Source: Pseudooceanicola sediminis (lineage in GTDB: Bacteria > Pseudomonadota > Alphaproteobacteria > Rhodobacterales > Rhodobacteraceae). From it: a DNA stretch of 64,000 nt. Under the pieces are notes generated by a model. That model was not told where the DNA came from, did no database searches, and saw nothing but the letters and a program-made list of their open reading frames with translations. Shown in pieces: positions 1 through 64,000 of the stretch. Position 1 is the first letter of the stretch; every line of letters begins with the position of its first letter. Both the position numbers and the translations under genes were made by a program. The stretch spans positions 1 to 64,000 of the forward strand of contig NZ_QWJJ01000002.1 in assembly GCF_003575965.1 (NCBI RefSeq), in the 5' to 3' direction.

Positions 1-285
1 CCAGTCCCCGTCCTGCGCCGCCTGCATCGCCCAGGCCAGCGGCCGCGGCGGCATCCGGCTGGGCCGCTCGCCACTCACGGGCGGCAGCAAGGCGACCTGC
101 GCCACCGGCTCGCTCTCCGGCGGGGTCGTGCCGGCCCCCGTCGCACCCGTCACCGCCGGCGCCATACCCGCGACACCCGGCGCCTTTTTTTCCACCCCGC
201 GCGCCACGGCCACCACCGCGACAGCCAGGCCCGCGCATAGCGCGATGCAAAGGGCGAAATGCGCCGAATAACGCGGTAGTCTCAC
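1..285 (-). CDS. Soluble lytic murein transglycosylase, N-terminal part (cut by window edge)
   Basis: The first 95 codons of a minus-strand gene run off the left edge. A GTG start at 285 is supported by a GAGGT ribosome site about 7 bases upstream. The peptide opens with a short basic stretch and one hydrophobic segment (FALCIALCAGLAVAVVAVA), as in an exported or anchored protein. A Pro/Ala/Thr-rich linker follows, then RPLAWAMQAAQDGDW, which resembles the first helical repeat of Slt70-type lytic transglycosylases. Such enzymes cleave the MurNAc-GlcNAc bond of peptidoglycan in the periplasm. An slt-like gene divergent from dapA is a familiar alphaproteobacterial arrangement. The catalytic domain lies outside the window, so the name rests on this short N-terminus and on context. 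Confidence 0.6.
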   Translation of the reverse strand, partial: MRLPRYSAHFALCIALCAGLAVAVVAVARGVEKKAPGVAGMAPAVTGATGAGTTPPESEPVAQVALLPPVSGERPSRMPPRPLAWAMQAAQDGDW

Positions 286-434
286 TTGTTTTACCTCAAT
301 CTTCTGGTTAGACGCTGACAGGATAACCCCCCGCAGCCTGCCCTCAACACACTTTACCGGCAGCGCGGGTTCTCCCCCGGGCACACGCGGATTTCCGCCG
401 CCCCCTTCGTGCGATACAAGATAAGGAGCGTGTC

Positions 435-1310
435 ATGTTCAAAGGGTCCATTCCCGCCCTGGTCACGCCGTTCAAGGACGGCGAGCTGGATCTGGCCACG
501 CTCAAGAAACTCGTCGACTGGCATATCGAGCAGGGCTCCTCCGGTATCGTTCCCGTCGGCACCACCGGCGAATCCCCCACGCTCAGCCTGCGCGAACACG
601 AGATCGTCGTCGAGGAGGTCGTGAAATACGTCGCGGGCCGCGTGCCCGTCATCGCCGGGGCCGGGGCCAACAACACCGCCGAGGGCATCCGCCTGATCAC
701 CCACGCGGCCGAGGTCGGCGCCGATGCCGCCCTTGTCGTGACACCCTATTACAACAAGCCGACGCAGCGCGGGTTGATCGCCCACTACACCGCGATGCAC
801 GACGCCTGCGACCTGCCGATCATCATCTACAACATCCCCGGCCGCTCCGTCGTCGACATGACCCCCGCCACCATGGGCGAACTGGCGAAACTGCCGCGCA
901 TCGTCGGGGTCAAGGACGCCACCGCGAAACTCGACCGTGTGCCGCTGACCCGCATGGCCTGCGGACCCGACTTCATCCAGCTCTCGGGCGAGGACGCCAC
1001 CGCCGTCGGCTTCAACGCCATGGGCGGCACGGGCTGCATCTCGGTCACCGCCAACGTTGCCCCCGCGCTCTGCGCCCAGATGCAGGCGGCGACTTTGGCG
1101 GGCGATTACAAGCTGGCCCTCGATTACCAGGACCGCCTGATGCCCCTGCACGAGGCGATCTTTATCGAACCGGGCCTGTGCGGCGCCAAATTCGCCATGT
1201 CCGAACTGGGCCTCTGCTCGGCCGAGGTACGCCTGCCCCTGACCGCGCTGGAAGACAGCACCAAGGACCGCATCCGCCACGGTATGCGCCACGCAGGCCT
1301 GATGAACTGA
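435..1310 (+). CDS. dapA: 4-hydroxy-tetrahydrodipicolinate synthase DapA
   Basis: This 291-residue enzyme condenses pyruvate with aspartate semialdehyde, the first committed step of lysine and diaminopimelate synthesis in the cytoplasm. The substrate-site motif GTTGESPTL lies near residues 43-51. VTPYYNKP carries the catalytic tyrosine, and [11 protein letters not shown] carries the Schiff-base lysine near residue 160. Length matches the family (about 290). An AAGGAG ribosome site precedes the ATG. The gene stands alone, divergent from the lytic transglycosylase gene and followed by a strong hairpin terminator. No internal anomaly is seen. Confidence 0.96.
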
Positions 1311-1336
1311 TCGCGCCAGGCCTCTGGCCGATCAGG

Positions 1337-1359
1337 GCCGCCCTCAGGGGCGGCTTTTT
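1337..1359 (+). terminator. Rho-independent terminator after dapA
   Basis: A perfect 7-bp stem GCCGCCC/GGGCGGC (1337-1343 and 1348-1354) with a 4-base loop is followed by five T residues. It lies 27 bases after the dapA stop and just before the 3' end of the convergent mntR gene. Confidence 0.85.
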
Positions 1360-1371
1360 CATGCGCGGGTG

Positions 1372-1887
1372 TCAGGCATTCTGCCGCGCCAGAAACGCCT
1401 CGAACGCCTGCAAGGTCCGATCCGACACGTGATGCTCGATCCCCTCGGCGTCCATCTCGGCCACCTCTGCCGGCACGCCCGTGGCGATCAGCAGCGCCAC
1501 CACCGTGCGGTGACGCGCCCGCACACGTTCGGCCAGCGCCGCGCCCTCCTCGGTCAGGAACACCCCCCGATAGGGCCGCGCCGTGGCCAGCCCCGCCCGC
1601 TTCAGCCGCGTGATCGTCTTGGTGGCGGTCGGCTGGGCCACGCCCATGCGCCCGGCAATATCGGCCACCCGTGCCTCGCCCAGCTCCTCGTGCAGATCCC
1701 CGATCAGCTCGACGTAATCCTCCAGCAGGGCCATCGACTGCGCCTCGCGCGCGCGCGAAAAGCGGTCGGCCTGGCAGGCTGCCCCCTGGGGCGCGTCGAG
1801 CATCGTTTCGGGTCCCGTCTCTGGTCCCGTCTCTGGCCCCAACTCCGGCTGGCTTTCAGGCGCGGTCTCTGGCGTCATCTGAGGCAT
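1372..1887 (-). CDS. mntR: DtxR-family manganese-responsive regulator MntR
   Basis: This 171-residue protein is divergent from mntH. Residues about 45-110 form a DtxR-type winged helix (ALLEDYVELIGDLHEELG, then VADIAGRMGVAQPTATKTIT and LKRAGLATARPYRG). A metal-binding and dimer region follows, containing RHRTVVALLIATGV and HHVSDRTLQAFEAFL. MntR-type proteins repress Mn uptake genes when bound to Mn(II), so the divergent NRAMP gene is the natural target. The first 28 residues are odd: a Pro/Glu/Thr-rich leader with GPET repeated three times. ATG codons at 1887, 1878 and 1803 are all possible starts. None has a strong ribosome site, so the leader may be partly untranslated. Confidence 0.88.
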   Translation of the reverse strand: MPQMTPETAPESQPELGPETGPETGPETMLDAPQGAACQADRFSRAREAQSMALLEDYVELIGDLHEELGEARVADIAGRMGVAQPTATKTITRLKRAGLATARPYRGVFLTEEGAALAERVRARHRTVVALLIATGVPAEVAEMDAEGIEHHVSDRTLQAFEAFLARQNA

Positions 1888-1974
1888 CGTATCCGGGTCC
1901 GCCTATCTGTTTTGCAAACGTCATAGCCAAGGCTCAACTGTATCACGATCCCTCTGTCGCGGCCACCAGTCGGG

Positions 1975-1989
1975 GCAAATAAAATTTGC
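1975..1989. promoter_or_regulatory. Palindrome GCAAAT-AAA-ATTTGC in the mntR-mntH gap
   Basis: This is a perfect 6-bp inverted repeat with a 3-base AT spacer inside the divergent promoter region. It is a candidate operator for MntR or another metal regulator. There is no motif match beyond symmetry and position. Confidence 0.45.
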
Positions 1990-2002
1990 CTGTTGTAACT
2001 GG

Positions 2003-2018
2003 TATAGCACTGGCTATA
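2003..2018. promoter_or_regulatory. Palindrome TATAGC-ACTG-GCTATA upstream of mntH
   Basis: This is a perfect 6-bp inverted repeat with a 4-base centre, ending 28 bases before the mntH ATG. A related half-site (CATAGC-CAAG-GCTCAA) lies near 1922-1935. It is a stronger operator candidate than the palindrome at 1975 because it sits where a repressor would block mntH transcription. Confidence 0.5.
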
Positions 2019-2046
2019 ACTCGGCCGATAGATATCAGAGGCGCTC

Positions 2047-3336
2047 ATGCTCGACCTGACGCTCAAGACCCGTGCCGGAATAACCAGGGTGCTGAATGGC
2101 CAGCGCAGCGGCCTGCGCGGGTTCCTGCTGTTCGCCGGTCCGGCCATCATCGCCTCGGTCGCCTACATGGACCCGGGCAATTACGCCACCAACATCCAGG
2201 CCGGTGCGGGCTATGGCTATGCGCTGCTCTGGGTCGTGGTGCTGGCCAACGGGATCGCCATGCTGTTCCAGGCCCTGTCGGCGCGCCTCGGCATCGTGAC
2301 CGGCCACAACCTTGCCGAACTGTCGCGCGACCATTTCCCCCGCCCCGTCGTCTGGGTGATGTGGGCCGTCAGCGAAATCGCCGCCATGGCCACCGACCTT
2401 GCCGAATTCCTCGGCGGGGCCATTGGCCTGTCGCTGCTGTTCGGCCTGCCGCTGATGGCCGGCATGGTCATCACCGCGATCGTCACCTACGCCATCCTCG
2501 TCTTTGAACGCTACGGGTTCCGCCCGATGGAGCTGATCATCGGCGCGCTCGTCGGTCTGATCGGCCTGTGCTACTTTGCCGAACTGCTCGTCGCCCCGGT
2601 CGACTGGTCCGCGACGCTGATGGGCATGACCACGCCGCGCCTGCCCGACAATGCCGCGCTGATGATCGCCGTCGGCATCATCGGCGCCACCGTCATGCCG
2701 CACGCCATCTACCTGCATTCCGGCTTGACCCAGGGCCGCGCCGAGGTGCGCAGCGACGCCGACCGCCGCAAGGTGCTCAAGTTCTCGAATATCGAGGTTG
2801 TGCTGGCCCTGGCCGTCGCGGGCATGGTCAACATGGCCATGGTGATGATGGCCGCCAGCGCCTTTCACCAGGGCCATTCCGAGGTGGCCGAGATCGAGAC
2901 CGCCTATCACACCCTGACACCCCTGCTGGGGGCGGCGGCGGCGGGCATGTTCCTGACCTCGCTGATCGCCTCGGGCGTGTCCAGTTCGGTCGTCGGCACC
3001 ATGGCCGGTCAGATGATCATGCAGGGGTTCCTGCGAGTCCGCGTGCCGATCTGGCTGCGCCGCCTTGTCACCATGGTGCCCGCCTTTGCCGTCGTCGCCG
3101 CCGGGGTGAACACCACGCAGGCGCTGGTCGCCAGCCAGGTCGTGCTGTCGATCGCGCTTCCCGTGCCGATGGTGGCGCTGATCGTGTTCTCGGCACGCCG
3201 TGACATCATGGGGGCCTTTACCATCGGGCCTGTCCTGCGCACTCTCGCCATTCTCGGCGCGACGGTGGTTCTGGGCCTGAACGTCGTGCTGCTCGCCGGG
3301 GTGTTCGGCCTGTCGGTGCCGTTTCCAGGCGGCTGA
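2047..3336 (+). CDS. mntH: NRAMP-family manganese/divalent metal transporter MntH
   Basis: This 429-residue inner-membrane protein imports Mn(II) with protons. YMDPGNYATN near residue 38 is the TM1 metal-binding DPGN motif. AVGIIGATVMPHAIYLHS near residue 218 is the TM6 MPH motif. About eleven hydrophobic segments can be counted and length is normal. It is divergent from mntR, with two palindromes in between, so Mn-dependent repression is the likely control. The N-terminal LRGFLLFAGPAIIASVAYMD matches the usual family opening. Confidence 0.94.
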   Translation: MLDLTLKTRAGITRVLNGQRSGLRGFLLFAGPAIIASVAYMDPGNYATNIQAGAGYGYALLWVVVLANGIAMLFQALSARLGIVTGHNLAELSRDHFPRPVVWVMWAVSEIAAMATDLAEFLGGAIGLSLLFGLPLMAGMVITAIVTYAILVFERYGFRPMELIIGALVGLIGLCYFAELLVAPVDWSATLMGMTTPRLPDNAALMIAVGIIGATVMPHAIYLHSGLTQGRAEVRSDADRRKVLKFSNIEVVLALAVAGMVNMAMVMMAASAFHQGHSEVAEIETAYHTLTPLLGAAAAGMFLTSLIASGVSSSVVGTMAGQMIMQGFLRVRVPIWLRRLVTMVPAFAVVAAGVNTTQALVASQVVLSIALPVPMVALIVFSARRDIMGAFTIGPVLRTLAILGATVVLGLNVVLLAGVFGLSVPFPGG

Positions 3337-3386
3337 CCGGCGGATTGCCCGGCCGCGCAGCCGGGCAGCTGAACGGCGATTTTCAC

Positions 3387-3423
3387 ACCGTTCGGATACC
3401 GCTCTGATACCGTCCAGATACCG
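3387..3423 (+). repeat. Four ACCG blocks on an exact 11-bp period (copy A)
   Basis: ACCG begins at 3387, 3398, 3409 and 3420, each separated by 7 bases. The last three units read GGATACCG, TGATACCG and AGATACCG, and the array ends in ACCGACGT. It lies between the convergent 3' ends of mntH and the VOC gene. Matching arrays occur at 41609-41645 and, inverted, at 57175-57211. Confidence 0.8.
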
Positions 3424-3499
3424 ACGTTCGAATCCGGCGATATCAAGGGCTTGGCCCGCTCAGACCGGCAAATGCCGACGTCGGTGCGCCAGACCGCCC

Positions 3500-4084
3500 T
3501 CAGGGATAGGGATTTGCCGGCGCGCGACTGTCCGACAGCGTCTGCGTCGACCGTTCCACGATCCGCTCGATCGCGTCCGCCAGATGCGCCTCCGCGATAT
3601 TGTAGTCGCCGCGCTCCACCCGGATCTTGTGCGCCTCCAGCAGCACGGCGGCATGGCTCGATCCCTCCGGCGGAAAGAACTTGTAGCTCGCCAGTTCGAT
3701 CAGCAACCCCAGGGGATCCTTGAAGTAAATCGAATCCATGAAACCCCGGTCCTTGACGCCCGAGTGCTTTATCCCGCGTTCGTCCAGGCGGGTCACGGCC
3801 TGGCTAAAGCTGGCCGCGCTGACGTTGAACGCCAGGTGGTGCACGCAGCCCGGATCCATCGGTGTCCGGTCGTGCATGGGTTTTCGTTTTTCATTGGTAA
3901 AGATGGTGATCAGCCGCCCGTCGCCGGGATCGAAGTACAGATGCCCCTCGTCCGGGTTGTCCAGGTTGGGTTGATCAAAGACAAAGGGCATGCCCAGCAC
4001 ACCCTCCCAAAAGTCTATACTTGTCTGACGGTTAGCACCAGTGATCGTGATATGATGCACGCCTTGAACCTGTAGTTTCCGCAT
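3500..4084 (-). CDS. VOC-superfamily (glyoxalase/extradiol dioxygenase-like) protein
   Basis: This 194-residue protein has two paired beta-alpha-beta modules. The first opens with VQGVHHITITGANRQTSIDF and the second with CVHHLAFNVS. DPLGLLIELASYKFF provides a probable metal-ligand Glu in the last strand. The pattern fits a vicinal-oxygen-chelate metalloenzyme, close to ring-cleavage dioxygenase-like or dihydroxynaphthoquinone glyoxalases. The substrate cannot be read from the sequence. A GGAGGG ribosome site precedes the ATG. About 50 residues beyond the second module form a helical tail. No pathway neighbours are present. Confidence 0.8.
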   Translation of the reverse strand: MRKLQVQGVHHITITGANRQTSIDFWEGVLGMPFVFDQPNLDNPDEGHLYFDPGDGRLITIFTNEKRKPMHDRTPMDPGCVHHLAFNVSAASFSQAVTRLDERGIKHSGVKDRGFMDSIYFKDPLGLLIELASYKFFPPEGSSHAAVLLEAHKIRVERGDYNIAEAHLADAIERIVERSTQTLSDSRAPANPYP

Positions 4085-4186
4085 GTCGCCCCCTCCGGTT
4101 TTCGTCGGAAACGATCCTGCGGCGCTCAGGCGCTTGCGTCAACTCGGGCGGGCGCACAGCCTTGGTGCGCCCGCCTGGATATTGGG

Positions 4187-5371
4187 TCAGACGCCCGCGT
4201 CGATGATCGCCTTGGCCAGGATCGGCACGGTCTGCGTGTTCAGCCCGGCGATGTTCATCCGGCTGTCGCCGACCATGTAAATGCCGCTCTCCGCACGCAT
4301 TTTTTCCACCAGCTCAGGTGTCGTACCAAGACGAGAGAACATGCCACGGTGCTGCCCGAGAAAGGCAAAGCGGTCCGACCCCGACAGTTTCTGCAACTCA
4401 TCCGCCAACTGTTTGCGCAGGCCCAGCATCGACAGTCGCACGTCCTCCAGCTCGCCCGCCCAGTCGGCGCGCAGGGCCGGATCGTTCAGGATCGTGCTGA
4501 CAATCCGCGCCCCATGGTCCGGCGGAAAGGAATAGTTCTGCCGGTTCAGATAGGCCAGCGTGCCCTGCGCCAGTTTGGTCTTGCCCGCATCCGCGCTGAC
4601 CGCCATCAGCAGGCCAGTACGTTCGCGGTAAATCCCGAAGTTCTTGGAGCAGCTCGCCGCGATCAGCAGTTCCGGTACGTTTTCAGCAACATAGCGGGTT
4701 CCGGCCGCGTCCTCGTCCAGACCGTCGCCAAAGCCCTGGTAGGCGATGTCGATCATCGGCAGCGCGCCCTTGTCGTTCAGCAGGGCGACGACTTCGCGCC
4801 ATTGCGTCATGTTCAGGTTCGCGCCGGTCGGGTTGTGACAGCAGCCATGCAGCAGCACGACGTCGCCCGCTTTCAGCCCCTTCAGGTCCTCGACCATGCC
4901 ATCAAAGGCCACGCCGCCCGTCTCGCTGTCGAAATAGCGATAGGGCACAACCTCCATGCCGAGGTACTTCAGGATCGACAGGTGGTTCGGCCAGGTCGGG
5001 TCCGAGACAAAGACGCGGGCCTCCGGGTTCCCCATCTTAATCATTTCAAAGGCTTGACGGACCGCACCCGTGCCGCCCGGCGTCGCCACAGCGGCGACCT
5101 GATCGCGGGTCACCGCGTCGCCCAGCACCAGGTTGATCAGTGCGTCGGCATAGTCGGGATCACCCGCAAGGCCGGTATAGGCCTTGGTCGTCTGCTCTTC
5201 CCAGATCTTCTGCTCGGCGGCTTTCACCGCGCGCATCACGGGCGTGACCCCTTCGGCATTCTTGTAGACGCCGACGCCAAGGTCGATCTTGTCGTCGCGC
5301 GGATCGGCCTTGTACATGCCCATCAGTGCCAGGATCTTGTCAGCAGGCTGCTCTTTAAGGTTCTCGAACAT
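4187..5371 (-). CDS. Aspartate/aromatic amino acid aminotransferase (class I, PLP)
   Basis: This 394-residue fold-type I aminotransferase transfers amino groups between aspartate or aromatic amino acids and 2-oxo acids. HGCCHNPTGANLNMTQW carries the cofactor-contacting Asn, and DIAYQGFGDG the Asp-Tyr pair. ASCSKNFGIYRERTG contains the Schiff-base Lys, and the C-terminal SRMNIAGL region contains the carboxylate-binding Arg. The SKNFGIYRERTG form is that of the TyrB/eukaryotic AAT subgroup. The start lies 7 bases after the sseA stop, so the two are co-transcribed and probably translationally linked. TyrB versus AspC specificity is unresolved. Confidence 0.92.
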   Translation of the reverse strand: MFENLKEQPADKILALMGMYKADPRDDKIDLGVGVYKNAEGVTPVMRAVKAAEQKIWEEQTTKAYTGLAGDPDYADALINLVLGDAVTRDQVAAVATPGGTGAVRQAFEMIKMGNPEARVFVSDPTWPNHLSILKYLGMEVVPYRYFDSETGGVAFDGMVEDLKGLKAGDVVLLHGCCHNPTGANLNMTQWREVVALLNDKGALPMIDIAYQGFGDGLDEDAAGTRYVAENVPELLIAASCSKNFGIYRERTGLLMAVSADAGKTKLAQGTLAYLNRQNYSFPPDHGARIVSTILNDPALRADWAGELEDVRLSMLGLRKQLADELQKLSGSDRFAFLGQHRGMFSRLGTTPELVEKMRAESGIYMVGDSRMNIAGLNTQTVPILAKAIIDAGV

Positions 5372-5378
5372 TTTTCTC

Positions 5379-6230
5379 TTATTCTCCTACGGCGACGGGC
5401 AGGGTGGGGAACGCGCCCCATTCCGCCCAGGAACCGTCATACAAGGCATGGTCGGTCTTGCCGATCCGCTCCAGCGCGAGGCAGACAACAGCGGCGGTCA
5501 CACCCGACCCGCAGCTGGTAATGGCAGGTTTGTCCAGATCGACTCCGGCGGCCTGGAAAGTGGCGCGCAGGTCGTCCGGGGTCTTGAGGGTTCCCTTGGC
5601 GCTCAGCAAATCCGGGAAGGGTACGTTTTTCGAGCCCGGGATATGCCCCTTGCGCAGGCCAGCGCGCGGCTCGTCCACCTCGCCGCGAAACCGCGGCGCG
5701 GCGCGGGCATCGATGATCTCGTAATCCCCCAGCTTGCTGGCGGCGCTGACTTGCGTGACGTCCTTCACCATCTGGTTCTGGCGGCGCACGGTCATGTGGC
5801 GATCACGGATAAGTGGCTCCATATCCTCGATTTCCCGGCCCTCGGCCCGCCATTTGGGCAGACCGCCATCCAGAACGGCCACGTCGAACTGCCCCATCAA
5901 ACGGAACAGCCACCAGACGCGGGCGGCGGAAAATATGCCGGTTGAATCGTAGACCACGACCTGATGCCCGTCCCCCACGCCCATGGCGCGCAAACGCGAC
6001 ATGAACTTTTCGACCGGCGGCGCCATGTGTGGCAGCTCGGAGCGATGGTCGCTGATCTCGTCTATGTCAAAGAATCGCGCGCCGGGGATATGCCCATCTG
6101 CGTACTCGGCCTTGGGGTCGCGACCTGAACCGGGCATGAACCAGCTCGCGTCGAGCAAGCGTAGGTCAGGGTCTTTCAGATGTTGGGCCAACCAGTCGGT
6201 CGAAACGAGAACCTTGGGATCATCCTGCAC
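5379..6230 (-). CDS. sseA: 3-mercaptopyruvate sulfurtransferase (rhodanese pair)
   Basis: The enzyme moves sulfur from 3-mercaptopyruvate to cyanide or thiol acceptors. Two rhodanese domains occupy roughly residues 10-140 and 165-280. The C-terminal active loop reads CGSGVTA, which distinguishes mercaptopyruvate sulfurtransferase from thiosulfate rhodanese. The frame stays open to 6344, which would overlap smpB. I prefer a GTG at 6230, which has a GAAAGG ribosome site 8 bases upstream and gives 283 residues, the family length. It sits in a smpB - sseA - aminotransferase run. Confidence 0.93.
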   Translation of the reverse strand: MQDDPKVLVSTDWLAQHLKDPDLRLLDASWFMPGSGRDPKAEYADGHIPGARFFDIDEISDHRSELPHMAPPVEKFMSRLRAMGVGDGHQVVVYDSTGIFSAARVWWLFRLMGQFDVAVLDGGLPKWRAEGREIEDMEPLIRDRHMTVRRQNQMVKDVTQVSAASKLGDYEIIDARAAPRFRGEVDEPRAGLRKGHIPGSKNVPFPDLLSAKGTLKTPDDLRATFQAAGVDLDKPAITSCGSGVTAAVVCLALERIGKTDHALYDGSWAEWGAFPTLPVAVGE

Positions 6231-6301
6231 GGGATTGCGCCTTTCGCATGGAAACCGCTGATTCCCTAGCCTTCCCCACCCGTTTTCGCAAGGGTCAGGG
6301 G

Positions 6302-6775
6302 CTAGTGATGCTCTTTCAGCAGCCGCTGTTTCTGACGACCCCAATCGCGTTTTGCCTCGGTCGCCCGCTTGTCGTGGTTCTTCTTGCCCTTGGCCACGCC
6401 GATCTTGATCTTGGCCATGCCGCGATGATTGAAATACATCACCAGCGGCACCAACGTCATGCCTTCACGCTGCGTAGACTTCCACAGACCTGCCATTTCC
6501 TTTTTGGAAACCAACAGCTTGCGCCGGGCACGCGGTTCATGGCCGAACATCGCGCGATCGTAGGGTGCGATATAGGAATTCACCAGCCACAGCTCTCCCT
6601 CCTCCACCGCCGCATAGCTTTCAGCGATGTTGGATTGGCCGATGCGCAGCGATTTCACCTCGGACCCGGTCAGCATGATGCCGCACTCGAGGTCATCCTC
6701 GATTGCATAGTCATAACGCGCGCGGCGATTTTCCGCGATGATCTTGTAGTTCGGGTCTGATTTTTTCTGTGCCAT
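6302..6775 (-). CDS. smpB: SsrA (tmRNA)-binding protein SmpB
   Basis: This 157-residue RNA-binding protein delivers tmRNA to stalled ribosomes for trans-translation. The core [20 protein letters not shown] and the following [20 protein letters not shown] are diagnostic. A basic C-terminal tail ([18 protein letters not shown]) is the part that enters the decoding centre. Length is normal. It heads the smpB - sseA - aminotransferase run, with 71 bases to sseA. The divergent neighbour is the oxidoreductase at 6905. Confidence 0.97.
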
Positions 6776-6904
6776 GATCGCGCCTCTTTACGTCACCCGG
6801 GGCAGCGCTGTCCATCGCCGGACGACTGCGGAATTAATTTCCATAATGCGGCTTGGAAAATACCCCGGAACGCGTAACTTGTGGGCAAAGGAAAGGATTT
6901 CAAG

Positions 6905-7930
6905 ATGACCGACACGATGCAACGGATCGTTCTGGCGCGACGACCGCAGGGCTTTCCCGTCGACGCCGATTTCCGACTCGAAGATATCGACATGCCCTCG
7001 CCCGCCGCGGGCGAGGTGCTTGTACGCCTGACCCACATGTCGCTGGATCCGTACATGCGGGGCCGGATGGACTATGTCAAAAGCTACACCGCGCCCCAGG
7101 AGCTGGATCAGACCATGGGCGCCGGGGGTGTCGGGGAGGTGATCGCCTCACGCGATGACGGCTTCGCACCGGGCGACAAGGTGTTCGGGATGTTCGGCTG
7201 GGCAAGTCACGCCTGCCTGCCCGCCAACCAGTTGCGCAAGCTCGACCCCGACCTGCCGCCCTCGACCGCGCTTGGCGTACTGGGGATGCCGGGATTCACC
7301 GCCTGGTCGGGCCTGGATGCCTATGCCAAGATGAAGGCAGGCGAAACGCTGGTGGTGGCAGCGGCGACAGGTCCCGTCGGCTCGATGGTCGGGCAACTGG
7401 CCAAGAAGGCAGGGCTGCGTGTCGTCGGCGTCGCCGGCGGGCCGGACAAATGCAAGATGGCGGTCGAGACCTTCGGCTTTGACGCCTGTGTCGATCACCG
7501 TGCCTACAAGACGCCGATCGAGATGATGGAGGCGCTGCACGCCGAATGCCCGGATGGCATCGACGTCTATTTCGAAAACGTCGGCGGGCAGGTTCTGGGT
7601 GGCGTACTGCCAATCATGAACACCTACGGCAGGATCATCGTCTGCGGCATGATCGCGTGGTATTCGGGCGAAAGCGACGACACCGGCCAGATGCCGCTGC
7701 AAAAGCTGTGGCGCATGGCGCTGGTCAAGCGTCTGACGATCCAGGGGCTGCTGCAAACCGATCATGTGGATCGGTTCGGCGAATTCCTGGCAGAGGTCGC
7801 ACCGGATGTTAAATCCGGCAAGATTGCCTATCTCGAAGACGTGGCAGAGGGTCTTGAAAACGCACCCCAGGCCTTCTTTTCGATGCTCAAGGGCGGCAAT
7901 ACCGGCAAGCAGGTCGTCAAGATCTCCTGA
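6905..7930 (+). CDS. NADP-dependent medium-chain oxidoreductase (CurA / 2-alkenal reductase-like)
   Basis: This 341-residue MDR-superfamily protein lacks zinc ligands. RIVLARRPQGFPVDADFRLE opens it, SLDPYMRGRMDYVKSY is typical of the leukotriene B4 dehydrogenase/CurA subgroup, and AAATGPVGSMVGQLAKKAG is the Rossmann nucleotide loop. ENVGGQVLGGVLP and RIIVCGMIAWYSG complete the family pattern. These enzymes reduce alkenal or enone double bonds with NADPH. The frame opens at GTG 6881, but the ATG at 6905 follows GGAAAGG at proper spacing and matches the family N-terminus. The gene is monocistronic and ends in a long hairpin. Confidence 0.88.
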   Translation: MTDTMQRIVLARRPQGFPVDADFRLEDIDMPSPAAGEVLVRLTHMSLDPYMRGRMDYVKSYTAPQELDQTMGAGGVGEVIASRDDGFAPGDKVFGMFGWASHACLPANQLRKLDPDLPPSTALGVLGMPGFTAWSGLDAYAKMKAGETLVVAAATGPVGSMVGQLAKKAGLRVVGVAGGPDKCKMAVETFGFDACVDHRAYKTPIEMMEALHAECPDGIDVYFENVGGQVLGGVLPIMNTYGRIIVCGMIAWYSGESDDTGQMPLQKLWRMALVKRLTIQGLLQTDHVDRFGEFLAEVAPDVKSGKIAYLEDVAEGLENAPQAFFSMLKGGNTGKQVVKIS

Positions 7931-7945
7931 CGCCGTTTCCGCGAT

Positions 7946-7983
7946 GGAAAAGGGGCGGCGGATTAACGCGCCGCCCCTTTTCC
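7946..7983. terminator. Bidirectional terminator, 15-bp perfect stem
   Basis: GGAAAAGGGGCGGCG (7946-7960) pairs perfectly with 7969-7983 around an 8-base loop. The A-rich and T-rich ends of the stem supply a T-run in either direction. It separates the convergent oxidoreductase and DsbA-like genes. Confidence 0.85.
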
Positions 7984-7999
7984 GTGACCAAGGCCGCTC

Positions 8000-8677
8000 T
8001 CAGCCGAGCTGTTCGTCAAGGATCTTCTTCAGTTCCGCATAGCTCATGTTGGAATACTTTTCGCCATTGATGATCAGGGTCGGGGTGCCGCTCACATCAT
8101 CTGCCGTCGCATTCTTCTGGTACCAGGCTGCCAGGGTCCGCGCCTGGTCTTCGTCCGCCAGGCAGGCTTCGAGGGTGGCATCGTCCAGACCTGCGACTTT
8201 GCCCAGCTTGCGCAGGTTGTCGGCGATGTCCGCTTCGGACTTCGCGCCGCGCAGCCACTGATCCTGCTGTTCATACAGCATATCGGCGATGCCAAAGAAC
8301 CGCATCCCGCCATTGCACCGCGCGATCAGCGAAGCCCAGAGGCCATAGCGGTCGAAATACACATCGCGGTAAATGAACTTGACCTTGCCGGTATCGATGT
8401 AATCCGTCCGCAGTTGCGTAAAGACATTGTTGTGAAAGTCACGGCAGTGCGGACAGGTGAAGGAAGCGTATTCCATCATGGTCACAGGCGCATCGGCATC
8501 ACCCAGCACCATTTCCGTGACGCCAGAGGTATCCACATCTGCCACTGCCGAGGCATCACCGGCGTTGACGGCGGTCTGCGCCTCGGCCGCATTGCGGGTG
8601 TTGTAGAAATAGCCGCCTGCGGCCACGACGACAGCCGCGCCTGCGATACCGCCGCCGATGAGGGTTCTGCGATCCAT
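8000..8677 (-). CDS. DsbA-family thiol:disulfide oxidoreductase (exported)
   Basis: This 225-residue protein has an N-terminal signal or anchor (MDRRTLIGGGIAGAAVVVAAGG), possibly Tat-like because of the RR. A thioredoxin-fold domain follows with the CPHC redox pair in EYASFTCPHCRDFHN near residue 75. The cis-proline loop is SGTPTLIING near residue 200. The arrangement is that of DsbA/BdbD-like periplasmic proteins that oxidise or isomerise disulfides. It starts 16 bases after the upstream DciA-like gene, so the two are probably one transcript. The partner oxidant is not in the window. Confidence 0.9.
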   Translation of the reverse strand: MDRRTLIGGGIAGAAVVVAAGGYFYNTRNAAEAQTAVNAGDASAVADVDTSGVTEMVLGDADAPVTMMEYASFTCPHCRDFHNNVFTQLRTDYIDTGKVKFIYRDVYFDRYGLWASLIARCNGGMRFFGIADMLYEQQDQWLRGAKSEADIADNLRKLGKVAGLDDATLEACLADEDQARTLAAWYQKNATADDVSGTPTLIINGEKYSNMSYAELKKILDEQLG

Positions 8678-8693
8678 CAGTTGTGATCCTTTC

Positions 8694-9203
8694 TCAAACC
8701 TTAGATTTTCCTAGTACATTGCGGGCCAGCGCCTCAAGCGCCGCTTTCAGCCCGTCGTCCTTGACCCCGTCCGCCACGGCCGAGGCACGCGCGACAACCT
8801 GCGGGTCAGGCTGAATTGGCGCGGCGGGCGCCTTGCGCATTTCAAAGGCCACCTGCCCTTCGGCAAAGCCCGTGCTCGCCGTCTGGGTGATACGGACCCG
8901 CGCGATGGCATTGTAGCCGTAGACGCCGTTGACCCGCTCGCGCAGCACATCCTTTTGCATTTCCAAGACCGGAGCATGGGCCCCCGTTGTCAGCAGCACC
9001 AGGGTGCCCCCCAGATTGCCGCGCGGATACTTGACCTCGACCGGGCGGGCGATGGCCGCGATGTCGGCCCCCGCTATTTCCTCCCAATGGGTCAAAAGCC
9101 GCGAGATGGCAAAACCACGCGTTTCACCGGCCTTTCGGATCCTGCTCTCAAGCAGGCCGTAAGTACGGGTAAAGCCATAGGTTGAGGACTGTCGACGCGG
9201 CAC
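8694..9203 (-). CDS. DUF721 / DciA-like protein
   Basis: The DUF721 core is recognisable: FAISRLLTHWEEIAGADIAA, then ARPVEVKYPRG and GTLVLLTTGAHAPVLEMQ. It is the family of DciA, the widespread bacterial loader of replicative helicase DnaB. Whether the alphaproteobacterial member does the same job is inference. The frame is open to 9425, but the extension covers the mutY promoter. A GTG at 9203 has AAAGGA at good spacing; an ATG at 9212 lies immediately after that same site and is too close. The product is about 169 residues. It is divergent from mutY and upstream of the DsbA-like gene. Confidence 0.75.
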   Translation of the reverse strand: MPRRQSSTYGFTRTYGLLESRIRKAGETRGFAISRLLTHWEEIAGADIAAIARPVEVKYPRGNLGGTLVLLTTGAHAPVLEMQKDVLRERVNGVYGYNAIARVRITQTASTGFAEGQVAFEMRKAPAAPIQPDPQVVARASAVADGVKDDGLKAALEALARNVLGKSKV

Positions 9204-9294
9204 GGGTTGCATCCTTTCGATTGGCGCTATTCTAGTGGGTGTCACTGGCCATGCCAGAGGAAAGCCATGGCAAAGACGGGTGGAGGCATAAAGA

Positions 9295-10389
9295 TTGCGT
9301 GAGACGGCAGTAGCAAAAGCGACAGGGGATGCGCCAGCGCAGTCTGCGGATCTGCTGGCCTGGTACGACGTACATGCGCGCGACATGCCCTGGCGGACCA
9401 GCCCGGCGGACCGCGCCCGTGGCATTCTGCCCGACCCCTATCACATCTGGATGTCCGAGGTCATGCTGCAACAGACCACCGTTGCCGCGGTGCGCGATTA
9501 TTTCCTGCGTTTCACGGCGCGCTGGCCCACCGTTGCCGACCTGGCCGCAGCCGAGGACGGTGACGTCATGGGCGAATGGGCCGGGCTTGGGTATTACGCC
9601 CGCGCCCGCAACCTGCTGAAATGCGCCCGCGCGGTCGTCACGGACCACGGCGGCCAGTTCCCGGACACTCTGGAAGGTCTGCTCGGCCTGCCCGGCGTCG
9701 GCCCCTATACCGCCGCCGCCATCGCCTCCATCGCATTTGATCGCGCCGAAACGGTGGTGGACGGAAACGTCGAACGCGTCATGGCGCGCCTCTACGATAT
9801 CCACACACCCCTGCCCGGCGCAAAACCGGAGCTGACGGCCCGGGCTGCCCGGCTGACACCGACGCAACGACCCGGTGACTATGCCCAGGCCGTAATGGAC
9901 CTTGGCGCAACGATCTGTTCCCCGCGAAACCCCGCCTGTGGGATCTGCCCCTGGCAGACGCCTTGCGCCGCACGGCGTCTTGGCACCGCAACGGAACTGC
10001 CGAAGAAAACCCCGAAAAAACCCAAACCCACCCGCACCGGAATTGCCTATATTGCGCGGCGATCCGACGGTGACTGGCTGCTGGAGCGCCGCCCTGATCG
10101 CGGACTTCTGGGCGGGATGCTCGGCTGGCCCGGATCCGAGTGGGCCGAACAGGTGCCGCCACACGCCGCACCATTCGACGCGGACTGGGTAACGTTGCCG
10201 GCACAGGCCCTGCATACGTTCACACATTTTCATCTGCGCCTGACGATCCAGGTCGCCGTCGCGCCGCAGGGCACCAATCCGACAACAGGCAGCTTCCTGT
10301 CCGGCGACATGTTCCGCCCCTCGGATCTGCCGACGGTGATGCGAAAGGCGTTTGACCTGGCGCAGGACCACTTCGTAGGATCGCGCTGA
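9295..10389 (+). CDS. mutY: A/G-specific adenine glycosylase MutY
   Basis: MutY removes adenine mispaired with 8-oxoguanine. The helix-hairpin-helix and catalytic region LPGVGPYTAAAIASIAFDRA lies near residues 128-147, with VVDGNVERV supplying the catalytic Asp. The [4Fe-4S] loop CSPRNPACGICPWQTPC has exact C-x6-C-x2-C-x5-C spacing. A C-terminal NUDIX-like domain (GIAYIARRSDGDWLLERRPD) recognises oxoG. The first in-frame start is TTG at 9295, with a strong GGAGG 8 bases upstream; no in-frame ATG precedes it. Length of 364 residues is normal. It is divergent from the DciA-like gene and 22 bases upstream of alkB. Confidence 0.95.
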   Translation: MRETAVAKATGDAPAQSADLLAWYDVHARDMPWRTSPADRARGILPDPYHIWMSEVMLQQTTVAAVRDYFLRFTARWPTVADLAAAEDGDVMGEWAGLGYYARARNLLKCARAVVTDHGGQFPDTLEGLLGLPGVGPYTAAAIASIAFDRAETVVDGNVERVMARLYDIHTPLPGAKPELTARAARLTPTQRPGDYAQAVMDLGATICSPRNPACGICPWQTPCAARRLGTATELPKKTPKKPKPTRTGIAYIARRSDGDWLLERRPDRGLLGGMLGWPGSEWAEQVPPHAAPFDADWVTLPAQALHTFTHFHLRLTIQVAVAPQGTNPTTGSFLSGDMFRPSDLPTVMRKAFDLAQDHFVGSR

Positions 10390-10411
10390 CCAACGCCCCT
10401 TTGTCGGGAAA

Positions 10412-11548
10412 ATGCCGATGTCCCCAACTGCCCCTTCCGGCTTTGCCGCTGCACTCCCCTTCTGGCTCTCGCTGGTGATGGTGCCGTTGGTGGTGATCGG
10501 CGCCTTGCAAGGCGGGCTCAGCGTTCTTCTTGTCCCGCTGTACGGGTACGGGCTGTTTTCGGTGCTCGATCACCTGCTTGGACTCGACCCCACCAACCGC
10601 GACATCCAGACCGGGGACAACGCCCTGTTCTGGCATCGTGCCGTCACGCTGATCTGGCCCCTCTTGCAGTTCCTGACGCTGTTCTGGGTGATCTGGTACG
10701 CCAGCCACGCCGACCATCTCGGCATCCTGGAAACCATCGTCCTGTTTTACGGCGTCGGCACGATGACCGGCGCCATCGGTATCGTCTACAGCCATGAGCT
10801 CATGCACCAGCGTACCAAGACGGAACGCTGGATGGCCGACGTTCTGCTGTCGATGGTGCTCTACAGCCATTTCCGCACCGAACACCTTCTTGTGCATCAC
10901 ACACACGTGGCAACGCCACGTGACGCGGTAACCGCACGCTATAACGAAGGGTTTCCGCATTTCTTTGCACGCGTCATGCGCGAATGCCCCCGGTCGGCCT
11001 GGGCCGCCGAGGTGGACCGATTGCACAAACGCGGTCGAACCGCCCTGGACCGCAGCAACCCCTTCTGGCGCTATGCCGCGCTTCAGGCTGCGATGCTGCT
11101 TCTTGCGATTGGGTTGGGGGGGGTGACGGGCCTCGTGTTGTTCCTGTTTCAGGCGCTGGTCGCGATCTGGCTGCTCGAACTGACCGACTACATCGAACAC
11201 TACGGCCTGACCCGCAAATACCTCGGGAATGGCAAATTCGAACACGTCAAACCGCATCACAGCTGGAATGCGACGCATACCGCCACCAACTGGTTGCTGA
11301 TCAATCTTCAGCGCCACTCAGACCATCACGCGCGGCCTGACCGGCGCTTTCCCCTGCTGCAGGCCCGCTCGGGACAAGAGGCGCCGCAACTGCCGCATGG
11401 CTACCCGATCATGGCGATGATGGCGATGATCCCATCACTCTGGCGGCGCAGGATGAACCCCCGCGTGCGCAAGTGGCGCGCGATGTACTACCCCGAAATC
11501 ACAGACTGGCGCCCCTACAAGGCCGGAACCCATCGCGATCTGAGCTGA
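10412..11548 (+). CDS. alkB: AlkB-type integral-membrane di-iron alkane/fatty hydroxylase
   Basis: This 378-residue membrane protein has about six hydrophobic helices. The histidine boxes are those of AlkB hydroxylases: SHELMHQR, EHLLVHHTHVATPRD and LQRHSDHHARPDRRF. The signature DYIEHYGLTR (AlkB consensus NYxEHYG) lies between boxes two and three. Such enzymes insert oxygen at the terminal carbon of alkanes using rubredoxin. No rubredoxin or rubredoxin reductase gene is nearby, so electrons must come from elsewhere. It follows mutY by 22 bases and is probably co-transcribed with it. The true substrate is unknown. Confidence 0.87.
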   Translation: MPMSPTAPSGFAAALPFWLSLVMVPLVVIGALQGGLSVLLVPLYGYGLFSVLDHLLGLDPTNRDIQTGDNALFWHRAVTLIWPLLQFLTLFWVIWYASHADHLGILETIVLFYGVGTMTGAIGIVYSHELMHQRTKTERWMADVLLSMVLYSHFRTEHLLVHHTHVATPRDAVTARYNEGFPHFFARVMRECPRSAWAAEVDRLHKRGRTALDRSNPFWRYAALQAAMLLLAIGLGGVTGLVLFLFQALVAIWLLELTDYIEHYGLTRKYLGNGKFEHVKPHHSWNATHTATNWLLINLQRHSDHHARPDRRFPLLQARSGQEAPQLPHGYPIMAMMAMIPSLWRRRMNPRVRKWRAMYYPEITDWRPYKAGTHRDLS

Positions 11549-11754
11549 GGGCGTGCCTGACCGATCACGATGGGGAAGCGGGTTTGCGATAACAGAGGTT
11601 TGAGGCCGCCCGAAGAACAGCGATACCTCGCCCCTCAACCGGCCTGGCAAAAGGTCGGCGCCCCCGGCCCGGTGATTGCTTGCGCCAGGTATCCCCACGT
11701 ACCCCCTGGCGGCGCCAACGCAGGCGCGGCCCTGAAAAGGACCGCGCCTTCAGT

Positions 11755-12816
11755 TCATGCCGCCATCACGCGCGACAGATGGAAGTCCGTATCGCCCAGC
11801 TGATGATCGATCATGACCAGGCGCTTGGCATAATGGCTTCCGGGATATTCCCAGGTCATCGCAATCCCGCCGTGCATCTGGATCGCCTCTTCGGCGACAA
11901 GGCGCCCGGCACGGCCGATCAGGTTCTTGGCCATCGAGGCATAGCGGCTTGCCTGCCCTCCGCCCAGTTCCGACGCAGCCTTGATCGTGATCGACCGGGC
12001 CTGCTCGATCTCGGTCAACATGTCGACGGCCCTGTGCTGCAACGCCTGAAAGCTGCCAATGGGTCGCCCAAACTGCTTGCGCGTGCCCAGGTATTCCACG
12101 GTCATCGCGTGCAGGACATCCATCGCCCCAACCGCTTCGGAGCACAGCGCGACGATCCCGGCGTTGACCGCGTCCTGCAACGCCGCGCCTGCATCCGCGA
12201 TCAGCAGGGTTGCCGGCGCATCATCCAGCAAGACCTCGGCTGCGCCACCGCCGTCCATCATCGCGTAGCCAGTCACCGAGGCAGCGCTGGCCGCGACCTC
12301 GAACATTGCCAGCTTGCCCTCGAACTTTGCCGCGATCAGAAAGACTTCGGCCACCTGTCCACCGTAGACGGCGGATTTGCGACCGTTCAGAACATGCCCC
12401 TCTCCGCGGGCTGTAGCCTCTGTCGCGATCAAATCCAGCTCATAAGGCGCTTCCAGCTCTCCCAGGCCGACCGCGTATTTCGTCGCGCCGCTCAGCAGGC
12501 TTTCCTGGTCGGCGCCCGCCGCCGTCAACAGACGGCTCGCCAAGACTGCCGCCAAAACGGGTTCGGGGCACAGGGCCCGCCCAAGGGCCTCGAACACGAC
12601 CGAAATATCGAAGCCGCTGCCGCCAAAACCACCGGCATCCTCTGGCGCCAGCGCGAACAGGGCCCCCAGTTCCGATAGCTCTGCCCAGCGATCCGGCGCG
12701 TGATAAGGGGCGGCGTAGGCCACCTTGGTGCGCGCCTCGAATGGGTATTTGTCCTTCAGATAGCGGGTCAGGGAATCCGACAACATCTGCCGGTCTTCTG
12801 TCAGGTCGAAATCCAT
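11755..12816 (-). CDS. Acyl-CoA dehydrogenase, small-subunit (PimD-like) type
   Basis: This 353-residue acyl-CoA dehydrogenase-fold protein has an N-terminal helical domain (DFDLTEDRQMLSDSLTRYLK). A degenerate middle beta domain follows, then a C-terminal helical domain with RKQFGRPIGSFQALQHRAVD and EEAIQMHGGIAMTWEYPGSH. It pairs with the adjacent 394-residue dehydrogenase. Such unequal pairs are typical of PimC/PimD-type pimeloyl-CoA and of steroid-type dehydrogenase heteromers. It is the last gene of a three-gene operon, 3 bases after its partner. The poorly conserved middle domain suggests the FAD site is shared across the interface. Confidence 0.85.
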   Translation of the reverse strand: MDFDLTEDRQMLSDSLTRYLKDKYPFEARTKVAYAAPYHAPDRWAELSELGALFALAPEDAGGFGGSGFDISVVFEALGRALCPEPVLAAVLASRLLTAAGADQESLLSGATKYAVGLGELEAPYELDLIATEATARGEGHVLNGRKSAVYGGQVAEVFLIAAKFEGKLAMFEVAASAASVTGYAMMDGGGAAEVLLDDAPATLLIADAGAALQDAVNAGIVALCSEAVGAMDVLHAMTVEYLGTRKQFGRPIGSFQALQHRAVDMLTEIEQARSITIKAASELGGGQASRYASMAKNLIGRAGRLVAEEAIQMHGGIAMTWEYPGSHYAKRLVMIDHQLGDTDFHLSRVMAA

Positions 12817-12819
12817 GCC

Positions 12820-14004
12820 TCAAAGCTCCAGCATTGTCTTGGTCAGAATATTGCGCTGGATCTCGTTGGACCCACCGAAGATCGAGGTCTTGCGATTGTT
12901 GAAATACCGCGCGGCGTCATTGGCGTGATCTGCAGGCGCCAGTGACAGGTTGCCCTCGATACTGCCTGGAAACGGCGCTGCCGCCGGCCCGAGCGCACGT
13001 CGCGCCAGGTCCTTCAACTCCTGCCCGATGACCGTCCCCTTGATCTTGAGGATCGAGGTTTCCGGCCCCGGCGCACCCTGTTTCTGCGCCTTGTAGAGCA
13101 TCCGCAGGTTGGTGATCTTCATGGCTTCAAGGTCGATCTCGACCTGCGCGATCCGCGCGGCAAACAGCGGATCCTCTGCCAGAGGTTTGCCGTTGCGCTT
13201 GACGACGCGGGCCAGCGCCTTGACCTCTTCCAGTGACTGCATCGAAAATCCGACACCGGCGATATTCGTGCGCTCATGCGTCAACAGGAACTTGGCAATG
13301 GTCCAACCCATGTTTTCCTCGCCCACCAGATTGGCGGCCGGAACGCGGACGTCGGTAAAGAATACCTCGTTCACCTCGTGGCCGCCTTCGATCAGGCGGA
13401 TCGGGCGCATCTCGATCCCCGGCGTGTCAAGGTCGACCAGGATAAAGGAAATCCCCTGCTGCTGCTTCACGTCCGGGTCGGTGCGCACCAGGCAGAAGAT
13501 CATGTTGGCGTGCTGTCCCAGCGTGGTCCAGGTCTTTTGTCCGTTGATCACATAGTCATCGCCATCGCGAACGGCGCGCGTCTTGAGGCTGGCAAGGTCC
13601 GACCCGGCACCGGGCTCGGAATACCCCTGGCACCACCAATCCTCACCCGACAGGATGCGCGGCAGATAGTGGTCCTGCTGTTCCTTGCTGCCGAACTGTT
13701 GCAACACCGGCCCCAGCATGGCGAGGCCAAAGGGCACGATGCGCGGCGCATAGGCGCGACAGGCCTCTTCTTCGAAGATATGGCGCTGTACCGGGCTCCA
13801 GCCGGGGCCGCCGAACTCCGGTTCCCATGTCGTGGCCAGCCAGCCCTTGGCGTTCAGGATCGCATGGTAGCGGTCCATCATGTCCTTGCTCAGCTCGCCT
13901 CCCGCCCGCACGGCATCGCTCATCTCGCTTGGCAGGTTCTCGGCGAAGAAATCCCGAACCTCCTGCCGAAAGGCCTGCTCTTCGTCGCTGAAAGACAGAT
14001 CCAT
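12820..14004 (-). CDS. Acyl-CoA dehydrogenase, large-subunit (PimC-like) type
   Basis: This 394-residue FAD enzyme introduces the alpha-beta double bond in an acyl-CoA. GYSEPGAGSDLASLKTRA is the FAD/substrate loop, NGQKTWTTLGQHANM the middle-domain signature and FGGSNEIQRNILTK the C-terminal signature. Sequence style and length match PimC of Rhodopseudomonas. It lies between the trifunctional-type hydratase/dehydrogenase (4-base gap) and the small dehydrogenase (3-base gap), so the two dehydrogenases probably form a heteromer. The acyl substrate is inferred only by analogy. Confidence 0.9.
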   Translation of the reverse strand: MDLSFSDEEQAFRQEVRDFFAENLPSEMSDAVRAGGELSKDMMDRYHAILNAKGWLATTWEPEFGGPGWSPVQRHIFEEEACRAYAPRIVPFGLAMLGPVLQQFGSKEQQDHYLPRILSGEDWWCQGYSEPGAGSDLASLKTRAVRDGDDYVINGQKTWTTLGQHANMIFCLVRTDPDVKQQQGISFILVDLDTPGIEMRPIRLIEGGHEVNEVFFTDVRVPAANLVGEENMGWTIAKFLLTHERTNIAGVGFSMQSLEEVKALARVVKRNGKPLAEDPLFAARIAQVEIDLEAMKITNLRMLYKAQKQGAPGPETSILKIKGTVIGQELKDLARRALGPAAAPFPGSIEGNLSLAPADHANDAARYFNNRKTSIFGGSNEIQRNILTKTMLEL

Positions 14005-14008
14005 GCGC

Positions 14009-16108
14009 TTATCCTTCCTTGTTCAAATCTGCGAAGGTGCTGCCGTCGGCGGCCATCTTTCGCAAAATATCCGGCACCCGCCAGTAATGTGCGTCTTCGG
14101 CGGCGTACCCTTCGATCCGCTCGACCAGCGCCGCCGCGCCAATCGTGTCGGCATAGTGCAGCGGACCGCCCCGAAACCGGGGGAAGCCGTAGCCGAACAG
14201 AAAGACCATATCGACGTCGACCGGCCGCTTGGCTGTACCATCCTCGACCACCCGCGCCGCCTCGACGATCATTGCCGTCATGTAGCGATCGACGATGTCT
14301 TCGTCGGAAAAGTCCTTTGGCGTGATCCCCTTGGCGGCGCGCACCGCGTCGATGATGCCGGCGACCTCCGGGTTGGGCACGGGTGCGCCACTGTCGTACA
14401 GGTAATAACCCTGCCCGGTCTTGCGCCCGAACCAGCCGTTTTCGCAGATCTTGTCCGCGATATCCCCGGCATACCGTTGCGCGGGATCACGCGTCTCGGC
14501 CTTGCGCTTGCGCGTCATCCAACCGATATCGAGGCCCGCCAGATCGCTGACCTTGTGCGGCCCCATGGCAAAGCCGAATTGCTCCAGAGCGCGGTCCACC
14601 TGCTGCGGCGAGGCACCATCGAGCACAAGATACGCCGCGCAGAGCCCGTAGTGCGCCAGAATGCGGTTGCCGATGAACCCGTCGCAGACCTGCGCCAGCA
14701 CCCCAACCTTCTTCAGCCGCTTGGCCAGGGCAAAGCCACTGGCCAGAACATCCGCACCCGTATGCTTGCCCTGAACGATCTCCAGCAGGCGCATGACATG
14801 GGCCGGGCTGAAAAAGTGCAGGCCCAGCACATCACCGGGCCGGTTGGTGCTGGTCGCGATTTCATCAATATCGAGGTAGGAGGTATTGGAGGCCAAAATC
14901 GCGCCCGGTTTGCAGATCGCATCCAGCTTGCCAAAGATGTCTTTCTTGACGTCCATCTGCTCAAACACGGCCTCGATCACCAGATCGACGTCCGACAGGC
15001 TCTCCATCTCCAGCGACGGTTCCAGCATGGCAATCGCGGCGTCACGCTTGTCGCTGCTCAGCTTGCCCCGACTAACAGCTCCGTCGAGGTTCTTGGTGAT
15101 CGTTGCGACGCCACGTTCGAGGCCGTCGGCCGCCACCTCGATCAGACGAACCGGCAGACCGGCAATCAGGCAGGACGTCGCGATGCCAGACCCCATCGTC
15201 CCGCCGCCGATGACGCCGATCTTGGCGATCTCGCGCGTGGGTCCCTTGGCTTCGGCGATGTTGGAAACGGCGCGCTCGCCGAAAAAGGCATGGATCAGCC
15301 CCGCGCGTTGTGGCGTTTCCATGCAATCGAGGAACGCCTGCCGTTCAACCTTCAGCCCCTCGTCGATCGGCAGATTGCAGGCGGCGACGGCCTCGACACA
15401 CTTGGCCGGGCTGAACAGATGCGGCGCCTTGCGGCGGACGCCCTCAAGCGTGGCGTCCAGAACCGCGCGGTCATACTCTGCCTCGATCCTGTCGGTGCGG
15501 CGGGTGGTCAGGGTGCCATCCAGCACCTGCCGCGCTGCTGCCAGCGCCACGTCGCGGGGCGCACCTTCGACCACGCGATCCACCACGCCCTTCTCAAGCG
15601 CCTCGGACACTGGCACCTGACGTCCCGAAAGGATCACGTCCAGCGCGAAGGACAGGCCTGCCAGACGCGGCAGGCGTTGCGTGCCCCCGGCACCGGGCAA
15701 CAGACCCAGCAGGACCTCAGGCAGACCCACCTTGGCGCCCTTTATCGCGACGCGCGCATGGGTCGCCAGCGCGATCTCGAAACCGCCGCCAAGGGCCGTA
15801 CCGTGTATGACCGAGACGACCGGGATCGCGCTGCGCTCTACCTCGTTCAGGACATCGGGAAGGGACGGTTGCTTGGGTGGCTTGCCGAACTCGCGGATAT
15901 CAGCGCCAGCGGTAAAGGTGCGCCCGGCGCAATACAACGCGATCACCTTGGCCTTTCCGGCGGAATTGATATCCGAAATGGCGCTGGACAGACCGATACG
16001 CACGGCGTGACCCGTCGCATTTACCGGTGGATTATCTATGCAAATCAGCGCGATATCATCCGCCGTCTCGGTCGAGATGACATCCGCCACCTGTACTCCG
16101 TCAGCCAT
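14009..16108 (-). CDS. Enoyl-CoA hydratase / 3-hydroxyacyl-CoA dehydrogenase (FadJ/PimF type)
   Basis: This bifunctional beta-oxidation enzyme has 699 residues. The N-terminal crotonase domain (residues about 15-190) has [14 protein letters not shown] as oxyanion strand and [20 protein letters not shown] as second oxyanion loop, with [13 protein letters not shown]. The dehydrogenase half starts at [20 protein letters not shown] (NAD Rossmann loop) near residue 295, with [15 protein letters not shown] as the catalytic His segment. The frame is open to 16162. The ATG at 16108 follows GGAGGAG and gives the family N-terminus. It is the first gene of the operon with the two acyl-CoA dehydrogenases. 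Confidence 0.93.
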
Positions 16109-16239
16109 GTCGCTCCTCCCCCATCGCAATGGCAATTTCAGGCGGATTCCCCCCTCGCGCACGGCGCGCAGAGGAAACCCACCCCGTTGGGAAGCAGACT
16201 AGGCCGCGCGAGGGGCGCGGGTCAATAGTGTGGAATTAC

Positions 16240-16256
16240 ATTTTGCATTGCGAAAT
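16240..16256. promoter_or_regulatory. Imperfect palindrome upstream of the acyl-CoA operon
   Basis: ATTTTGCA-T-TGCGAAAT has 8-bp arms with one mismatch. It lies in an AT-rich patch about 130 bases upstream of the first gene of the beta-oxidation operon and just beyond the adenine deaminase stop. It could be the operator of a fatty-acid-responsive repressor. Only symmetry and position support this. Confidence 0.35.
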
Positions 16257-16259
16257 AGG

Positions 16260-17960
16260 TCAGGAGATGATCTCGAATTTCACCACATCCACCATCCCGC
16301 GGTCCGTGATCTTCAACGCCGGGATCACGGGCAACGCCAGGAAGGCCAGTTGCAGGAAAGGTTCCTCCAGCGCGACATCCAGCGATTTCGCAGCAGCCCG
16401 CAGCACGATCAGGGCGTCATGGACCACCTCGAAAGGCTCCGTGCTCATCAGTCCCGCGACCGGCAGCGCCAATTCGGCCAGCACCTTGCCGTTCTCGACC
16501 ACCACGAACCCGCCCTCGATCTCTCCCAGCCGGTTCGCCGCAAGCGCCATGTCGTCGTAATCCACCCCGACGCAGGCAATGTTGTGGTGATCGTGGCAGA
16601 CGGTCGAGGCGATGGCTCCGCGTTTCAATCCAAAGCCCTTGACGAAACCACTGGCGATATTGCCGTTGATGCCGTGCCGCTCGACCACGGCGATCTTGAC
16701 CAGATCCCGTTCGGGGTCGGGCTTCTTGTCGCCATCCTCGATCGCGATCACCTCTTTCAGGTGCTCGGTGATGATCTTGCCTTCCATGATGCCGATCACG
16801 TCGGTTTCTTCGCGGTTGGCAGAGGTGCGAAAACTTTCGGCGGTCACAACAGGCGCCTTCACCGAATTGCGCCCCACGGGAGGTGTGATCGAACGGGCCG
16901 CAAAGGCCGCATCGTTGAACTGTACGCCCCCCGAAAACACCATTTCGGCGCGGCAGGTCGCCAGATCGTCGATCACCACGATATCGGCGCGCTTGCCAGG
17001 GCTGATCGAGCCGCGATCCTTGAGGCCGAACGCCTCGGCGGCCGACAGGCTGGCGGCGCGATAAACGGCCAGCGGCGGACAACCCATGCGGATCAGTTCC
17101 CGGATCATGAAATCCAGGTGCCCGTGTTCACCGATATCCAGCGGGTTACGGTCATCGGTGCACAGGCACATGTAGGCGCTGGTGATGTCGCTCAGCAGCG
17201 GTTGCAAGGCGACCATGTCCTTGGAAACCGAGCCTTCGCGGATCAGCACGCGCATCCCCTTTTGCAGCTTCTCGCGGGCCTCCTTAGCGGTCGTCGCCTC
17301 ATGCTCGGTGCGGATTCCGGCGGCGACATAGGCGTTCAGGCCCTTGCCCAGCAACTGTGGGCAGTGGCCATCTATATGCTGGCCCCGAAACAGCTCCAGC
17401 TTGGCCATGCAGCCGGGGTCCTGAAAGATCACGCCGGGGTAATTCATGAACTCGGCCAACCCGATGACCTGCGGGTGATCCATCAACGGCGCCAGATCGT
17501 CGGCTTCGATCCGCGCACCGGCGGTTTCCATGTGGCTCGATGGCACGCAGGAAGACAGGTTGACGCGGATGTCCATCACCGTCTCGGTCGCGCAGGACAG
17601 GAAATACTCGATCCCCGGCACCCCGATCACGTTGGCGATCTCGTGCGGGTCACAGATCGCCGTGGTCACGCCACGCGGGCCGACGCAGCGGTCGAATTCA
17701 TGCGGGGTGACCATGCTGCTCTCTATGTGCAAATGCGTATCGATAAATCCAGGCACCAGGATCTTGCCGGAAACGTCGATCTCCTCGACCCCGTCGTATT
17801 GCGCCATGATGCCGACGATGCGCTCGCCGCAGATCGCGACGTCTCCCTCCAGCAGCGCGCCGGTGACGACGTCCAGAACCTTGCCGCCCTTGAGGACCAG
17901 ATCCGCCGGGACATCGCCCTTTCCCTGTGCAATCATGTCGGACAAGGGTTTCAAAGTCAT
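16260..17960 (-). CDS. ade: Adenine deaminase
   Basis: This amidohydrolase-superfamily enzyme converts adenine to hypoxanthine in purine salvage. [16 protein letters not shown] carries the first metal-binding His pair, and [16 protein letters not shown] the second metal site of the Ade family. [20 protein letters not shown] and [17 protein letters not shown] supply further ligands. The C-terminal part ([20 protein letters not shown] onward) matches the family's extra domain. ATG 17960 follows a perfect AGGAGG; a TTG at 17975 is upstream in frame but lies within the Shine-Dalgarno region. 566 residues is typical. It appears to be a single gene. Confidence 0.93.
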
Positions 17961-18063
17961 CGTGGCCTCCTGCAAATGCTCGCCTCAAAAAGCCTGATCC
18001 GGGCCGCCTTGTCCAGCGCTGGACCGCGGCGTAAGCAGGGCGTGAACCGCAAGAGGACCCCGC

Positions 18064-18753
18064 ATGAGCCTGTTTGACCTGCCCCCCATTCCCGACATCC
18101 CCGTCACCGGCGAGACGGAGGGGTATCCCGTCCGCCGTATTTTCTGCGTCGGGCGCAACTATGCCGCCCATGCCGCCGAATTTGGCAACGAAGTACCCGA
18201 TTCTCCTTTCTACTTCACGAAATCCCCGGCCTCGATGATCCTGTCGGGTGGCACCGCCCCGTATCCGCCCGGGACCACCAACTATCACTTCGAGATGGAG
18301 CTGGCCGTGGCCATCGGCGCGCCGGTCTTCAAATGCGCTCCCGAAGATGCGGCGGCGGCGGTCTATGGCTATGCTTGCGCGCTGGACATGACCCGTCGCG
18401 ATCTGCAAATCGCGGAACGGAACAAGCAGCGCCCATGGGATCTGGGCAAGGACGTGGAAAATTCCGCTGTCATCGGGCCGATCACCAAGGCCGCCGATTT
18501 CGGCGCGGTGGCCAAGCAGGCCATTGAACTGACGTTGGATGGAACGACCAAGCAGAAATCAACGCTGAACCTGATGATTCACGATGTCGCTGCGATCATC
18601 AGCCACCTCTCAGGGTTCTACCATCTGCGCGCCGGCGACATGATCCTGACCGGAACCCCCGAAGGCGTCGGCCCCGTTGCGCCGGGCAATGTGATCGAAG
18701 GCACCATCGACGGACTGACCCCCGTGCGCCTGACGATCGCCGAGGCGGCCTGA
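18064..18753 (+). CDS. Fumarylacetoacetate hydrolase-family protein
   Basis: This 229-residue protein has the FAH C-terminal catalytic fold. FCVGRNYAAHAAEFGNEVP opens the domain, NYHFEMELAVAIG carries metal-binding Glu residues, YACALDMTRRDLQ carries the metal Asp, and GDMILTGTPEGVGPV is the family's terminal signature. Members include fumarylpyruvate and acylpyruvate hydrolases and oxaloacetate decarboxylases. The short form without the N-terminal FAH domain fits the latter group. Divergent from ade, with about 100 bases between starts. Substrate not determinable here. Confidence 0.87.
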   Translation: MSLFDLPPIPDIPVTGETEGYPVRRIFCVGRNYAAHAAEFGNEVPDSPFYFTKSPASMILSGGTAPYPPGTTNYHFEMELAVAIGAPVFKCAPEDAAAAVYGYACALDMTRRDLQIAERNKQRPWDLGKDVENSAVIGPITKAADFGAVAKQAIELTLDGTTKQKSTLNLMIHDVAAIISHLSGFYHLRAGDMILTGTPEGVGPVAPGNVIEGTIDGLTPVRLTIAEAA

Positions 18754-18895
18754 CACCTGATCGCGCTTGCGCATGCGCCGACCCGCGCAGGCGCGGCCAG
18801 GGAACGCTGCCTTGTAAATACGCGGCGACCTGCCGCCCTGTCGGCGGCGCGTGTCTATCGTTGCTGCATCGCAGCGGCTCAGCTAGTCTCAGAGG

Positions 18896-19429
18896 ATGAG
18901 TCGAAAGAACCGCCTTTCCCCTGATGATTGGCTGCGCGCCGGTCTGGATGCCCTCTCGACCCTCGGTCCAGAGGCGCTGAAGGCCGAACCTTTGGCCCGC
19001 GCGCTGGACACGACAAAGGGATCATTCTACTGGCACTTTCCCGATGTTCCCGCGTTCCGTCAGGCCCTGCTGAAGTTCTGGGGCGAGGAATCACAGGCCG
19101 CACCTGCTGCGCCGGACGATAAACGCGCAGCGGTGGCTCAGCTCCACGCCCTTGTACGCAACGGATTTTCCGATGATCCGCTGGCCGAGGCCGCGATGCG
19201 CGCATGGGCCCGCACCGACGCGACCGCCAAGGCAACGCTGGAAGATATCGATGCCCGCCGACTGACCCACCTCGAGGACGTGCTGAAACAGATCGGTGTC
19301 ACAAACCCCGACATCGCCCGTCTGCTCTATGCTGCCCGTATCGGCATGGGAGAGTTGGGCCCCGCGGATGAAAAACGCAATCACGAGGCGCTTGATACCC
19401 TCGTGGATCTTGTCCTCGCCCTCAGATGA
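18896..19429 (+). CDS. TetR/AcrR-family transcriptional regulator
   Basis: This 177-residue protein has an N-terminal TetR helix-turn-helix (DDWLRAGLDALSTLGPEALK then ALDTTKGSFYWHFPDVPAFR). The recognition-helix phrase KGSFYWHF is typical. The C-terminal ligand domain (residues 65-177) is variable and gives no effector hint. Its stop overlaps the start of the META lipoprotein gene by 4 bases (ATGA), so the two are co-transcribed. It may control that gene or itself; no clear palindrome was seen upstream. Confidence 0.88.
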   Translation: MSRKNRLSPDDWLRAGLDALSTLGPEALKAEPLARALDTTKGSFYWHFPDVPAFRQALLKFWGEESQAAPAAPDDKRAAVAQLHALVRNGFSDDPLAEAAMRAWARTDATAKATLEDIDARRLTHLEDVLKQIGVTNPDIARLLYAARIGMGELGPADEKRNHEALDTLVDLVLALR

Positions 19430-19878
19430 AACAGCGCGCTCAAGCTCGCAGCATGGCGCGATTGCGGCACTCGGGGCGCCGGGTCAGCGGTCTTGCCATC
19501 GCCTGCCTCGCGCTGTCTCTGCTCGGTGGCTGCCGAGAGGCCGAGCTGATCGCGGCACAAACCACCTGGCAGCTGGACGCCATCAACGAAAAGACCGTGC
19601 CCGACACAGACCGTGCCACGCTGCGCATCCCCGCCCTTGGACGGCTCGAAGGGCAGGCCCCCTGCAATCGTTACTCAGGCACCTGGGTCGGGGTCGAGGA
19701 TGACTTCCGCACCGAAGGCATTGCCAGCACCCGGATGGCCTGCCCCGCGATCGACGCGGAACAGGTCTATCTGGCGGCACTGCGGCGCGTCACCTCGGCC
19801 ACGGTCACCGACGACACGCTGACGCTGACCGGGCCTGGCCTGACACTGCGCTTCAGCCCGCTGCTACGCGCCGGCTGA
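19426..19878 (+). CDS. META-domain lipoprotein (HslJ-like)
   Basis: This 150-residue protein has a basic N-terminus, a hydrophobic run ([15 protein letters not shown]) ending in a lipobox Cys, and then a META/HslJ-like domain. [26 protein letters not shown] and [10 protein letters not shown] are the family strings. It is predicted to be a lipid-anchored envelope protein. HslJ relatives are linked to heat or antibiotic stress, but this member's role is unknown. An alternative start at [10 protein letters not shown] nine codons in is possible. Its last 26 bases overlap the 3' end of recO on the other strand. Confidence 0.82.
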
Positions 19879-20587
19879 TTGCCTCGATCAACCGCTGCCG
19901 CGCATCCGGCAGGGGTTTGCTGCCCAGTTCCGGCGCCAGCCGGTTGTGCAGGAAATGCCCTGTGACCATCAGCGCAGCGGCCACGTCCGCATCAGGGGCA
20001 TCGCCCTGTCCCATCAGCGTTGGCGGCAGTGGCAGCAGCCGGTCGGCGTACGCCCCCGCCCCGGCGCGCGTGACCGCCCGCCCCGTCCGGGGCGAGACAT
20101 AGGCCAGCCCCTCTGTCGCGCCCGTCACCGCGCAACACGACAGATCCAGACCATAGCCCATGTCCTCCAGCAGCGCCATTTCCCACCTCAGATAGGCCAG
20201 TGGCCATACCTCGGGGCGATCCAGCAGATCCAGCAATTGCTCTGTCTGACGATAAAGCCGTGGATGCGCTTCTCGTTCGGGCAGGCAGAACACCAACAAC
20301 CCCGTGACCGCGTTCAGCCCCGCCAACGCCAACCGCTCTCCCAGGCTGACAGCCGCACGCGATCGCACGGGTTCCACCGTGAAATATCCCAGATGCTCCT
20401 CGAGTCGGGCACGCCAGGCGATGTCCAATTGGGCACCCGGTTGCAGCATCGGCGCGATCTTGCGCGAGGATCCGCCGCGTACGATTCCGGCGTGCCGACC
20501 ATGCGAAGGCGTAAACACCTCAATGATCGCGGCACTCTCGCCATGACGCCTGACCGCCAACAAGATTCCGTCTTCCCGCCATTCCAT
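19853..20587 (-). CDS. recO: DNA repair protein RecO
   Basis: RecO helps RecR load RecA on SSB-coated DNA in gap repair. The N-terminal OB-fold opens [19 protein letters not shown] and continues with [14 protein letters not shown]. The helical C-terminal part contains [20 protein letters not shown] and DLSCCAVTG. The Cys residues retain only part of the zinc site of some RecO proteins. I use the ATG at 20587 (244 residues), the conserved MEWxxDG opening; an ATG at 20602 is five codons upstream. It is the last gene of the rpoZ-to-recO housekeeping block. It overlaps the META gene tail. Confidence 0.93.
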
Positions 20588-20623
20588 GCCATCATCATCC
20601 ATCGACTTGCAGACAGCGGCAAG

Positions 20624-21262
20624 ATGGCTCAGCTTACCGCCATGGATTTTCGCTCTTCCACTCTCTCACCAACGGCCCGCGCGCTCGCATTGCTCATCGT
20701 GATCAGCGCCGCCGTCTCGCTGTCTTTCGAATTCATGGCCACGCAGCTTGACCATCCAACCGACTCGGCATTGCAAATCCTGTGGCGACTGGCGCGCTAT
20801 TTCACCATCCTCACCAATCTGCTGGTGCTGATCAGCTTTTTCGCCATCGTTTCGTTACGACGAAAGCTCGGCGCATTGTGGATGGGCGGCCTGGCCGTCT
20901 GGATAACCGTCACGGGGGCCGTGTATCACCTGCTGCTGGCCAGCGTGCACCAGGGCCTGTCGCTCTATGCCGATTTCGGCCTCCATACGCTGACGCCGGT
21001 GCTGACGATGCTCTGGTGGCTCATCTTTGCACCGAAGGGCAACCTTGGCCTCGGACCGGCCATCCTGTGGCTGTTCTGGCCTGCACTCTATATCCTGTAC
21101 GCCCTTTGGCGCGGCACTCGCGACGGCGATTACCCTTATTTCTTCATTGACCCGGCACAGGTCGGCTGGGACGGTGTGGCGATCTGGTCGGCAATGCTCG
21201 GGCTGGGCTTTCTGGCCCTCGGGCTTGTCTATTCCTGGATCGGCCGGATCGCACGCCGCTAA
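20624..21262 (+). CDS. Pr6Pr-family integral membrane protein
   Basis: This protein of about 212 residues has six hydrophobic segments. [36 protein letters not shown] and [16 protein letters not shown] are characteristic of Pr6Pr membrane proteins, which resemble the FAR-17a/AIG1 fold. AIG1-like relatives in animals hydrolyse fatty acid esters of hydroxy fatty acids with Thr and His residues. The bacterial function is unknown. The frame is open far upstream through recO antisense. The ATG at 20624 or 20642 is the plausible start; neither has a strong ribosome site. Divergent from recO. Confidence 0.8.
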
Positions 21263-21268
21263 CGCGCA

Positions 21269-21598
21269 TCAGTCCGACAGACCGTCCTCGTCCAACAGAT
21301 GCCGCCCCTGGCGGTCCTCGACCTCGATCACCCACAGATCGGGATCAAAGCTGCGCTGACGTGCAATGGCCGCATCCACCTCGCGCTCCGCACCTTCGGC
21401 CAGCGTGACCCAGGTGCGCGCCCCGCTCATGATGTCGAAGCTGCGCTGAAACAGCCGGGCCTGGCCGTCCAACGTGTTCATCTTGACCAGAACGGCCCCG
21501 CCCGTGTCATCGCCATGCGCCACGACAAAAACCGGAATATCAGCCAGCCGCAGACGCGTCAGGTAGGCAGCGACCCAGATTTCAGCTTTCAGACGCAT
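21269..21598 (-). CDS. DUF1491-family protein
   Basis: This 109-residue protein starts MRLKAEIWVAAYLTRLRLAD and contains PVFVVAHGDDTGGAVLVKMN and RSFDPDLWVIEVEDRQGRHL, the pattern of the alphaproteobacterial DUF1491 family. The family is uncharacterised. ATG 21598 follows GGAGGAG; the open frame reaches 21637 but the upstream codons lack a ribosome site. It sits between era and recO in the housekeeping block. No signal or membrane segment is seen. Confidence 0.85.
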   Translation of the reverse strand: MRLKAEIWVAAYLTRLRLADIPVFVVAHGDDTGGAVLVKMNTLDGQARLFQRSFDIMSGARTWVTLAEGAEREVDAAIARQRSFDPDLWVIEVEDRQGRHLLDEDGLSD

Positions 21599-21682
21599 CG
21601 CATACTCCTCCGGGTCCACGGCGCTATGCGCCGCCACCCATTGTTGCTAGGCTGGGCAAACACCGAACAGGACCCCTGCCAG

Positions 21683-21853
21683 ATGCCCCTGCCTGCCGCC
21701 ATCCTTCTCATCGTCGGGATTGTCCTGAACGTGATCTACATCCTGTTCAGCCTGCCAGCGTCCTACGGAGTGGCCCTGAACGTCACCGGGATCATCAGCA
21801 TCCTGATCGGTCTGATCTGGTGGCAGATCGCCCGCCAGCGCGGGCGGCGCTGA
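21683..21853 (+). CDS. Small two-helix membrane protein (hypothetical)
   Basis: A 56-codon frame starts at ATG 21683: MPLPAAILLIVGIVLNVIYI, a turn (FSLPASYG), a second hydrophobic helix, and a basic end WWQIARQRGRR. The helix-turn-helix hydropathy and positive C-terminus look like a genuine inner-membrane miniprotein. It occupies the whole gap between the divergent DUF1491 gene and the convergent era 3' end, which would otherwise be empty. ACAGGA lies about 13 bases upstream, so the ribosome site is weak. No family was recognised. Confidence 0.55.
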   Translation: MPLPAAILLIVGIVLNVIYILFSLPASYGVALNVTGIISILIGLIWWQIARQRGRR

Positions 21854-21859
21854 CCGCGA

Positions 21860-22765
21860 TCAGTTGCCGTCCTTGAAATCCAGACCCATCTCGGAATAGC
21901 GCTCGGATTCCTCAAGCCAGTTTTCGCGCACTTTCACCTGCAGGAACAGGTGAACACGGCGGCCCAGAAACTCTTCCATCTCGGTGCGTGCGGCGGTCGA
22001 CACACCCTTGATCGTCTCGCCCTTCTTGCCCAGCAGAATGCCCTTGTGACCGTCGCGCACAACATAGACGATCTGGTCGATCCGCGCACTGCCATCCGGG
22101 CGCTCCTCCCAGCTCTCGGTCTCGACCGTCAGCTGATAGGGCAGCTCCTGGTGCAGACGCAGTGTCAGCTTTTCGCGGGTCATCTCGGCGGCGATCATGC
22201 GCATCGGCAGATCGGCAATCTGATCCTCGGGGTACAGCCACGGCCCCTCCGGCATCTTGCCCGCCAGCCAGTCCCGCAGCGACTGCACGCCATGTCCCTT
22301 TTCAGCCGAGATCATGAACGTCTCGGCAAAGGCAAACTGGTCGTTCATCTTCTTGGTCAGGGCCAGCAGCACGGGGGCCTCGACGCGGTCGATCTTGTTG
22401 ATCGCCAGCGCGATCGTGCGGCCCTCTGACATCTCCTGCAAACTCGCCAGGATGGCCTCGACGCCCTCGGTGATACCACGATGCGCCTCGATCAACAGCA
22501 CGACGACATCGGCATCCGCCGCGCCGCCCCAGGCGGCTGCCACCATTGCGCGGTCCAGGCGGCGGCGCGGCTTGAACAGGCCAGGCGTGTCGACAAAGAC
22601 GATCTGGCTCTCACCCTCGATCGCGACACCGCGAATCCGGGCGCGGGTCGTCTGCACCTTGTGGGTGACAATGCTGACCTTTGCGCCAACCATCCGGTTC
22701 AGCAGCGTTGACTTGCCCGCATTGGGTTCGCCGATCAGGGCCGTAAAGCCGGCGCGTGTGCTCAT
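21860..22765 (-). CDS. era: GTPase Era
   Basis: Era binds 16S rRNA near the anti-Shine-Dalgarno and aids 30S maturation. GEPNAGKST (residues 12-20) is G1, FVDTPGLF is G3 and NKID is G4. The C-terminal KH domain contains DGHKGILLGKKGETIKGVST with the GxxG-like loop. Length of 301 residues is standard. It belongs to the lepB - rnc - era run, here separated from rnc by a DMT transporter gene. ATG at 22765 begins MSTRAGFTALIGEPN as usual. Confidence 0.97.
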   Translation of the reverse strand: MSTRAGFTALIGEPNAGKSTLLNRMVGAKVSIVTHKVQTTRARIRGVAIEGESQIVFVDTPGLFKPRRRLDRAMVAAAWGGAADADVVVLLIEAHRGITEGVEAILASLQEMSEGRTIALAINKIDRVEAPVLLALTKKMNDQFAFAETFMISAEKGHGVQSLRDWLAGKMPEGPWLYPEDQIADLPMRMIAAEMTREKLTLRLHQELPYQLTVETESWEERPDGSARIDQIVYVVRDGHKGILLGKKGETIKGVSTAARTEMEEFLGRRVHLFLQVKVRENWLEESERYSEMGLDFKDGN

Positions 22766-22840
22766 GAGATCATCCGTTGATGTGAAGGGGGCCTTCTAGG
22801 GCAGAATAGCCCACCGTACCAGCCCTGTCTGCAAGGTCGT

Positions 22841-23719
22841 TCAGACGGGTGTCACCGCTGTCACACGGCCCGACCGCAGCAAGGTATAGATCCCGCTACC
22901 CACGATCAGAACGCCACCCGCAAGTGTCCAAAGATCGGGGCGCTCGCCAAACACGAAGAACGCGATGACCAGCGCAACCAGCAACCGGCTATAGCGGAAC
23001 GGGGCAACGACACTGATTTCCCCGGTGCGCATCGCCAGCGTCAGCGCGGTATAGGCACCGACCCCGAAAATGGCCGTAACCCCCAGCATCCCCAAATCCC
23101 GCAGCGGTGGCAGGCGCGGCACATCGCCCGCCACGACCATCAGGATACCGCCCGCCGCCAGTACAACGAAGAACCCAAGTGTGCCCAGCTGGTATCGCGA
23201 CACGCTGGGCGGCGCGGCGCGCGTCGCCAGATCCCGCCCGGCGAACCCGATCATGCCTGCGACCGCCAACAGCGCGTCGACACGAAATGCCTCGGGTGTG
23301 GGGCGCAAGATCAGCAAGACCCCGCAGAACCCGACCGCCATCGCGCTCCACCGGCGCAGACCGACCTTTTCCCCCAGGACAAGCGCCGCCCCCAATGTCA
23401 CCACCAGCGGCGTCGCCTGCAAGATGGCCGAGGTCGTCGACAGCGGCGTGAATGCCAGCGCCAGCGCAAAGAACAGCCGCCCGCCCAGCTCGAATACCGA
23501 CCGGATCAGCAGGCGGGGCCGCACCATTTCGGGGTTCAGCACCCTTTCGCCCACCCGACGCGACAGCAGTGCAAAAACCGACATCCCGATGGCGCCGAAC
23601 ATCGCCAGCGCAAAACCCGGCGCCACATCCGCCGTCACAGTCTTGAAAAATGCGTCCTCGCCGGCAAACAGCATCATCGCCAGAACCATGAACAGGCTGC
23701 CGCGCAGGTTGTCGCTCAC
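22841..23719 (-). CDS. DMT-superfamily (EamA) transporter
   Basis: This 292-residue protein has ten hydrophobic helices in two EamA repeats. The first runs from [20 protein letters not shown] to about residue 140; the second starts near [40 protein letters not shown] near residue 240 is the family's conserved stretch, with an equivalent in the first repeat ([21 protein letters not shown]). Substrate is unknown; many relatives export metabolites. The start overlaps the rnc stop by 4 bases, indicating translational coupling, which places a transporter inside the classical rnc-era unit. Confidence 0.87.
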
Positions 23720-24408
23720 GCTTCGCCGTCTTTCATGACCCGGTCCAGCAGCGCCCTGGCCGCCGCCTGTTCGGCCATCCGCTTCGAGTTCGCCTTGGCC
23801 GAGGCTTCTTCACCGGTCTCCAGCCGTGCGCAGATGGTAAAGATCGGCGCATGGTCCGGGCCGCTGCGCGCCGTCTCGATATAGGCCGGGGGTGGCAACC
23901 GACGTGCCTGCGCCCATTCCTGAAGCGATGTCTTGGCGTCGCGGGCATCTTCGTCGACCGTGGCGATGCGCGGCCCCCAAAGGCGCAGGATCATTGCCTT
24001 GGCCGCGTCGAAACCACCGTCCAGGTACACGGCGGCAATCACCGCCTCCATCGCGTCCCCCAGCAAGGCCAGCTTGCGACGACCGCCGCTGATCTGTTCC
24101 GACCGGCCCAGTTTCAGCACCGCACCGACGTCGATCTGGCGGGCGACATCGGCACAGGTCTCCTTGCGCACCAGCGCGTTGAAGCGCGGCGCCAGCATCC
24201 CCTCGCTTGCCACGCGATCACTGGCCAGCAGCGCCTCGGCCATCACCAGGCCCAGAACCCGGTCACCCAGAAATTCCAGCCTCTGGTTGTCGTCGCGCGT
24301 CGGCGTCGCGACCGACGAATGGGTAACAGCCCGCAATAGCAGTTCAGGCCGGGCGAATTCATGGCCCAGCCTGTCCTGAAACAGCTTCATGTCCTGCGAT
24401 AACTTCAT
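23716..24408 (-). CDS. rnc: Ribonuclease III
   Basis: This 230-residue endonuclease cleaves double-stranded RNA, including rRNA precursors. The signature [20 protein letters not shown] holds the catalytic Glu/Asp box, and [16 protein letters not shown] the second acidic pair. The double-stranded RNA-binding domain spans about residues 155-228 ([20 protein letters not shown], ending near [15 protein letters not shown]). It follows lepB by about 90 bases and overlaps the transporter gene. An alternative ATG six codons in is possible. Nothing unusual. Confidence 0.97.
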
Positions 24409-24499
24409 GCCTGGGTCCGGTTGCCTGACGGTTTACGCGTAAAAACACCCATCTGGCGCCCGGCGCAAGGCCGGGACCGCCGCGCAAACTGCCGCACGA

Positions 24500-25339
24500 T
24501 CAGTCGACCTTGCGGAAAAACCGGTCCTTGCGCCAATCCCAGAAGAACAGCAGCGACCGGCCAGCAGACGAGAATATGATCCGATCCGCCCGCCCGATCA
24601 GGTTTTCGGCGGGAACAAAGCCCACGCCACGCGCCGATTGCGCAAACCGCGAATCGGTAGAGTTGTCGCGGTTGTCCCCCATGAAGAAGTAATGCCCCTC
24701 GGGCACACGATAGACCCCCGTGTCGTCCGCCTGGCTCTGATAGCGAATGTCCAGGATATCATGCGTCACGCCATTGGGCAGCGTTTCGATGATGCGGGTC
24801 TTCTTGCACTCGCCGCCCATGCCGACCGGGGCATTCGAACACAGCGGGGCGCGCCCTTGCGGACCCTGCGGTTCGTAGGTTTCGACAAAGGTGCCACCGT
24901 CTTCCTGCTTCACCGGTTCACCGTTGATGTACAGCAGCGAATCCCGCACCTGGATCTCGTCGCCCGGCAGGCCGATCAGGCGCTTGATGTAATCCTCGCC
25001 GGTGACGGGATGGCGAAACACGACCACGTCGCCACGCTCGGGCGCGCTGCCCATCAAGCGGCTGTTGCCATCCCCATCCAGAAAACCGCAGATGTCCTTT
25101 GCGTCCAGATCGAGGCCGGCCACCTTGATCGACGGGCACGACGCATAGGAATATCCATAGGCCATCTTGTTGACGAACAGGAAATCCCCGATCAGCAGCG
25201 TGTCCTTCATTGACCCCGATGGAATCCAGAATGGCTGAAAGAAGAGAGTGCGAAAAAGCCCTGCGATCAGCAGCGCCCAAAAGATCGTCTTGACGGTTTC
25301 CCAGATGAAATTACCGCTTTCCTTGGGCTTGTCGGCCAT
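24500..25339 (-). CDS. lepB: Signal peptidase I
   Basis: This 279-residue inner-membrane serine protease releases signal peptides. One transmembrane helix (TIFWALLIAGLFRTLFFQPF) is followed by PSGSMKDTLLIGDFLFVNK, whose Ser is the nucleophile. DYIKRLIGLPGDEIQVRD contains the catalytic Lys, and GDNRDNSTDSR is the box E signature. An insert with two Cys (CSNAPVGMGGECKKTRI) may form a disulfide in the periplasmic part. It lies between acpS and rnc as in other alphaproteobacteria. A 162-base gap separates it from acpS, and I see no gene there. Confidence 0.96.
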   Translation of the reverse strand: MADKPKESGNFIWETVKTIFWALLIAGLFRTLFFQPFWIPSGSMKDTLLIGDFLFVNKMAYGYSYASCPSIKVAGLDLDAKDICGFLDGDGNSRLMGSAPERGDVVVFRHPVTGEDYIKRLIGLPGDEIQVRDSLLYINGEPVKQEDGGTFVETYEPQGPQGRAPLCSNAPVGMGGECKKTRIIETLPNGVTHDILDIRYQSQADDTGVYRVPEGHYFFMGDNRDNSTDSRFAQSARGVGFVPAENLIGRADRIIFSSAGRSLLFFWDWRKDRFFRKVD

Positions 25340-25501
25340 GATCTGCCGGTCCTCCGCTAGCTGTTTCGCGCATCGGGCCCAGCGGCCCCTAAAGCCCGCG
25401 TTACATGCGGGGCAGACGGGGTCAAGTCAAGCAGCACGCAGTTCACTCCGCCGCGACCGGCTTTGCCGCATCCTGCGCCGATGTGATGACCCCGGAAAAT
25501 C

Positions 25502-25933
25502 CTAGTCCGGCACGGACAACTCCGCCTGCGGGCCATTGATCGGGCGTGCCTCGATCACGACAAAGGCCTGCGCCCAGGGGTGATCGTCGGTCAGCGTCAC
25601 GTGAACGATTGCCTCGTGACCTGGAGGGGTCATCTGTGCCAGACGCTCTGCCGCCCAGCCCGTGACCTCCATCACGGGTTGGCCGGTGCGCAGGTTGCTG
25701 ACGGCCATGTCGCGCCAGGAAATGCCCATGCGCAAACCGGTACCAAGCGCCTTTGAACAGGCCTCCTTGGCGGCCCAGCGTTTGGCATAGGTGCCCGCGA
25801 CATCCTTGCGCCGCGCCGCCTTGGCCTGCTCGACCTCGGTGAACACGCGATTGCGGAAACGATCCCCGAACCGCTCCAGCGTTGCCGCGATACGCTCTAT
25901 ATTTGCCAGGTCTGTGCCGATGCCCAGAATCAT
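25502..25933 (-). CDS. acpS: Holo-[acyl-carrier-protein] synthase
   Basis: AcpS transfers 4'-phosphopantetheine from CoA to acyl carrier protein. [14 protein letters not shown] supplies the Mg-binding Asp, and [18 protein letters not shown] is the second signature with catalytic Glu and Lys. The 143-residue length is normal. Its ATG overlaps the pdxJ stop by one base, so the two are translated as a unit. This order (pdxJ, acpS, lepB) is conserved in the class. Confidence 0.96.
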
Positions 25934-26682
25934 CAGGCGCGCGCCGCATCCATCAGGCGGCGCATTTCGGCAATCGCAGGGCCCAGCCCCAGGAAAATCG
26001 CCTCTCCGACCAGGAAATGCCCGATATTCAGCTCTCGCACCTCGGGAAAGGCGGCAATCGGCTGCACGGTATCATAGGTCAGCCCGTGCCCCGCGTGCAC
26101 CTCAAGGCCCAACGACGCGGCAAAGGTGGACATCTCGCGCAGCCGTTCCAGCTCCGCGTCGCGTTCCTCGAACCGTCCCTCGGCGTGGGCATCGCAATAG
26201 GCACCGGTATGCAGCTCGATCACCTCGGCCCCGATGCGGTGCGCGGCTTCGATCTGGCGCCGGTCGGCGGCGATGAAGATGGACACCCGGCACCCCGCCT
26301 CGCGCAGCGGTGCGATGAAATGCGCCAGCCGGTTTTCCTCGCGCGCAACCTCCAGGCCGCCTTCGGTCGTGCGCTCTTCGCGCTTTTCCGGCACCAGGCA
26401 AACGGCGTGGGGGCGATGGCGCAGCGCAATCGCCTGCATTTCATCCGTTGCCGCCATCTCGAAATTCAGCGGCACGGTCAGGCTGGCGGCCAGTCCCTCA
26501 ATGTCGGCATCCGAAATATGGCGACGATCTTCGCGCAGGTGGGCAGTTATTCCATCGGCCCCGGCCTCTTCGGCCAGTCTCGCCGCGCGCAGCGGGTCGG
26601 GATAGATCCCGCCACGGGCATTTCGCACGGTGGCAACGTGATCGATGTTCACGCCAAGGCGCAGTCTTGCAAGCTCGCTCAT
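25933..26682 (-). CDS. pdxJ: Pyridoxine 5'-phosphate synthase
   Basis: PdxJ condenses 1-deoxyxylulose 5-phosphate with aminoacetone phosphate to make vitamin B6 phosphate. [17 protein letters not shown] is the diagnostic opening with phosphate-binding Asn and His. [16 protein letters not shown] and [14 protein letters not shown] are further active-site strings, and [16 protein letters not shown] closes the barrel. Length of 249 residues is typical. It heads the pdxJ - acpS pair. About 160 bases without a visible gene separate it from the DUF2062 gene. Confidence 0.97.
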
Positions 26683-26841
26683 ACAGGCACTCCTGTCAGG
26701 GTCGGGCCACGCCGGGCCAAACCATTCCCGTCAGGGCCAGCCGCCCCGAAACGCCCAATAGATGCCGGAACACCGCGCCAAGGACCAGAGCCAATCCCCC
26801 GGATCGCCTGCAACGACACCGGCTTTTACCGCGCCGCCTCG

Positions 26842-27570
26842 CTAGGAGCCGTTGCCGTTTTCGCGCGCCTGCTTGCCCTTGACGCCCTTGCCACCCGCAG
26901 GCCCAGCCTTTGCGCCCGGTCCCTTGCCCGCAACTCCCTTGGTCGATTTGGCGCGGATCGCGGCCAACTTGGCCTTCAGCGCGCCGCGCCGCCGCGCCTG
27001 GTAGGCACGGATCAGCGGCACCGAAACGTAATATCCCACTAGCCCGGCGACCAGACCGGGAAGGATCCCCCCGATCATGTAGGGGAAAAAGATCTGATGA
27101 TAGAACACGCTGAGACCGTGCCAATTGGCGTCTGTGTCCGTGAACAGCGCCAGCAGGTTGTTCTTCAGATCATCCGCCGCATCAACGAACTTGCCCCCGA
27201 ACGAACGATGCTCCTCGCCGCCACCGCGCATGTGCATCCCCAGCATCCAGTACCCTGTCTGGATCGAGATCGCGCCAATCGGCACATAGGTCAGCGGATT
27301 GCCCATGAACGTGCCCAGCAAGGCCGCAATCACGTTTCCCCGTACCACCAGCGCGATCAGCGCGGAAACGACAAAGTGCATCCCGAAAAAGGGGGTGAAG
27401 ACGGTAAAGATGCCGGCGAAAATGCCCCGGGCGATCTTTTCCGGCGTATCGGGCAGACGGCGCAGCCGGTGCTTGGTGTAATGAAATGCCCGCGCCCAGC
27501 CGCCTTTGGGCCAGAAGAAGTCAGCGATGATCTTCCAGTATGGCCGTCTGTCTCGACGCTTAAAGACCAA
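26842..27570 (-). CDS. DUF2062 membrane protein
   Basis: This 242-residue protein begins with a basic N-terminus and RAFHYTKHRLRRLPDTPEKI. Hydrophobic segments with the DUF2062 core follow: GIFAGIFTVFTPFFGMHFVV and FMGNPLTYVPIGAISIQTGY. A later helix is GGILPGLVAGLVGYYVSVPL. The C-terminal 45 residues are a Lys/Gly/Ala-rich disordered tail. The family has no known function. Its ATG overlaps the end of the RSH gene by 11 bases, so it is translationally coupled to (p)ppGpp metabolism, though a functional link is only inferred. Confidence 0.87.
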   Translation of the reverse strand: MVFKRRDRRPYWKIIADFFWPKGGWARAFHYTKHRLRRLPDTPEKIARGIFAGIFTVFTPFFGMHFVVSALIALVVRGNVIAALLGTFMGNPLTYVPIGAISIQTGYWMLGMHMRGGGEEHRSFGGKFVDAADDLKNNLLALFTDTDANWHGLSVFYHQIFFPYMIGGILPGLVAGLVGYYVSVPLIRAYQARRRGALKAKLAAIRAKSTKGVAGKGPGAKAGPAGGKGVKGKQARENGNGS

Positions 27571-29731
27571 CGGGCTCTCCCTGCGGGGTCAGAGGCGGCG
27601 CCACGGGCGCTTCCTCGGGGTTGCGGTGGCGCGAAACCGAAGCCACATCCCCCTCGGCCTCGATGGCCGAAATAACCGTGTGCAAATGCTCGGCGTCGCG
27701 CAATTCGATATCTACCAGCAACCGGAAAAAATCCGGTTTACGGTCCTTGAACTCAAGGTTGGAGATATTGACCTTCTGCTCGCCGATCAATGTGCAAATC
27801 CGGCCAAGCACGCCCGGATCGTTTGCCAGCGTCAATTCCAGCGTAACCGCGTAAATTGCGGCATGTCGTCCGGCCTGCCAGTGCAGATCGACCCAGCGAT
27901 CCAGCTGATCCTCGTAGGCCGACAGCGATTCGCAGTCGATGGCATGCACCGCCAGCGGACGTCCCCGCCAGGTAATTCCGACGATCCGCTCGCCCGGCAG
28001 CGGCTGGCAGCAGCGCGCCCGCTTGAAGCTCTGCCCCTGTTCCAGCCCGACCAGCGCCCGGTCGCGCTTGACCGCGTCCAGGTCATCCTTCGGCGACAGC
28101 TCCGGATACAGCACCGCAACCACCCGCGCGACGCGCAGTTCTGCCCGGCCAAGCTGCGCCAATAACTCATCCCGGCCTTCCAGCCGCAACTTGCTGGCGG
28201 CGGTTTCCAGCACCTTGTCGGTGGCCTTCTTGCCGATATGTTCGAACCCCGACCGCGCCAGCTCCCGGCCAAGCTTGACGTAACGCTCGCGGTCGACTTC
28301 ACGCAGGGCCCGCCGGATGGCGGCCTTGGCACGCCCCGTCGTGGCGATCTCCAGCCAGGTCGCTTGCGGCTCCTGCCCCTCGGCGGTGATGATTTCGACC
28401 GACTGACCGTTCTTCACCCGCGTCCACAGCGGCACCCGCATCCCGTCGATCTTCGCCCCGACGCAGGCCGACCCGATCCGTGTGTGAATGGCATAGGCAA
28501 AATCGATCGGCGTCGCGCCGCGCGGCAGCTTGACCACCTCGCCCTTCGGCGTGAAGCAAAAGACCTTGTCCGAATACATCTCAAGCTTGACGGCCTCGAG
28601 GAAATCCTCGTGATCTTCCTCGGCGCCCATCTGCTCGGTCAGGGCGCTGATCCACTTGGTCGGGTCGACGGCAAAGGGGTTTTCCGCCTTCACGCCGTCC
28701 TTGTAGGACCAGTGCGCAGCAACGCCCGCCTCCGCAACCTCATGCATTTGCCGCGTGCGGATCTGCACCTCGACGCGTTTGCCATCCCGCCCCGACACCG
28801 TGGTGTGGATCGAGCGATAGCCATTCGACTTCGGCTGGCTGACGTAATCCTTGAACCGCCCCGGAATAGATTTCCAGCGCCGGTGAATGACGCCAAGCGC
28901 GCGATAGCAATCATCCTCGGTCTCGGTGATGATGCGGAAACCATAGATGTCGGACAGGCGGGAAAAGCTCTGGTTCTTCTCCTGCATCTTGCGCCAGATC
29001 GAATAGGGTTTCTTGGCCCGCCCCATCACCTCGGCCGGCACGGTGTTGCCCGCCAGCTCGCGCCGCATGTCGCCGGTGATACGTTCGATCACGTCCCCGG
29101 TTTCGTTCTGCAGGCTGACGAAACGGCGGATGATGCTGTTGCGCCCCTCGGGGTTCAGCACGCGAAACGCCAGATCTTCCAGCTCTTCGCGCATCCACTG
29201 CATCCCCATGCGGCCGGCCAGCGGCGCAAAGATATCCATGGTTTCACGGGCCTTCTGAACCTGCTTTTCCGGCTTCATCGCCTTGATCGTGCGCATGTTG
29301 TGCAGACGGTCGGCCAGCTTGACCAGAATCACCCGCATGTCCTTGGACATCGCCATGAACAGCTTGCGAAAGTTCTCGGCCTGCTTGGTCTCGGTGCTGG
29401 ACAGTTGCAGATTGGTCAGCTTGGTAACGCCATCGACCAGGTCCGCCACCTCTTCGCTGAAACGCTCGGCGATCTGCATATAGCTCGCCTTGGTGTCCTC
29501 GATGGTGTCGTGCAGCAGCGCGGTGATGATCGTCGCATCGTCCAGCTTCTGCTCGGCCAGAATGCTGGCCACGGCAATGGGGTGGCAGAAATACGGCTCA
29601 CCCGAACGGCGCATCTGTCCGTCGTGCATCTCGCGGCCAAATTCATAGGCGGCGCGGATACGCTTTTCGTTTGTCTTGGGGTTATAGGCGCGGACGAGCG
29701 CGATAAGATCGTCTGCCGGGATAAGATCCAC
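27560..29731 (-). CDS. Bifunctional (p)ppGpp synthetase/hydrolase (RSH, RelA/SpoT)
   Basis: The single alphaproteobacterial RSH makes and degrades the stringent alarmone. The HD hydrolase domain has YFCHPIAVASILAEQKLDDA and HDTIEDT near residue 74, so hydrolysis should be active. The synthetase domain has RAKKPYSIWRKMQEKNQSFS and KSNGYRSIHTTV. A TGS domain (VFCFTPKGEVVKLPRGATP) and a C-terminal ACT domain (ELTLANDPGVLGRICTLIGE) follow. The frame is open to 29821. The GTG at 29731 with AAAGG 7 bases upstream gives VDLIPADDLIALVRAYNP, the family start (723 residues). It lies downstream of rpoZ. Confidence 0.95.
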   Translation of the reverse strand: MDLIPADDLIALVRAYNPKTNEKRIRAAYEFGREMHDGQMRRSGEPYFCHPIAVASILAEQKLDDATIITALLHDTIEDTKASYMQIAERFSEEVADLVDGVTKLTNLQLSSTETKQAENFRKLFMAMSKDMRVILVKLADRLHNMRTIKAMKPEKQVQKARETMDIFAPLAGRMGMQWMREELEDLAFRVLNPEGRNSIIRRFVSLQNETGDVIERITGDMRRELAGNTVPAEVMGRAKKPYSIWRKMQEKNQSFSRLSDIYGFRIITETEDDCYRALGVIHRRWKSIPGRFKDYVSQPKSNGYRSIHTTVSGRDGKRVEVQIRTRQMHEVAEAGVAAHWSYKDGVKAENPFAVDPTKWISALTEQMGAEEDHEDFLEAVKLEMYSDKVFCFTPKGEVVKLPRGATPIDFAYAIHTRIGSACVGAKIDGMRVPLWTRVKNGQSVEIITAEGQEPQATWLEIATTGRAKAAIRRALREVDRERYVKLGRELARSGFEHIGKKATDKVLETAASKLRLEGRDELLAQLGRAELRVARVVAVLYPELSPKDDLDAVKRDRALVGLEQGQSFKRARCCQPLPGERIVGITWRGRPLAVHAIDCESLSAYEDQLDRWVDLHWQAGRHAAIYAVTLELTLANDPGVLGRICTLIGEQKVNISNLEFKDRKPDFFRLLVDIELRDAEHLHTVISAIEAEGDVASVSRHRNPEEAPVAPPLTPQGEPVGL

Positions 29732-29880
29732 GTTGGTGCCTTTTTCCCCTTCGGACTTGCTGTCCCGCACCGTTCGGCCCTTGCTATATTGGCCTGCAGC
29801 GACCTGGCCGTTGATCTGCATGTTGGGTCAGCACCGTGCGGGCACACCTCTCGGGCGTCCCGCAACGGCCATCTTCAGGC

Positions 29881-30237
29881 TCAGCCCTGACGTTGCGCCT
29901 CGACCAGCGCACGCAGCAGCTTTTCTTCGCTCATGTCGTCTTCCACCGGCTTGTCGGCAGGCTCGGCACCCATGAGCAGGGCCATGCTGTCTTCTTCCGG
30001 CTCGTCGACTTCGATCTGCGACTGGTTCGATTCGATCAGCCGTTCGCGCAGTTCGTCCGCCGACTGGGTCTCCTCGGCGATTTCACGCAGGCTCACGACG
30101 GGGTTCTTGTCGTTGTCGCGATCCACGGTAATCGCGCCGCCTGCGCTGATCTCGCGGGCCCGGTGGGCTGCCAGCATGACCAGTTCGAAGCGGTTCGGAA
30201 CCTTGTCGACACAATCTTCTACGGTTACGCGCGCCAT
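29881..30237 (-). CDS. rpoZ: RNA polymerase omega subunit
   Basis: Omega aids assembly of RNA polymerase and is part of a ppGpp-binding site. [20 protein letters not shown] and the following [12 protein letters not shown] are diagnostic. The ATG at 30237 is preceded by GAGGAG; an upstream frame to 30312 is not conserved. The 118-residue length includes an acidic C-terminal tail, common in alphaproteobacteria. The position directly upstream of RSH mirrors rpoZ-spoT in other proteobacteria. Confidence 0.96.
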
Positions 30238-30302
30238 CGGAGCACTCCTCGGGACTTGGATGCGGATTGATGTAGAGAGAGTGGTTTTATGCCTGCCGCC
30301 CT

Positions 30303-30881
30303 TTATTGACAAGCAGATTCTGGCAAAGGAACAACAGAATCCCGTTCAGACTGTGGTAAATTTTCGCACATTTGCGTGACAGTCAGGCCCAGGACCGGGT
30401 GCATCCACTGCGGACAGATGTCGCACAGCGGCACCAGCACGAAGGCCCTGTCCTGCACCCTCGGGTGCGGCAGGATCAACCTATCCGGGCTTTGCGTCTG
30501 CTGCTGCTCCGCCGAAAGTGTCCGCCAATGCCCCTGCGTCACCTCATCGGGCAAAACCAGGTCGCCCGCCGCGATCAGATCCAGGTCCAGCGGCCGCGCG
30601 GCCCAGCGTGTTGTGCGTAGACGGCCGAACGCCTGCTCGACATCGTGCAGTCGGGCCAGCACCTCCTCCGGCGCCGCGTCACTGCACAGTTCGAGGGCGG
30701 CATTCACGAAATCGGGCCCCGCCCCCGCCGGAAAGGCCGGTGTCCGGAAAAACCGGCTGACACGACAGGACCACCCCGTATCCCGGCGCAACATTTCTAC
30801 CGCAGATTGCAGGACCTCGACGGGTGACAAGCCGCCAGAAGGCAGATTTCCGCCTATCGCGACCAAATATGATCTTATCAC
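30303..30881 (-). CDS. folK: HPPK, 6-hydroxymethyl-dihydropterin pyrophosphokinase
   Basis: FolK activates dihydropterin for folate synthesis. [20 protein letters not shown] opens it. [30 protein letters not shown] and [16 protein letters not shown] are the signature motifs, with the Mg-binding Asp pair in LDLDL. The frame is open to 30971, but a GTG at 30881 follows GGGAG and matches the family start (192 residues). It is divergent from the NYN gene across an AT-rich gap and upstream of rpoZ by 65 bases. Confidence 0.92.
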
Positions 30882-30919
30882 CGCTGGCTCCCGTTTATCA
30901 TTTGCACTTCCAAGTTCAC

Positions 30920-30947
30920 TTGATGCACTCTCAAATAACTTTATTTT
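30920..30947 (+). promoter_or_regulatory. Candidate promoter for the NYN gene
   Basis: TTGATG and TATTTT are separated by 16 bases in the AT-rich gap between folK and the NYN gene, 78 bases before the ATG at 31025. Hexamer matches are partial and AT-richness alone makes chance matches likely. Confidence 0.3.
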
Positions 30948-31024
30948 AAAGAGTCCGCTCCGCCGGTTCATTCACTCCTCACTCACTCATCGACCCGGAC
31001 GGACAATTAGAAGGGTATTTTTTT

Positions 31025-31597
31025 ATGTTCTATAAAGACGAACGGCTTGCGCTGTTCATCGACGGATCGAATCTGTACGCAGCGGCAAAATCGCTCGGAT
31101 TCGACATTGATTACAAGTTGCTCCGGCAGGAGTTCATGCGCCGGGGAAAATTGTTGCGCGCCTTTTACTATACCGCCCTCCTGGAAAATGACGAATATTC
31201 CCCGATCCGCCCGTTGGTGGACTGGCTGCACTACAACGGCTTCACCATGGTGACGAAGCCCGCCAAGGAGTTTACCGACAGCCAGGGCCGCCGCAAGGTC
31301 AAGGGCAACATGGATATCGAACTGGCAGTCGATGCAATGGAACTTGCGCCGCGTGTCGATCATATCGTCCTGTTCAGCGGCGATGGCGACTTCCGCCCGC
31401 TCGTGGAAAGCCTCCAGCGCCAGGGCGTACGGGTCTCGGTCGTATCCACGATCCGCAGCCAACCCCCCATGATCGCGGACGAGTTGCGCCGTCAGGCTGA
31501 TAATTTCATCGAGCTGGAGGAACTCAAGGACGTCATCGGGCGCCCCCCGCGCGACACGAACGACGAAACGCGCCCGCGCACGGCAGCCACCCTCTGA
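31025..31597 (+). CDS. NYN-domain (LabA/DUF88-type) nuclease-like protein
   Basis: This 190-residue protein has a PIN-like NYN fold. LALFIDGSNLYAAAKSLGFD supplies the first Asp, KGNMDIELAVDAMEL the middle acidic residues, and HIVLFSGDGDFRPLVESLQR the paired Asp of the metal site. VVSTIRSQPPMIADELRRQA follows. All expected acidic positions are present, so RNase activity is plausible but unproven for this subgroup. A short disordered tail ends the protein. It is monocistronic and divergent from folK. Confidence 0.9.
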   Translation: MFYKDERLALFIDGSNLYAAAKSLGFDIDYKLLRQEFMRRGKLLRAFYYTALLENDEYSPIRPLVDWLHYNGFTMVTKPAKEFTDSQGRRKVKGNMDIELAVDAMELAPRVDHIVLFSGDGDFRPLVESLQRQGVRVSVVSTIRSQPPMIADELRRQADNFIELEELKDVIGRPPRDTNDETRPRTAATL

Positions 31598-31815
31598 TCC
31601 GGTCCGCTACCCTGATACCCGCGCAATAGGGGCACGCCCCCGAGTCGATGCTCGCGACCCGACGCCCCCCCCTCCGCATCACCTGCCTCACCCGCCGCGG
31701 CGCATCCGGCGGGCGGGTGGGCCAAGGGAAGAAGCCGGGGATTGCGCGACAGGCCCCTTTGAAGGTTCAGCCACGACCCGCTACACTGGCGGAGCATTCA
31801 TTCGAAGAGACCCCG

Positions 31816-32766
31816 ATGACAAAGCCCCCTCTCACGCTCTACCTCGCCGCACCGCGCGGTTTCTGCGCCGGCGTCGACCGTGCCATCAAGATCGTCGAGA
31901 TGGCGCTCCAGAAATGGGGGGCACCGGTCTATGTCCGGCACGAAATCGTTCACAACAAGTTCGTCGTCGACAGCCTGCGCGACCTCGGCGCGGTCTTCGT
32001 CGAGGAACTGGACGAATGCCCTCCCGACCGTCCCGTGATCTTTTCCGCCCATGGCGTGCCAAAGGCGGTTCCGGCCGAGGCCGCGCGCCGCGAGATGATC
32101 TATGTCGACGCCACCTGCCCGCTGGTCTCCAAGGTCCACATCGAGGCCGAACGTCACGCCGAGGCCGGCCTGCAGATCATCATGATCGGCCACGCCGGCC
32201 ACCCCGAAACAATCGGCACCATGGGCCAGCTGCCGGATGGCGAAGTCCTGCTGGTTGAAACCGAAGCAGATGTCGCCACACTTCGCGTGCGCGATCCCGC
32301 CAAACTGGCCTTCGTGACCCAGACCACGCTCTCGGTCGACGATACCGCAGGCATCGTCACCGCCCTGCACGCCCGCTTTCCTGCCATCACCGGTCCGCAC
32401 AAGGAAGATATCTGCTACGCAACGACCAACCGGCAAGATGCGGTCAAGGCCATGGCAGGCCGCATCGATGCCATGCTTGTCGTCGGCGCCCCCAACTCCT
32501 CCAATTCCCGCCGTCTGGTCGAAGTCGCCGCCCGTCAGGGCTGCCCCTATGCCCAGCTCGTGCAACGCGCCACCGATATCGACTGGCGCGCGCTCATCGG
32601 CATCCGCGCCATCGGCATCACTGCCGGCGCCTCTGCCCCGGAGATCCTCGTCGACGAGGTGATCGCCGCCCTGCACGCCCGCTTCGAGGTGACCGAGGAA
32701 CTGGTGGAAACCGCCAAGGAAAACGTCGAATTCAAGGTGCCGCGCGTCCTGCGCCTGCCGGCGTAA
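31816..32766 (+). CDS. ispH: 4-hydroxy-3-methylbut-2-enyl diphosphate reductase
   Basis: IspH performs the last step of the MEP isoprenoid pathway, giving IPP and [35 protein letters not shown] and [11 protein letters not shown] hold the three Cys ligands of the Fe-S cluster. [15 protein letters not shown] and [15 protein letters not shown] complete the substrate site. The frame is open from 31648; ATG 31816 gives 316 residues and the usual opening. A composite intergenic repeat follows the gene. Confidence 0.97.
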
Positions 32767-32801
32767 GAAACACCAGGCCGCGCGCCTGCCAAGCCGCGCA
32801 T

Positions 32802-32903
32802 GCCTCCGGCGGGGGTATTTTTGGCCAGATGACAAAGAGCCGGTCCACATCGTTTCCCTGTTGGAAATATCCCGGGGGAGCCGAAGGCGGGGGCAGAGCC
32901 CCC
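32802..32903. repeat. Composite dispersed repeat, copy 1 (both tail types)
   Basis: One arm (32802-32840) has GGGGGTATTT then GCCAGATGACAAAGAGC. A second arm in reverse orientation (32851-32882) is the complement of GGGATATTTCCAACAGGGAAAC. It ends in the hairpin GGGGGC-AGA-GCCCCC (32889-32903). It fills the gap between ispH and the aminopeptidase gene. Related elements lie at 41539, 46505 and 61992. Confidence 0.75.
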
Positions 32904-32989
32904 AACGCCACGTGGACCCAGGCGCAGTATATGCTAAGTCAGGCCAGAACGCCCCGGCACCGGGGCGCCGCAACCCGACGGAGGCACAG

Positions 32990-34231
32990 ATGTCCAAAAC
33001 CCCGATAGATCCCGCAACGCTCGACCGGCTGGCCGAGGTTGCCGTCAAGGTCGGTCTCGATCTGCAACCGGGTCAGGATCTGATCCTGACCGCCCCCACC
33101 ACCGCCCTGCCGCTGGTGCGCCGTATCGCCGCCGCTGCCTATCGCGCCGGTGCGGGCGTCGTGACCCCGATCCTGTCGGACGCCGAGGTCACCCTCGCCC
33201 GGTACCGGCATGGGCACGACGAGACCTTCGACACAGCGCCGAGCTGGCTCTACAACGGCATGGCCGAGGCCTATGGCAAGAACGCCGCGCGCATGGCCAT
33301 CGTCGGGGACGACCCGATGCTGTTGGCGGAAATGGACGCGGCAAAGGTGGCGCGGGCTGGAAAGGCGAACTCCATCGCCTACAAGCCGGCCCTGTCGAAG
33401 ATCTCCAACTTCGACATCAATTGGACCATCGTCGCTTATCCCGGCACCGAGTGGGCGCAGCGCATGTTCCCCGATCTGTCCGCAGACGACGCGACGGCGA
33501 AACTGGCCGACGCGATCTTTGCAGCCTCCCGCGTCACCGGCACCGACGCCGTGGCCGAGTGGCAGCAGCACAATGCCGCCCTGCGCGCCCGCACCCGCTG
33601 GCTGAACGATCAGCGATTCGACGCCCTGCGTTATACCGGCCCCGGCACGGATCTGACGATCGGCCTGGCGGATGACCACGAATGGCATGGCGGCGCGTCC
33701 GAGGCCAGGAACGGCGTCACGTGCAACCCGAACATGCCGACCGAAGAGGTTTTCACCACGCCGCACGCCCACCGGGTCAACGGCACCGTCCGCGCCACCA
33801 AGCCGCTTGCGCATCAGGGCAACCTGATCGAGAACATCGAGATGACCTTCAAGGATGGCCGCGCCGTCTCGGCCACCGCCTCGGGCGGCGAGGAGAACCT
33901 GATCAAGCTGATCGATACGGACGAGGGCGCGCGCCGCCTGGGTGAGGTTGCCCTGGTCCCCCATTCCTCGCCGATCTCGGCCTCGGGCCTGCTGTTCTAC
34001 AACACGCTGTTTGACGAGAATGCGTCCTGCCACATCGCGCTCGGCCAATGCTATTCCAAGTGCTTCCTCGACGGGGCGACCTTAAGCGAAGCAGAGATCG
34101 CGGAAAAGGGCGGCAATTCCAGCATGATCCACGTTGACTGGATGATCGGCAGCGATGAGATCGACATCGACGGCATCAAGCCGGACGGCACCCTCGTACC
34201 CGTGTTCCGCAAGGGCGAATGGGCGCAATAA
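32990..34231 (+). CDS. M29-family (thermophilic-type) aminopeptidase
   Basis: This 413-residue metallopeptidase of the PepS/AmpS group is not homologous in fold to leucyl aminopeptidase. AVKVGLDLQPGQDLILTAPT opens it. ARNGVTCNPNMPTEEVFTTP carries metal-binding Glu, and HIALGQCYSKCFLDGA and NSSMIHVDWMIGSDEIDIDG carry the metal-binding His and Asp near the C-terminus. ATG 32990 follows GGAGG; the longer open frame reads through the repeat. It is followed by a GC hairpin (34241-34265). Confidence 0.9.
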   Translation: MSKTPIDPATLDRLAEVAVKVGLDLQPGQDLILTAPTTALPLVRRIAAAAYRAGAGVVTPILSDAEVTLARYRHGHDETFDTAPSWLYNGMAEAYGKNAARMAIVGDDPMLLAEMDAAKVARAGKANSIAYKPALSKISNFDINWTIVAYPGTEWAQRMFPDLSADDATAKLADAIFAASRVTGTDAVAEWQQHNAALRARTRWLNDQRFDALRYTGPGTDLTIGLADDHEWHGGASEARNGVTCNPNMPTEEVFTTPHAHRVNGTVRATKPLAHQGNLIENIEMTFKDGRAVSATASGGEENLIKLIDTDEGARRLGEVALVPHSSPISASGLLFYNTLFDENASCHIALGQCYSKCFLDGATLSEAEIAEKGGNSSMIHVDWMIGSDEIDIDGIKPDGTLVPVFRKGEWAQ

Positions 34232-34240
34232 AAGCCATCG

Positions 34241-34265
34241 GCGGCGGGGCATCTTTCCCCGCCGC
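34241..34265. terminator. GC-rich hairpin after the aminopeptidase gene
   Basis: GCGGCGGGG (34241-34249) pairs perfectly with CCCCGCCGC (34257-34265) around a 7-base loop, 9 bases after the stop codon. There is no downstream T-run, so it may stabilise the mRNA 3' end or slow polymerase rather than terminate intrinsically. Confidence 0.5.
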
Positions 34266-34321
34266 ACTTGACCTTGCCCCCGGCGCATGGTGTCACCGCG
34301 CACAGCCACAGGACCAGACCC

Positions 34322-34771
34322 ATGCCAGACCTCTATGCCTTCACCGACGGAGCCTGCTCCGGCAACCCCGGCCCCGGCGGCTGGGGCACCCTGCTGCAAG
34401 CGCGCGACGGCACGAAAGTCGTGAAGGAGCGGGAGCTGAAGGGCGGCGAAGCCAATACCACCAACAACCGCATGGAACTGCTGGCCGCGATCAATGCCCT
34501 CGAAGCGCTGGAACGGCCAACCAAGCTCACCATCTTCACCGACAGCCAATACGTGAAAAACGGCGTCACCACCTGGATCCACGGCTGGAAGCGGAACGGC
34601 TGGAAAACCGCCGCCAAGAAACCGGTCAAGAACGCCGATCTCTGGCAACAGCTTGATGCGGCGCAAAAGCGGCACACGGTGACCTGGGAATGGGTCAAGG
34701 GCCACGCCGGCCACCCCGAAAACGAACGTGCGGACGAGTTGGCGCGTGCCGGAATGGCCCCCTTCAAGTAG
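34322..34771 (+). CDS. rnhA: Ribonuclease HI
   Basis: RNase HI cuts RNA in RNA-DNA hybrids. [19 protein letters not shown] holds the first catalytic Asp, [16 protein letters not shown] the Glu, [20 protein letters not shown] the second Asp, and [13 protein letters not shown] the last Asp. ATG 34322 gives 149 residues, the family length; the frame opens upstream at 34268 without a ribosome site. It lies about 90 bases after the aminopeptidase gene. Confidence 0.96.
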
Positions 34772-35042
34772 CGCTTACCGCGCCACAAAGCCCCCTCGCC
34801 CATCTGGCAATCGCCCCGGAATGGCCCAACGACGCACCACCTGCGCCACCAGCCCCCCCCGCTGTTTACGCAGCGGCTAAAACGTTGTCGCACTGTGATC
34901 TTTTTCTGCTAGGCTGAGGCGGCACGCTTGGGGCGCGCCCGACCGGGGCCGCCCTGCCAAAAGGTCGCGCGGCATAATCGTCGCATGGGCCTGAGGGCGA
35001 AAACCGGTCAAACAGGGCCCCGACTTGTTCAGTGAGGCGCAA

Positions 35043-36467
35043 ATGCAGGATTTCCTTGGTCTCGATGCCGTGACACTCGCCCGAATTCAATTCGGCTTCA
35101 CCGTGTCCTTCCACTTCATCTTTCCGTCCTTCACCATCGGGCTGGCCAGCTACCTGGCCGTGCTCAACGCGCTCTGGCTGAAAACCCGCGACGAAACCTA
35201 CCTCCGGCTGTTCCGCTACTGGGTCAAGATCTTTGCCATCGTCTTTGCCATGGGCGTCGTGTCGGGCATCGTCATGTCCTACCAGTTCGGCACCAACTGG
35301 TCGGTGTTTTCCGACAAGGCCGGCCCGGTGATCGGCCCGCTGATGGCCTACGAAGTGCTGACGGCGTTTTTTCTTGAGGCAGGCTTTCTCGGGATCATGC
35401 TGTTCGGCCGGTCCAAGGTGGGCGAGGGGCTGCACATGTTTGCCACCGCCATGGTCGCGGTCGGGACCGCCATTTCGGCCACGTGGATCCTGTCGGTGAA
35501 TTCGTGGATGCAGACGCCGCAGGGTTTCACAATCGGCGAGAATGGCCAGTACCTGCCCGCCGACTGGATGCAGATCATCTTCAACCCGTCCTTTCCCTAC
35601 CGGCTGGCCCATGCGCTGACGGCGTCCTACCTGACCACGGCGCTGGTGGTGGGCGGGGTCGGTGCATGGCACCTGCTGCGCGGGCGCAGCCGCAACACCG
35701 GCGTGCGGGTCATGTTTTCCATGGCGATGTGGATGGCCGCCGTGGTCGCGCCGCTCCAGATCTTCATCGGGGATCAGCACGGCCTGAACACGCTGGAACA
35801 CCAGCCGATGAAGGTCGCCGCGATGGAGGGGCATTTCGAAAGCCACCCGGATGGCGCACCGCTGATCCTGTTCGGCCTGCCCGATCAGGACGCCCAGACG
35901 GTGCGCTACAAGATCGAGGTGCCAAAGCTGTCCTCGCTGATCCTGACCCATTCGTGGGATGGTGCGCTCAGCGGCCTCGATGCGGTGCCCCGCGATCAGC
36001 AACCCCCGGTCGCCATCGTCTTCTGGTCCTTCCGGATCATGGTCGGCCTCGGTTTCCTGATGATGGGCGTCGGCCTCTGGTCGCTCTGGGCGCGTTGGCG
36101 CGGAACGCTGTATGATGCGCGCTGGCTGCACCGCCTTGCCGTGGTGATGGGGCCCTCGGGCTTCGTCGCCGTCATCGCCGGCTGGATCACGACCGAGGTC
36201 GGACGCCAGCCCTGGGTGATCTATGGCCACCTTGCCACCGCCGACTCGCACTCGCCCCTGGACGCGGCGGCGGTCGGCACCTCGCTGATTGCCTTTGTCG
36301 TCGTCTACTTCCTGCTGTTCGGCTCGGGCGTGGCCTATATCCTGCGCCTCATGTCGAAACCGCCCGAGCCACGCGAGGCCAGGCTCAAGGATGGCGCCGG
36401 ACCGATGCACGCCGCGGGCCTTGGCGCGGTGCATGGCGAGAGTTCAGAGAGGGGGACGGCACAATGA
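35043..36467 (+). CDS. cioA: bd-type quinol oxidase subunit I, cyanide-insensitive (CioA) type
   Basis: This 474-residue haem-bearing subunit is the quinol-oxidising part of a terminal oxidase in the inner membrane. LARIQFGFTVSFHFIFPSFT includes the haem-ligand His near residue 19. GIVMSYQFGTNWSVFS and the following FFLEAGFLGIMLFG are family motifs. GWITTEVGRQPWVIYGHL near residue 383 is characteristic. The region after the quinol-binding segment is short, as in CioA-type enzymes with a truncated Q-loop, rather than the E. coli long form. ATG 35043 follows GAGG. It overlaps cioB by 4 bases. The 271-base upstream gap holds no gene. Confidence 0.92.
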   Translation: MQDFLGLDAVTLARIQFGFTVSFHFIFPSFTIGLASYLAVLNALWLKTRDETYLRLFRYWVKIFAIVFAMGVVSGIVMSYQFGTNWSVFSDKAGPVIGPLMAYEVLTAFFLEAGFLGIMLFGRSKVGEGLHMFATAMVAVGTAISATWILSVNSWMQTPQGFTIGENGQYLPADWMQIIFNPSFPYRLAHALTASYLTTALVVGGVGAWHLLRGRSRNTGVRVMFSMAMWMAAVVAPLQIFIGDQHGLNTLEHQPMKVAAMEGHFESHPDGAPLILFGLPDQDAQTVRYKIEVPKLSSLILTHSWDGALSGLDAVPRDQQPPVAIVFWSFRIMVGLGFLMMGVGLWSLWARWRGTLYDARWLHRLAVVMGPSGFVAVIAGWITTEVGRQPWVIYGHLATADSHSPLDAAAVGTSLIAFVVVYFLLFGSGVAYILRLMSKPPEPREARLKDGAGPMHAAGLGAVHGESSERGTAQ

Positions 36468-37486
36468 TCGACATGCTGACAGACCTGACCGTGATCTGGG
36501 CGCTGCTGCTTGCCCTGTCGGTCTTCATCTACGTCGTGCTGGATGGCTTTGACCTCGGCATCGGCATCCTCTACCCGCTGTTCCCGAAAAAGAAGGACCG
36601 CGACCTGCTGATGAACGCCGTCGCGCCGGTCTGGGACGGAAATGAGACATGGCTGGTGCTGGGTGGTGGTGGTCTGATGGCGGCCTTTCCGCTCGCCTAT
36701 GCGGTACTGCTGCCCGCGCTCTACCCGCCGATCATCATCATGCTGCTGGCGCTGGTGTTTCGCGGCGTCGCCTTCGAATTCCGCTGGCGCGCCAGCTCGG
36801 CGTTCACCCGGCGCGCATGGGATGCGTCCTTTTTCTGGGGGTCGCTGCTGGCGGCGCTGATGCAGGGCATCACCCTCGGCGCGCTGTTGCAGGGCATCAG
36901 GGTCGAAGGGCGCGCCTATGCGGGTGGCTGGTGGGACTGGCTGACGCCCTTCACGCTGCTGACAGGCGTGGCCGTTGCCTGTGGCTATGCCCTGCTCGGC
37001 ACCTGCTACCTGAACTGGAAGATCGAAGGCGACATCCAGACCCGCGTGCGTCACCTCGCCCGCCGCCTCGGCGTCGCCACCATGGCCTTCATCGTCGCGG
37101 TCAGCCTGGCCACGCCCTTTCTCGCGGGCGAATATTACCTGCGCTGGTTCACATGGCCGTCGATGCTGGTGGCGGCACCCGTGCCGATCCTGCTGGGCCT
37201 GATCGCGCTCGGCTTTGCCCGGTCGCTGTTTGCACAGGGGCGCGACTGGCTGCCCTTCCTGCTGGCGCTGGCAATGTTCGCACTGTGTTTTCTGGGGCTG
37301 GGGCTGTCGATCTGGCCGAACGTCATCCCGCCTTCGATCACCATCTGGGATGCCGCCTCGCCGCACTCCAGCCAGGTCTTCATGCTCTGGGGCGCCGGGA
37401 TCATGCTGCCGATCATCCTCGGCTATACCGCCTATGCCTATTACGTCTTTCGCGGCAAGCTCGACCCGGAGGAGGGGTATCACTGA
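36464..37486 (+). CDS. cioB: bd-type quinol oxidase subunit II (CioB type)
   Basis: This 340-residue membrane subunit supports the oxidase. VFIYVVLDGFDLGIGILYPL near residues 20-40 is the CydB signature, and APVWDGNETWLVLGGGG the second. About eight to nine helices follow, ending with LWGAGIMLPIILGYTAYAYY. The start overlaps cioA (ATGA), and the stop shares its last base with the next start. The three genes are thus one translationally coupled unit. Length is normal for CioB. Confidence 0.93.
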   Translation: MIDMLTDLTVIWALLLALSVFIYVVLDGFDLGIGILYPLFPKKKDRDLLMNAVAPVWDGNETWLVLGGGGLMAAFPLAYAVLLPALYPPIIIMLLALVFRGVAFEFRWRASSAFTRRAWDASFFWGSLLAALMQGITLGALLQGIRVEGRAYAGGWWDWLTPFTLLTGVAVACGYALLGTCYLNWKIEGDIQTRVRHLARRLGVATMAFIVAVSLATPFLAGEYYLRWFTWPSMLVAAPVPILLGLIALGFARSLFAQGRDWLPFLLALAMFALCFLGLGLSIWPNVIPPSITIWDAASPHSSQVFMLWGAGIMLPIILGYTAYAYYVFRGKLDPEEGYH

Positions 37487-37581
37487 TGCGCCGGATGCTC
37501 TGGTTCGTCGCCATGTACGCGATCGGCCTGGGGGCGATCACCGTGGTGGCGCTGCTGATCCGCGCCGCCCTGCCCTACTGA
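37486..37581 (+). CDS. DUF2474 small subunit of the bd oxidase (CydX-like)
   Basis: A 31-residue, single-helix protein begins MRRMLWFVAMYAIGLGAITV and ends IRAALPY. Its ATG overlaps the cioB stop codon by one base (TGATG). The basic N-terminus, Trp near the start and single helix fit the DUF2474 family, which accompanies CioAB-type oxidases as CydX accompanies CydAB. CydX stabilises the haems in E. coli; the same role here is inference. Its small size makes it easy to miss in automated gene calls. Confidence 0.85.
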   Translation: MRRMLWFVAMYAIGLGAITVVALLIRAALPY

Positions 37582-37606
37582 TCGCCCACGCGGCCAGTCC
37601 CCGTAG

Positions 37607-37624
37607 GGCGGGGTTCACCCCGCC
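37607..37624. repeat. GGCGGGGTTCACCCCGCC hairpin between cio and fmt
   Basis: This near-perfect short hairpin lies in the convergent gap after the DUF2474 gene. A close copy occurs at 38598-38616 on the other side of fmt. There is no T-run. It is probably a dispersed hairpin used at transcript ends. Confidence 0.6.
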
Positions 37625-37640
37625 TCCAGGGCGGCCGTGC

Positions 37641-38564
37641 CTAGCCCAGCACATCGCCCGTGCGGATCGGAACGCCCCGCAAGAACACCTCGGCGTCCTG
37701 CGGCCCCTTGCCTGCCCGCTGCAATTTCAGCAGTTGCACGGCGCCGCTGCCACAGGCCACGCGCAGCGCATCGTCCAGCACCTCGCCAGGGACACCGCCG
37801 CCAGGGACGCCCGCCCCGCTGACCACGCGTGACGCCAGCAGCTTGATCCGCTGCCCGTCGAACTCCACCCAGGCACCCGGAAACGGCGACAGCCCCCTTA
37901 TCAGACGGTCGACCTCTTCGGCGGAGTGCGCGAAATCCACCCGCGCCTCGGACTTGTCGATCTTTTTCGCATAGGTCACGCCCTCGTCGGGCTGCACCTC
38001 GGGCTGCAAGGTCTCCAGTCCTGCCAGAGCCTCGACAATCAGCGCGGCGCCCATCTCCGACAACCTGTCGTGCAGTTCCGCCGTCGTTTCCTGCGCGCCA
38101 ATCGCCGTCGCACGCCGCAACAGCACCGGCCCTGTGTCCAGCCCCGCCTCCATCTGCATGATGCAGATGCCGGTCTCGGCGTCACCGGCCATGATCGCAC
38201 GATGGATCGGCGCGGCCCCGCGCCAGCGCGGCAACAGGCTGGCGTGAATGTTCAGGCAGCCGTGCGCCGGGGCATCCAGCACCGCCTGCGGCAGGATCAG
38301 CCCATAGGCCACCACCACGGCGATATCGGCATTCAGCGCAGCGAACTCGGCCTGCGCCGCCGCGTCCTTCAGCGACACCGGATGGCGCACCTCCAGCCCC
38401 AGTTCGATCGCGCGCGCATGGACCGGGGTCGGGCGGTCCTTCTTGCCGCGACCGGCGGGGCGCGGCGGCTGGCAATAGACGCAGGCAATGTCGTGACCCG
38501 CCGCAACCAGCGCCTCAAGCACCGGCACGGAAAACTCCGGCGTTCCCATGAAGATCACACGCAT
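37641..38564 (-). CDS. fmt: Methionyl-tRNA formyltransferase
   Basis: Fmt formylates initiator Met-t[23 protein letters not shown] opens it, [20 protein letters not shown] is the tRNA-contacting loop, and [20 protein letters not shown] carries the catalytic Asn-His pair, with the Asp in GLDTGPVLL. The C-terminal OB-like domain covers roughly residues 205-307. ATG 38564 follows GGGAGA (307 residues). It lies downstream of three deformylase genes, which remove the formyl group Fmt adds. Confidence 0.96.
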
Positions 38565-38597
38565 ATCGCTTCTCCCTGCCTCGGCCATCGCCCCAAG

Positions 38598-38616
38598 GGC
38601 GGGGGTACACCCCGCC
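38598..38616. repeat. GGCGGGGGTACACCCCGCC hairpin between fmt and the deformylase genes
   Basis: GGCGGGG and CCCCGCC pair around a 5-base loop. It differs from the 37607 copy mainly in the loop. It sits in the 63-base gap between the degenerate deformylase gene and fmt. Confidence 0.6.
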
Positions 38617-38627
38617 GCCCGTGTCCG

Positions 38628-39122
38628 TCACCCGGCCTTCCTGGCCCGCCGCAACAGCATGTCGCGCTTTACCTTGCTCAGGTGGTCGAAATACATCTTG
38701 CCCGCCAGATGGTCGATCTGGTGCTGCACGGAGGTCGCCCAGAGACCGACAAAGTCTTTCTCCTCGACCTCGCCCGCCGCGTTCAAAAAGCGTACCGTCA
38801 CCGCGCGGGGGCGTTCGATCCTGGCCGACACTCCGGGCAGGTTTGGGCTGGCCTCCTCATGCGGGCGCAGTTGCACGCTGGCATGCAGCACCTCCGGGTT
38901 GGCCATGCGCACGGGTTTGCCGCGCTCCTCGCTGGCGTCCACGACCGCCAGGCGCAGCATCACCCCGATCTGGGGCGCGGCCAGACCGACGCCCGGCATT
39001 TCCTCCATCGTGTCGATCATGTCGCGCCAGATCGCGCGGATCTCGTCCGTGACCTCTTCGACGGCGATGGCGGGGCTGCGCAGGCGCTTGTCGGGCCAGG
39101 GGATGCAACGGCGGGCGGTCAT
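38628..39122 (-). CDS. Peptide deformylase paralogue, predicted catalytically inactive
   Basis: This 164-residue protein has the deformylase fold. Motif I is intact (GVGLAAPQIG, residues 44-53). The other two catalytic motifs are altered. The usual EGCLS is EASPN (residues 90-94), so the metal-ligand Cys is Ser92. The usual QHExDH is QHQIDHL, so the catalytic Glu is Gln135, though both His remain. Without Cys and Glu it should not deformylate. The open frame, conserved core and 4-base overlap with the upstream def gene argue it is maintained, perhaps as a ribosome-binding or regulatory paralogue. No function is assigned. Confidence 0.9.
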   Translation of the reverse strand: MTARRCIPWPDKRLRSPAIAVEEVTDEIRAIWRDMIDTMEEMPGVGLAAPQIGVMLRLAVVDASEERGKPVRMANPEVLHASVQLRPHEEASPNLPGVSARIERPRAVTVRFLNAAGEVEEKDFVGLWATSVQHQIDHLAGKMYFDHLSKVKRDMLLRRARKAG

Positions 39123-39616
39123 TCCAGAACCTCGTAGGCTTTCATCAGCGCCTCCAGCGCGTCGGGGGCCAGGTAGTTCAGATAGACCCGCCCCTCCAGA
39201 TGATCGAATTCGTGTTGCGCACAGACCGCTTCAAAACCGCTCAGGCGCTCTTCGTGCAAGGCCCAGTCCGGATCATGCCAGCGCAGAACCACCTCTGCCG
39301 GGCGCGGCACCTCGGCGGTGACACCGGGAATCGACAGGCAGCCCTCGGTGTGCACCGCCATCGCATCGGACCGCCAGACGATCTCGGGGTTCAGACAGGC
39401 GCGCGGGCTGCGCGTGCCCTCCTTCCAGGTGCAATCCATCACGAATACACGGGCCAGCACGCCGACCTGGCTGGCCGCAAGACCGCGCCCCGGCGCCGCA
39501 TACATCGTGTCGAACATGTCCGCGACGAAGGCCGCGACATCCGCGCCCCGCTCGATCGGGTCGCAGACCGCCTTCAGGCTGGGATCCGGCCAGCGCAGGA
39601 TATCCAGAACCGCCAT
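39119..39616 (-). CDS. Peptide deformylase, second paralogue
   Basis: This 165-residue protein keeps the catalytic set: TEGCLSIPG (metal-ligand Cys) and AQHEFDHLEGRV (His ligands and catalytic Glu). Motif I reads GRGLAASQVG, with Ser where the main enzyme has Pro. Activity is therefore likely, with altered substrate contacts. The ATG at 39616 starts MAVLDILRWPDPSLKAVCDP. It lies 40 bases after the canonical def and overlaps the degenerate paralogue by 4 bases. Confidence 0.93.
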   Translation of the reverse strand: MAVLDILRWPDPSLKAVCDPIERGADVAAFVADMFDTMYAAPGRGLAASQVGVLARVFVMDCTWKEGTRSPRACLNPEIVWRSDAMAVHTEGCLSIPGVTAEVPRPAEVVLRWHDPDWALHEERLSGFEAVCAQHEFDHLEGRVYLNYLAPDALEALMKAYEVLE

Positions 39617-39656
39617 GGCTCAGCGCCCCCGGCAGCGGATATGCGCGGGGCGACCC

Positions 39657-40175
39657 TCAGTCACGGGCCATTTCACGCTTCAGCTTCTGCATCTTGCGGG
39701 TGATCATCTGGCGCTTCATCGGCGTCAGGTAATCGATGAACAGCTTGCCATCCAGGTGGTCGATCTCGTGCTGCACACAGATCGCCCAAAGGCCGCCAAA
39801 GGTTTCCTGCTGCGCGCGCCCGTCGCGGTCCATCCAGCGGGCCGTCACCTCGGCAGGGCGTGTCACCGGCGCATATTGCTCGGGGATCGACAGGCAGCCT
39901 TCCTCGTAGGATTGGGTCTCGTCGCTGGCGGCGATGATCTCGGGGTTGAACATGACCAGCGGGCGCGGTGCCTCGCCGTCTTCCTTGACGCAATCCAGCA
40001 CGATCAGCCTTTGCAGGATGCCGATCTGCGGGGCCGCCAGGCCGATACCCGGCGCGTCGTACATGGTTTCCAGCATGTCATCGGACAGCAGCCGCAGCTC
40101 GTCCGAAAGATCGGGCAAGGGGGCGGCGACCTTTTTCAGGCGCGGATCGGGGTGGATCAGGATCTGGCGTTTCAT
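39657..40175 (-). CDS. def: Peptide deformylase, canonical
   Basis: This 172-residue metalloenzyme removes N-formyl from nascent proteins. GIGLAAPQIG, EEGCLSIPEQ and VQHEIDHLDG are all consensus, giving the Cys and two His metal ligands and the catalytic Glu. The frame is open to 40280; ATG 40175 gives MKRQILIHPDPRLKKVAAPL, the family start. It is the first of three deformylase-fold genes upstream of fmt. It is divergent from the patB-like gene. Confidence 0.96.
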   Translation of the reverse strand: MKRQILIHPDPRLKKVAAPLPDLSDELRLLSDDMLETMYDAPGIGLAAPQIGILQRLIVLDCVKEDGEAPRPLVMFNPEIIAASDETQSYEEGCLSIPEQYAPVTRPAEVTARWMDRDGRAQQETFGGLWAICVQHEIDHLDGKLFIDYLTPMKRQMITRKMQKLKREMARD

Positions 40176-40340
40176 GCGCCCCATGTAGGACAAGCTTTGC
40201 CCTTGCGCAATATTGGCCGACGCCGTGCCGATCACCGCCTTGCGTGCAGCCACGCGCAGATCCGGGCCGGCCCTGCGCACCGCGGCCCCTTGCGCCGGGC
40301 CGGCAAATCAATAGCGTTCCCGTCAATGACAGGAGACAAC

Positions 40341-41513
40341 ATGGATTTCGACGAGATCATCGAACGGCGCGGCACCCATTCCGCCAAATGGGACGGCATG
40401 GAAAGCTATTGCGGCGTCTCACCCGAGAACGGCCTGCCGATGTGGGTGGCCGACATGGACTTTCGCCCCCCCACCTGCGTGCAGAGCGCGTTGCAGGCCT
40501 ACCTCGATCACGGGATCTATGGCTATTTCGGCGACGACAGCGCCTATCGCGCCGCGATCTGCTGGTGGATGGACAACCGCCATGGCTGGACACTGGACCC
40601 CAGGGCGATCTTTTCGACCCACGGCCTGGTCAATGGCACCGGCCTCTGCCTGCAGGCATTTACAAAACCGGGGGACGGCGTGGTGCTGTTCACCCCGGTG
40701 TATCACGCCTTCGCCCGGGTCATCAAAGCCGCGGAGCGTGACGTGGTCGAATGCGAACTGGCCCTGAACGACGGCCGCTACGAGTTGGACTTCGACGCCT
40801 ACGATGCGCAGATGACCGGATCGGAAACGATGCTGATCCTGTGTTCGCCGCACAATCCCGGTGGCCGCGTCTGGAGCCGAGCCGAATTGCAGGGCGTCGC
40901 CGATTTCGCGCGCCGTCACGATCTGATCATCGTGTCGGACGAGATCCACTGCGACCTCGTGCTGCCGGGCCAGAAACATCTGCCGATGGCGATGGTGGAC
41001 GACACCATCGCGGATCGGCTGGTGATGATGACGGCGACCACCAAGACCTTCAACCTGGCCGGCGGGCATGTCGGCAACGTGATCATCCACGACCCCGCGC
41101 TGCGCAAGCGGTTCGAGGCGGTGATGATGGCCAATGGCATTTCCCCCAACGCCTTTGCGGTGCACATGGCGACCGCGGCCTATTCCCCCGAAGGCGCGGC
41201 CTGGGTCGATGCGCTCTGTGATTACCTGGACGGCAATTGCCGTCTGTTCGATGCCGGGATCAATGCGATCCCCGGGGTCCGGTCCATGCGGCTGGAGGGA
41301 ACCTACCTGGCCTGGGTGGATTTTTCCGGCACCGGTATGGCCCCGGACGAGGTGCGGCGGCGCATCCTCGACGACGCCAGGATCGCCGTGAACTTTGGCG
41401 AGGTCTTCGGCGCGGGCGGTGACGGCTTTCAGCGTTTCAACCTCGGGACCCAGAGAGCGCGGGTGGAAGAGGCGGTCAAGCGGATGACGGAGGCGTTTTC
41501 CGATCTGCAATAG
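40341..41513 (+). CDS. PatB/MalY-type cystathionine beta-lyase (C-S lyase)
   Basis: This 390-residue PLP enzyme splits C-S bonds of cystathionine or related thioethers to pyruvate, ammonia and a thiol. MWVADMDFRPPTCVQSALQA and CSPHNPGGRVWSRAEL are PatB/MalY motifs, and TATTKTFNLAGGHVGNVI contains the Schiff-base Lys. GTYLAWVDFSG precedes the C-terminal Arg region. ATG 40341 follows AGGAGA; the longer open frame is antisense to def. Divergent from the deformylases. Substrate among cystathionine, cysteine conjugates or methylthio compounds is open. Confidence 0.91.
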   Translation: MDFDEIIERRGTHSAKWDGMESYCGVSPENGLPMWVADMDFRPPTCVQSALQAYLDHGIYGYFGDDSAYRAAICWWMDNRHGWTLDPRAIFSTHGLVNGTGLCLQAFTKPGDGVVLFTPVYHAFARVIKAAERDVVECELALNDGRYELDFDAYDAQMTGSETMLILCSPHNPGGRVWSRAELQGVADFARRHDLIIVSDEIHCDLVLPGQKHLPMAMVDDTIADRLVMMTATTKTFNLAGGHVGNVIIHDPALRKRFEAVMMANGISPNAFAVHMATAAYSPEGAAWVDALCDYLDGNCRLFDAGINAIPGVRSMRLEGTYLAWVDFSGTGMAPDEVRRRILDDARIAVNFGEVFGAGGDGFQRFNLGTQRARVEEAVKRMTEAFSDLQ

Positions 41514-41538
41514 CAAGGACGGTGACCCTGGCCGGGGC

Positions 41539-41586
41539 GGGGGGCCAGCCCCCCGAGCCCCCCGGGATATTTCCGACAGGGAAACA
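41539..41586. repeat. Composite dispersed repeat, copy 2
   Basis: The hairpin GGGGGG-CCAG-CCCCCC (41539-41554) is followed by GAGCCCCCCGGGATATTTCC and then GACAGGGAAACA. The tail matches the complement of 32851-32882 almost base for base. It lies just after the C-S lyase stop and before the ACCG array. Confidence 0.75.
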
Positions 41587-41608
41587 TGGGGGTGCAGGGC
41601 AATTTAGC

Positions 41609-41645
41609 ACCGTTCAGACACCGCCCGGATACCGCTCAAATACCG
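41609..41645 (+). repeat. Four ACCG blocks on an exact 11-bp period (copy B)
   Basis: ACCG begins at 41609, 41620, 41631 and 41642. The last 26 bases (through ACCGACGT) differ from copy C by one base. This copy ends 37 bases before the start of a glyoxalase-like gene, so it could be a promoter-proximal site, unlike the other two copies. Confidence 0.8.
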
Positions 41646-41681
41646 ACGTCGAAAATGTTTGTTTCCAAAGGGTTGCGGGAT

Positions 41682-42323
41682 ATGTCTGGACGGGCTGAAT
41701 TTGACCACCTCGTGATCGGTGCACGCACCCTGCAAGAGGGGGTGGCCTTTGCCGAGGCGACCTTGGGGGTGGTGATGCCCGAGGGGGGCGCGCATCCCCT
41801 GATGGGTACGCACAACCACCTGCTGCGCCTGGGTGCGGCATCGTTCCTGGAGGTCATTGCGCCCGATCCCGCCGCCCGCGCACCGGGGCGGCCCCGCTGG
41901 TTCGGGCTGGATCATCCGCCCGAGGTGCCGCGTCTGCTGCACTGGGTCCTGCGGATGCCCGGCCTGGCAGCGAGGCGCGATCTGCTGCCTGCCGAGGTCG
42001 GGGAGGTGATCGAACAGACCCGGGGGGCGTTGAGATGGCAGATCACGGTGCCGCGCGACGGCAGCCTGCCGTTCGGTGGCGCCTTTCCCAGCGTCATCGA
42101 TTGGGGTGCACGGGACGACCTGCCCCCCTGCGCGATGCCGGGGGCGGGATTTTCCATGACACGGTTGGAGGTTGCGCATCCCGATGCAGGGCGCATCGGC
42201 GATCTGCTGGCGCCGCTTCTGGATGACGGGAGAATTTGTTTCGCAGCGAAACGCACGCCCGGCCTGACAGCCTGGCTGGAGGGGCCGCGGGGTACGGTGG
42301 TTCTGGGCGGTGGTCCTCGTTGA
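41682..42323 (+). CDS. Glyoxalase-like (VOC, Glyoxalase_3-type) protein
   Basis: This 213-residue protein opens [20 protein letters not shown], the first VOC strand-helix. [20 protein letters not shown] gives probable metal-site residues. Later comes [11 protein letters not shown], a second half-module, shortened relative to classical VOC. The pattern fits the bacterial Glyoxalase-like (PF13468-type) proteins of unknown substrate. ATG 41682 is the conserved start; an ATG at 41655 is also in frame. It is preceded by ACCG array B and followed by a 16-bp tandem repeat. Confidence 0.8.
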
Positions 42324-42334
42324 GCGACGGCGCC

Positions 42335-42398
42335 GGGTCAGGGCAGTGTCGGGTCAGGGCGGTGTCGGGTCAGGGCGGTGTCGACTCAGGGTGGTGTC
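42335..42398. repeat. Tandem repeat, four 16-bp units
   Basis: Units start at 42335, 42351, 42367 and 42383 with consensus GGGTCAGGGCGGTGTC. Units 2 and 3 are identical, unit 1 has one change and unit 4 three. It lies between the glyoxalase-like stop and the hsp20 terminator, and does not extend either reading frame. Confidence 0.9.
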
Positions 42399-42405
42399 GG
42401 GCATG

Positions 42406-42435
42406 AAAAAAGCGCGGCCCCCCAGGGACCGCGCT
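42406..42435 (-). terminator. Rho-independent terminator of hsp20
   Basis: Read on the minus strand, AGCGCGG pairs with CCGCGCT and is followed by six T residues (42406-42411 as A on plus). It lies 24 bases beyond the hsp20 stop. Confidence 0.85.
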
Positions 42436-42459
42436 CTGTCACCGCTGAGCCGAGGTAAG

Positions 42460-42936
42460 TCAGGCGTCTGCGGTTTCGTCTGTCGTTTCGATCGCCTTGG
42501 CCGTCACGGTATTGCCGCGCGCGATGTCGATCCGGCGGGGCTTGAGGGCCTCGGGCACTTCCCGGACCAGATCGATATGCAGCATGCCATCGGCATGGGT
42601 GGCGCCGGAGACACGCACGTGATCGGCAAGGGCAAAGCGGCGTTCGAACGCGCGGGTCGCAATGCCACGATGCAGATAGGTGCGCGGGCTCTCATCGCTC
42701 GGTTTGCTGGCAGAGACGACGAGCGCGCGGTCCTTGACCTCGACATTCAGATCGCTGTCGGCAAAGCCGGCGACCGCGATCGAGATACGATAGGAATCTT
42801 CGGCAGTCTTTTCGATATTGTAAGGAGGATAGGTCGAGGTGCCGACATCGCTGGTCAGCGCACGATCCATCATGTCGGCAAGCTGATCAAAGCCGACGGT
42901 GGCACGATAGAGGGGGGCTAGGTCGAAATTACGCAT
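42460..42936 (-). CDS. Small heat-shock protein (Hsp20/IbpA type)
   Basis: This 158-residue alpha-crystallin-domain chaperone binds unfolding proteins. MRNFDLAPLYRATVGFDQLA is the IbpA-type opening. The crystallin domain covers about residues 35-125 (NIEKTAEDSYRISIAVAGFA to ADGMLHIDLVREVPE). TYLHRGIATRAFERRFALAD is the dimerisation-loop string. ATG 42936 is chosen over 42957 because the family starts MRNFD and AAGGA lies at 9 bases. I saw no ROSE-type hairpin or clear sigma-32 promoter upstream. Confidence 0.93.
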   Translation of the reverse strand: MRNFDLAPLYRATVGFDQLADMMDRALTSDVGTSTYPPYNIEKTAEDSYRISIAVAGFADSDLNVEVKDRALVVSASKPSDESPRTYLHRGIATRAFERRFALADHVRVSGATHADGMLHIDLVREVPEALKPRRIDIARGNTVTAKAIETTDETADA

Positions 42937-43083
42937 GGGTTTGTCATCCTTCATCAAGCGATAACGGTTTACGTGATGGCCCTCCGCGACGGGACGGGCC
43001 GGTCTGTGCAGGACCCGTCTTCTGGCGTCCTGCTGAAAACTATCTGGGAAGAGATCCTTGCGCTTTCAAGAGATCGCGGCGCC

Positions 43084-43875
43084 TCAGCGGCTGAAAATTG
43101 CCGAACCTGTCTGCGCGGCGGGCTGGGTGTTTGCCTGCTGTTCCAGCAGCAACTGGTCTGCCTGCGGCAGGGCCGCCATGCCGAACCCCTTGCCCGCGGC
43201 AAGCGCGGCGCGAAGCTGGATAAGGGGCTGGCCCAGCTGGGTGCCGAGCGCGACATGCCGCCCCCCCATATCGGCCTTGGCCGAGACGATGGAGACGATG
43301 CGGGGCTGGCCTGCGACAACGCTGAAGATGGGCGCGCCGGACGCGCCGAAATCGACGGTGCATGAGGTGACGAGCACGCCTTCCTGCTGGGTGATCACGG
43401 CGCAACCCTGTTGCAGTGGCGGGGCTTCGGCGCGGTCGAAGGCATAGGCGACGATGCTGATGCGTGCGCCACGGGCGGGCCGCAGATCGGTGTCAAAGGG
43501 CACGGCGGCATCGGCCCCGATCGGGTCGGACAGTTCCAGCAGCGCGACATCATTGCGCAACCGGTTGGGCGAATGGCCGGCGTCATAAACGTAATCCGGA
43601 TCGACCACCGCCCGCCGGACCTGACGGGTGGCGCGGGCGCGTCCGTTGATCAGGCCCGCGCGAAAGGCAATCGCGGTTGGTTCTATCCTTTGGCCGCTGA
43701 CCGCATCGAACATGCAGTGCGCGGCCGTCAGCACGAGGTTGTCCGCGATCAGCGCACCGGTGCAGAACCCCTTTCCCGCGATATCCAGACGCCCGACACC
43801 CTGCCAAGCCGAGGCATCCTGCGCCAGTGCGGGCGGGGCAAGGGCAAGCAGCAGAAAGACATAGCGTAACAGCAT
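43084..43875 (-). CDS. Secreted trypsin-like (S1) serine protease
   Basis: This 263-residue protein has a signal peptide (LLRYVFLLLALAPPALA) and an S1 fold. FCTGALIADNLVLTAAHCMF supplies the catalytic His. RNDVALLELSDPIGADAAVP supplies the Asp, and TVDFGASGAPIFSVVAG the Ser. The usual GDSGG is GASGA, so the Asp that normally pairs with the mature N-terminus is absent and zymogen-type activation is unlikely. It is probably periplasmic or secreted. Single gene between glcF and hsp20. Substrate unknown. Confidence 0.87.
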   Translation of the reverse strand: MLLRYVFLLLALAPPALAQDASAWQGVGRLDIAGKGFCTGALIADNLVLTAAHCMFDAVSGQRIEPTAIAFRAGLINGRARATRQVRRAVVDPDYVYDAGHSPNRLRNDVALLELSDPIGADAAVPFDTDLRPARGARISIVAYAFDRAEAPPLQQGCAVITQQEGVLVTSCTVDFGASGAPIFSVVAGQPRIVSIVSAKADMGGRHVALGTQLGQPLIQLRAALAAGKGFGMAALPQADQLLLEQQANTQPAAQTGSAIFSR

Positions 43876-43928
43876 CGGTGCTCCGAAAACCCGGTTTCAG
43901 CCCGGATGCCCCAGGTGCTGTGCCCCTA

Positions 43929-45257
43929 TCAACGCAGGATCGGCACCGGGTGTTGTGCCCGAGCGCGCGTCATCGCCGGAGGCTTTGGCCCCCCCGTCAC
44001 CCAGTCCAGCAGCTCGACCGTATGAACCACCGGTACGCCGGTGGCAGATCCGATCTGCATCATGCAGCCGATATTCCCCGCCGCGATGACCTGCGGCTGA
44101 AGCGCCTCCAGCGTGCGGACCTTGCGCGCTTTCAACGTGGCGGATATTTCGGGCTGCATCAGGTTGTAGGTGCCGGCAGAGCCGCAGCACAGATGTGCAT
44201 CCGCTGGCAACATCACCTGAAAACCCGCCGCCGCCAACAGCTTCTTTGGGGGATCGGTAATCTTCTGACCATGCTGTAGCGAACAGGCCGCGTGATAGGC
44301 GATCCGCAGGCCCTGCGCCTCGGGGCGCATCGGGTCGGGAAGGGTCAGTTCGGCCAGCAATTCCGTGATATCCCTGGCCAGTCCCGCGACCTTCGCTGCC
44401 TGATCACAGAGCGCATGATCGCGAAACATGTGACCGTAATCCTTGACAGTCGTGCCGCAGCCCGAGGTATTGATGACGATGGCATCCAGACCCTCGCCCT
44501 CCATCTCGCGGCCCCAGGCGCGGATATTGGCGGCAGCGGCGTCGTGGCTGTCTGTCTCTCGTCCCATGTGATGCGTCAGGGCGCCACAACAACCCGCGCC
44601 CTTGGCGACAACCACCTCGACCCCCAGCCGCGTCAGCAGGCGGATCGTCGCATCGTTGATATCGGTGTTCAGCGCCTTTTGCGCGCACCCGGTCATCAGC
44701 GCCACACGCTTGCGCCGGGCCCCGCTGGCGGCAAAGCTCTGCGGGGCGTCGTTGCGCGAGACCGGCGGGATACGCGCGGGTGCCATATCCAGCATTGCGC
44801 GCAGCCGGGCATCGGGAACGAACCGCCGCAAAGGGCGCACGATCCTCGCCCCCCACAGCGCGGCGCGAAACCGGCGCGGATAGGGTAGAATGGCTGCCAG
44901 CAGAGATCGTAACATGCGATCATGCCATGGGCGGCGATACCTCTTTTCGATGTAGGCGCGGGCATGGTCGACCAGGTGCATGTAGTGGACCCCGGACGGA
45001 CAGGTCGTCATGCAGGCCAGACAGGACAGACAGCGGTCGATGTGCTTGACCGTCTTTTCGTCTGGCACACGTTCATTTTCCAGCATGTCCTTGATCAGGT
45101 AGATGCGGCCGCGCGGGCTGTCGAGCTCATCGCCCAGCATTTGGTAGGTCGGGCAGGTGGCGGTGCAAAATCCGCAATGCACACAGGATCGCAGGATCTG
45201 GTTCGCCCGCGCCGTCCCGGGGTCGGCCAGTTGTGCCTTGGTAAACGTCGTCTGCAT
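43929..45257 (-). CDS. glcF: Glycolate oxidase iron-sulfur subunit GlcF
   Basis: This 442-residue electron-transfer subunit of glycolate dehydrogenase passes electrons to the respiratory chain. It has two [4Fe-4S] motifs: CVHCGFCTATCPTYQ near residue 25 and CLSCLACMTTCPSGV near residue 77. It also has two CCG-type domains (GAGCCGALTHHMG and LCCGSAGTYNLMQPEIS). The glcD-glcE-glcF order is canonical. A 33-codon frame fills the gap to glcE exactly. The AGGAG site for glcF lies inside that frame's end. Confidence 0.95.
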   Translation of the reverse strand: MQTTFTKAQLADPGTARANQILRSCVHCGFCTATCPTYQMLGDELDSPRGRIYLIKDMLENERVPDEKTVKHIDRCLSCLACMTTCPSGVHYMHLVDHARAYIEKRYRRPWHDRMLRSLLAAILPYPRRFRAALWGARIVRPLRRFVPDARLRAMLDMAPARIPPVSRNDAPQSFAASGARRKRVALMTGCAQKALNTDINDATIRLLTRLGVEVVVAKGAGCCGALTHHMGRETDSHDAAAANIRAWGREMEGEGLDAIVINTSGCGTTVKDYGHMFRDHALCDQAAKVAGLARDITELLAELTLPDPMRPEAQGLRIAYHAACSLQHGQKITDPPKKLLAAAGFQVMLPADAHLCCGSAGTYNLMQPEISATLKARKVRTLEALQPQVIAAGNIGCMMQIGSATGVPVVHTVELLDWVTGGPKPPAMTRARAQHPVPILR

Positions 45258-45258
45258 C

Positions 45259-45360
45259 TCAGCGCGCTGCTCCTGACTTGTCGGGTTTCGGGGCGGTGTT
45301 CACGGCAAGCGCCGCCACGACCGTCGTACGGGGGGCACCGCGTGGCCTGACCCAGATCAT
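45259..45360 (-). CDS. Possible 33-residue ORF filling the glcE-glcF gap
   Basis: The ATG overlaps the glcE stop (ATGA), and the TGA stop is one base before the glcF ATG (TGAGATG). The peptide is MIWVRPRGAPRTTVVAALAV followed by 13 residues ending in PDKSGAAR. Third-position GC is about 75 percent, compatible with coding in this genome but not decisive. It may serve translational coupling of glcF to glcE rather than make a functional peptide. No family recognised. Confidence 0.35.
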   Translation of the reverse strand: MIWVRPRGAPRTTVVAALAVNTAPKPDKSGAAR

Positions 45361-46514
45361 GCCGGATCCATCAAGCGGGGGTTCAGGATGCCTTTTGGGT
45401 CGAAACGCGCCCGCAGGCCCGCCGCGATACGCTCCAGCGGGGCGGACTGCGGATGAAACATCGCCACGGCCGCGCGCTCAGCGCTCGGCGCCCTCACAAG
45501 CGTGGCATGTCCCCGCAGCGCCGACACCTCCGACCGCACAACGTCGCTCCGCGCGGATGTCCCCGCCAATGAAAGCCAGATCAGCCCACCCGCCCAGTCA
45601 CAGATCGCACGATGCGCCACGCCTGCACCCTGCAAGGACGCAAGCAGGGCCGGTGCGTCGGTCGGCCTGACGCAAATCCGCCACAGCGGAGCGTCGCCCC
45701 CCGCGAAAGGCACGACATCCCGCACCTGCCGCCACAACGCGGCACTCTCCTCACCTTCGACGATCCTGTGCGGGCCCGGAACCGCCTCGGCAAGACGCGC
45801 GATGCGATAGGCCACGCTGCCGCGCAACCCCTCGACGCGAATACGCTGCTCGGCCTCTTCGCCGACAACACCGGGCCCGATCCAGACCGCCCCGCTGACG
45901 TCGAACGGCGTGCCCATGGCGCGGCACAGATCCGCGACGCCCGCACGCGCGTCCTGACCGCTCAGCACCAGCGTTGCCTCGGCCTGGGGCACCGCCAGAA
46001 CCTTCAGGCTGACCTCGCTCAGCACACCCAGCGTCCCCCAGCTCCCCGCCATCAGCTTGACCAGATCATAGCCGGTCACGTTCTTCATCACCCGTCCGCC
46101 ATTGCGCACGACACGGCCCGCCCCATCGACGAACCGAACCCCAAGCAGGAAATCCCGTGCGGCCCCGACCTGGATGCGCCGCGGCCCCGACACGTTGGCC
46201 GCCACGACCCCCCCGATCGTCGGCGCGCCCATAGCCCCCGTCACGCCACGATGATCCATCGGCTCAAAAGCCAGCCGCTGGTTCCGCTCGGCCAGCACGG
46301 CTTCGATCTCTGCAACGGGCGTGCCTGCCTGCGCGACAAGTGTCAGGGCACCGGGCTCGTACAGGCTCACCCCGCGCAACCCGCCCGTGTCCAGCGTTTC
46401 GCCCGTCACGCGACCGAATGCGCCCCGCGTTCCGCCACCCTTTATGCGCACGGGACTCGCCGCACCTTGCAACAGCTCCGCCAGTTCAACTTCCGTTTCG
46501 GGCTTCATGGTCAT
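45357..46514 (-). CDS. glcE: Glycolate oxidase FAD-binding subunit GlcE
   Basis: This 385-residue FAD_binding_4 protein assists GlcD. IKGGGTRGAFGRVTGETLDT, FEPMDHRGVTGAMGAPTIGG and RNGGRVMKNVTGYDLVKLMA are GlcE strings. The C-terminal end includes HPQSAPLERIAAGLRARFDP. The start lies inside a copy of the composite repeat: GAGGTATTTGAGGCAAG precedes the ATG, giving a GAGG ribosome site. A second in-frame ATG is two codons later. It follows glcD by 62 bases. Confidence 0.94.
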   Translation of the reverse strand: MTMKPETEVELAELLQGAASPVRIKGGGTRGAFGRVTGETLDTGGLRGVSLYEPGALTLVAQAGTPVAEIEAVLAERNQRLAFEPMDHRGVTGAMGAPTIGGVVAANVSGPRRIQVGAARDFLLGVRFVDGAGRVVRNGGRVMKNVTGYDLVKLMAGSWGTLGVLSEVSLKVLAVPQAEATLVLSGQDARAGVADLCRAMGTPFDVSGAVWIGPGVVGEEAEQRIRVEGLRGSVAYRIARLAEAVPGPHRIVEGEESAALWRQVRDVVPFAGGDAPLWRICVRPTDAPALLASLQGAGVAHRAICDWAGGLIWLSLAGTSARSDVVRSEVSALRGHATLVRAPSAERAAVAMFHPQSAPLERIAAGLRARFDPKGILNPRLMDPA

Positions 46515-46578
46515 CTTGCCTCAAATACCTCGGGGTGAATTGGCTGCGGGCACTGCAGACAAGAGGGGCTGGCCCCTC
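46505..46578. repeat. Composite dispersed repeat, copy 3, forming the glcE start region
   Basis: Read on the minus strand, a hairpin GAGGGGC/GCCCCTC begins at the glcD stop. CACCCCGAGGTATTTGAGGC and then AAGATGACCATGAAG follow. The tail parallels GGGGTATTTCCCGCCAGATGA at 62031-62050. The ATGA of the tail is the glcE start codon. Confidence 0.6.
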
Positions 46579-48007
46579 ATCCACGCCGTCCGGCACTGAC
46601 CGCCAGCGGAAAAACCTTGGCCGGGTTCAGCAGCCACTTCGCGTCGAACACATCCTTGATCGCCATCTGCGCTTCCAGGTCGACCGCATCGTATTGCACC
46701 AGCATCAGGTCGCGCTTTTCGATCCCAACGCCATGTTCGCCGGTCAGACACCCCCCCACCTCGACACACAGCTTGAGGATCTCGGCCCCCAGTGCCTCGC
46801 ACAACTCCAGCTGTCCTTCCTCATTTGCATTGAACAGGATCAGCGGGTGCATGTTGCCATCGCCTGCATGAAAGACATTGGCCACGTCCAGACCGAATGT
46901 CCGGCTCATCTCGGCGATCCGTCCCAGAACCAGAGGCAAGGTATTCACGGGGATCGTACCGTCCAGGCACATGTAATCGTTGATCTGCCCCATGGCCCCG
47001 AAGGCGCTCTTGCGACCCAGCCAGATCTTTGCGCTTTCCTCTGCCGAGGCGCTTTCGCGCAACTCCACGGGGTCGTGACGCCGCGCAATTGCAGTGATGA
47101 TCGCCAGCTGTTCCTGAATTTCCGCTTCGCTACCCTCGACCTCGATGATCAAAAGCGCCTCGCAGTCGGGATAGCCTGCTCCGGAGAAGTCGTCCGTGGC
47201 GCGAATGCAGGGGCGGTCCATGAATTCGATCGCGACAGGAAGGATACCGGATTCGATGATGTCGCTGACACACCGCCCGGCGACCTCGTTGCTGTCATAG
47301 CCGATCAGCACGGGTCGGGCGCCCTCGGGCTTGGGCAAGATGCGCAACGTCGCCTCTGTCACGACGCCAAGCTGCCCCTCGCTGCCACAGATCACTCCCA
47401 GCAGGTCCAGCCCCGGCGCATCCAGATGACCGCCCCCCACCTCGACGATCTCACCGTTCATGAGAACCAGCGTCACACCAAGCAGGTTGTTGGTTGTCAC
47501 GCCATATTTCAGGCAATGCGCCCCACCTGAGTTCATCGCGATATTGCCGGCAATCGCACAGGCTAGCTGGCTCGACGGATCCGGGGCGTAAAAAAACCCA
47601 TCCGCCTCGACAGCGCCCGAAACCGACAGGTTCGTACGGCCCGTCTGCACCCGAATATACCGGTTGGCGTAATCCGTCTCGATCACGGCGTTCATCCGGG
47701 CCACGCCCAGGATCACGCAATCCGCGGTCGGCAGCGCCCCTCCCGCCAGGGACGTCCCCGATCCGCGCGGCACCACCGGCACACCCAGTTCGTGGCAGAT
47801 CGCCAGCACCCGGGAAACTTCCTGCGTTGTGCTTGGCAGGACCGCACACAGGGGGGCACACCGATAGGCGGTCAGCGCGTCGCATTCATAGGCCCGGGTT
47901 TCGGCCGGATCATCGATCACCGCATCGGCGGGCAGAACCCGTCGCAAGCGTGCCACAAGGTCGGGTTTTCTTGCGACGACTTGCGCATCAGGGACGGGCA
48001 TTTCCAT
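46577..48007 (-). CDS. glcD: Glycolate oxidase catalytic subunit GlcD
   Basis: This 476-residue FAD-linked subunit oxidises glycolate to glyoxylate. VVPRGSGTSLAGGALPTADC is the FAD pyrophosphate loop. DPSSQLACAIAGNIAMNSGG and FHAGDGNMHPLILFN, plus LTGEHGVGIEKRDLM near the C-terminus, are the family motifs. ATG 48007 follows AAGGGA at 7 bases; the frame is open upstream to 48073. It is the first gene of glcDEF, with a palindrome in its upstream region. Confidence 0.95.
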   Translation of the reverse strand: MEMPVPDAQVVARKPDLVARLRRVLPADAVIDDPAETRAYECDALTAYRCAPLCAVLPSTTQEVSRVLAICHELGVPVVPRGSGTSLAGGALPTADCVILGVARMNAVIETDYANRYIRVQTGRTNLSVSGAVEADGFFYAPDPSSQLACAIAGNIAMNSGGAHCLKYGVTTNNLLGVTLVLMNGEIVEVGGGHLDAPGLDLLGVICGSEGQLGVVTEATLRILPKPEGARPVLIGYDSNEVAGRCVSDIIESGILPVAIEFMDRPCIRATDDFSGAGYPDCEALLIIEVEGSEAEIQEQLAIITAIARRHDPVELRESASAEESAKIWLGRKSAFGAMGQINDYMCLDGTIPVNTLPLVLGRIAEMSRTFGLDVANVFHAGDGNMHPLILFNANEEGQLELCEALGAEILKLCVEVGGCLTGEHGVGIEKRDLMLVQYDAVDLEAQMAIKDVFDAKWLLNPAKVFPLAVSAGRRG

Positions 48008-48052
48008 TTCGCTGATCCCTTGTTTTGCTGAAAATTCACCGGAGCGCCAGGA

Positions 48053-48073
48053 TTGGTAATATTTTATAACCAA
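48053..48073. promoter_or_regulatory. TTGGT-N11-ACCAA palindrome upstream of glcD
   Basis: The 21-bp element TTGGTAATATTTTATAACCA plus A has inverted arms TTGGT(A/T)ATA around an A/T core, 46 bases upstream of the glcD ATG. The arms recall GntR-family (GlcC/PdhR-like) operators, but the spacing is wider than the classical TNGTNNNACNA. It also overlaps an AT-rich promoter-like patch between glcD and the divergent DUF599 gene. Confidence 0.45.
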
Positions 48074-48119
48074 TAAATCAGATAGGCAAGACGCCTGACC
48101 TCAGGGTATCACGTGGGCC

Positions 48120-48833
48120 ATGACATCGCTGGATTTCCTGACACTTTTCACCGTCTACGACGTGCTGGCCGTGGCCGCGATCCTGTTGGCATGGCTGACA
48201 ATCGGGTGGCGAATCGAACACCCGTCAAAGCGCCGCCCCTCTGTTTCGATCCTGATGGCAGGCTACCGGCGGGAATGGATGCGTCAGATGGTGACGCGAC
48301 AGCCCAGGATTTTCGACAGCCACATCCTCAGCACGCTGCGGCAGGGCACGTCTTTCTTCGGATCGGCCACGATGATCGCGATCGGTGGTGTGTTGGCCCT
48401 GATCGGCAATTCGGAACCCCTGGGTGGTATCGCCGAACAACTGGGGGCGGACGATACACCGCTGGTGTTCTGGGAAATGAAACTGGTGCTGGTGTTGTTC
48501 TTCCTGACCAACGCCTTTCTCAAGTTCGTCTGGTCGCACAGGCTTTTCGGCTATTGCGCGGTCATGATGGGATCGGTCCCGAACGAGATTGACGACAGCC
48601 GCGCCGTGACACGCGCACTGAAGGCCGCAGAGGTCAATATCAGTGCCGCGCGGGGGTTTAACCGCGGCCTTCGGTCTGTCTACTTTGCGATGGCCGCAAC
48701 GGCCTGGGCGCTTGGTCCGATGGGATTGCTGATCGCGACGATCGTCACCTGTTCGATCCTGTGGCGGCGAGAGTTCGCATCCCTGTCACGCGCCGTTCTG
48801 CTTTCGGGCAATGACCGCGAAACCGGCATGTGA
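48120..48833 (+). CDS. DUF599 membrane protein
   Basis: This 237-residue protein has four hydrophobic segments. TVYDVLAVAAILLAWLTIGW, RREWMRQMVTRQPRIFDSHI and FFGSATMIAIGGVLALIG are the DUF599 core. GFNRGLRSVYFAMAATAWAL follows. The family is uncharacterised. It is divergent from glcD with about 110 bases between starts, sharing the region that holds the TTGGT palindrome. A regulatory link to glycolate is conceivable but not shown. Confidence 0.87.
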   Translation: MTSLDFLTLFTVYDVLAVAAILLAWLTIGWRIEHPSKRRPSVSILMAGYRREWMRQMVTRQPRIFDSHILSTLRQGTSFFGSATMIAIGGVLALIGNSEPLGGIAEQLGADDTPLVFWEMKLVLVLFFLTNAFLKFVWSHRLFGYCAVMMGSVPNEIDDSRAVTRALKAAEVNISAARGFNRGLRSVYFAMAATAWALGPMGLLIATIVTCSILWRREFASLSRAVLLSGNDRETGM

Positions 48834-48886
48834 CCGACCTGGCCGATCTGGTCTTGCCAGCTGCCATGTGCCCACTTTCGCAATAG

Positions 48887-50941
48887 TCAGCGGCGCCCTT
48901 CGCGCAACCAGCCCGCCAAGATCATCAATGCGCTCAAAAGCAGCACCAGCCACGGCGGCAACAGAGGGGTTTGCGTGACATTGCGCGTTTCGTAGGCATC
49001 TCGGGGCGTCAGGCCGATCCAGCCGCGTCCGGCCGCGGGCCGACCAGCACGAACGTCACGCACGGTCGGCAAACCATCGGAAAGGCGGCGCACACCGCCC
49101 CGCGTCTCATCCACCACAGGCGCCAGCGCGCCGCCGTCTGCGATGGTTTCCTCGAACTCGCGCGGGGCCGCGGGGCCAAGACCGATGACGCTGGTCAGGT
49201 CACCAGACGTCAACCGATACAACCCGATATCGGGCCCGGAATATTCCGCCTCGAACCGACCGGGAGAGGTTTCCTGCAGCGTGACCTCCTGTTGCGTACC
49301 GTCAGGCGCGGTGATCGTCACCGGTCCCGTCGTTTCCGACAGGGTACGGCGCACGATTGTCATCGTTTGCCCGACCGCTTCGGCGGTCAGCGCCTCTTCT
49401 TCCAGGTCGGGTTCCTTCATCATCCAGTGCGCCAGGCGCCGCAGCAGTTCAAGTTGCGGACCGCCGCCTTCGAAACCACGGTTCCACAACCAGGCATGAT
49501 CAGAGGCAAGCAGGGCAACGCGCCCTTCGCCAACCCGATCAAGGATCAGCAGGGGCCGGTCCTCGACACCGGACATGACGACCTGCCCGCGTTCGGGCGT
49601 CACGTCGATCTGGCGCATCCAGCGGCCCCAGTCTCCGTCCCAAGCCTGTTCAAGCCCTGCCGTCACGGGGTGGCGTTCACCGAGGTCCGTGACCTTGGGG
49701 CGATAACCTTCGTCAAAGACGCGTGCAGTGGGGCGCGCGGGCAGGACCTCGGCCAAGGGAGAGCGATAGAGAGAATCCGCCGAGGCGAAATCAGGCCCGG
49801 CCGCAATCAGCACCGCCCCGCCCTTGGTCACGTAATCGCGCACGTTGTCGATGTAGAGGGTCGGCAAGATACCCCGCCGCTTGTAGCGATCAAAGATGAT
49901 CAGATCGAAGTCCTCGATCTTTTCCAGGAACAACTCGCGCGTCGGAAATGCAATCAACGACAGTTCCGAAACCGGAACGCCATCCTGCTTGGACGGCGGA
50001 CGCAGGATCGTGAAATGCACCAGGTCCACCGAACTGTCCGATTTCAGCAGGTTGCGCCAGGTCCGGCCGCCGGGATGCGGCTCGCCCGACACCAGCAAGA
50101 CGCGCAACCTGTCGCGCACACCATTCATCTGCACGATCGCGGAATTGTTGCGCCCGGTCAGCTCTCCGTCCTGTTCGGGCGTCGTGAACTGAATGACATT
50201 GCGCCCGCCATGATCCAGTTTTACCGGCAGTTCGAAATCCCGCCCGGTTTCGGCGGTCACCCGGATCGGCTCTCCTCCATCAAGTGAAATCGCCACCTCC
50301 GCCTGGCCCTGCACGCCTTCGGGGACCGCGCCGTCATCTTCGATCCGAAGCGTCAGCACAACGTCCTCGCCCAAGATCCCGAAGGCCGGTGCATTCTTGA
50401 CCACCAGGCGGCGGTCCCAATCCTGGGGCGTCCCGCTGAGCAGGAGGTGCAGCGGCGCGGGCAGACCCGGCGCCTGGTCGAGGTCATGCAAACGACCATC
50501 CGACAAAAGGATGACACCCGCGATCCGGGCGCGCGGTTCCTCGGCCAGCGCTTCCGACACGGCCGTCATCAGCAATGTGCCGGCGTCGCCCGGGCCATCC
50601 CCAACCTCGATCCGGCGCAGTTCGGTATTGGGGCGCGCCGTTATGCGCGCCGCCAGGGTGTTTGCCGCCTCTTGCGTTTGGGCAGCGCGGTCCGCCAGGC
50701 GCTGCGATGCGGACCTGTCTTCGACCAGCAGAACGATGTCGGTCAATGGCGCGCGATCTTCCTGCCGCAGAGAGGGGCCGCTGAGCGCAGCCAGAATCAG
50801 CGCCCCGGCCAGGCCACGCCAGGCCCACCCAGCCAGACCCCGCCAAAGGGCAAGCAAGGTGCCAGCGCCGACAATCGCCCCAAGCACCACCAGGACCATC
50901 CACGGCAGAAGCGGGTTGAATACGATATGGGCCATCATCAT
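48887..50941 (-). CDS. Membrane-anchored VWA / glutamine-amidotransferase-like protein
   Basis: This 684-residue protein is anchored by two N-terminal helices (LPWMVLVVLGAIVGAGTLLA and the following one) and one C-terminal helix (LLPPWLVLLLSALMILAGWL). Residues about 65-170 resemble a von Willebrand A domain with a MIDAS-like D-x-S-x-S (EDRSAS) and VILLSDGRLHD. Residues 270-500 resemble the class I amidotransferase-like fold seen in such proteins (RVLLVSGEPHPGGRTWRNLL, VTKGGAVLIAAGPDFAS), without an obvious catalytic Cys. It overlaps the upstream gene by 4 bases and ends the four-gene MoxR operon. Confidence 0.82.
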   Translation of the reverse strand: MMMAHIVFNPLLPWMVLVVLGAIVGAGTLLALWRGLAGWAWRGLAGALILAALSGPSLRQEDRAPLTDIVLLVEDRSASQRLADRAAQTQEAANTLAARITARPNTELRRIEVGDGPGDAGTLLMTAVSEALAEEPRARIAGVILLSDGRLHDLDQAPGLPAPLHLLLSGTPQDWDRRLVVKNAPAFGILGEDVVLTLRIEDDGAVPEGVQGQAEVAISLDGGEPIRVTAETGRDFELPVKLDHGGRNVIQFTTPEQDGELTGRNNSAIVQMNGVRDRLRVLLVSGEPHPGGRTWRNLLKSDSSVDLVHFTILRPPSKQDGVPVSELSLIAFPTRELFLEKIEDFDLIIFDRYKRRGILPTLYIDNVRDYVTKGGAVLIAAGPDFASADSLYRSPLAEVLPARPTARVFDEGYRPKVTDLGERHPVTAGLEQAWDGDWGRWMRQIDVTPERGQVVMSGVEDRPLLILDRVGEGRVALLASDHAWLWNRGFEGGGPQLELLRRLAHWMMKEPDLEEEALTAEAVGQTMTIVRRTLSETTGPVTITAPDGTQQEVTLQETSPGRFEAEYSGPDIGLYRLTSGDLTSVIGLGPAAPREFEETIADGGALAPVVDETRGGVRRLSDGLPTVRDVRAGRPAAGRGWIGLTPRDAYETRNVTQTPLLPPWLVLLLSALMILAGWLREGRR

Positions 50942-53727
50942 TGTCCCAACCTGTCCAGCAGTGCCGGCACATGCACCTGATCGGATTTATAGTTACCGGT
51001 CAGGACGTGCATGATCAGGTTCACGCCAAAACGCAAAGCGATCTCTCTCTGACGTTCCCCGGCAAAGCCGCTGCCCACCGGCACCAACGGATTGCCATTG
51101 CCATCGACCGCCCAGGCCGAAGCCCAGTCATTTCCCCCGATCACGACCGGCGTCACTCCGTCGTTCAGGTTGCGGAACGGCATACCTTCGATCAGTTCGG
51201 CATCGGCAGGCGCCGCTTCGACCCAGATCGTGCCTTGTGCGAAACGGCCCGGAAAGTCCTGCAAAAGGTAGAAGGTTCGCGTCAGGACATGATCCTTCGG
51301 GATCGGTTCAAGCGACGGTATATCCAAAGGTCGCGCAATGTCCTGCAACCGCCTTCCCTCGGGGCTGGCCGCGCCAAAGCCTGCGATATCGGCATCTCGG
51401 GTGTCAAAGAGGATCATGCCGCCCGTACGCAGGTAACGGTTCAGCTTGGCATAGGCGGCATCTGAGGGGATCGGCTGAGTCGCGCTGATTGGCCAATACA
51501 GAAAGGGAAAAAGCGACAGTTCATCGGTTTCGATGTCCACGGCCATCGGCGCAGCAGGTTCGACCGAAGTGCGGAAGAACAAGGTATCCGACAAGCCCTG
51601 CAACCCTGCCTGCGCAAGGTCGTCGAGTTGCTGGTTGCCCGTCACCACGTGAGCCAGAACCAGCTCTGCCGTCGCCGCGAGGGCAAAATCATCGTCAGAT
51701 GCGGCCCCCTGGGCGTGCGCGCCGGGAACGGGCATCAGTAGCGCCACCAGGGCGATTGCCGCGGTCGTGGCGCGCGAGCCGCGCAGCCGACCGGACAGGG
51801 AAAGCGAGGCAAGGATATCTGCCAGCAGGACAAGCAGCGCCAGCGCCAGAAGCAGCCCGCCGAGCGGCCTCTCGTCAGGCCGCGCCAGACCTTCGACGGC
51901 GACATCGGCAGGCCAGCGCGTGGCGGCAAGTGTGGTTTCGGCGCCGATGACATTGCGGGCGATGCTGCGATCCTCGCTTTGATACAGACCGGGATGCAGG
52001 TTCGGCCCGAGAGGCGCCCCCAACAACAACGCCCCATCGACCCCCGGCAGCGTCCCGGCGTTTGAAATCGTGCCAAAGGCGTCTATCACGCGCAGCGGTT
52101 GCCAGACAGACCCCTCCAGGTCGCCGGGATCGGGCGTCGCCGTGATGGAGCTGACCGAGAGCCGTTCCATCATCTGAACGAACAAGCCCGAAAGCGGCAG
52201 GTTGGACCATTCTGCATTCGCGGTAACATGGAACAGGACCACCTGCCCCTGGTCGATCCGCTTGCGCGTCACCAACGGCGTGCCATCGCTGAGCCGCGCG
52301 ATCACGCGCGAGGACAGTGTCGGGTCAGGCTGCGCCATCACCTGTGACGATACGGTGACGTCCTGGGGAATTTCGAGGCCGGAAAACGGGCTGTCCTCGT
52401 CAAACTGGGCCAGGGTCTTGGGTTCACCCCAGCTCATCGCACCGCCGACATTGCGCCCGCCGGCACGCAGGCGGACGGGCATCAGGGCGTCTTCGGTGTC
52501 CCGGCTGACCTCACTGGCAGCAAGACGGGGGCCGGCGAAACGCAACAGAAGTCCACCCTGAGAGACCCAGTCCAGCAGCATCTTTTCCTCGCCATCCGAC
52601 AAGGTCGCAACGTCGGCAAGCACGATCACATCCGGATTTGCCGGGAGTATGTCGGTCAATGCGCCGTGCAGCAGGTCCGCGCTCGGTTCCAGCGCCTTTT
52701 CCAGGTAATGAAGCGGCGACAGCAGCTCCAACCCCTCGCGATCGTCACGGCCAGCGATCAGCGCCACCTCTCGCCGTCGCAGGCCATCATCCGTCAGGGA
52801 CACGGCCCCTGCCGAACGTTCGCCGGCAATCGAAAAGTGCGTAAGGCGGGCGCGCAACTCCGCCGGCAGCGCCAGATCCTTGTCTGCCACGGCCTGTCCG
52901 GCGGCGAAGGTCACCTCGGCCGCCTCCAGAACCCGCATCGTACCCGCGGGATCGCGCCCATGCGCCTGCACCGAAATCACATGCGGCGCGTCCAGATCGT
53001 GACCCGTGCGAATGGCCGTCAGCCTGACCGCTCCGTCCTGGAACCCGCTGGGGCGCAAGGCAACGACATCCTGGCCTGTTTCAAGCACCCGGACCGGACC
53101 TTTGGCACGCACGACGTCCAGCACCTCGGCGCGACCAGGCCGATCCAGCCCATCAGAAACCCATACCGTTTCAAATCCGCGATCCACCGCCTTCAACTGA
53201 TCGATCAGGCTGGCCATGGCGGGAGTGTCGGCAGGCGCGGGCTCCCACGCCTCGGGCGCGAGGCCCGGCAGGCGCGTCAGCCAGGTTTCCGCGGTCTGAA
53301 ACATCGGTGCCTCAGGGGTGGTCAGGCGCACCACGGCGGTCGGGCGGCCCGCGCGCATCGCTTCGTTCAACAGTGTCTCGATGGCGTTTTCCTTGCGCGG
53401 CCATTCGCTGGCCGACGCCCAGCTGCCATCTAGCAGGATCAGCAAGGGCCCCGATGTGTCCTGCCGGTTCTGCGCCGGGTTCAGCACTGGCCCGGCAAGG
53501 CCGATGATCACCGCAGCCACGGCCAGCATCCGCAACAGCAGCAGCCACCAGGGCGTGCGGTCGCTGACGCTTTCATTGTCCTTTAGCCCCAGCAGCAGCG
53601 CCACGCCGGGAAACCGGCGGCGCACAGGGGCGGGCGGCACCGCACGCAACAAAACCCACAGGATCGGCAAAGCTGCAAGGGCGATCAGCAGCCAGGGCGC
53701 GGCGAAACCGATGGGGCCAAGACTCAT
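50938..53727 (-). CDS. BatA-like / DUF4159 fusion membrane protein
   Basis: This 929-residue protein opens with the BatA/aerotolerance N-terminal helices (GFAAPWLLIALAALPILWVL, VRRRFPGVALLLGLKD). A VWA-like region follows (LLILLDGSWASASEWPRKEN), whose metal motif is incomplete. A long central part ends in another helix pair (PLGGLLLALALLVLLADILA). The C-terminal DUF4159 region covers about residues 700-929 (ELVLAHVVTGNQQLDDLAQA; RYLRTGGMILFDTRD; GVNLIMHVLTGNYKSDQVHV). The start shares a base with the DUF58 stop (TAATG). Function is unknown; a membrane client of the MoxR ATPase is inferred. Confidence 0.87.
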   Translation of the reverse strand: MSLGPIGFAAPWLLIALAALPILWVLLRAVPPAPVRRRFPGVALLLGLKDNESVSDRTPWWLLLLRMLAVAAVIIGLAGPVLNPAQNRQDTSGPLLILLDGSWASASEWPRKENAIETLLNEAMRAGRPTAVVRLTTPEAPMFQTAETWLTRLPGLAPEAWEPAPADTPAMASLIDQLKAVDRGFETVWVSDGLDRPGRAEVLDVVRAKGPVRVLETGQDVVALRPSGFQDGAVRLTAIRTGHDLDAPHVISVQAHGRDPAGTMRVLEAAEVTFAAGQAVADKDLALPAELRARLTHFSIAGERSAGAVSLTDDGLRRREVALIAGRDDREGLELLSPLHYLEKALEPSADLLHGALTDILPANPDVIVLADVATLSDGEEKMLLDWVSQGGLLLRFAGPRLAASEVSRDTEDALMPVRLRAGGRNVGGAMSWGEPKTLAQFDEDSPFSGLEIPQDVTVSSQVMAQPDPTLSSRVIARLSDGTPLVTRKRIDQGQVVLFHVTANAEWSNLPLSGLFVQMMERLSVSSITATPDPGDLEGSVWQPLRVIDAFGTISNAGTLPGVDGALLLGAPLGPNLHPGLYQSEDRSIARNVIGAETTLAATRWPADVAVEGLARPDERPLGGLLLALALLVLLADILASLSLSGRLRGSRATTAAIALVALLMPVPGAHAQGAASDDDFALAATAELVLAHVVTGNQQLDDLAQAGLQGLSDTLFFRTSVEPAAPMAVDIETDELSLFPFLYWPISATQPIPSDAAYAKLNRYLRTGGMILFDTRDADIAGFGAASPEGRRLQDIARPLDIPSLEPIPKDHVLTRTFYLLQDFPGRFAQGTIWVEAAPADAELIEGMPFRNLNDGVTPVVIGGNDWASAWAVDGNGNPLVPVGSGFAGERQREIALRFGVNLIMHVLTGNYKSDQVHVPALLDRLGQ

Positions 53728-54602
53728 TACGCGGTTCCCCTGTCGAGTGCCTGCCAGATCCACAGCAGGGCGGATTGTGCCGAGGCTTCGGTGTGATGGG
53801 TGCTGAATTGCCAGCCGGTCGCACGGCAAAGTGCGCTCAGGGCATCCTTACGCTCGGCCAGACGGGTCAGGTAGCGGTCGCGCAGGTCATTGGCTTTCAG
53901 CGTTTCATGGGCCACGGACCCGCCGACACTCTCGAAAATGGTGCGGCCCTGGAACGGGAAAGCCTCTTCGATCGGGTCGAGGACCTGCAGCAATACGCCG
54001 CGAATGCCTCGGTCAGCCGCCTTTGTCAGGGCCTGCGTCAATTGATCCGTTGGACCCAGGAAATCCGACACAAACAGCGCCCGGGTATTGGGTATCATCG
54101 CGCGATGCTCGGGAACCCCGAAATCCCCCTGCGACGGAAGGGAAAAGAATTCGGCAAGCCGCAGGATCTGGTTGTTGCCACGGCGCGGTGGCAGGGTCGT
54201 GCCTGTCAGCCCCACGCGTTCCCCGCCGCGCACCAGCAGAATCGCTGTTGCCAATGCCAGGCTACGGGCGCGGTCGCCCTTTTGCGGCAGGGTCTTAGAT
54301 GACGTGAACTGCATCGACGCGGACTGGTCCACCCAGAGCATGACGCTCTGCGCGATCTGCCACTCTCGCTCACGCACGAATCGTTCGTCCGAGCGAGCCG
54401 AGCGGCGCCAATCGATCATCCGGCGCGGGTCGCCCGGTTGCACGGGGCGATATTGCCAGAAATCATCGCCCAGTCCGGCCCGTCGCCGCCCGTGATCGCC
54501 CAGCAGCACCGTCCCGGCGAGCTGTTCGGCGCGCGCCAGAAGCGGAGGAAACTTCGCAGCTTCCTCCTCGGCCCGATGGCGAAGGGCGGCAGGTGTCCTC
54601 AC
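53727..54602 (-). CDS. DUF58 protein (VWA-type, MoxR-associated)
   Basis: This 291-residue protein carries the DUF58 signature DPRRMIDWRRSARSDERFVR near residue 75. It also carries a VWA-type metal site SVMLWVDQSASMQF (D-x-S-x-S). RALFVSDFLGPTDQLTQAL supplies the later Asp. Such proteins partner MoxR AAA ATPases. The start overlaps the MoxR gene by 4 bases, and the stop overlaps the next start. It is predicted cytoplasmic, with no membrane segment visible. Confidence 0.92.
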   Translation of the reverse strand: MRTPAALRHRAEEEAAKFPPLLARAEQLAGTVLLGDHGRRRAGLGDDFWQYRPVQPGDPRRMIDWRRSARSDERFVREREWQIAQSVMLWVDQSASMQFTSSKTLPQKGDRARSLALATAILLVRGGERVGLTGTTLPPRRGNNQILRLAEFFSLPSQGDFGVPEHRAMIPNTRALFVSDFLGPTDQLTQALTKAADRGIRGVLLQVLDPIEEAFPFQGRTIFESVGGSVAHETLKANDLRDRYLTRLAERKDALSALCRATGWQFSTHHTEASAQSALLWIWQALDRGTA

Positions 54603-55606
54603 GCGGCTGCCTCGATCCCCGAAACACTGGTGGCGACATCCGCGATCAGCCCGCGAAGATCATCGCCGCGCGCGCGGGCGGCAAAGTTGAGGCCCATGCG
54701 ATGCGACAGCACGGGCCGCGCCATGGCCAGCACATCCTCGGGCGACGGGGCAAGACGCCCCTGCAACATGGCGCGCGCGCGGACCGTCAGCATCAGGGCC
54801 TGCGCGGCGCGGGGCCCAGGACCCCAGGAAACCGTCTCGCGCACGCGGGCCGAGGCCGAGGGATCGTCAGGGCGGCAGGCCCGCACCAGGTCCAGGATCA
54901 TTTCGACAATGCTGTCGCCCACCGGCATCCGACGCAAGAGTGTCTGCGCCTCCAGCAATTCCGATGCAGTAAACACCGCGTGGGCCTCGGTTTCGGTGGC
55001 GCCGGTGGTTGAAAGGAGAATCGCCCGCTCTGTATCGCGATCAGGATAATCCACGTCGATCTTCACGAGGAAACGGTCAAGCTGTGCCTCGGGCAGCGGA
55101 TAGGTGCCTTCCTGCTCGATCGGGTTCTGCGTGGCGAGGACGTGGAACGGCATTCCGAGGGGGCGATCCTCGCCCGCGACCGTGACCATCTTTTCCTGCA
55201 TTGCCTGGAGCAGCGCCGACTGCGTGCGTGGCGATGCACGGTTGATTTCATCAGCCATAAGCAACTGGCAGAACACCGGCCCAGACAGAAACCGGAAGCT
55301 GCGCGAGCCGTCTGCCGCGGTCTCAAGCACCTCGGAACCAAGGATATCTGCGGGCATCAAGTCCGGCGTGAACTGGATGCGGCTGCCGTCCAACCCCATG
55401 ACGGTCGACAAGGTTTCGACCAGCCGCGTCTTGCCCAGTCCGGGAAGGCCGATGAGCAGAGCATGCCCGCCGCACAACAAGGCCGACAATGTCAGGTCGA
55501 CGACCGCCTCCTGGCCGACGAACCGCTGGGTGATGGAGGCTTTGGCCTGCGCCAGCTTTTCCTCGACCGCTTCGATGGCAATCACGAGGTCATCTGCATC
55601 TGTCAT
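54599..55606 (-). CDS. MoxR-family AAA+ ATPase
   Basis: This 335-residue ATPase has Walker [11 protein letters not shown] near residue 57 and Walker [21 protein letters not shown] near residue 118. Sensor 1 is in [20 protein letters not shown]. The C-terminal lid holds [18 protein letters not shown] and [18 protein letters not shown]. MoxR ATPases act as chaperones that insert cofactors or activate VWA-domain partners. It is first in a tightly coupled operon with DUF58, BatA-DUF4159 and VWA-like genes. Divergent from the DUF1285 gene, 52 bases between starts. Confidence 0.95.
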
Positions 55607-55658
55607 GGCAAAAACTCCTGTTCGACCTATATCTTGTTTAACGAACTGTACTCACGAG

Positions 55659-56270
55659 ATGGTTAACGGCCAATTCATGCTCACACAAAATACCGTGAAA
55701 GTGACAGCAGAGAGTATCCTTGCCTCTGCAAAAGCAGCCAAGGGACGCGGACTTCCGCCTGTTCACGCCTGGAACCCGGAATTTTGCGGCGATCTGGATA
55801 TGCGTATCGCACGCGATGGCACATGGTTCTATCTGGGAACGCCCATCGGTCGACCTGAGCTGGTGCGCCTGTTCTCGACCATCCTGCGCAAGGATGGGGA
55901 TCAATACTTCCTCGTCACGCCGGTCGAAAAAGTTGGTATCACGGTTGAGGATGCGCCATTCGTTGCCGTCGATTTCGACGTGGAGGGCACGGGCGAGACG
56001 CAATCTCTGACCTTCCTGACCAATGTAGCGGACAAGGCCGCTGCCGGGCCGGATCACCCGATCAGGGTTGTCCGCGACCCGGAGACGGGCGAGCCATCGC
56101 CCTATGTGCTGGTGCGCGACAGGCTGGAGGCGTTGATTGATCGCAAGAGTTTCTACCGCCTCGTCGATCTGGGCGACACCTGCGAAAGTGAGGGGCAGGA
56201 CTGGTTCGGGGTCTGGTCCGGCGGCACGTTTTTCCCGATTATTCCGGCGGACGAGTTGACCGCGCCCTAG
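55659..56270 (+). CDS. DUF1285-family protein
   Basis: This protein of about 203 residues contains HAWNPEFCGDLDMRIARDGT, WFYLGTPIGRPELVRLFSTI and FLVTPVEKVGITVEDAPFVA, the two-layer DUF1285 pattern. It has no signal or membrane segment. Function is unknown. ATG 55659 and ATG 55677 are both possible starts; neither has a strong ribosome site. The long open frame upstream is antisense to the MoxR gene. The DUF1285 gene next to a MoxR operon recurs in this group, suggesting a functional link. Confidence 0.86.
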   Translation: MVNGQFMLTQNTVKVTAESILASAKAAKGRGLPPVHAWNPEFCGDLDMRIARDGTWFYLGTPIGRPELVRLFSTILRKDGDQYFLVTPVEKVGITVEDAPFVAVDFDVEGTGETQSLTFLTNVADKAAAGPDHPIRVVRDPETGEPSPYVLVRDRLEALIDRKSFYRLVDLGDTCESEGQDWFGVWSGGTFFPIIPADELTAP

Positions 56271-56334
56271 GCCGCACGCATCCTGATTCCAGACGGTCGG
56301 GCCCCTTGGGCCTTGCGCGGAAGGGGGATGAACC

Positions 56335-57123
56335 ATGCCGAAATTCGCAGCCAGCCTGACGACGCTGTTTACCGAAATTCCCATGCAAAAAAGGGTCTTG
56401 GCGGCAGCCGAGGCCGGGTTCGAGGCGGTCGAGATCCCGTTCCCCTATGACACGCCCGCGCAGGACATCCGCAATGCCCTGGGCTTTGCGAACCTGCCGC
56501 TGGTCCTGATCAATGCGCCACCGCCCAACTACACGGGTGGCACGGCGGGGTTCGCCGCGATTGTCGGCGCGCAGGAGAGGTTCCGGCATGATTTCCGGCG
56601 CGCGTTGCGCTATGCGCAGACGTTGAAAGCCAGGCATATCCACGTCATGTCCGGGGCCGCGTGGGGCGACCAGGCCTTTGATACCATGGTTGAAAACCTC
56701 AGATGGGCCTGCGCCTTCGCACCAGAACAGAGCCTGACCATCGAACCGATGAATGCGACCGACCTGCCCGGCTATTTCCTGTGCGATTTCGAGCGTGGTG
56801 CGGGGGTCATCGCGGCGGTTGGCGCAGAAAACCTCGGGCTGCAATTCGACACCTACCATGCCCATATGATCACCGGTAACGTACTGGAAAGCTGGGATAA
56901 ATATGGCGGTCTGGCGCATCATGTGCAGATTGCCGGGCCGCAGGGCCAGCATGAGCCCGAGCAGGGAGAGATCGATTTCCGCAGCTTTTTCGCCCGCCTC
57001 GATGCCAGCGGCTATGACGGCTGGGTCGGTGCCGACTATCGACCACGCGGCAGGACCCAGGACGGACTGGGCTGGCTTGCCGATGCGCAGGCGGGACTCG
57101 GGGCGTTCAAACGGCCCGCCTGA
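56335..57123 (+). CDS. hyi: Hydroxypyruvate isomerase-family TIM-barrel protein
   Basis: This 262-residue protein fits hydroxypyruvate isomerase, which converts hydroxypyruvate and tartronate semialdehyde. LTIEPMNATDLPGYFLCDF supplies the first catalytic Glu, LQFDTYHAHMITGN metal-site Asp and His, and HHVQIAGPQGQHEPEQGEID the later ligands. At the second catalytic position, family members read GxEYxP, but here it is GADYRP, so Glu has become Asp. No glyoxylate carboligase or tartronate reductase gene adjoins it. AAGGGGGA precedes the ATG. Confidence 0.8.
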   Translation: MPKFAASLTTLFTEIPMQKRVLAAAEAGFEAVEIPFPYDTPAQDIRNALGFANLPLVLINAPPPNYTGGTAGFAAIVGAQERFRHDFRRALRYAQTLKARHIHVMSGAAWGDQAFDTMVENLRWACAFAPEQSLTIEPMNATDLPGYFLCDFERGAGVIAAVGAENLGLQFDTYHAHMITGNVLESWDKYGGLAHHVQIAGPQGQHEPEQGEIDFRSFFARLDASGYDGWVGADYRPRGRTQDGLGWLADAQAGLGAFKRPA

Positions 57124-57438
57124 CGTCTGCGATTGGGGCGATGACGCCCCCTGCTGACCCGGATTCAGGAACGTCGGTATTTGAGCGGTATCTGGGCGGT
57201 AACTAGGCGGTTTTTGCGCCGCTGAAACCTTTACGAACAATGACTTGGTGCGCACGTTGCCACGTCGGTATCCGGCACCGCCATGCGCCGCGAAAGGTGG
57301 CGTCGCGGGCTGGCCGAAGCGTGGCCGCCGACGCCGGGTTGAGCGGCCTTTCACAACCCCGACGAGGAGCCTCGATCAGGCCGACCAGAGGGGGAGACCG
57401 ATTTGCCCGGGCGGCGGGCCACGCGCCTGTGCCGTATG
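57124..57438. other. Intergenic gap (315 bases) without a supported gene
   Basis: This gap separates the convergent hyi and CDF genes. It contains ACCG array C (57175-57211) and a further GTCGGTATCCGG unit near 57264. Short open frames here have unnatural composition and no ribosome site. No RNA gene was recognised. Confidence 0.6.
57175..57211 (-). repeat. Four ACCG blocks on an exact 11-bp period (copy C)
   Basis: CGGT begins at 57175, 57186, 57197 and 57208 on plus, so the minus strand reads ACCG with 11-bp phasing ending in ACCGACGT. Another TACCGACGT unit lies at about 57263-57271 on minus. It is in a convergent gap, as copy A is. Confidence 0.8.
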
Positions 57439-58413
57439 TCAGTGACCGATCAGGGGGGCGTCGTTGCAGGCATTCGTCGGCTCCTCAAGCTCGATCGTGA
57501 CATGGGTCAGGCCAAAGGACTCGGACAGGCATTGCTTGATCGCCGCGCGGGTATCTGCGCCGCCGGAAGGGGCCGCGAAGGCGTCGGGGGTCAGAACGAC
57601 ATGCGCCTCGAGCGCGACTTCGCCTTCCTGCATCTGCCACAGGTGCAGGTGGTGGACCGAGGCGACGCCGGGCACGGTGCCGAGCTGCGCCGTCACATCG
57701 CCCACGGTCGGGGTTTCGGGACTGCCCAGCATCAGCAGGCGGATCACAGGCGTAATCTCGCTGCCGGCGTGCCACAGGATATAGGCTGAGATGGCGATGG
57801 TGACGATGGGATCGACCAGCGTCCAGTCATACAGCAGGATCACCGTACCGGCGACAATCACCGCAACCGAGCCGAGCGCATCAGCCACGTTGTGCAGAAA
57901 GGCCGCCCGCATGTTCACGCTGTCACGGGACAGGCGCAGCACCAGCAGCGCGGTGATGGTGTCGATGACCAGCGCGACGGCGGCGACGATGACAACCATC
58001 CATCCCGCCACATCGCGCGGTTCAAAGAATCGCTGCACGCCTTCGGCTGCGAGGAACAGGGCGATGACAATCAGCGTGGTATAGTTGATCAGGGCGGCGA
58101 CGACTTCGGCCCGGCCATAGCCGAAGGTCATGCCGGCATCCGCCGGGCGGCGGGCAATGCGGCGCGCCAGATAGGCGATCACCAGCGACAGGGCGTCCGA
58201 CAGGTTATGCACCGCATCCGCGATCAGGGCCAGGGAACCGGACAAGATACCGGCGATGATCTGAACGACCGTCAGCAGGATGTTGACGGCGACGGCCCAT
58301 GCAACGCGGCGGTCCCCGACAAGATCCGGATCGGTATGATGATGCCCGGCGTGGGAGTGGCCCGCGTGGGAGTGACCTTGGGGGCTGTCGTGGTGCGAAT
58401 GATCATGCGGCAT
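57439..58413 (-). CDS. Cation diffusion facilitator, zinc exporter (ZitB/CzcD type)
   Basis: This 324-residue inner-membrane antiporter exports Zn (and perhaps Cd). A His-rich N-terminus (GHSHAGHSHAGHHHTDP) precedes six helices. ADAVHNLSDALSLVIAYLAR in TM2 and AFLHNVADALGSVAVI in TM5 each supply the His-x3-Asp pair of the Zn site. The cytoplasmic C-terminal domain contains VASVHHLHLWQMQEGEVALE. ATG 58413 is the conserved MPHDHSH start; the frame is open to 58518 through its promoter. It is driven by a MerR-type promoter. Confidence 0.93.
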   Translation of the reverse strand: MPHDHSHHDSPQGHSHAGHSHAGHHHTDPDLVGDRRVAWAVAVNILLTVVQIIAGILSGSLALIADAVHNLSDALSLVIAYLARRIARRPADAGMTFGYGRAEVVAALINYTTLIVIALFLAAEGVQRFFEPRDVAGWMVVIVAAVALVIDTITALLVLRLSRDSVNMRAAFLHNVADALGSVAVIVAGTVILLYDWTLVDPIVTIAISAYILWHAGSEITPVIRLLMLGSPETPTVGDVTAQLGTVPGVASVHHLHLWQMQEGEVALEAHVVLTPDAFAAPSGGADTRAAIKQCLSESFGLTHVTIELEEPTNACNDAPLIGH

Positions 58414-58462
58414 ATTGCGTCTTTCGTAAGGGTTTGTCGGGGCTGGCCCCCAGGTTGCCCTT

Positions 58463-58493
58463 AATCTAGGATCTCTAGTCACTAGAGCTTCAA
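58463..58493 (-). promoter_or_regulatory. MerR-type promoter and operator for the CDF gene
   Basis: On the minus strand, TTGAAG (58488-58493) and TAGATT (58463-58468) are separated by 19 bases, the over-long spacer typical of MerR-activated promoters. The spacer contains a perfect 15-bp palindrome CTCTAGT-C-ACTAGAG (58473-58487). The promoter lies 50 bases before the CDF ATG and just upstream of the divergent merR-like gene. Confidence 0.85.
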
Positions 58494-58507
58494 GAGGAGA
58501 TTTCACA

Positions 58508-58918
58508 ATGTTTTCCATCGGAGCCCTGTCCCGGCAGACCGGGGTGAAAGTGCCGACGATTCGCTATTACGAACAGGCCGGGCTGTTGCCGGAGGGCGAG
58601 AGGACGGCGGGCAATCAGCGCCGCTATGGTCGCGCCGGGTTGGACCGGCTGCATTTCATTCGCCATGCCCGCGACCTGGGCCTGCCACTGGAGGCGATCC
58701 GGCATCTGCTGGAGCTGAGCGACAAGGGGCGTGACTGCCACGGCGCCCATGAGATTGCGCGCGACCATCTGGCCGACGTGCGGTCGCGCATCACCCGGTT
58801 GAAACGGCTGGAAACCGAGCTGGAGCGCCTGGCCGCCACCTGTGACCATGCCCCGGGAGAGCCTTGCGGGCTGATCGAGGCGCTTGGCGACCACGGGCAG
58901 TGCAGCGGCGCGCATTAG
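58508..58918 (+). CDS. MerR-family metal-responsive regulator (ZntR-like)
   Basis: This 136-residue protein has a winged helix (MFSIGALSRQTGVKVPTIRY, YEQAGLLPEG), a dimer helix and a C-terminal metal site. Cys77, Cys112, His114 and Cys120 occupy positions close to those of ZntR/CadR zinc-site residues, with an extra Cys132 and His129. It should twist the promoter at 58463-58493 to activate the divergent CDF exporter on zinc or a similar ion. AGGAG precedes the ATG by 8 bases. Metal specificity is inferred from the partner. Confidence 0.9.
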   Translation: MFSIGALSRQTGVKVPTIRYYEQAGLLPEGERTAGNQRRYGRAGLDRLHFIRHARDLGLPLEAIRHLLELSDKGRDCHGAHEIARDHLADVRSRITRLKRLETELERLAATCDHAPGEPCGLIEALGDHGQCSGAH

Positions 58919-58982
58919 GCCCGCGATTCGGCACATCTCCGGCCCGCCCCGCCGCGCAGGGGGCGCGATGCAATCGCGGGCC
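58918..58982. repeat. 11-bp inverted repeat around a GC-rich loop after merR
   Basis: GGCCCGCGATT (58918-58928) pairs perfectly with AATCGCGGGCC (58972-58982) across 43 bases that can fold further. It starts at the last base of the MerR-like stop codon and lies between convergent merR and polA, so it may act as a terminator or mRNA end for both. Confidence 0.55.
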
Positions 58983-59045
58983 CTGTTCGCGGAGAGGGTA
59001 TTAGCGGGGGCGGGTTTGCAGGGCCGGGTTTGCGGGGGCCGGGCG

Positions 59046-61850
<2,805 letters not shown>

Positions 61851-61991
61851 GTTGCGCCTCCGGATGTTGCGGAGACCGTAATGCCACGAAGACCGCGGAG
61901 TCGCCAGCGTGCATCAACCGCCCTTGCCGCGACGGCCGCGCCCCCGACCGGCGAATGTGTCGGGACAAGGGGGCAATCCGGGGGCAAGGGA

Positions 61992-62058
61992 GGGGGGCGC
62001 TGCCCCCCGCGCCGGGGCGGCGCCCCCCCGGGGTATTTCCCGCCAGATGATGAAGAGC
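61992..62058. repeat. Composite dispersed repeat, copy 4
   Basis: A hairpin GGGGGGC-GCT-GCCCCCC (61992-62008) is followed by CGCCCCCCCGGGGTATTTCC and then CGCCAGATGATGAAGAGC. The tail matches 32813-32840. It is in the 281-base gap between polA and the zinc-finger gene, which holds no gene. Confidence 0.75.
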
Positions 62059-62131
62059 GCGCGGCGAAGACGGACCGACGGTGAGTTTAGGCGCGCCGGG
62101 CCGTGGGTGCGTGCGGGCCTAGTGACTGGGC

Positions 62132-62323
62132 CTAGTGGCTGGGCGCGTCGGGGGTGCCGTGGTCCTTGAGGACATATTTCGCGTCGCAATAGCCGCATTC
62201 GACGAAGCCGGTGTCGTCGGGGATGGTGAGCCAGACGCGCGGGTGACCGAGCGCCCCTTCGCCGCCGTCACAGGCGACCTTGTGGCTATCGACGATCCTG
62301 GTTTCCGGTGCTTCGATCGGCAT
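62132..62323 (-). CDS. CHCC-type zinc-finger small protein
   Basis: This 63-residue protein contains [20 protein letters not shown] and [12 protein letters not shown]. Cys, His and a Cys-x2-Cys pair make the zf-CHCC knuckle related to the NDUFS6 zinc domain. The bacterial member's role is unknown; complex I association is speculative. ATG 62323 follows AAAGGGA; an ATG 18 codons upstream is in frame but not conserved-looking. It stands alone, downstream of the HIT gene by about 100 bases. Confidence 0.88.
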
Positions 62324-62421
62324 GGGCTGTCCCTTTGCGAATGGCTGAGCTGCTGTGCTGGAATTACCGCGAAACAAGGCTCCGTGGCAAGCGGTGAGGC
62401 AGGCGGGCGCCGCGGCGCCGG

Positions 62422-62796
62422 TCAGGCCTGAGGCGCGACCATGCGGCCCATGTTGCGACCGGCCAGGATATGCAGGTGGAAATGCGGCACCTCCTGCACG
62501 CCATCGGGGCCGGCGTTCGAGATATAGCGCGCGCCGGTGTCCGGGGTGATCCCGGCGTCGGCGCAGATGCGCGCGACGGTGCGGTTGAAATCGACGATCT
62601 CGGCGTCGCTCGCCTCGGCTGCGAAATGGTCATAGGTCACGTAGGGGCCCTTGGGGATGACCAAGACATGAGTCGGGGCCTGCGGGCGGATGTCCGCGAA
62701 GGCCAGGGTGTGATCGGTTTCGAGAACGGTGTTGTTGGGAATTTCACCGCGCAGGATTTTCGCGAAGATGTTCTGGTCGTCGTAGGAATAGGTCAA
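62422..62796 (-). CDS. HIT-family (histidine triad) nucleotide hydrolase
   Basis: This 124-residue HINT-type protein hydrolyses purine phosphoramidates. [20 protein letters not shown] opens it, [20 protein letters not shown] follows, and [15 protein letters not shown] is the histidine triad near residues 103-109. Length and spacing are typical of bacterial HinT. Downstream of the glycosyltransferase gene by about 46 bases, possibly in the same transcript. Confidence 0.95.
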
Positions 62797-62842
62797 GGTT
62801 TACCTCGGGTTGGCAGGGGTCGGGTGCGGGTCAGGACGGGCC

Positions 62843-64000
62843 TCAGTCCGTGAACAGGTGGTCGAGCGCCACGATATCATGTGCGGTGGCCAGTGGCACG
62901 CCCAGGAATCCGGCGACCGCGGGGGCATTTTCCGCCGCTGCCTGCTGTTCGCGGATGCGGTAGAGATTTTCGAAATCGCTGTCGCGGATCTGATCGGATT
63001 CGAAGGTCATGTCGTGGCGGATGGTGGGCAGCAGGCGCGCCAGGGTTTCGGGCGGCGTGCGTTCGCCCGCGAGACCGACGCGCCGGGCGTGGCCGGTGAG
63101 ATAATCGTCGCTAAAGGCGCAGTCGATTTCGAGCAGGCGGGTCTGGGCGCGATCACTGCAGAAGTCGTGCAGCAGGTCGAGGCCGGAGGGATCCATGCAG
63201 ACGACCATGCGGTCCGTCTTGTGATAATCGAACAGCATCCGCATCAGCGCGCGTCGGTGGCGGGTGCGTTTTTCCAGGTTGGTCTGGATGCCGCCGAGGT
63301 CGGGCAGCGGCGTGTGGTCTTCGTGAAACAGGTAATCGACGCAGTGCAGGCCGGTCACCTGGCGGATCTGGTCGACCAGCCGCTTTGCGACGTGCCATTT
63401 CTTGCAGATCACGATCATCAGCTGGCGTTCCCGTCCCAGCGAGCTTTCGGTTTCCCAGAAGCGGGTGGCAAAGCGGCGCCCGACGCGGCCGCGCCCCGAG
63501 AGGAACCGGAACAGCGAGCGCCCCTCGTTCGAGATCTGGAAATCGACACCGCGGGCGGCGTAGAGCTGACCCAGGCGGCGCTTCATTTCATGCGCCTGGG
63601 GGCTGATCTTGCGGGCAAAGAGGTAATCCTGGCCAAGCAGCAGGTCGTAGTGGTCGTTGTAGAAGGTGACCGGCATGCCGTAGTCGGTGAACAGCAGGAA
63701 CGTCAGGGTGCGGGCGCTGATTTCGGTTTCCGGCACCAGGTGGCGCACGAGGGTCTGGAAGAACGTCTCGTCCGGGATCCAGGTGCGGCGGAAAAAGCGC
63801 ATCACGTCGCGGCGGGTGCGGCAAAAATCGAGGATCGCCTCGATCGTGCGGCGGCGCAGGCACCACCACTGGGAGCCGATCTGGATCTGCAGGTCCGCCG
63901 GGATGCTGCGCGCCAGACCGAAGCGCCGTTGAAAGGCGATGGATCTGTAGAAAAGACGCTTGTTCTTTCGCTCGTTGAAGGGGTGCCGGTAGATCAGCCG
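62843..64000 (-). CDS. Core-2/I-branching (GT14) glycosyltransferase, 5' part outside window
   Basis: The frame is open from 62843 to the right edge, giving at least 385 residues without a start. RLIYRHPFNERKNKRLFYRS leads to GSQWWCLRRRTIEAIL and then RFFRRTWIPDETFFQTLVRH. These match the acceptor and catalytic end of GT14 beta-1,6-N-acetylglucosaminyltransferases. The last 250 residues (from about MPVTFYNDHYDLLLGQDYLF) form the extra C-terminal domain found in Rhodobacteraceae members (DUF5928-type). An internal GTG at 63805 is not the start, since conserved sequence continues upstream. Likely a cell-surface glycan enzyme. Confidence 0.82.
   Translation of the reverse strand, partial: RLIYRHPFNERKNKRLFYRSIAFQRRFGLARSIPADLQIQIGSQWWCLRRRTIEAILDFCRTRRDVMRFFRRTWIPDETFFQTLVRHLVPETEISARTLTFLLFTDYGMPVTFYNDHYDLLLGQDYLFARKISPQAHEMKRRLGQLYAARGVDFQISNEGRSLFRFLSGRGRVGRRFATRFWETESSLGRERQLMIVICKKWHVAKRLVDQIRQVTGLHCVDYLFHEDHTPLPDLGGIQTNLEKRTRHRRALMRMLFDYHKTDRMVVCMDPSGLDLLHDFCSDRAQTRLLEIDCAFSDDYLTGHARRVGLAGERTPPETLARLLPTIRHDMTFESDQIRDSDFENLYRIREQQAAAENAPAVAGFLGVPLATAHDIVALDHLFTD

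Follow-up and report, generated by a model that had tools for sequence, protein, structure and literature searches.

What is the role of short, strictly phased repeats in the intergenic DNA of Pseudooceanicola sediminis? The window, that is the whole stretch of 64,000 nucleotides analysed here, contains three arrays of four ACCG blocks with a period of 11 bp. Array A (positions 3387 to 3423, plus strand) follows an Nramp gene (PF01566) at a distance of 50 bp, within a convergent gap. Array B (41609 to 41645, plus strand) lies between two co-directional genes on the same strand, an aminotransferase gene (PF00155) and a glyoxalase-like gene (PF13468), and array C (57175 to 57211, minus strand) occupies a second convergent gap, flanked by a xylose-isomerase-like gene (PF01261) and a cation-efflux gene (PF01545). 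Searching the window with the pattern (ACCGN7)3ACCG at up to one mismatch yielded these three arrays and no further one, where shuffling predicts 0.01. The search reproduced the coordinates and strands reported in the initial annotation, the placement of two copies (A and C) in convergent gaps, and the common ending: each array is directly followed by an ACGT tail (3424 to 3427 and 41646 to 41649, both on the plus strand, and 57171 to 57174 on the minus strand). The 3′ part common to B and C, with its single mismatch, extends from the second ACCG to the ACGT and measures 30 bases instead of the 26 originally given. Pfam names of the flanking genes revealed no evident common theme, and Rfam returned no match in the window at gathering score.

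The three arrays belong to a genome-wide family. In the P. sediminis genome (4.44 Mb in 54 contigs) the four-block pattern occurs 101 times exactly, against none for the reversed control pattern; when up to one mismatch is tolerated, the numbers rise to 152 and 4, whereby some arrays yield two overlapping matches. The excess of exact matches, together with the conservation described below, argues against the chance occurrence of three copies that the initial annotation had considered. Among the 86 P. sediminis arrays with full flanks, 77 comprise four blocks, 6 three and 3 five, so that the proposed number of exactly four is typical but not absolute, and 75 of the 86 terminate in ACCGACGT, with the ACGT tail after the last block. 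Across the family the arrays are 26-48 bp long, with a spacing of 26-82 kb, and they have the 11-bp tandem half-site layout, in line with the one-turn, head-to-tail geometry suggested at the outset. One gap (locus L020, P. sediminis C4) harbors two arrays, at 1409-1434 and 1501-1537, with a similar ACCGACGTGCCGATCTGGCC stretch after each of them, which gives the impression of a duplication.

The flanks of the arrays likewise contain recurrent sequences. In 18 of 43 P. sediminis arrays, A and B among them, the last block is followed at a distance of 20 bp by a CAAN4TTR core, which resembles an IHF site; in the window, the IHF-like TATCAAGGGCTTG is located 3′ of array A (3441 to 3453, plus strand) and the core CAAAGGGTTG 20 bp past array B (41666 to 41675, plus strand), both being sequence matches only. 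In the set of arrays from other genera, which includes about six chance-looking loci named below, GTTAAC occurs within 80 bp of the arrays at 3.9 per kb on the 5′ side and 3.5 per kb on the 3′ side, compared with 0.17 per kb in other intergenic DNA. The motif is also enriched in the array flanks of P. sediminis, P. spongiae and genome G290, and no enrichment was seen in those of G089. Where GTTAAC or a one-base variant is present in both flanks, the span from one to the other takes discrete values, 86-87 or 98-100 bp in 22 of 26 pairs. In addition, by eye, an A/T tract follows the arrays described so far (type 1) and those of G167 on the 3′ side. The latter represent a second type, CCATACGN4, likewise with an 11-bp period, which came to light through the reversed control pattern; originally meant as noise, this pattern has at least nine matches in 9 of 394 genomes. 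Type 2 was read in G167 and G089 (loci L197-L226), and is represented by a count only in G096, G127, G138, G157, G197, G306 and G389. The type-2 arrays of G167 and G089 resemble type 1 in skew and GC asymmetry.

The arrays are accompanied by a polar change in base composition. In the window, a domain of mostly negative GC skew (1 to 55000, plus strand) holds arrays A and B, both on the plus strand, and a mostly positive domain, which starts within 56000 to 64000 and extends to about 133 kb of the contig, contains array C and three further minus-strand arrays. Positive bins within the negative domain are found at 6-8 kb (0.011) and at 40-44 kb; the latter (40001-44000) is a local positive skew at array B against its surroundings. 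Over seven sets, the skew of the ACCG strand around arrays is negative in 254 of 284 cases. On a 364-kb P. sediminis contig the skew changes its sign in blocks of about 20-100 kb, and each of the 14 arrays was judged consistent with its block; by 4-kb bins, the array-holding bin has the predicted sign for 10 of the 14 arrays on this contig and for 9 of 11 in P. spongiae. Deconvolution resulted in similar profiles for the contiguous DNA of both species, with a step on the 3′ side, about 2 kb from the array, a maximum from the array to -7 kb, and next to no skew by -20 to -40 kb on the 5′ side. Beyond about +2 kb on the 3′ side a small skew persists (0 to -0.025), and this residue, where it amounts to -0.01 to -0.025, counts against the explanation that we favor below. 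Within 1.2 kb of the arrays the skew is the same on both sides, and the edge of the gradient is therefore not at the array itself. A unidirectional origin whose switch sits at the array was rejected on these grounds, the edge being about 2 kb 3′ and the skew equal within 1.2 kb. Array positions and orientations account for the skew with an R2 of 0.39 in P. sediminis and 0.33 in P. spongiae, better than all 100 fits with random positions (best 0.35 and 0.23, respectively); among 100 fits with random orientations the best reached 0.41, above the P. sediminis value, and 0.27, below that of P. spongiae. T/A skew around the arrays is weak and inconsistent.

Fourfold degenerate sites reveal what underlies the skew. 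Going 5′-ward from the array, their skew declines from -0.155 through -0.127, -0.106, -0.083 and -0.052 to -0.026. On the P. sediminis contig C increases from 0.41 to 0.52, A and T drop together, and G stays at 0.37-0.40; C climbs likewise in P. spongiae, where G dips in some bins, as it does in other genera. Hence, 5′ on the ACCG strand, C is gained at the expense of A and T, and G is flat or falls slightly. Fourfold GC is higher 5′ than 3′ of the array in 36 of 38 P. sediminis arrays (p 2.7e-9), in 50 of 64 arrays of the set from other genera (p 1.5e-5) and in 6 of 7 in G290. With symmetric windows the same difference was obtained for 10 of 13 arrays of the P. sediminis contig and 9 of 10 in the contiguous DNA of P. 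spongiae; none of 2000 draws of other gaps gave a value as large, and random orientations reached it in 0.1% and 0.5% of cases, respectively. The corresponding fractions are 16/17 for type 2, 16/17 for the 3-kb loci of P. spongiae, 19/25 for those of P. sediminis, 10/12 for P. atlanticus, 12/15 for G290 (p 0.055) and 6/7 for the 6-8-kb loci of P. sediminis (p 0.22); array numbers in other genera were too small for this version. Duplicate arrays, arrays too near a locus end and windows with too few fourfold sites were left out of the analysis. Taken together, arrays of other genera and of type 2 repeat the difference between the 5′ and 3′ sides.

Does the skew follow the arrays or a recent inversion? 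In P. spongiae (NZ_CP045201.1) a domain at 138-152 kb, which ends at an inverted array, has a skew of -0.088. The congener G002, which lacks an exact four-block match and any array in the stretches read, keeps the P. spongiae gene order over 112-224 kb, and its orthologous DNA has a skew of +0.014. In this comparison, which covers one region of a single congener, the matched bins nevertheless show a correlation (r 0.47), and the amplitude is smaller in G002 (sd 0.030 versus 0.072 in P. spongiae). P. spongiae has another inverted domain, whose end is at the 281-kb array, and this one recurs at the orthologous arrays of P. sediminis. A recent inversion was rejected as the cause of the mosaic skew, because the gene order at the 281-kb array is the same in P. 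sediminis, where the array is inverted too, and because the inverted skew at 138-152 kb is missing from syntenic G002. The contrast with G002 and the repetition at orthologous arrays thus indicate that the inversion of skew tracks the array. A DNA query for the ortholog of the 281-kb locus in array-less congeners returned only short, partly multi-copy matches, and the place guessed for it in G002 was not orthologous. The array-less G001 and G014 share 33 and 5 orthologs, too little common gene order for the 138-152 kb domain. A segment of G002 contains 43 triples of a different tandem repeat, with a 14-bp period, in intergenic DNA.

Arrays are mostly intergenic and show no preferred direction relative to genes. 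According to calls from a home-made gene finder, 87 P. sediminis arrays are distributed over co-directional gaps (25 with the genes, 24 against), convergent gaps (26), divergent gaps (8), one-sided gaps (2) and predicted genes (2). The absence of a gene-orientation bias disfavors a promoter or RNA role, including the RNA-level or anti-R-loop function that had been contemplated in the initial annotation, and an RNA hairpin formed by the flanks was rejected, as stems did not exceed cross-pair controls in seven sets (lowest p 0.09). The doubt expressed there about an ordinary activator site was justified, given the scarcity of divergent relative to convergent gaps, and of its suggestions the DNA-level, nucleoid-type role fares best. 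It could be argued that the arrays are ordinary sites of a regulator or nucleoid protein of the OmpR, PhoB or CtrA kind, involved in no long-range process, with gradients of another cause. The ACCG-N7-ACCG spacing is indeed that of CtrA and PhoB half-sites; however, arrays have no preference for promoter-upstream positions and the gradients would be left unexplained, for which reasons we consider this improbable.

The positions of the arrays are conserved. For 11 of 19 P. spongiae arrays examined, a P. sediminis array is located beside the same gene or genes in the same orientation, and 10 of these 11 pairs match by both flanking genes. The spacers differ between species: the third spacer begins with AC in 14 of 15 four-block arrays of P. 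spongiae and with TT, TC, CC or CT in 72 of 77 of P. sediminis, and this difference (AC versus a T or C start) is found in 10 of 10 orthologous pairs. Moreover, one type-2 array of G089 has the neighbors and orientation of type-1 arrays of P. atlanticus and of locus L174. Since position and orientation are kept while spacers change together, these results suggest a sequence-specific DNA-binding factor and not a mobile repeat or RNA element. Kept sites with concerted sequence change are what would be expected of a trans-acting reader, although concerted evolution by conversion among arrays may produce the same pattern of spacers.

Our preferred explanation, which we put forward tentatively and at somewhat short of an even chance, is that the array is a polar site bound by a putative stacking protein and starting a one-directional DNA transaction. 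The protein would stack in a head-to-tail fashion, with one subunit for each turn of the helix, and GTTAAC, the IHF-like site and the A/T tract would perhaps help the complex to form. The transaction would begin about 2 kb 3′ of the array on the ACCG strand, run 5′-ward and fade over 20-40 kb. Recombination or repair-type DNA synthesis appears to be its most likely nature, with the CGGT strand as the biased one: fixation of A-to-G and T-to-G changes on that strand would raise C on the ACCG strand without raising G. A one-sided, decaying shift from A or T to C would be the trace expected if conversion is biased or if the CGGT strand is synthesized with a preference for G. Base composition records any such process only indirectly and over the long term. 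The specificity of the protein would drift by lineage, and its sites would follow in concert.

The family is patchy in Rhodobacteraceae. Exact four-block matches are present in 7 of 23 genomes of the genus sample, 5 of which have six or more, and in 26 of 295 genomes of the family sample, 9 of which have at least five. The two-block pattern ATACCGN5ATACCG has at least nine matches in 19 of 394 genomes and any match in 99, single matches often being due to chance. Among the matches listed, most arrays from other genera are built of ACCGACGYRAT units. G290 has 44 arrays (grouped from 59 matches), and the array-less G035 yielded no 5-mer triple at period 11 in 400,000 sampled bases, 10,000 of them N. 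The chance-looking loci of the set from other genera comprise L082, L100 and L116, with Bacteroidales or Paludibacteraceae titles, and the similar L146, L166 and L172; their ACCGACGAGATACCGACGAGATACCG-like repeats, several of which are inside predicted genes, are probably unrelated. One array (L176, IMGVR_UViG_3300037791_000022, 7480-7505) is on a contig classed as viral, which may represent host sequence bordering a prophage. The titles and abstract openings listed by full-text literature searches describe no element of this kind, in agreement with the earlier statement that no family of this form is known. Patchy presence, many homogenized intergenic copies and lineage versions at conserved positions are also features that uptake signals similar to USS or DUS, kept by transfer drive and differing in dialect between lineages, would display. 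Uptake signals, however, are short, more numerous and two-sided, as opposed to the one-sided effect of the arrays, and we judge this alternative unlikely.

Alternatively, the arrays could be pac-like packaging starts of a gene transfer agent (GTA) or transducing particle, with headful packaging in one direction, at a probability that decreases away from the array, and recombination of the DNA in recipients. Decay in one direction from an imprecise start fits a packaging series, Rhodobacteraceae carry GTAs, and a search limited to the Terminase_6C family was positive in 13 of 14 genomes tested. Nevertheless, G290, with its 44 arrays and a gradient (7 arrays tested), has no Terminase_6C match, and the array-rich G238 has only a weak one, to a protein that looks unlike the GTA terminases. 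The ORF preceding TerL in the place of gp1 encodes 109-163 aa in seven array-bearing and 114-150 aa in four array-less genomes, by eye without evident extra domain. The lack of a Terminase_6C match in G290 and the similarity of the gp1-place ORFs with or without arrays weaken the interpretation as GTA start sites. It also fits poorly with the RcGTA TerS, which an excerpt of PMC6854486 describes as a non-specific DNA binder. We therefore regard packaging as a doubtful, low-probability explanation. At one locus (G263, L391) a GTA-type TerL is followed by a predicted ORF on the opposite strand and an acyl-carrier-protein-like gene, with no recognized portal gene; this GTA cluster may be broken or moved.

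We likewise attach a low probability to the idea that the arrays are a landmark of replication polarity or segregation, similar to KOPS/AIMS or Ter sites, with composition as a by-product. ParB served as an approximate marker of the origin; it is located at 3.22 Mb in P. spongiae and at 2.93 Mb in G290, and in G035 it falls on the upward switch of the skew. Near the antipode, the inferred terminus, arrays point to the terminus in 20 of 25 cases in P. spongiae, counted for the arrays among the matches listed up to 2.84 Mb, and in 7 of 8 in G290. Consistent with a landmark, searching a phage collection with the ACG-type consensus gave no match, and a plasmid collection, which may lack plasmids of array-bearing species, gave a single weak one that looks like chance; local blastn at like settings recovers known arrays. 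In the origin halves, on the other hand, orientation is near random (8/17 in P. spongiae, counted as above, and 14/22 in G290). Orientation along whole replichores was rejected for P. spongiae on this basis; the genome-wide co-orientation typical of KOPS/AIMS is replaced by a bias confined to the terminus region, which makes the orientation relative to replication a secondary trait. Furthermore, inverted arrays carry inverted skew 5′ of themselves, against the main fork, and in 20-kb bins the fourfold skew reaches 0.28 in P. spongiae, versus at most 0.16 in G035 and 0.09 in G002.

Finally, a mobile or passively spread short repeat of the MITE or REP type is very unlikely, for despite the high copy number, intergenic location and patchiness that would suit it, the flanks in seven sets have no terminal inverted repeats or hairpin and no stem beyond cross-pairing controls, and the positions are conserved with concerted sequence change.

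The GC skew of bacterial DNA is taken to reflect the direction of replication. In the parts of these genomes read here, much of it follows the orientation of arrays of 26-48 bp instead, and one skew block that runs against its surroundings has been kept between two species. What sets bacterial GC content, with mutation, selection and biased gene conversion under discussion, is a long-standing question; if confirmed, the transaction proposed above would provide a site-anchored, directional handle on it, and would point to a process that acts on DNA over a long range and recognizes its sites by an evolving code of its own.

How do the arrays compare with known systems? Chi sites, 5-8-nt words recognized by RecBCD or AddAB every few kb, are likewise polar and influence recombination 5′ of themselves, to a degree that decreases with distance; a Chi-like role is a further rival of our preferred explanation. 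The trace of the arrays is a composition gradient only, and in contrast to the dense, short Chi words they are phased, 26-48 bp long, lineage-specific and rare or absent in most relatives sampled, with a mean spacing of 82 kb in G290 and 46 kb among the listed four-block arrays of P. spongiae. KOPS/AIMS share the orientation to the terminus in its vicinity; the arrays, however, are not short words, are unoriented over most of the chromosome and are tied to autonomous composition gradients. The repeated terminase-binding motifs of pac and cos sites, sometimes with IHF and giving rise to a one-directional series, resemble the arrays, but the latter are dispersed on the host chromosome and kept in G290, where Terminase_6C has no match. 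DNA uptake sequences of Neisseriaceae and Pasteurellaceae are also dispersed in many copies, with lineage dialects at conserved positions; the arrays differ in being phased, roughly tenfold fewer and one-sided in effect. The tandem sites of OmpR, PhoB and CtrA and the centromere repeats of ParR have the same head-to-tail repeats of about 11 bp, whereas the arrays are not linked to promoters, are dispersed over the chromosome and have a binder that is putative. A broader claim, in which we place less trust than in the polar-site explanation while still giving it a real chance, is that the arrays form a new class of chromosomal elements in bacteria: dispersed polar arrays that would act as autonomous starts, from which recombination or repair synthesis proceeds in one direction for tens of kb, be read by a fast-evolving protein and set local GC content and skew. 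On this broader claim, the turnover of the motif at fixed places would be similar to that known from PRDM9.
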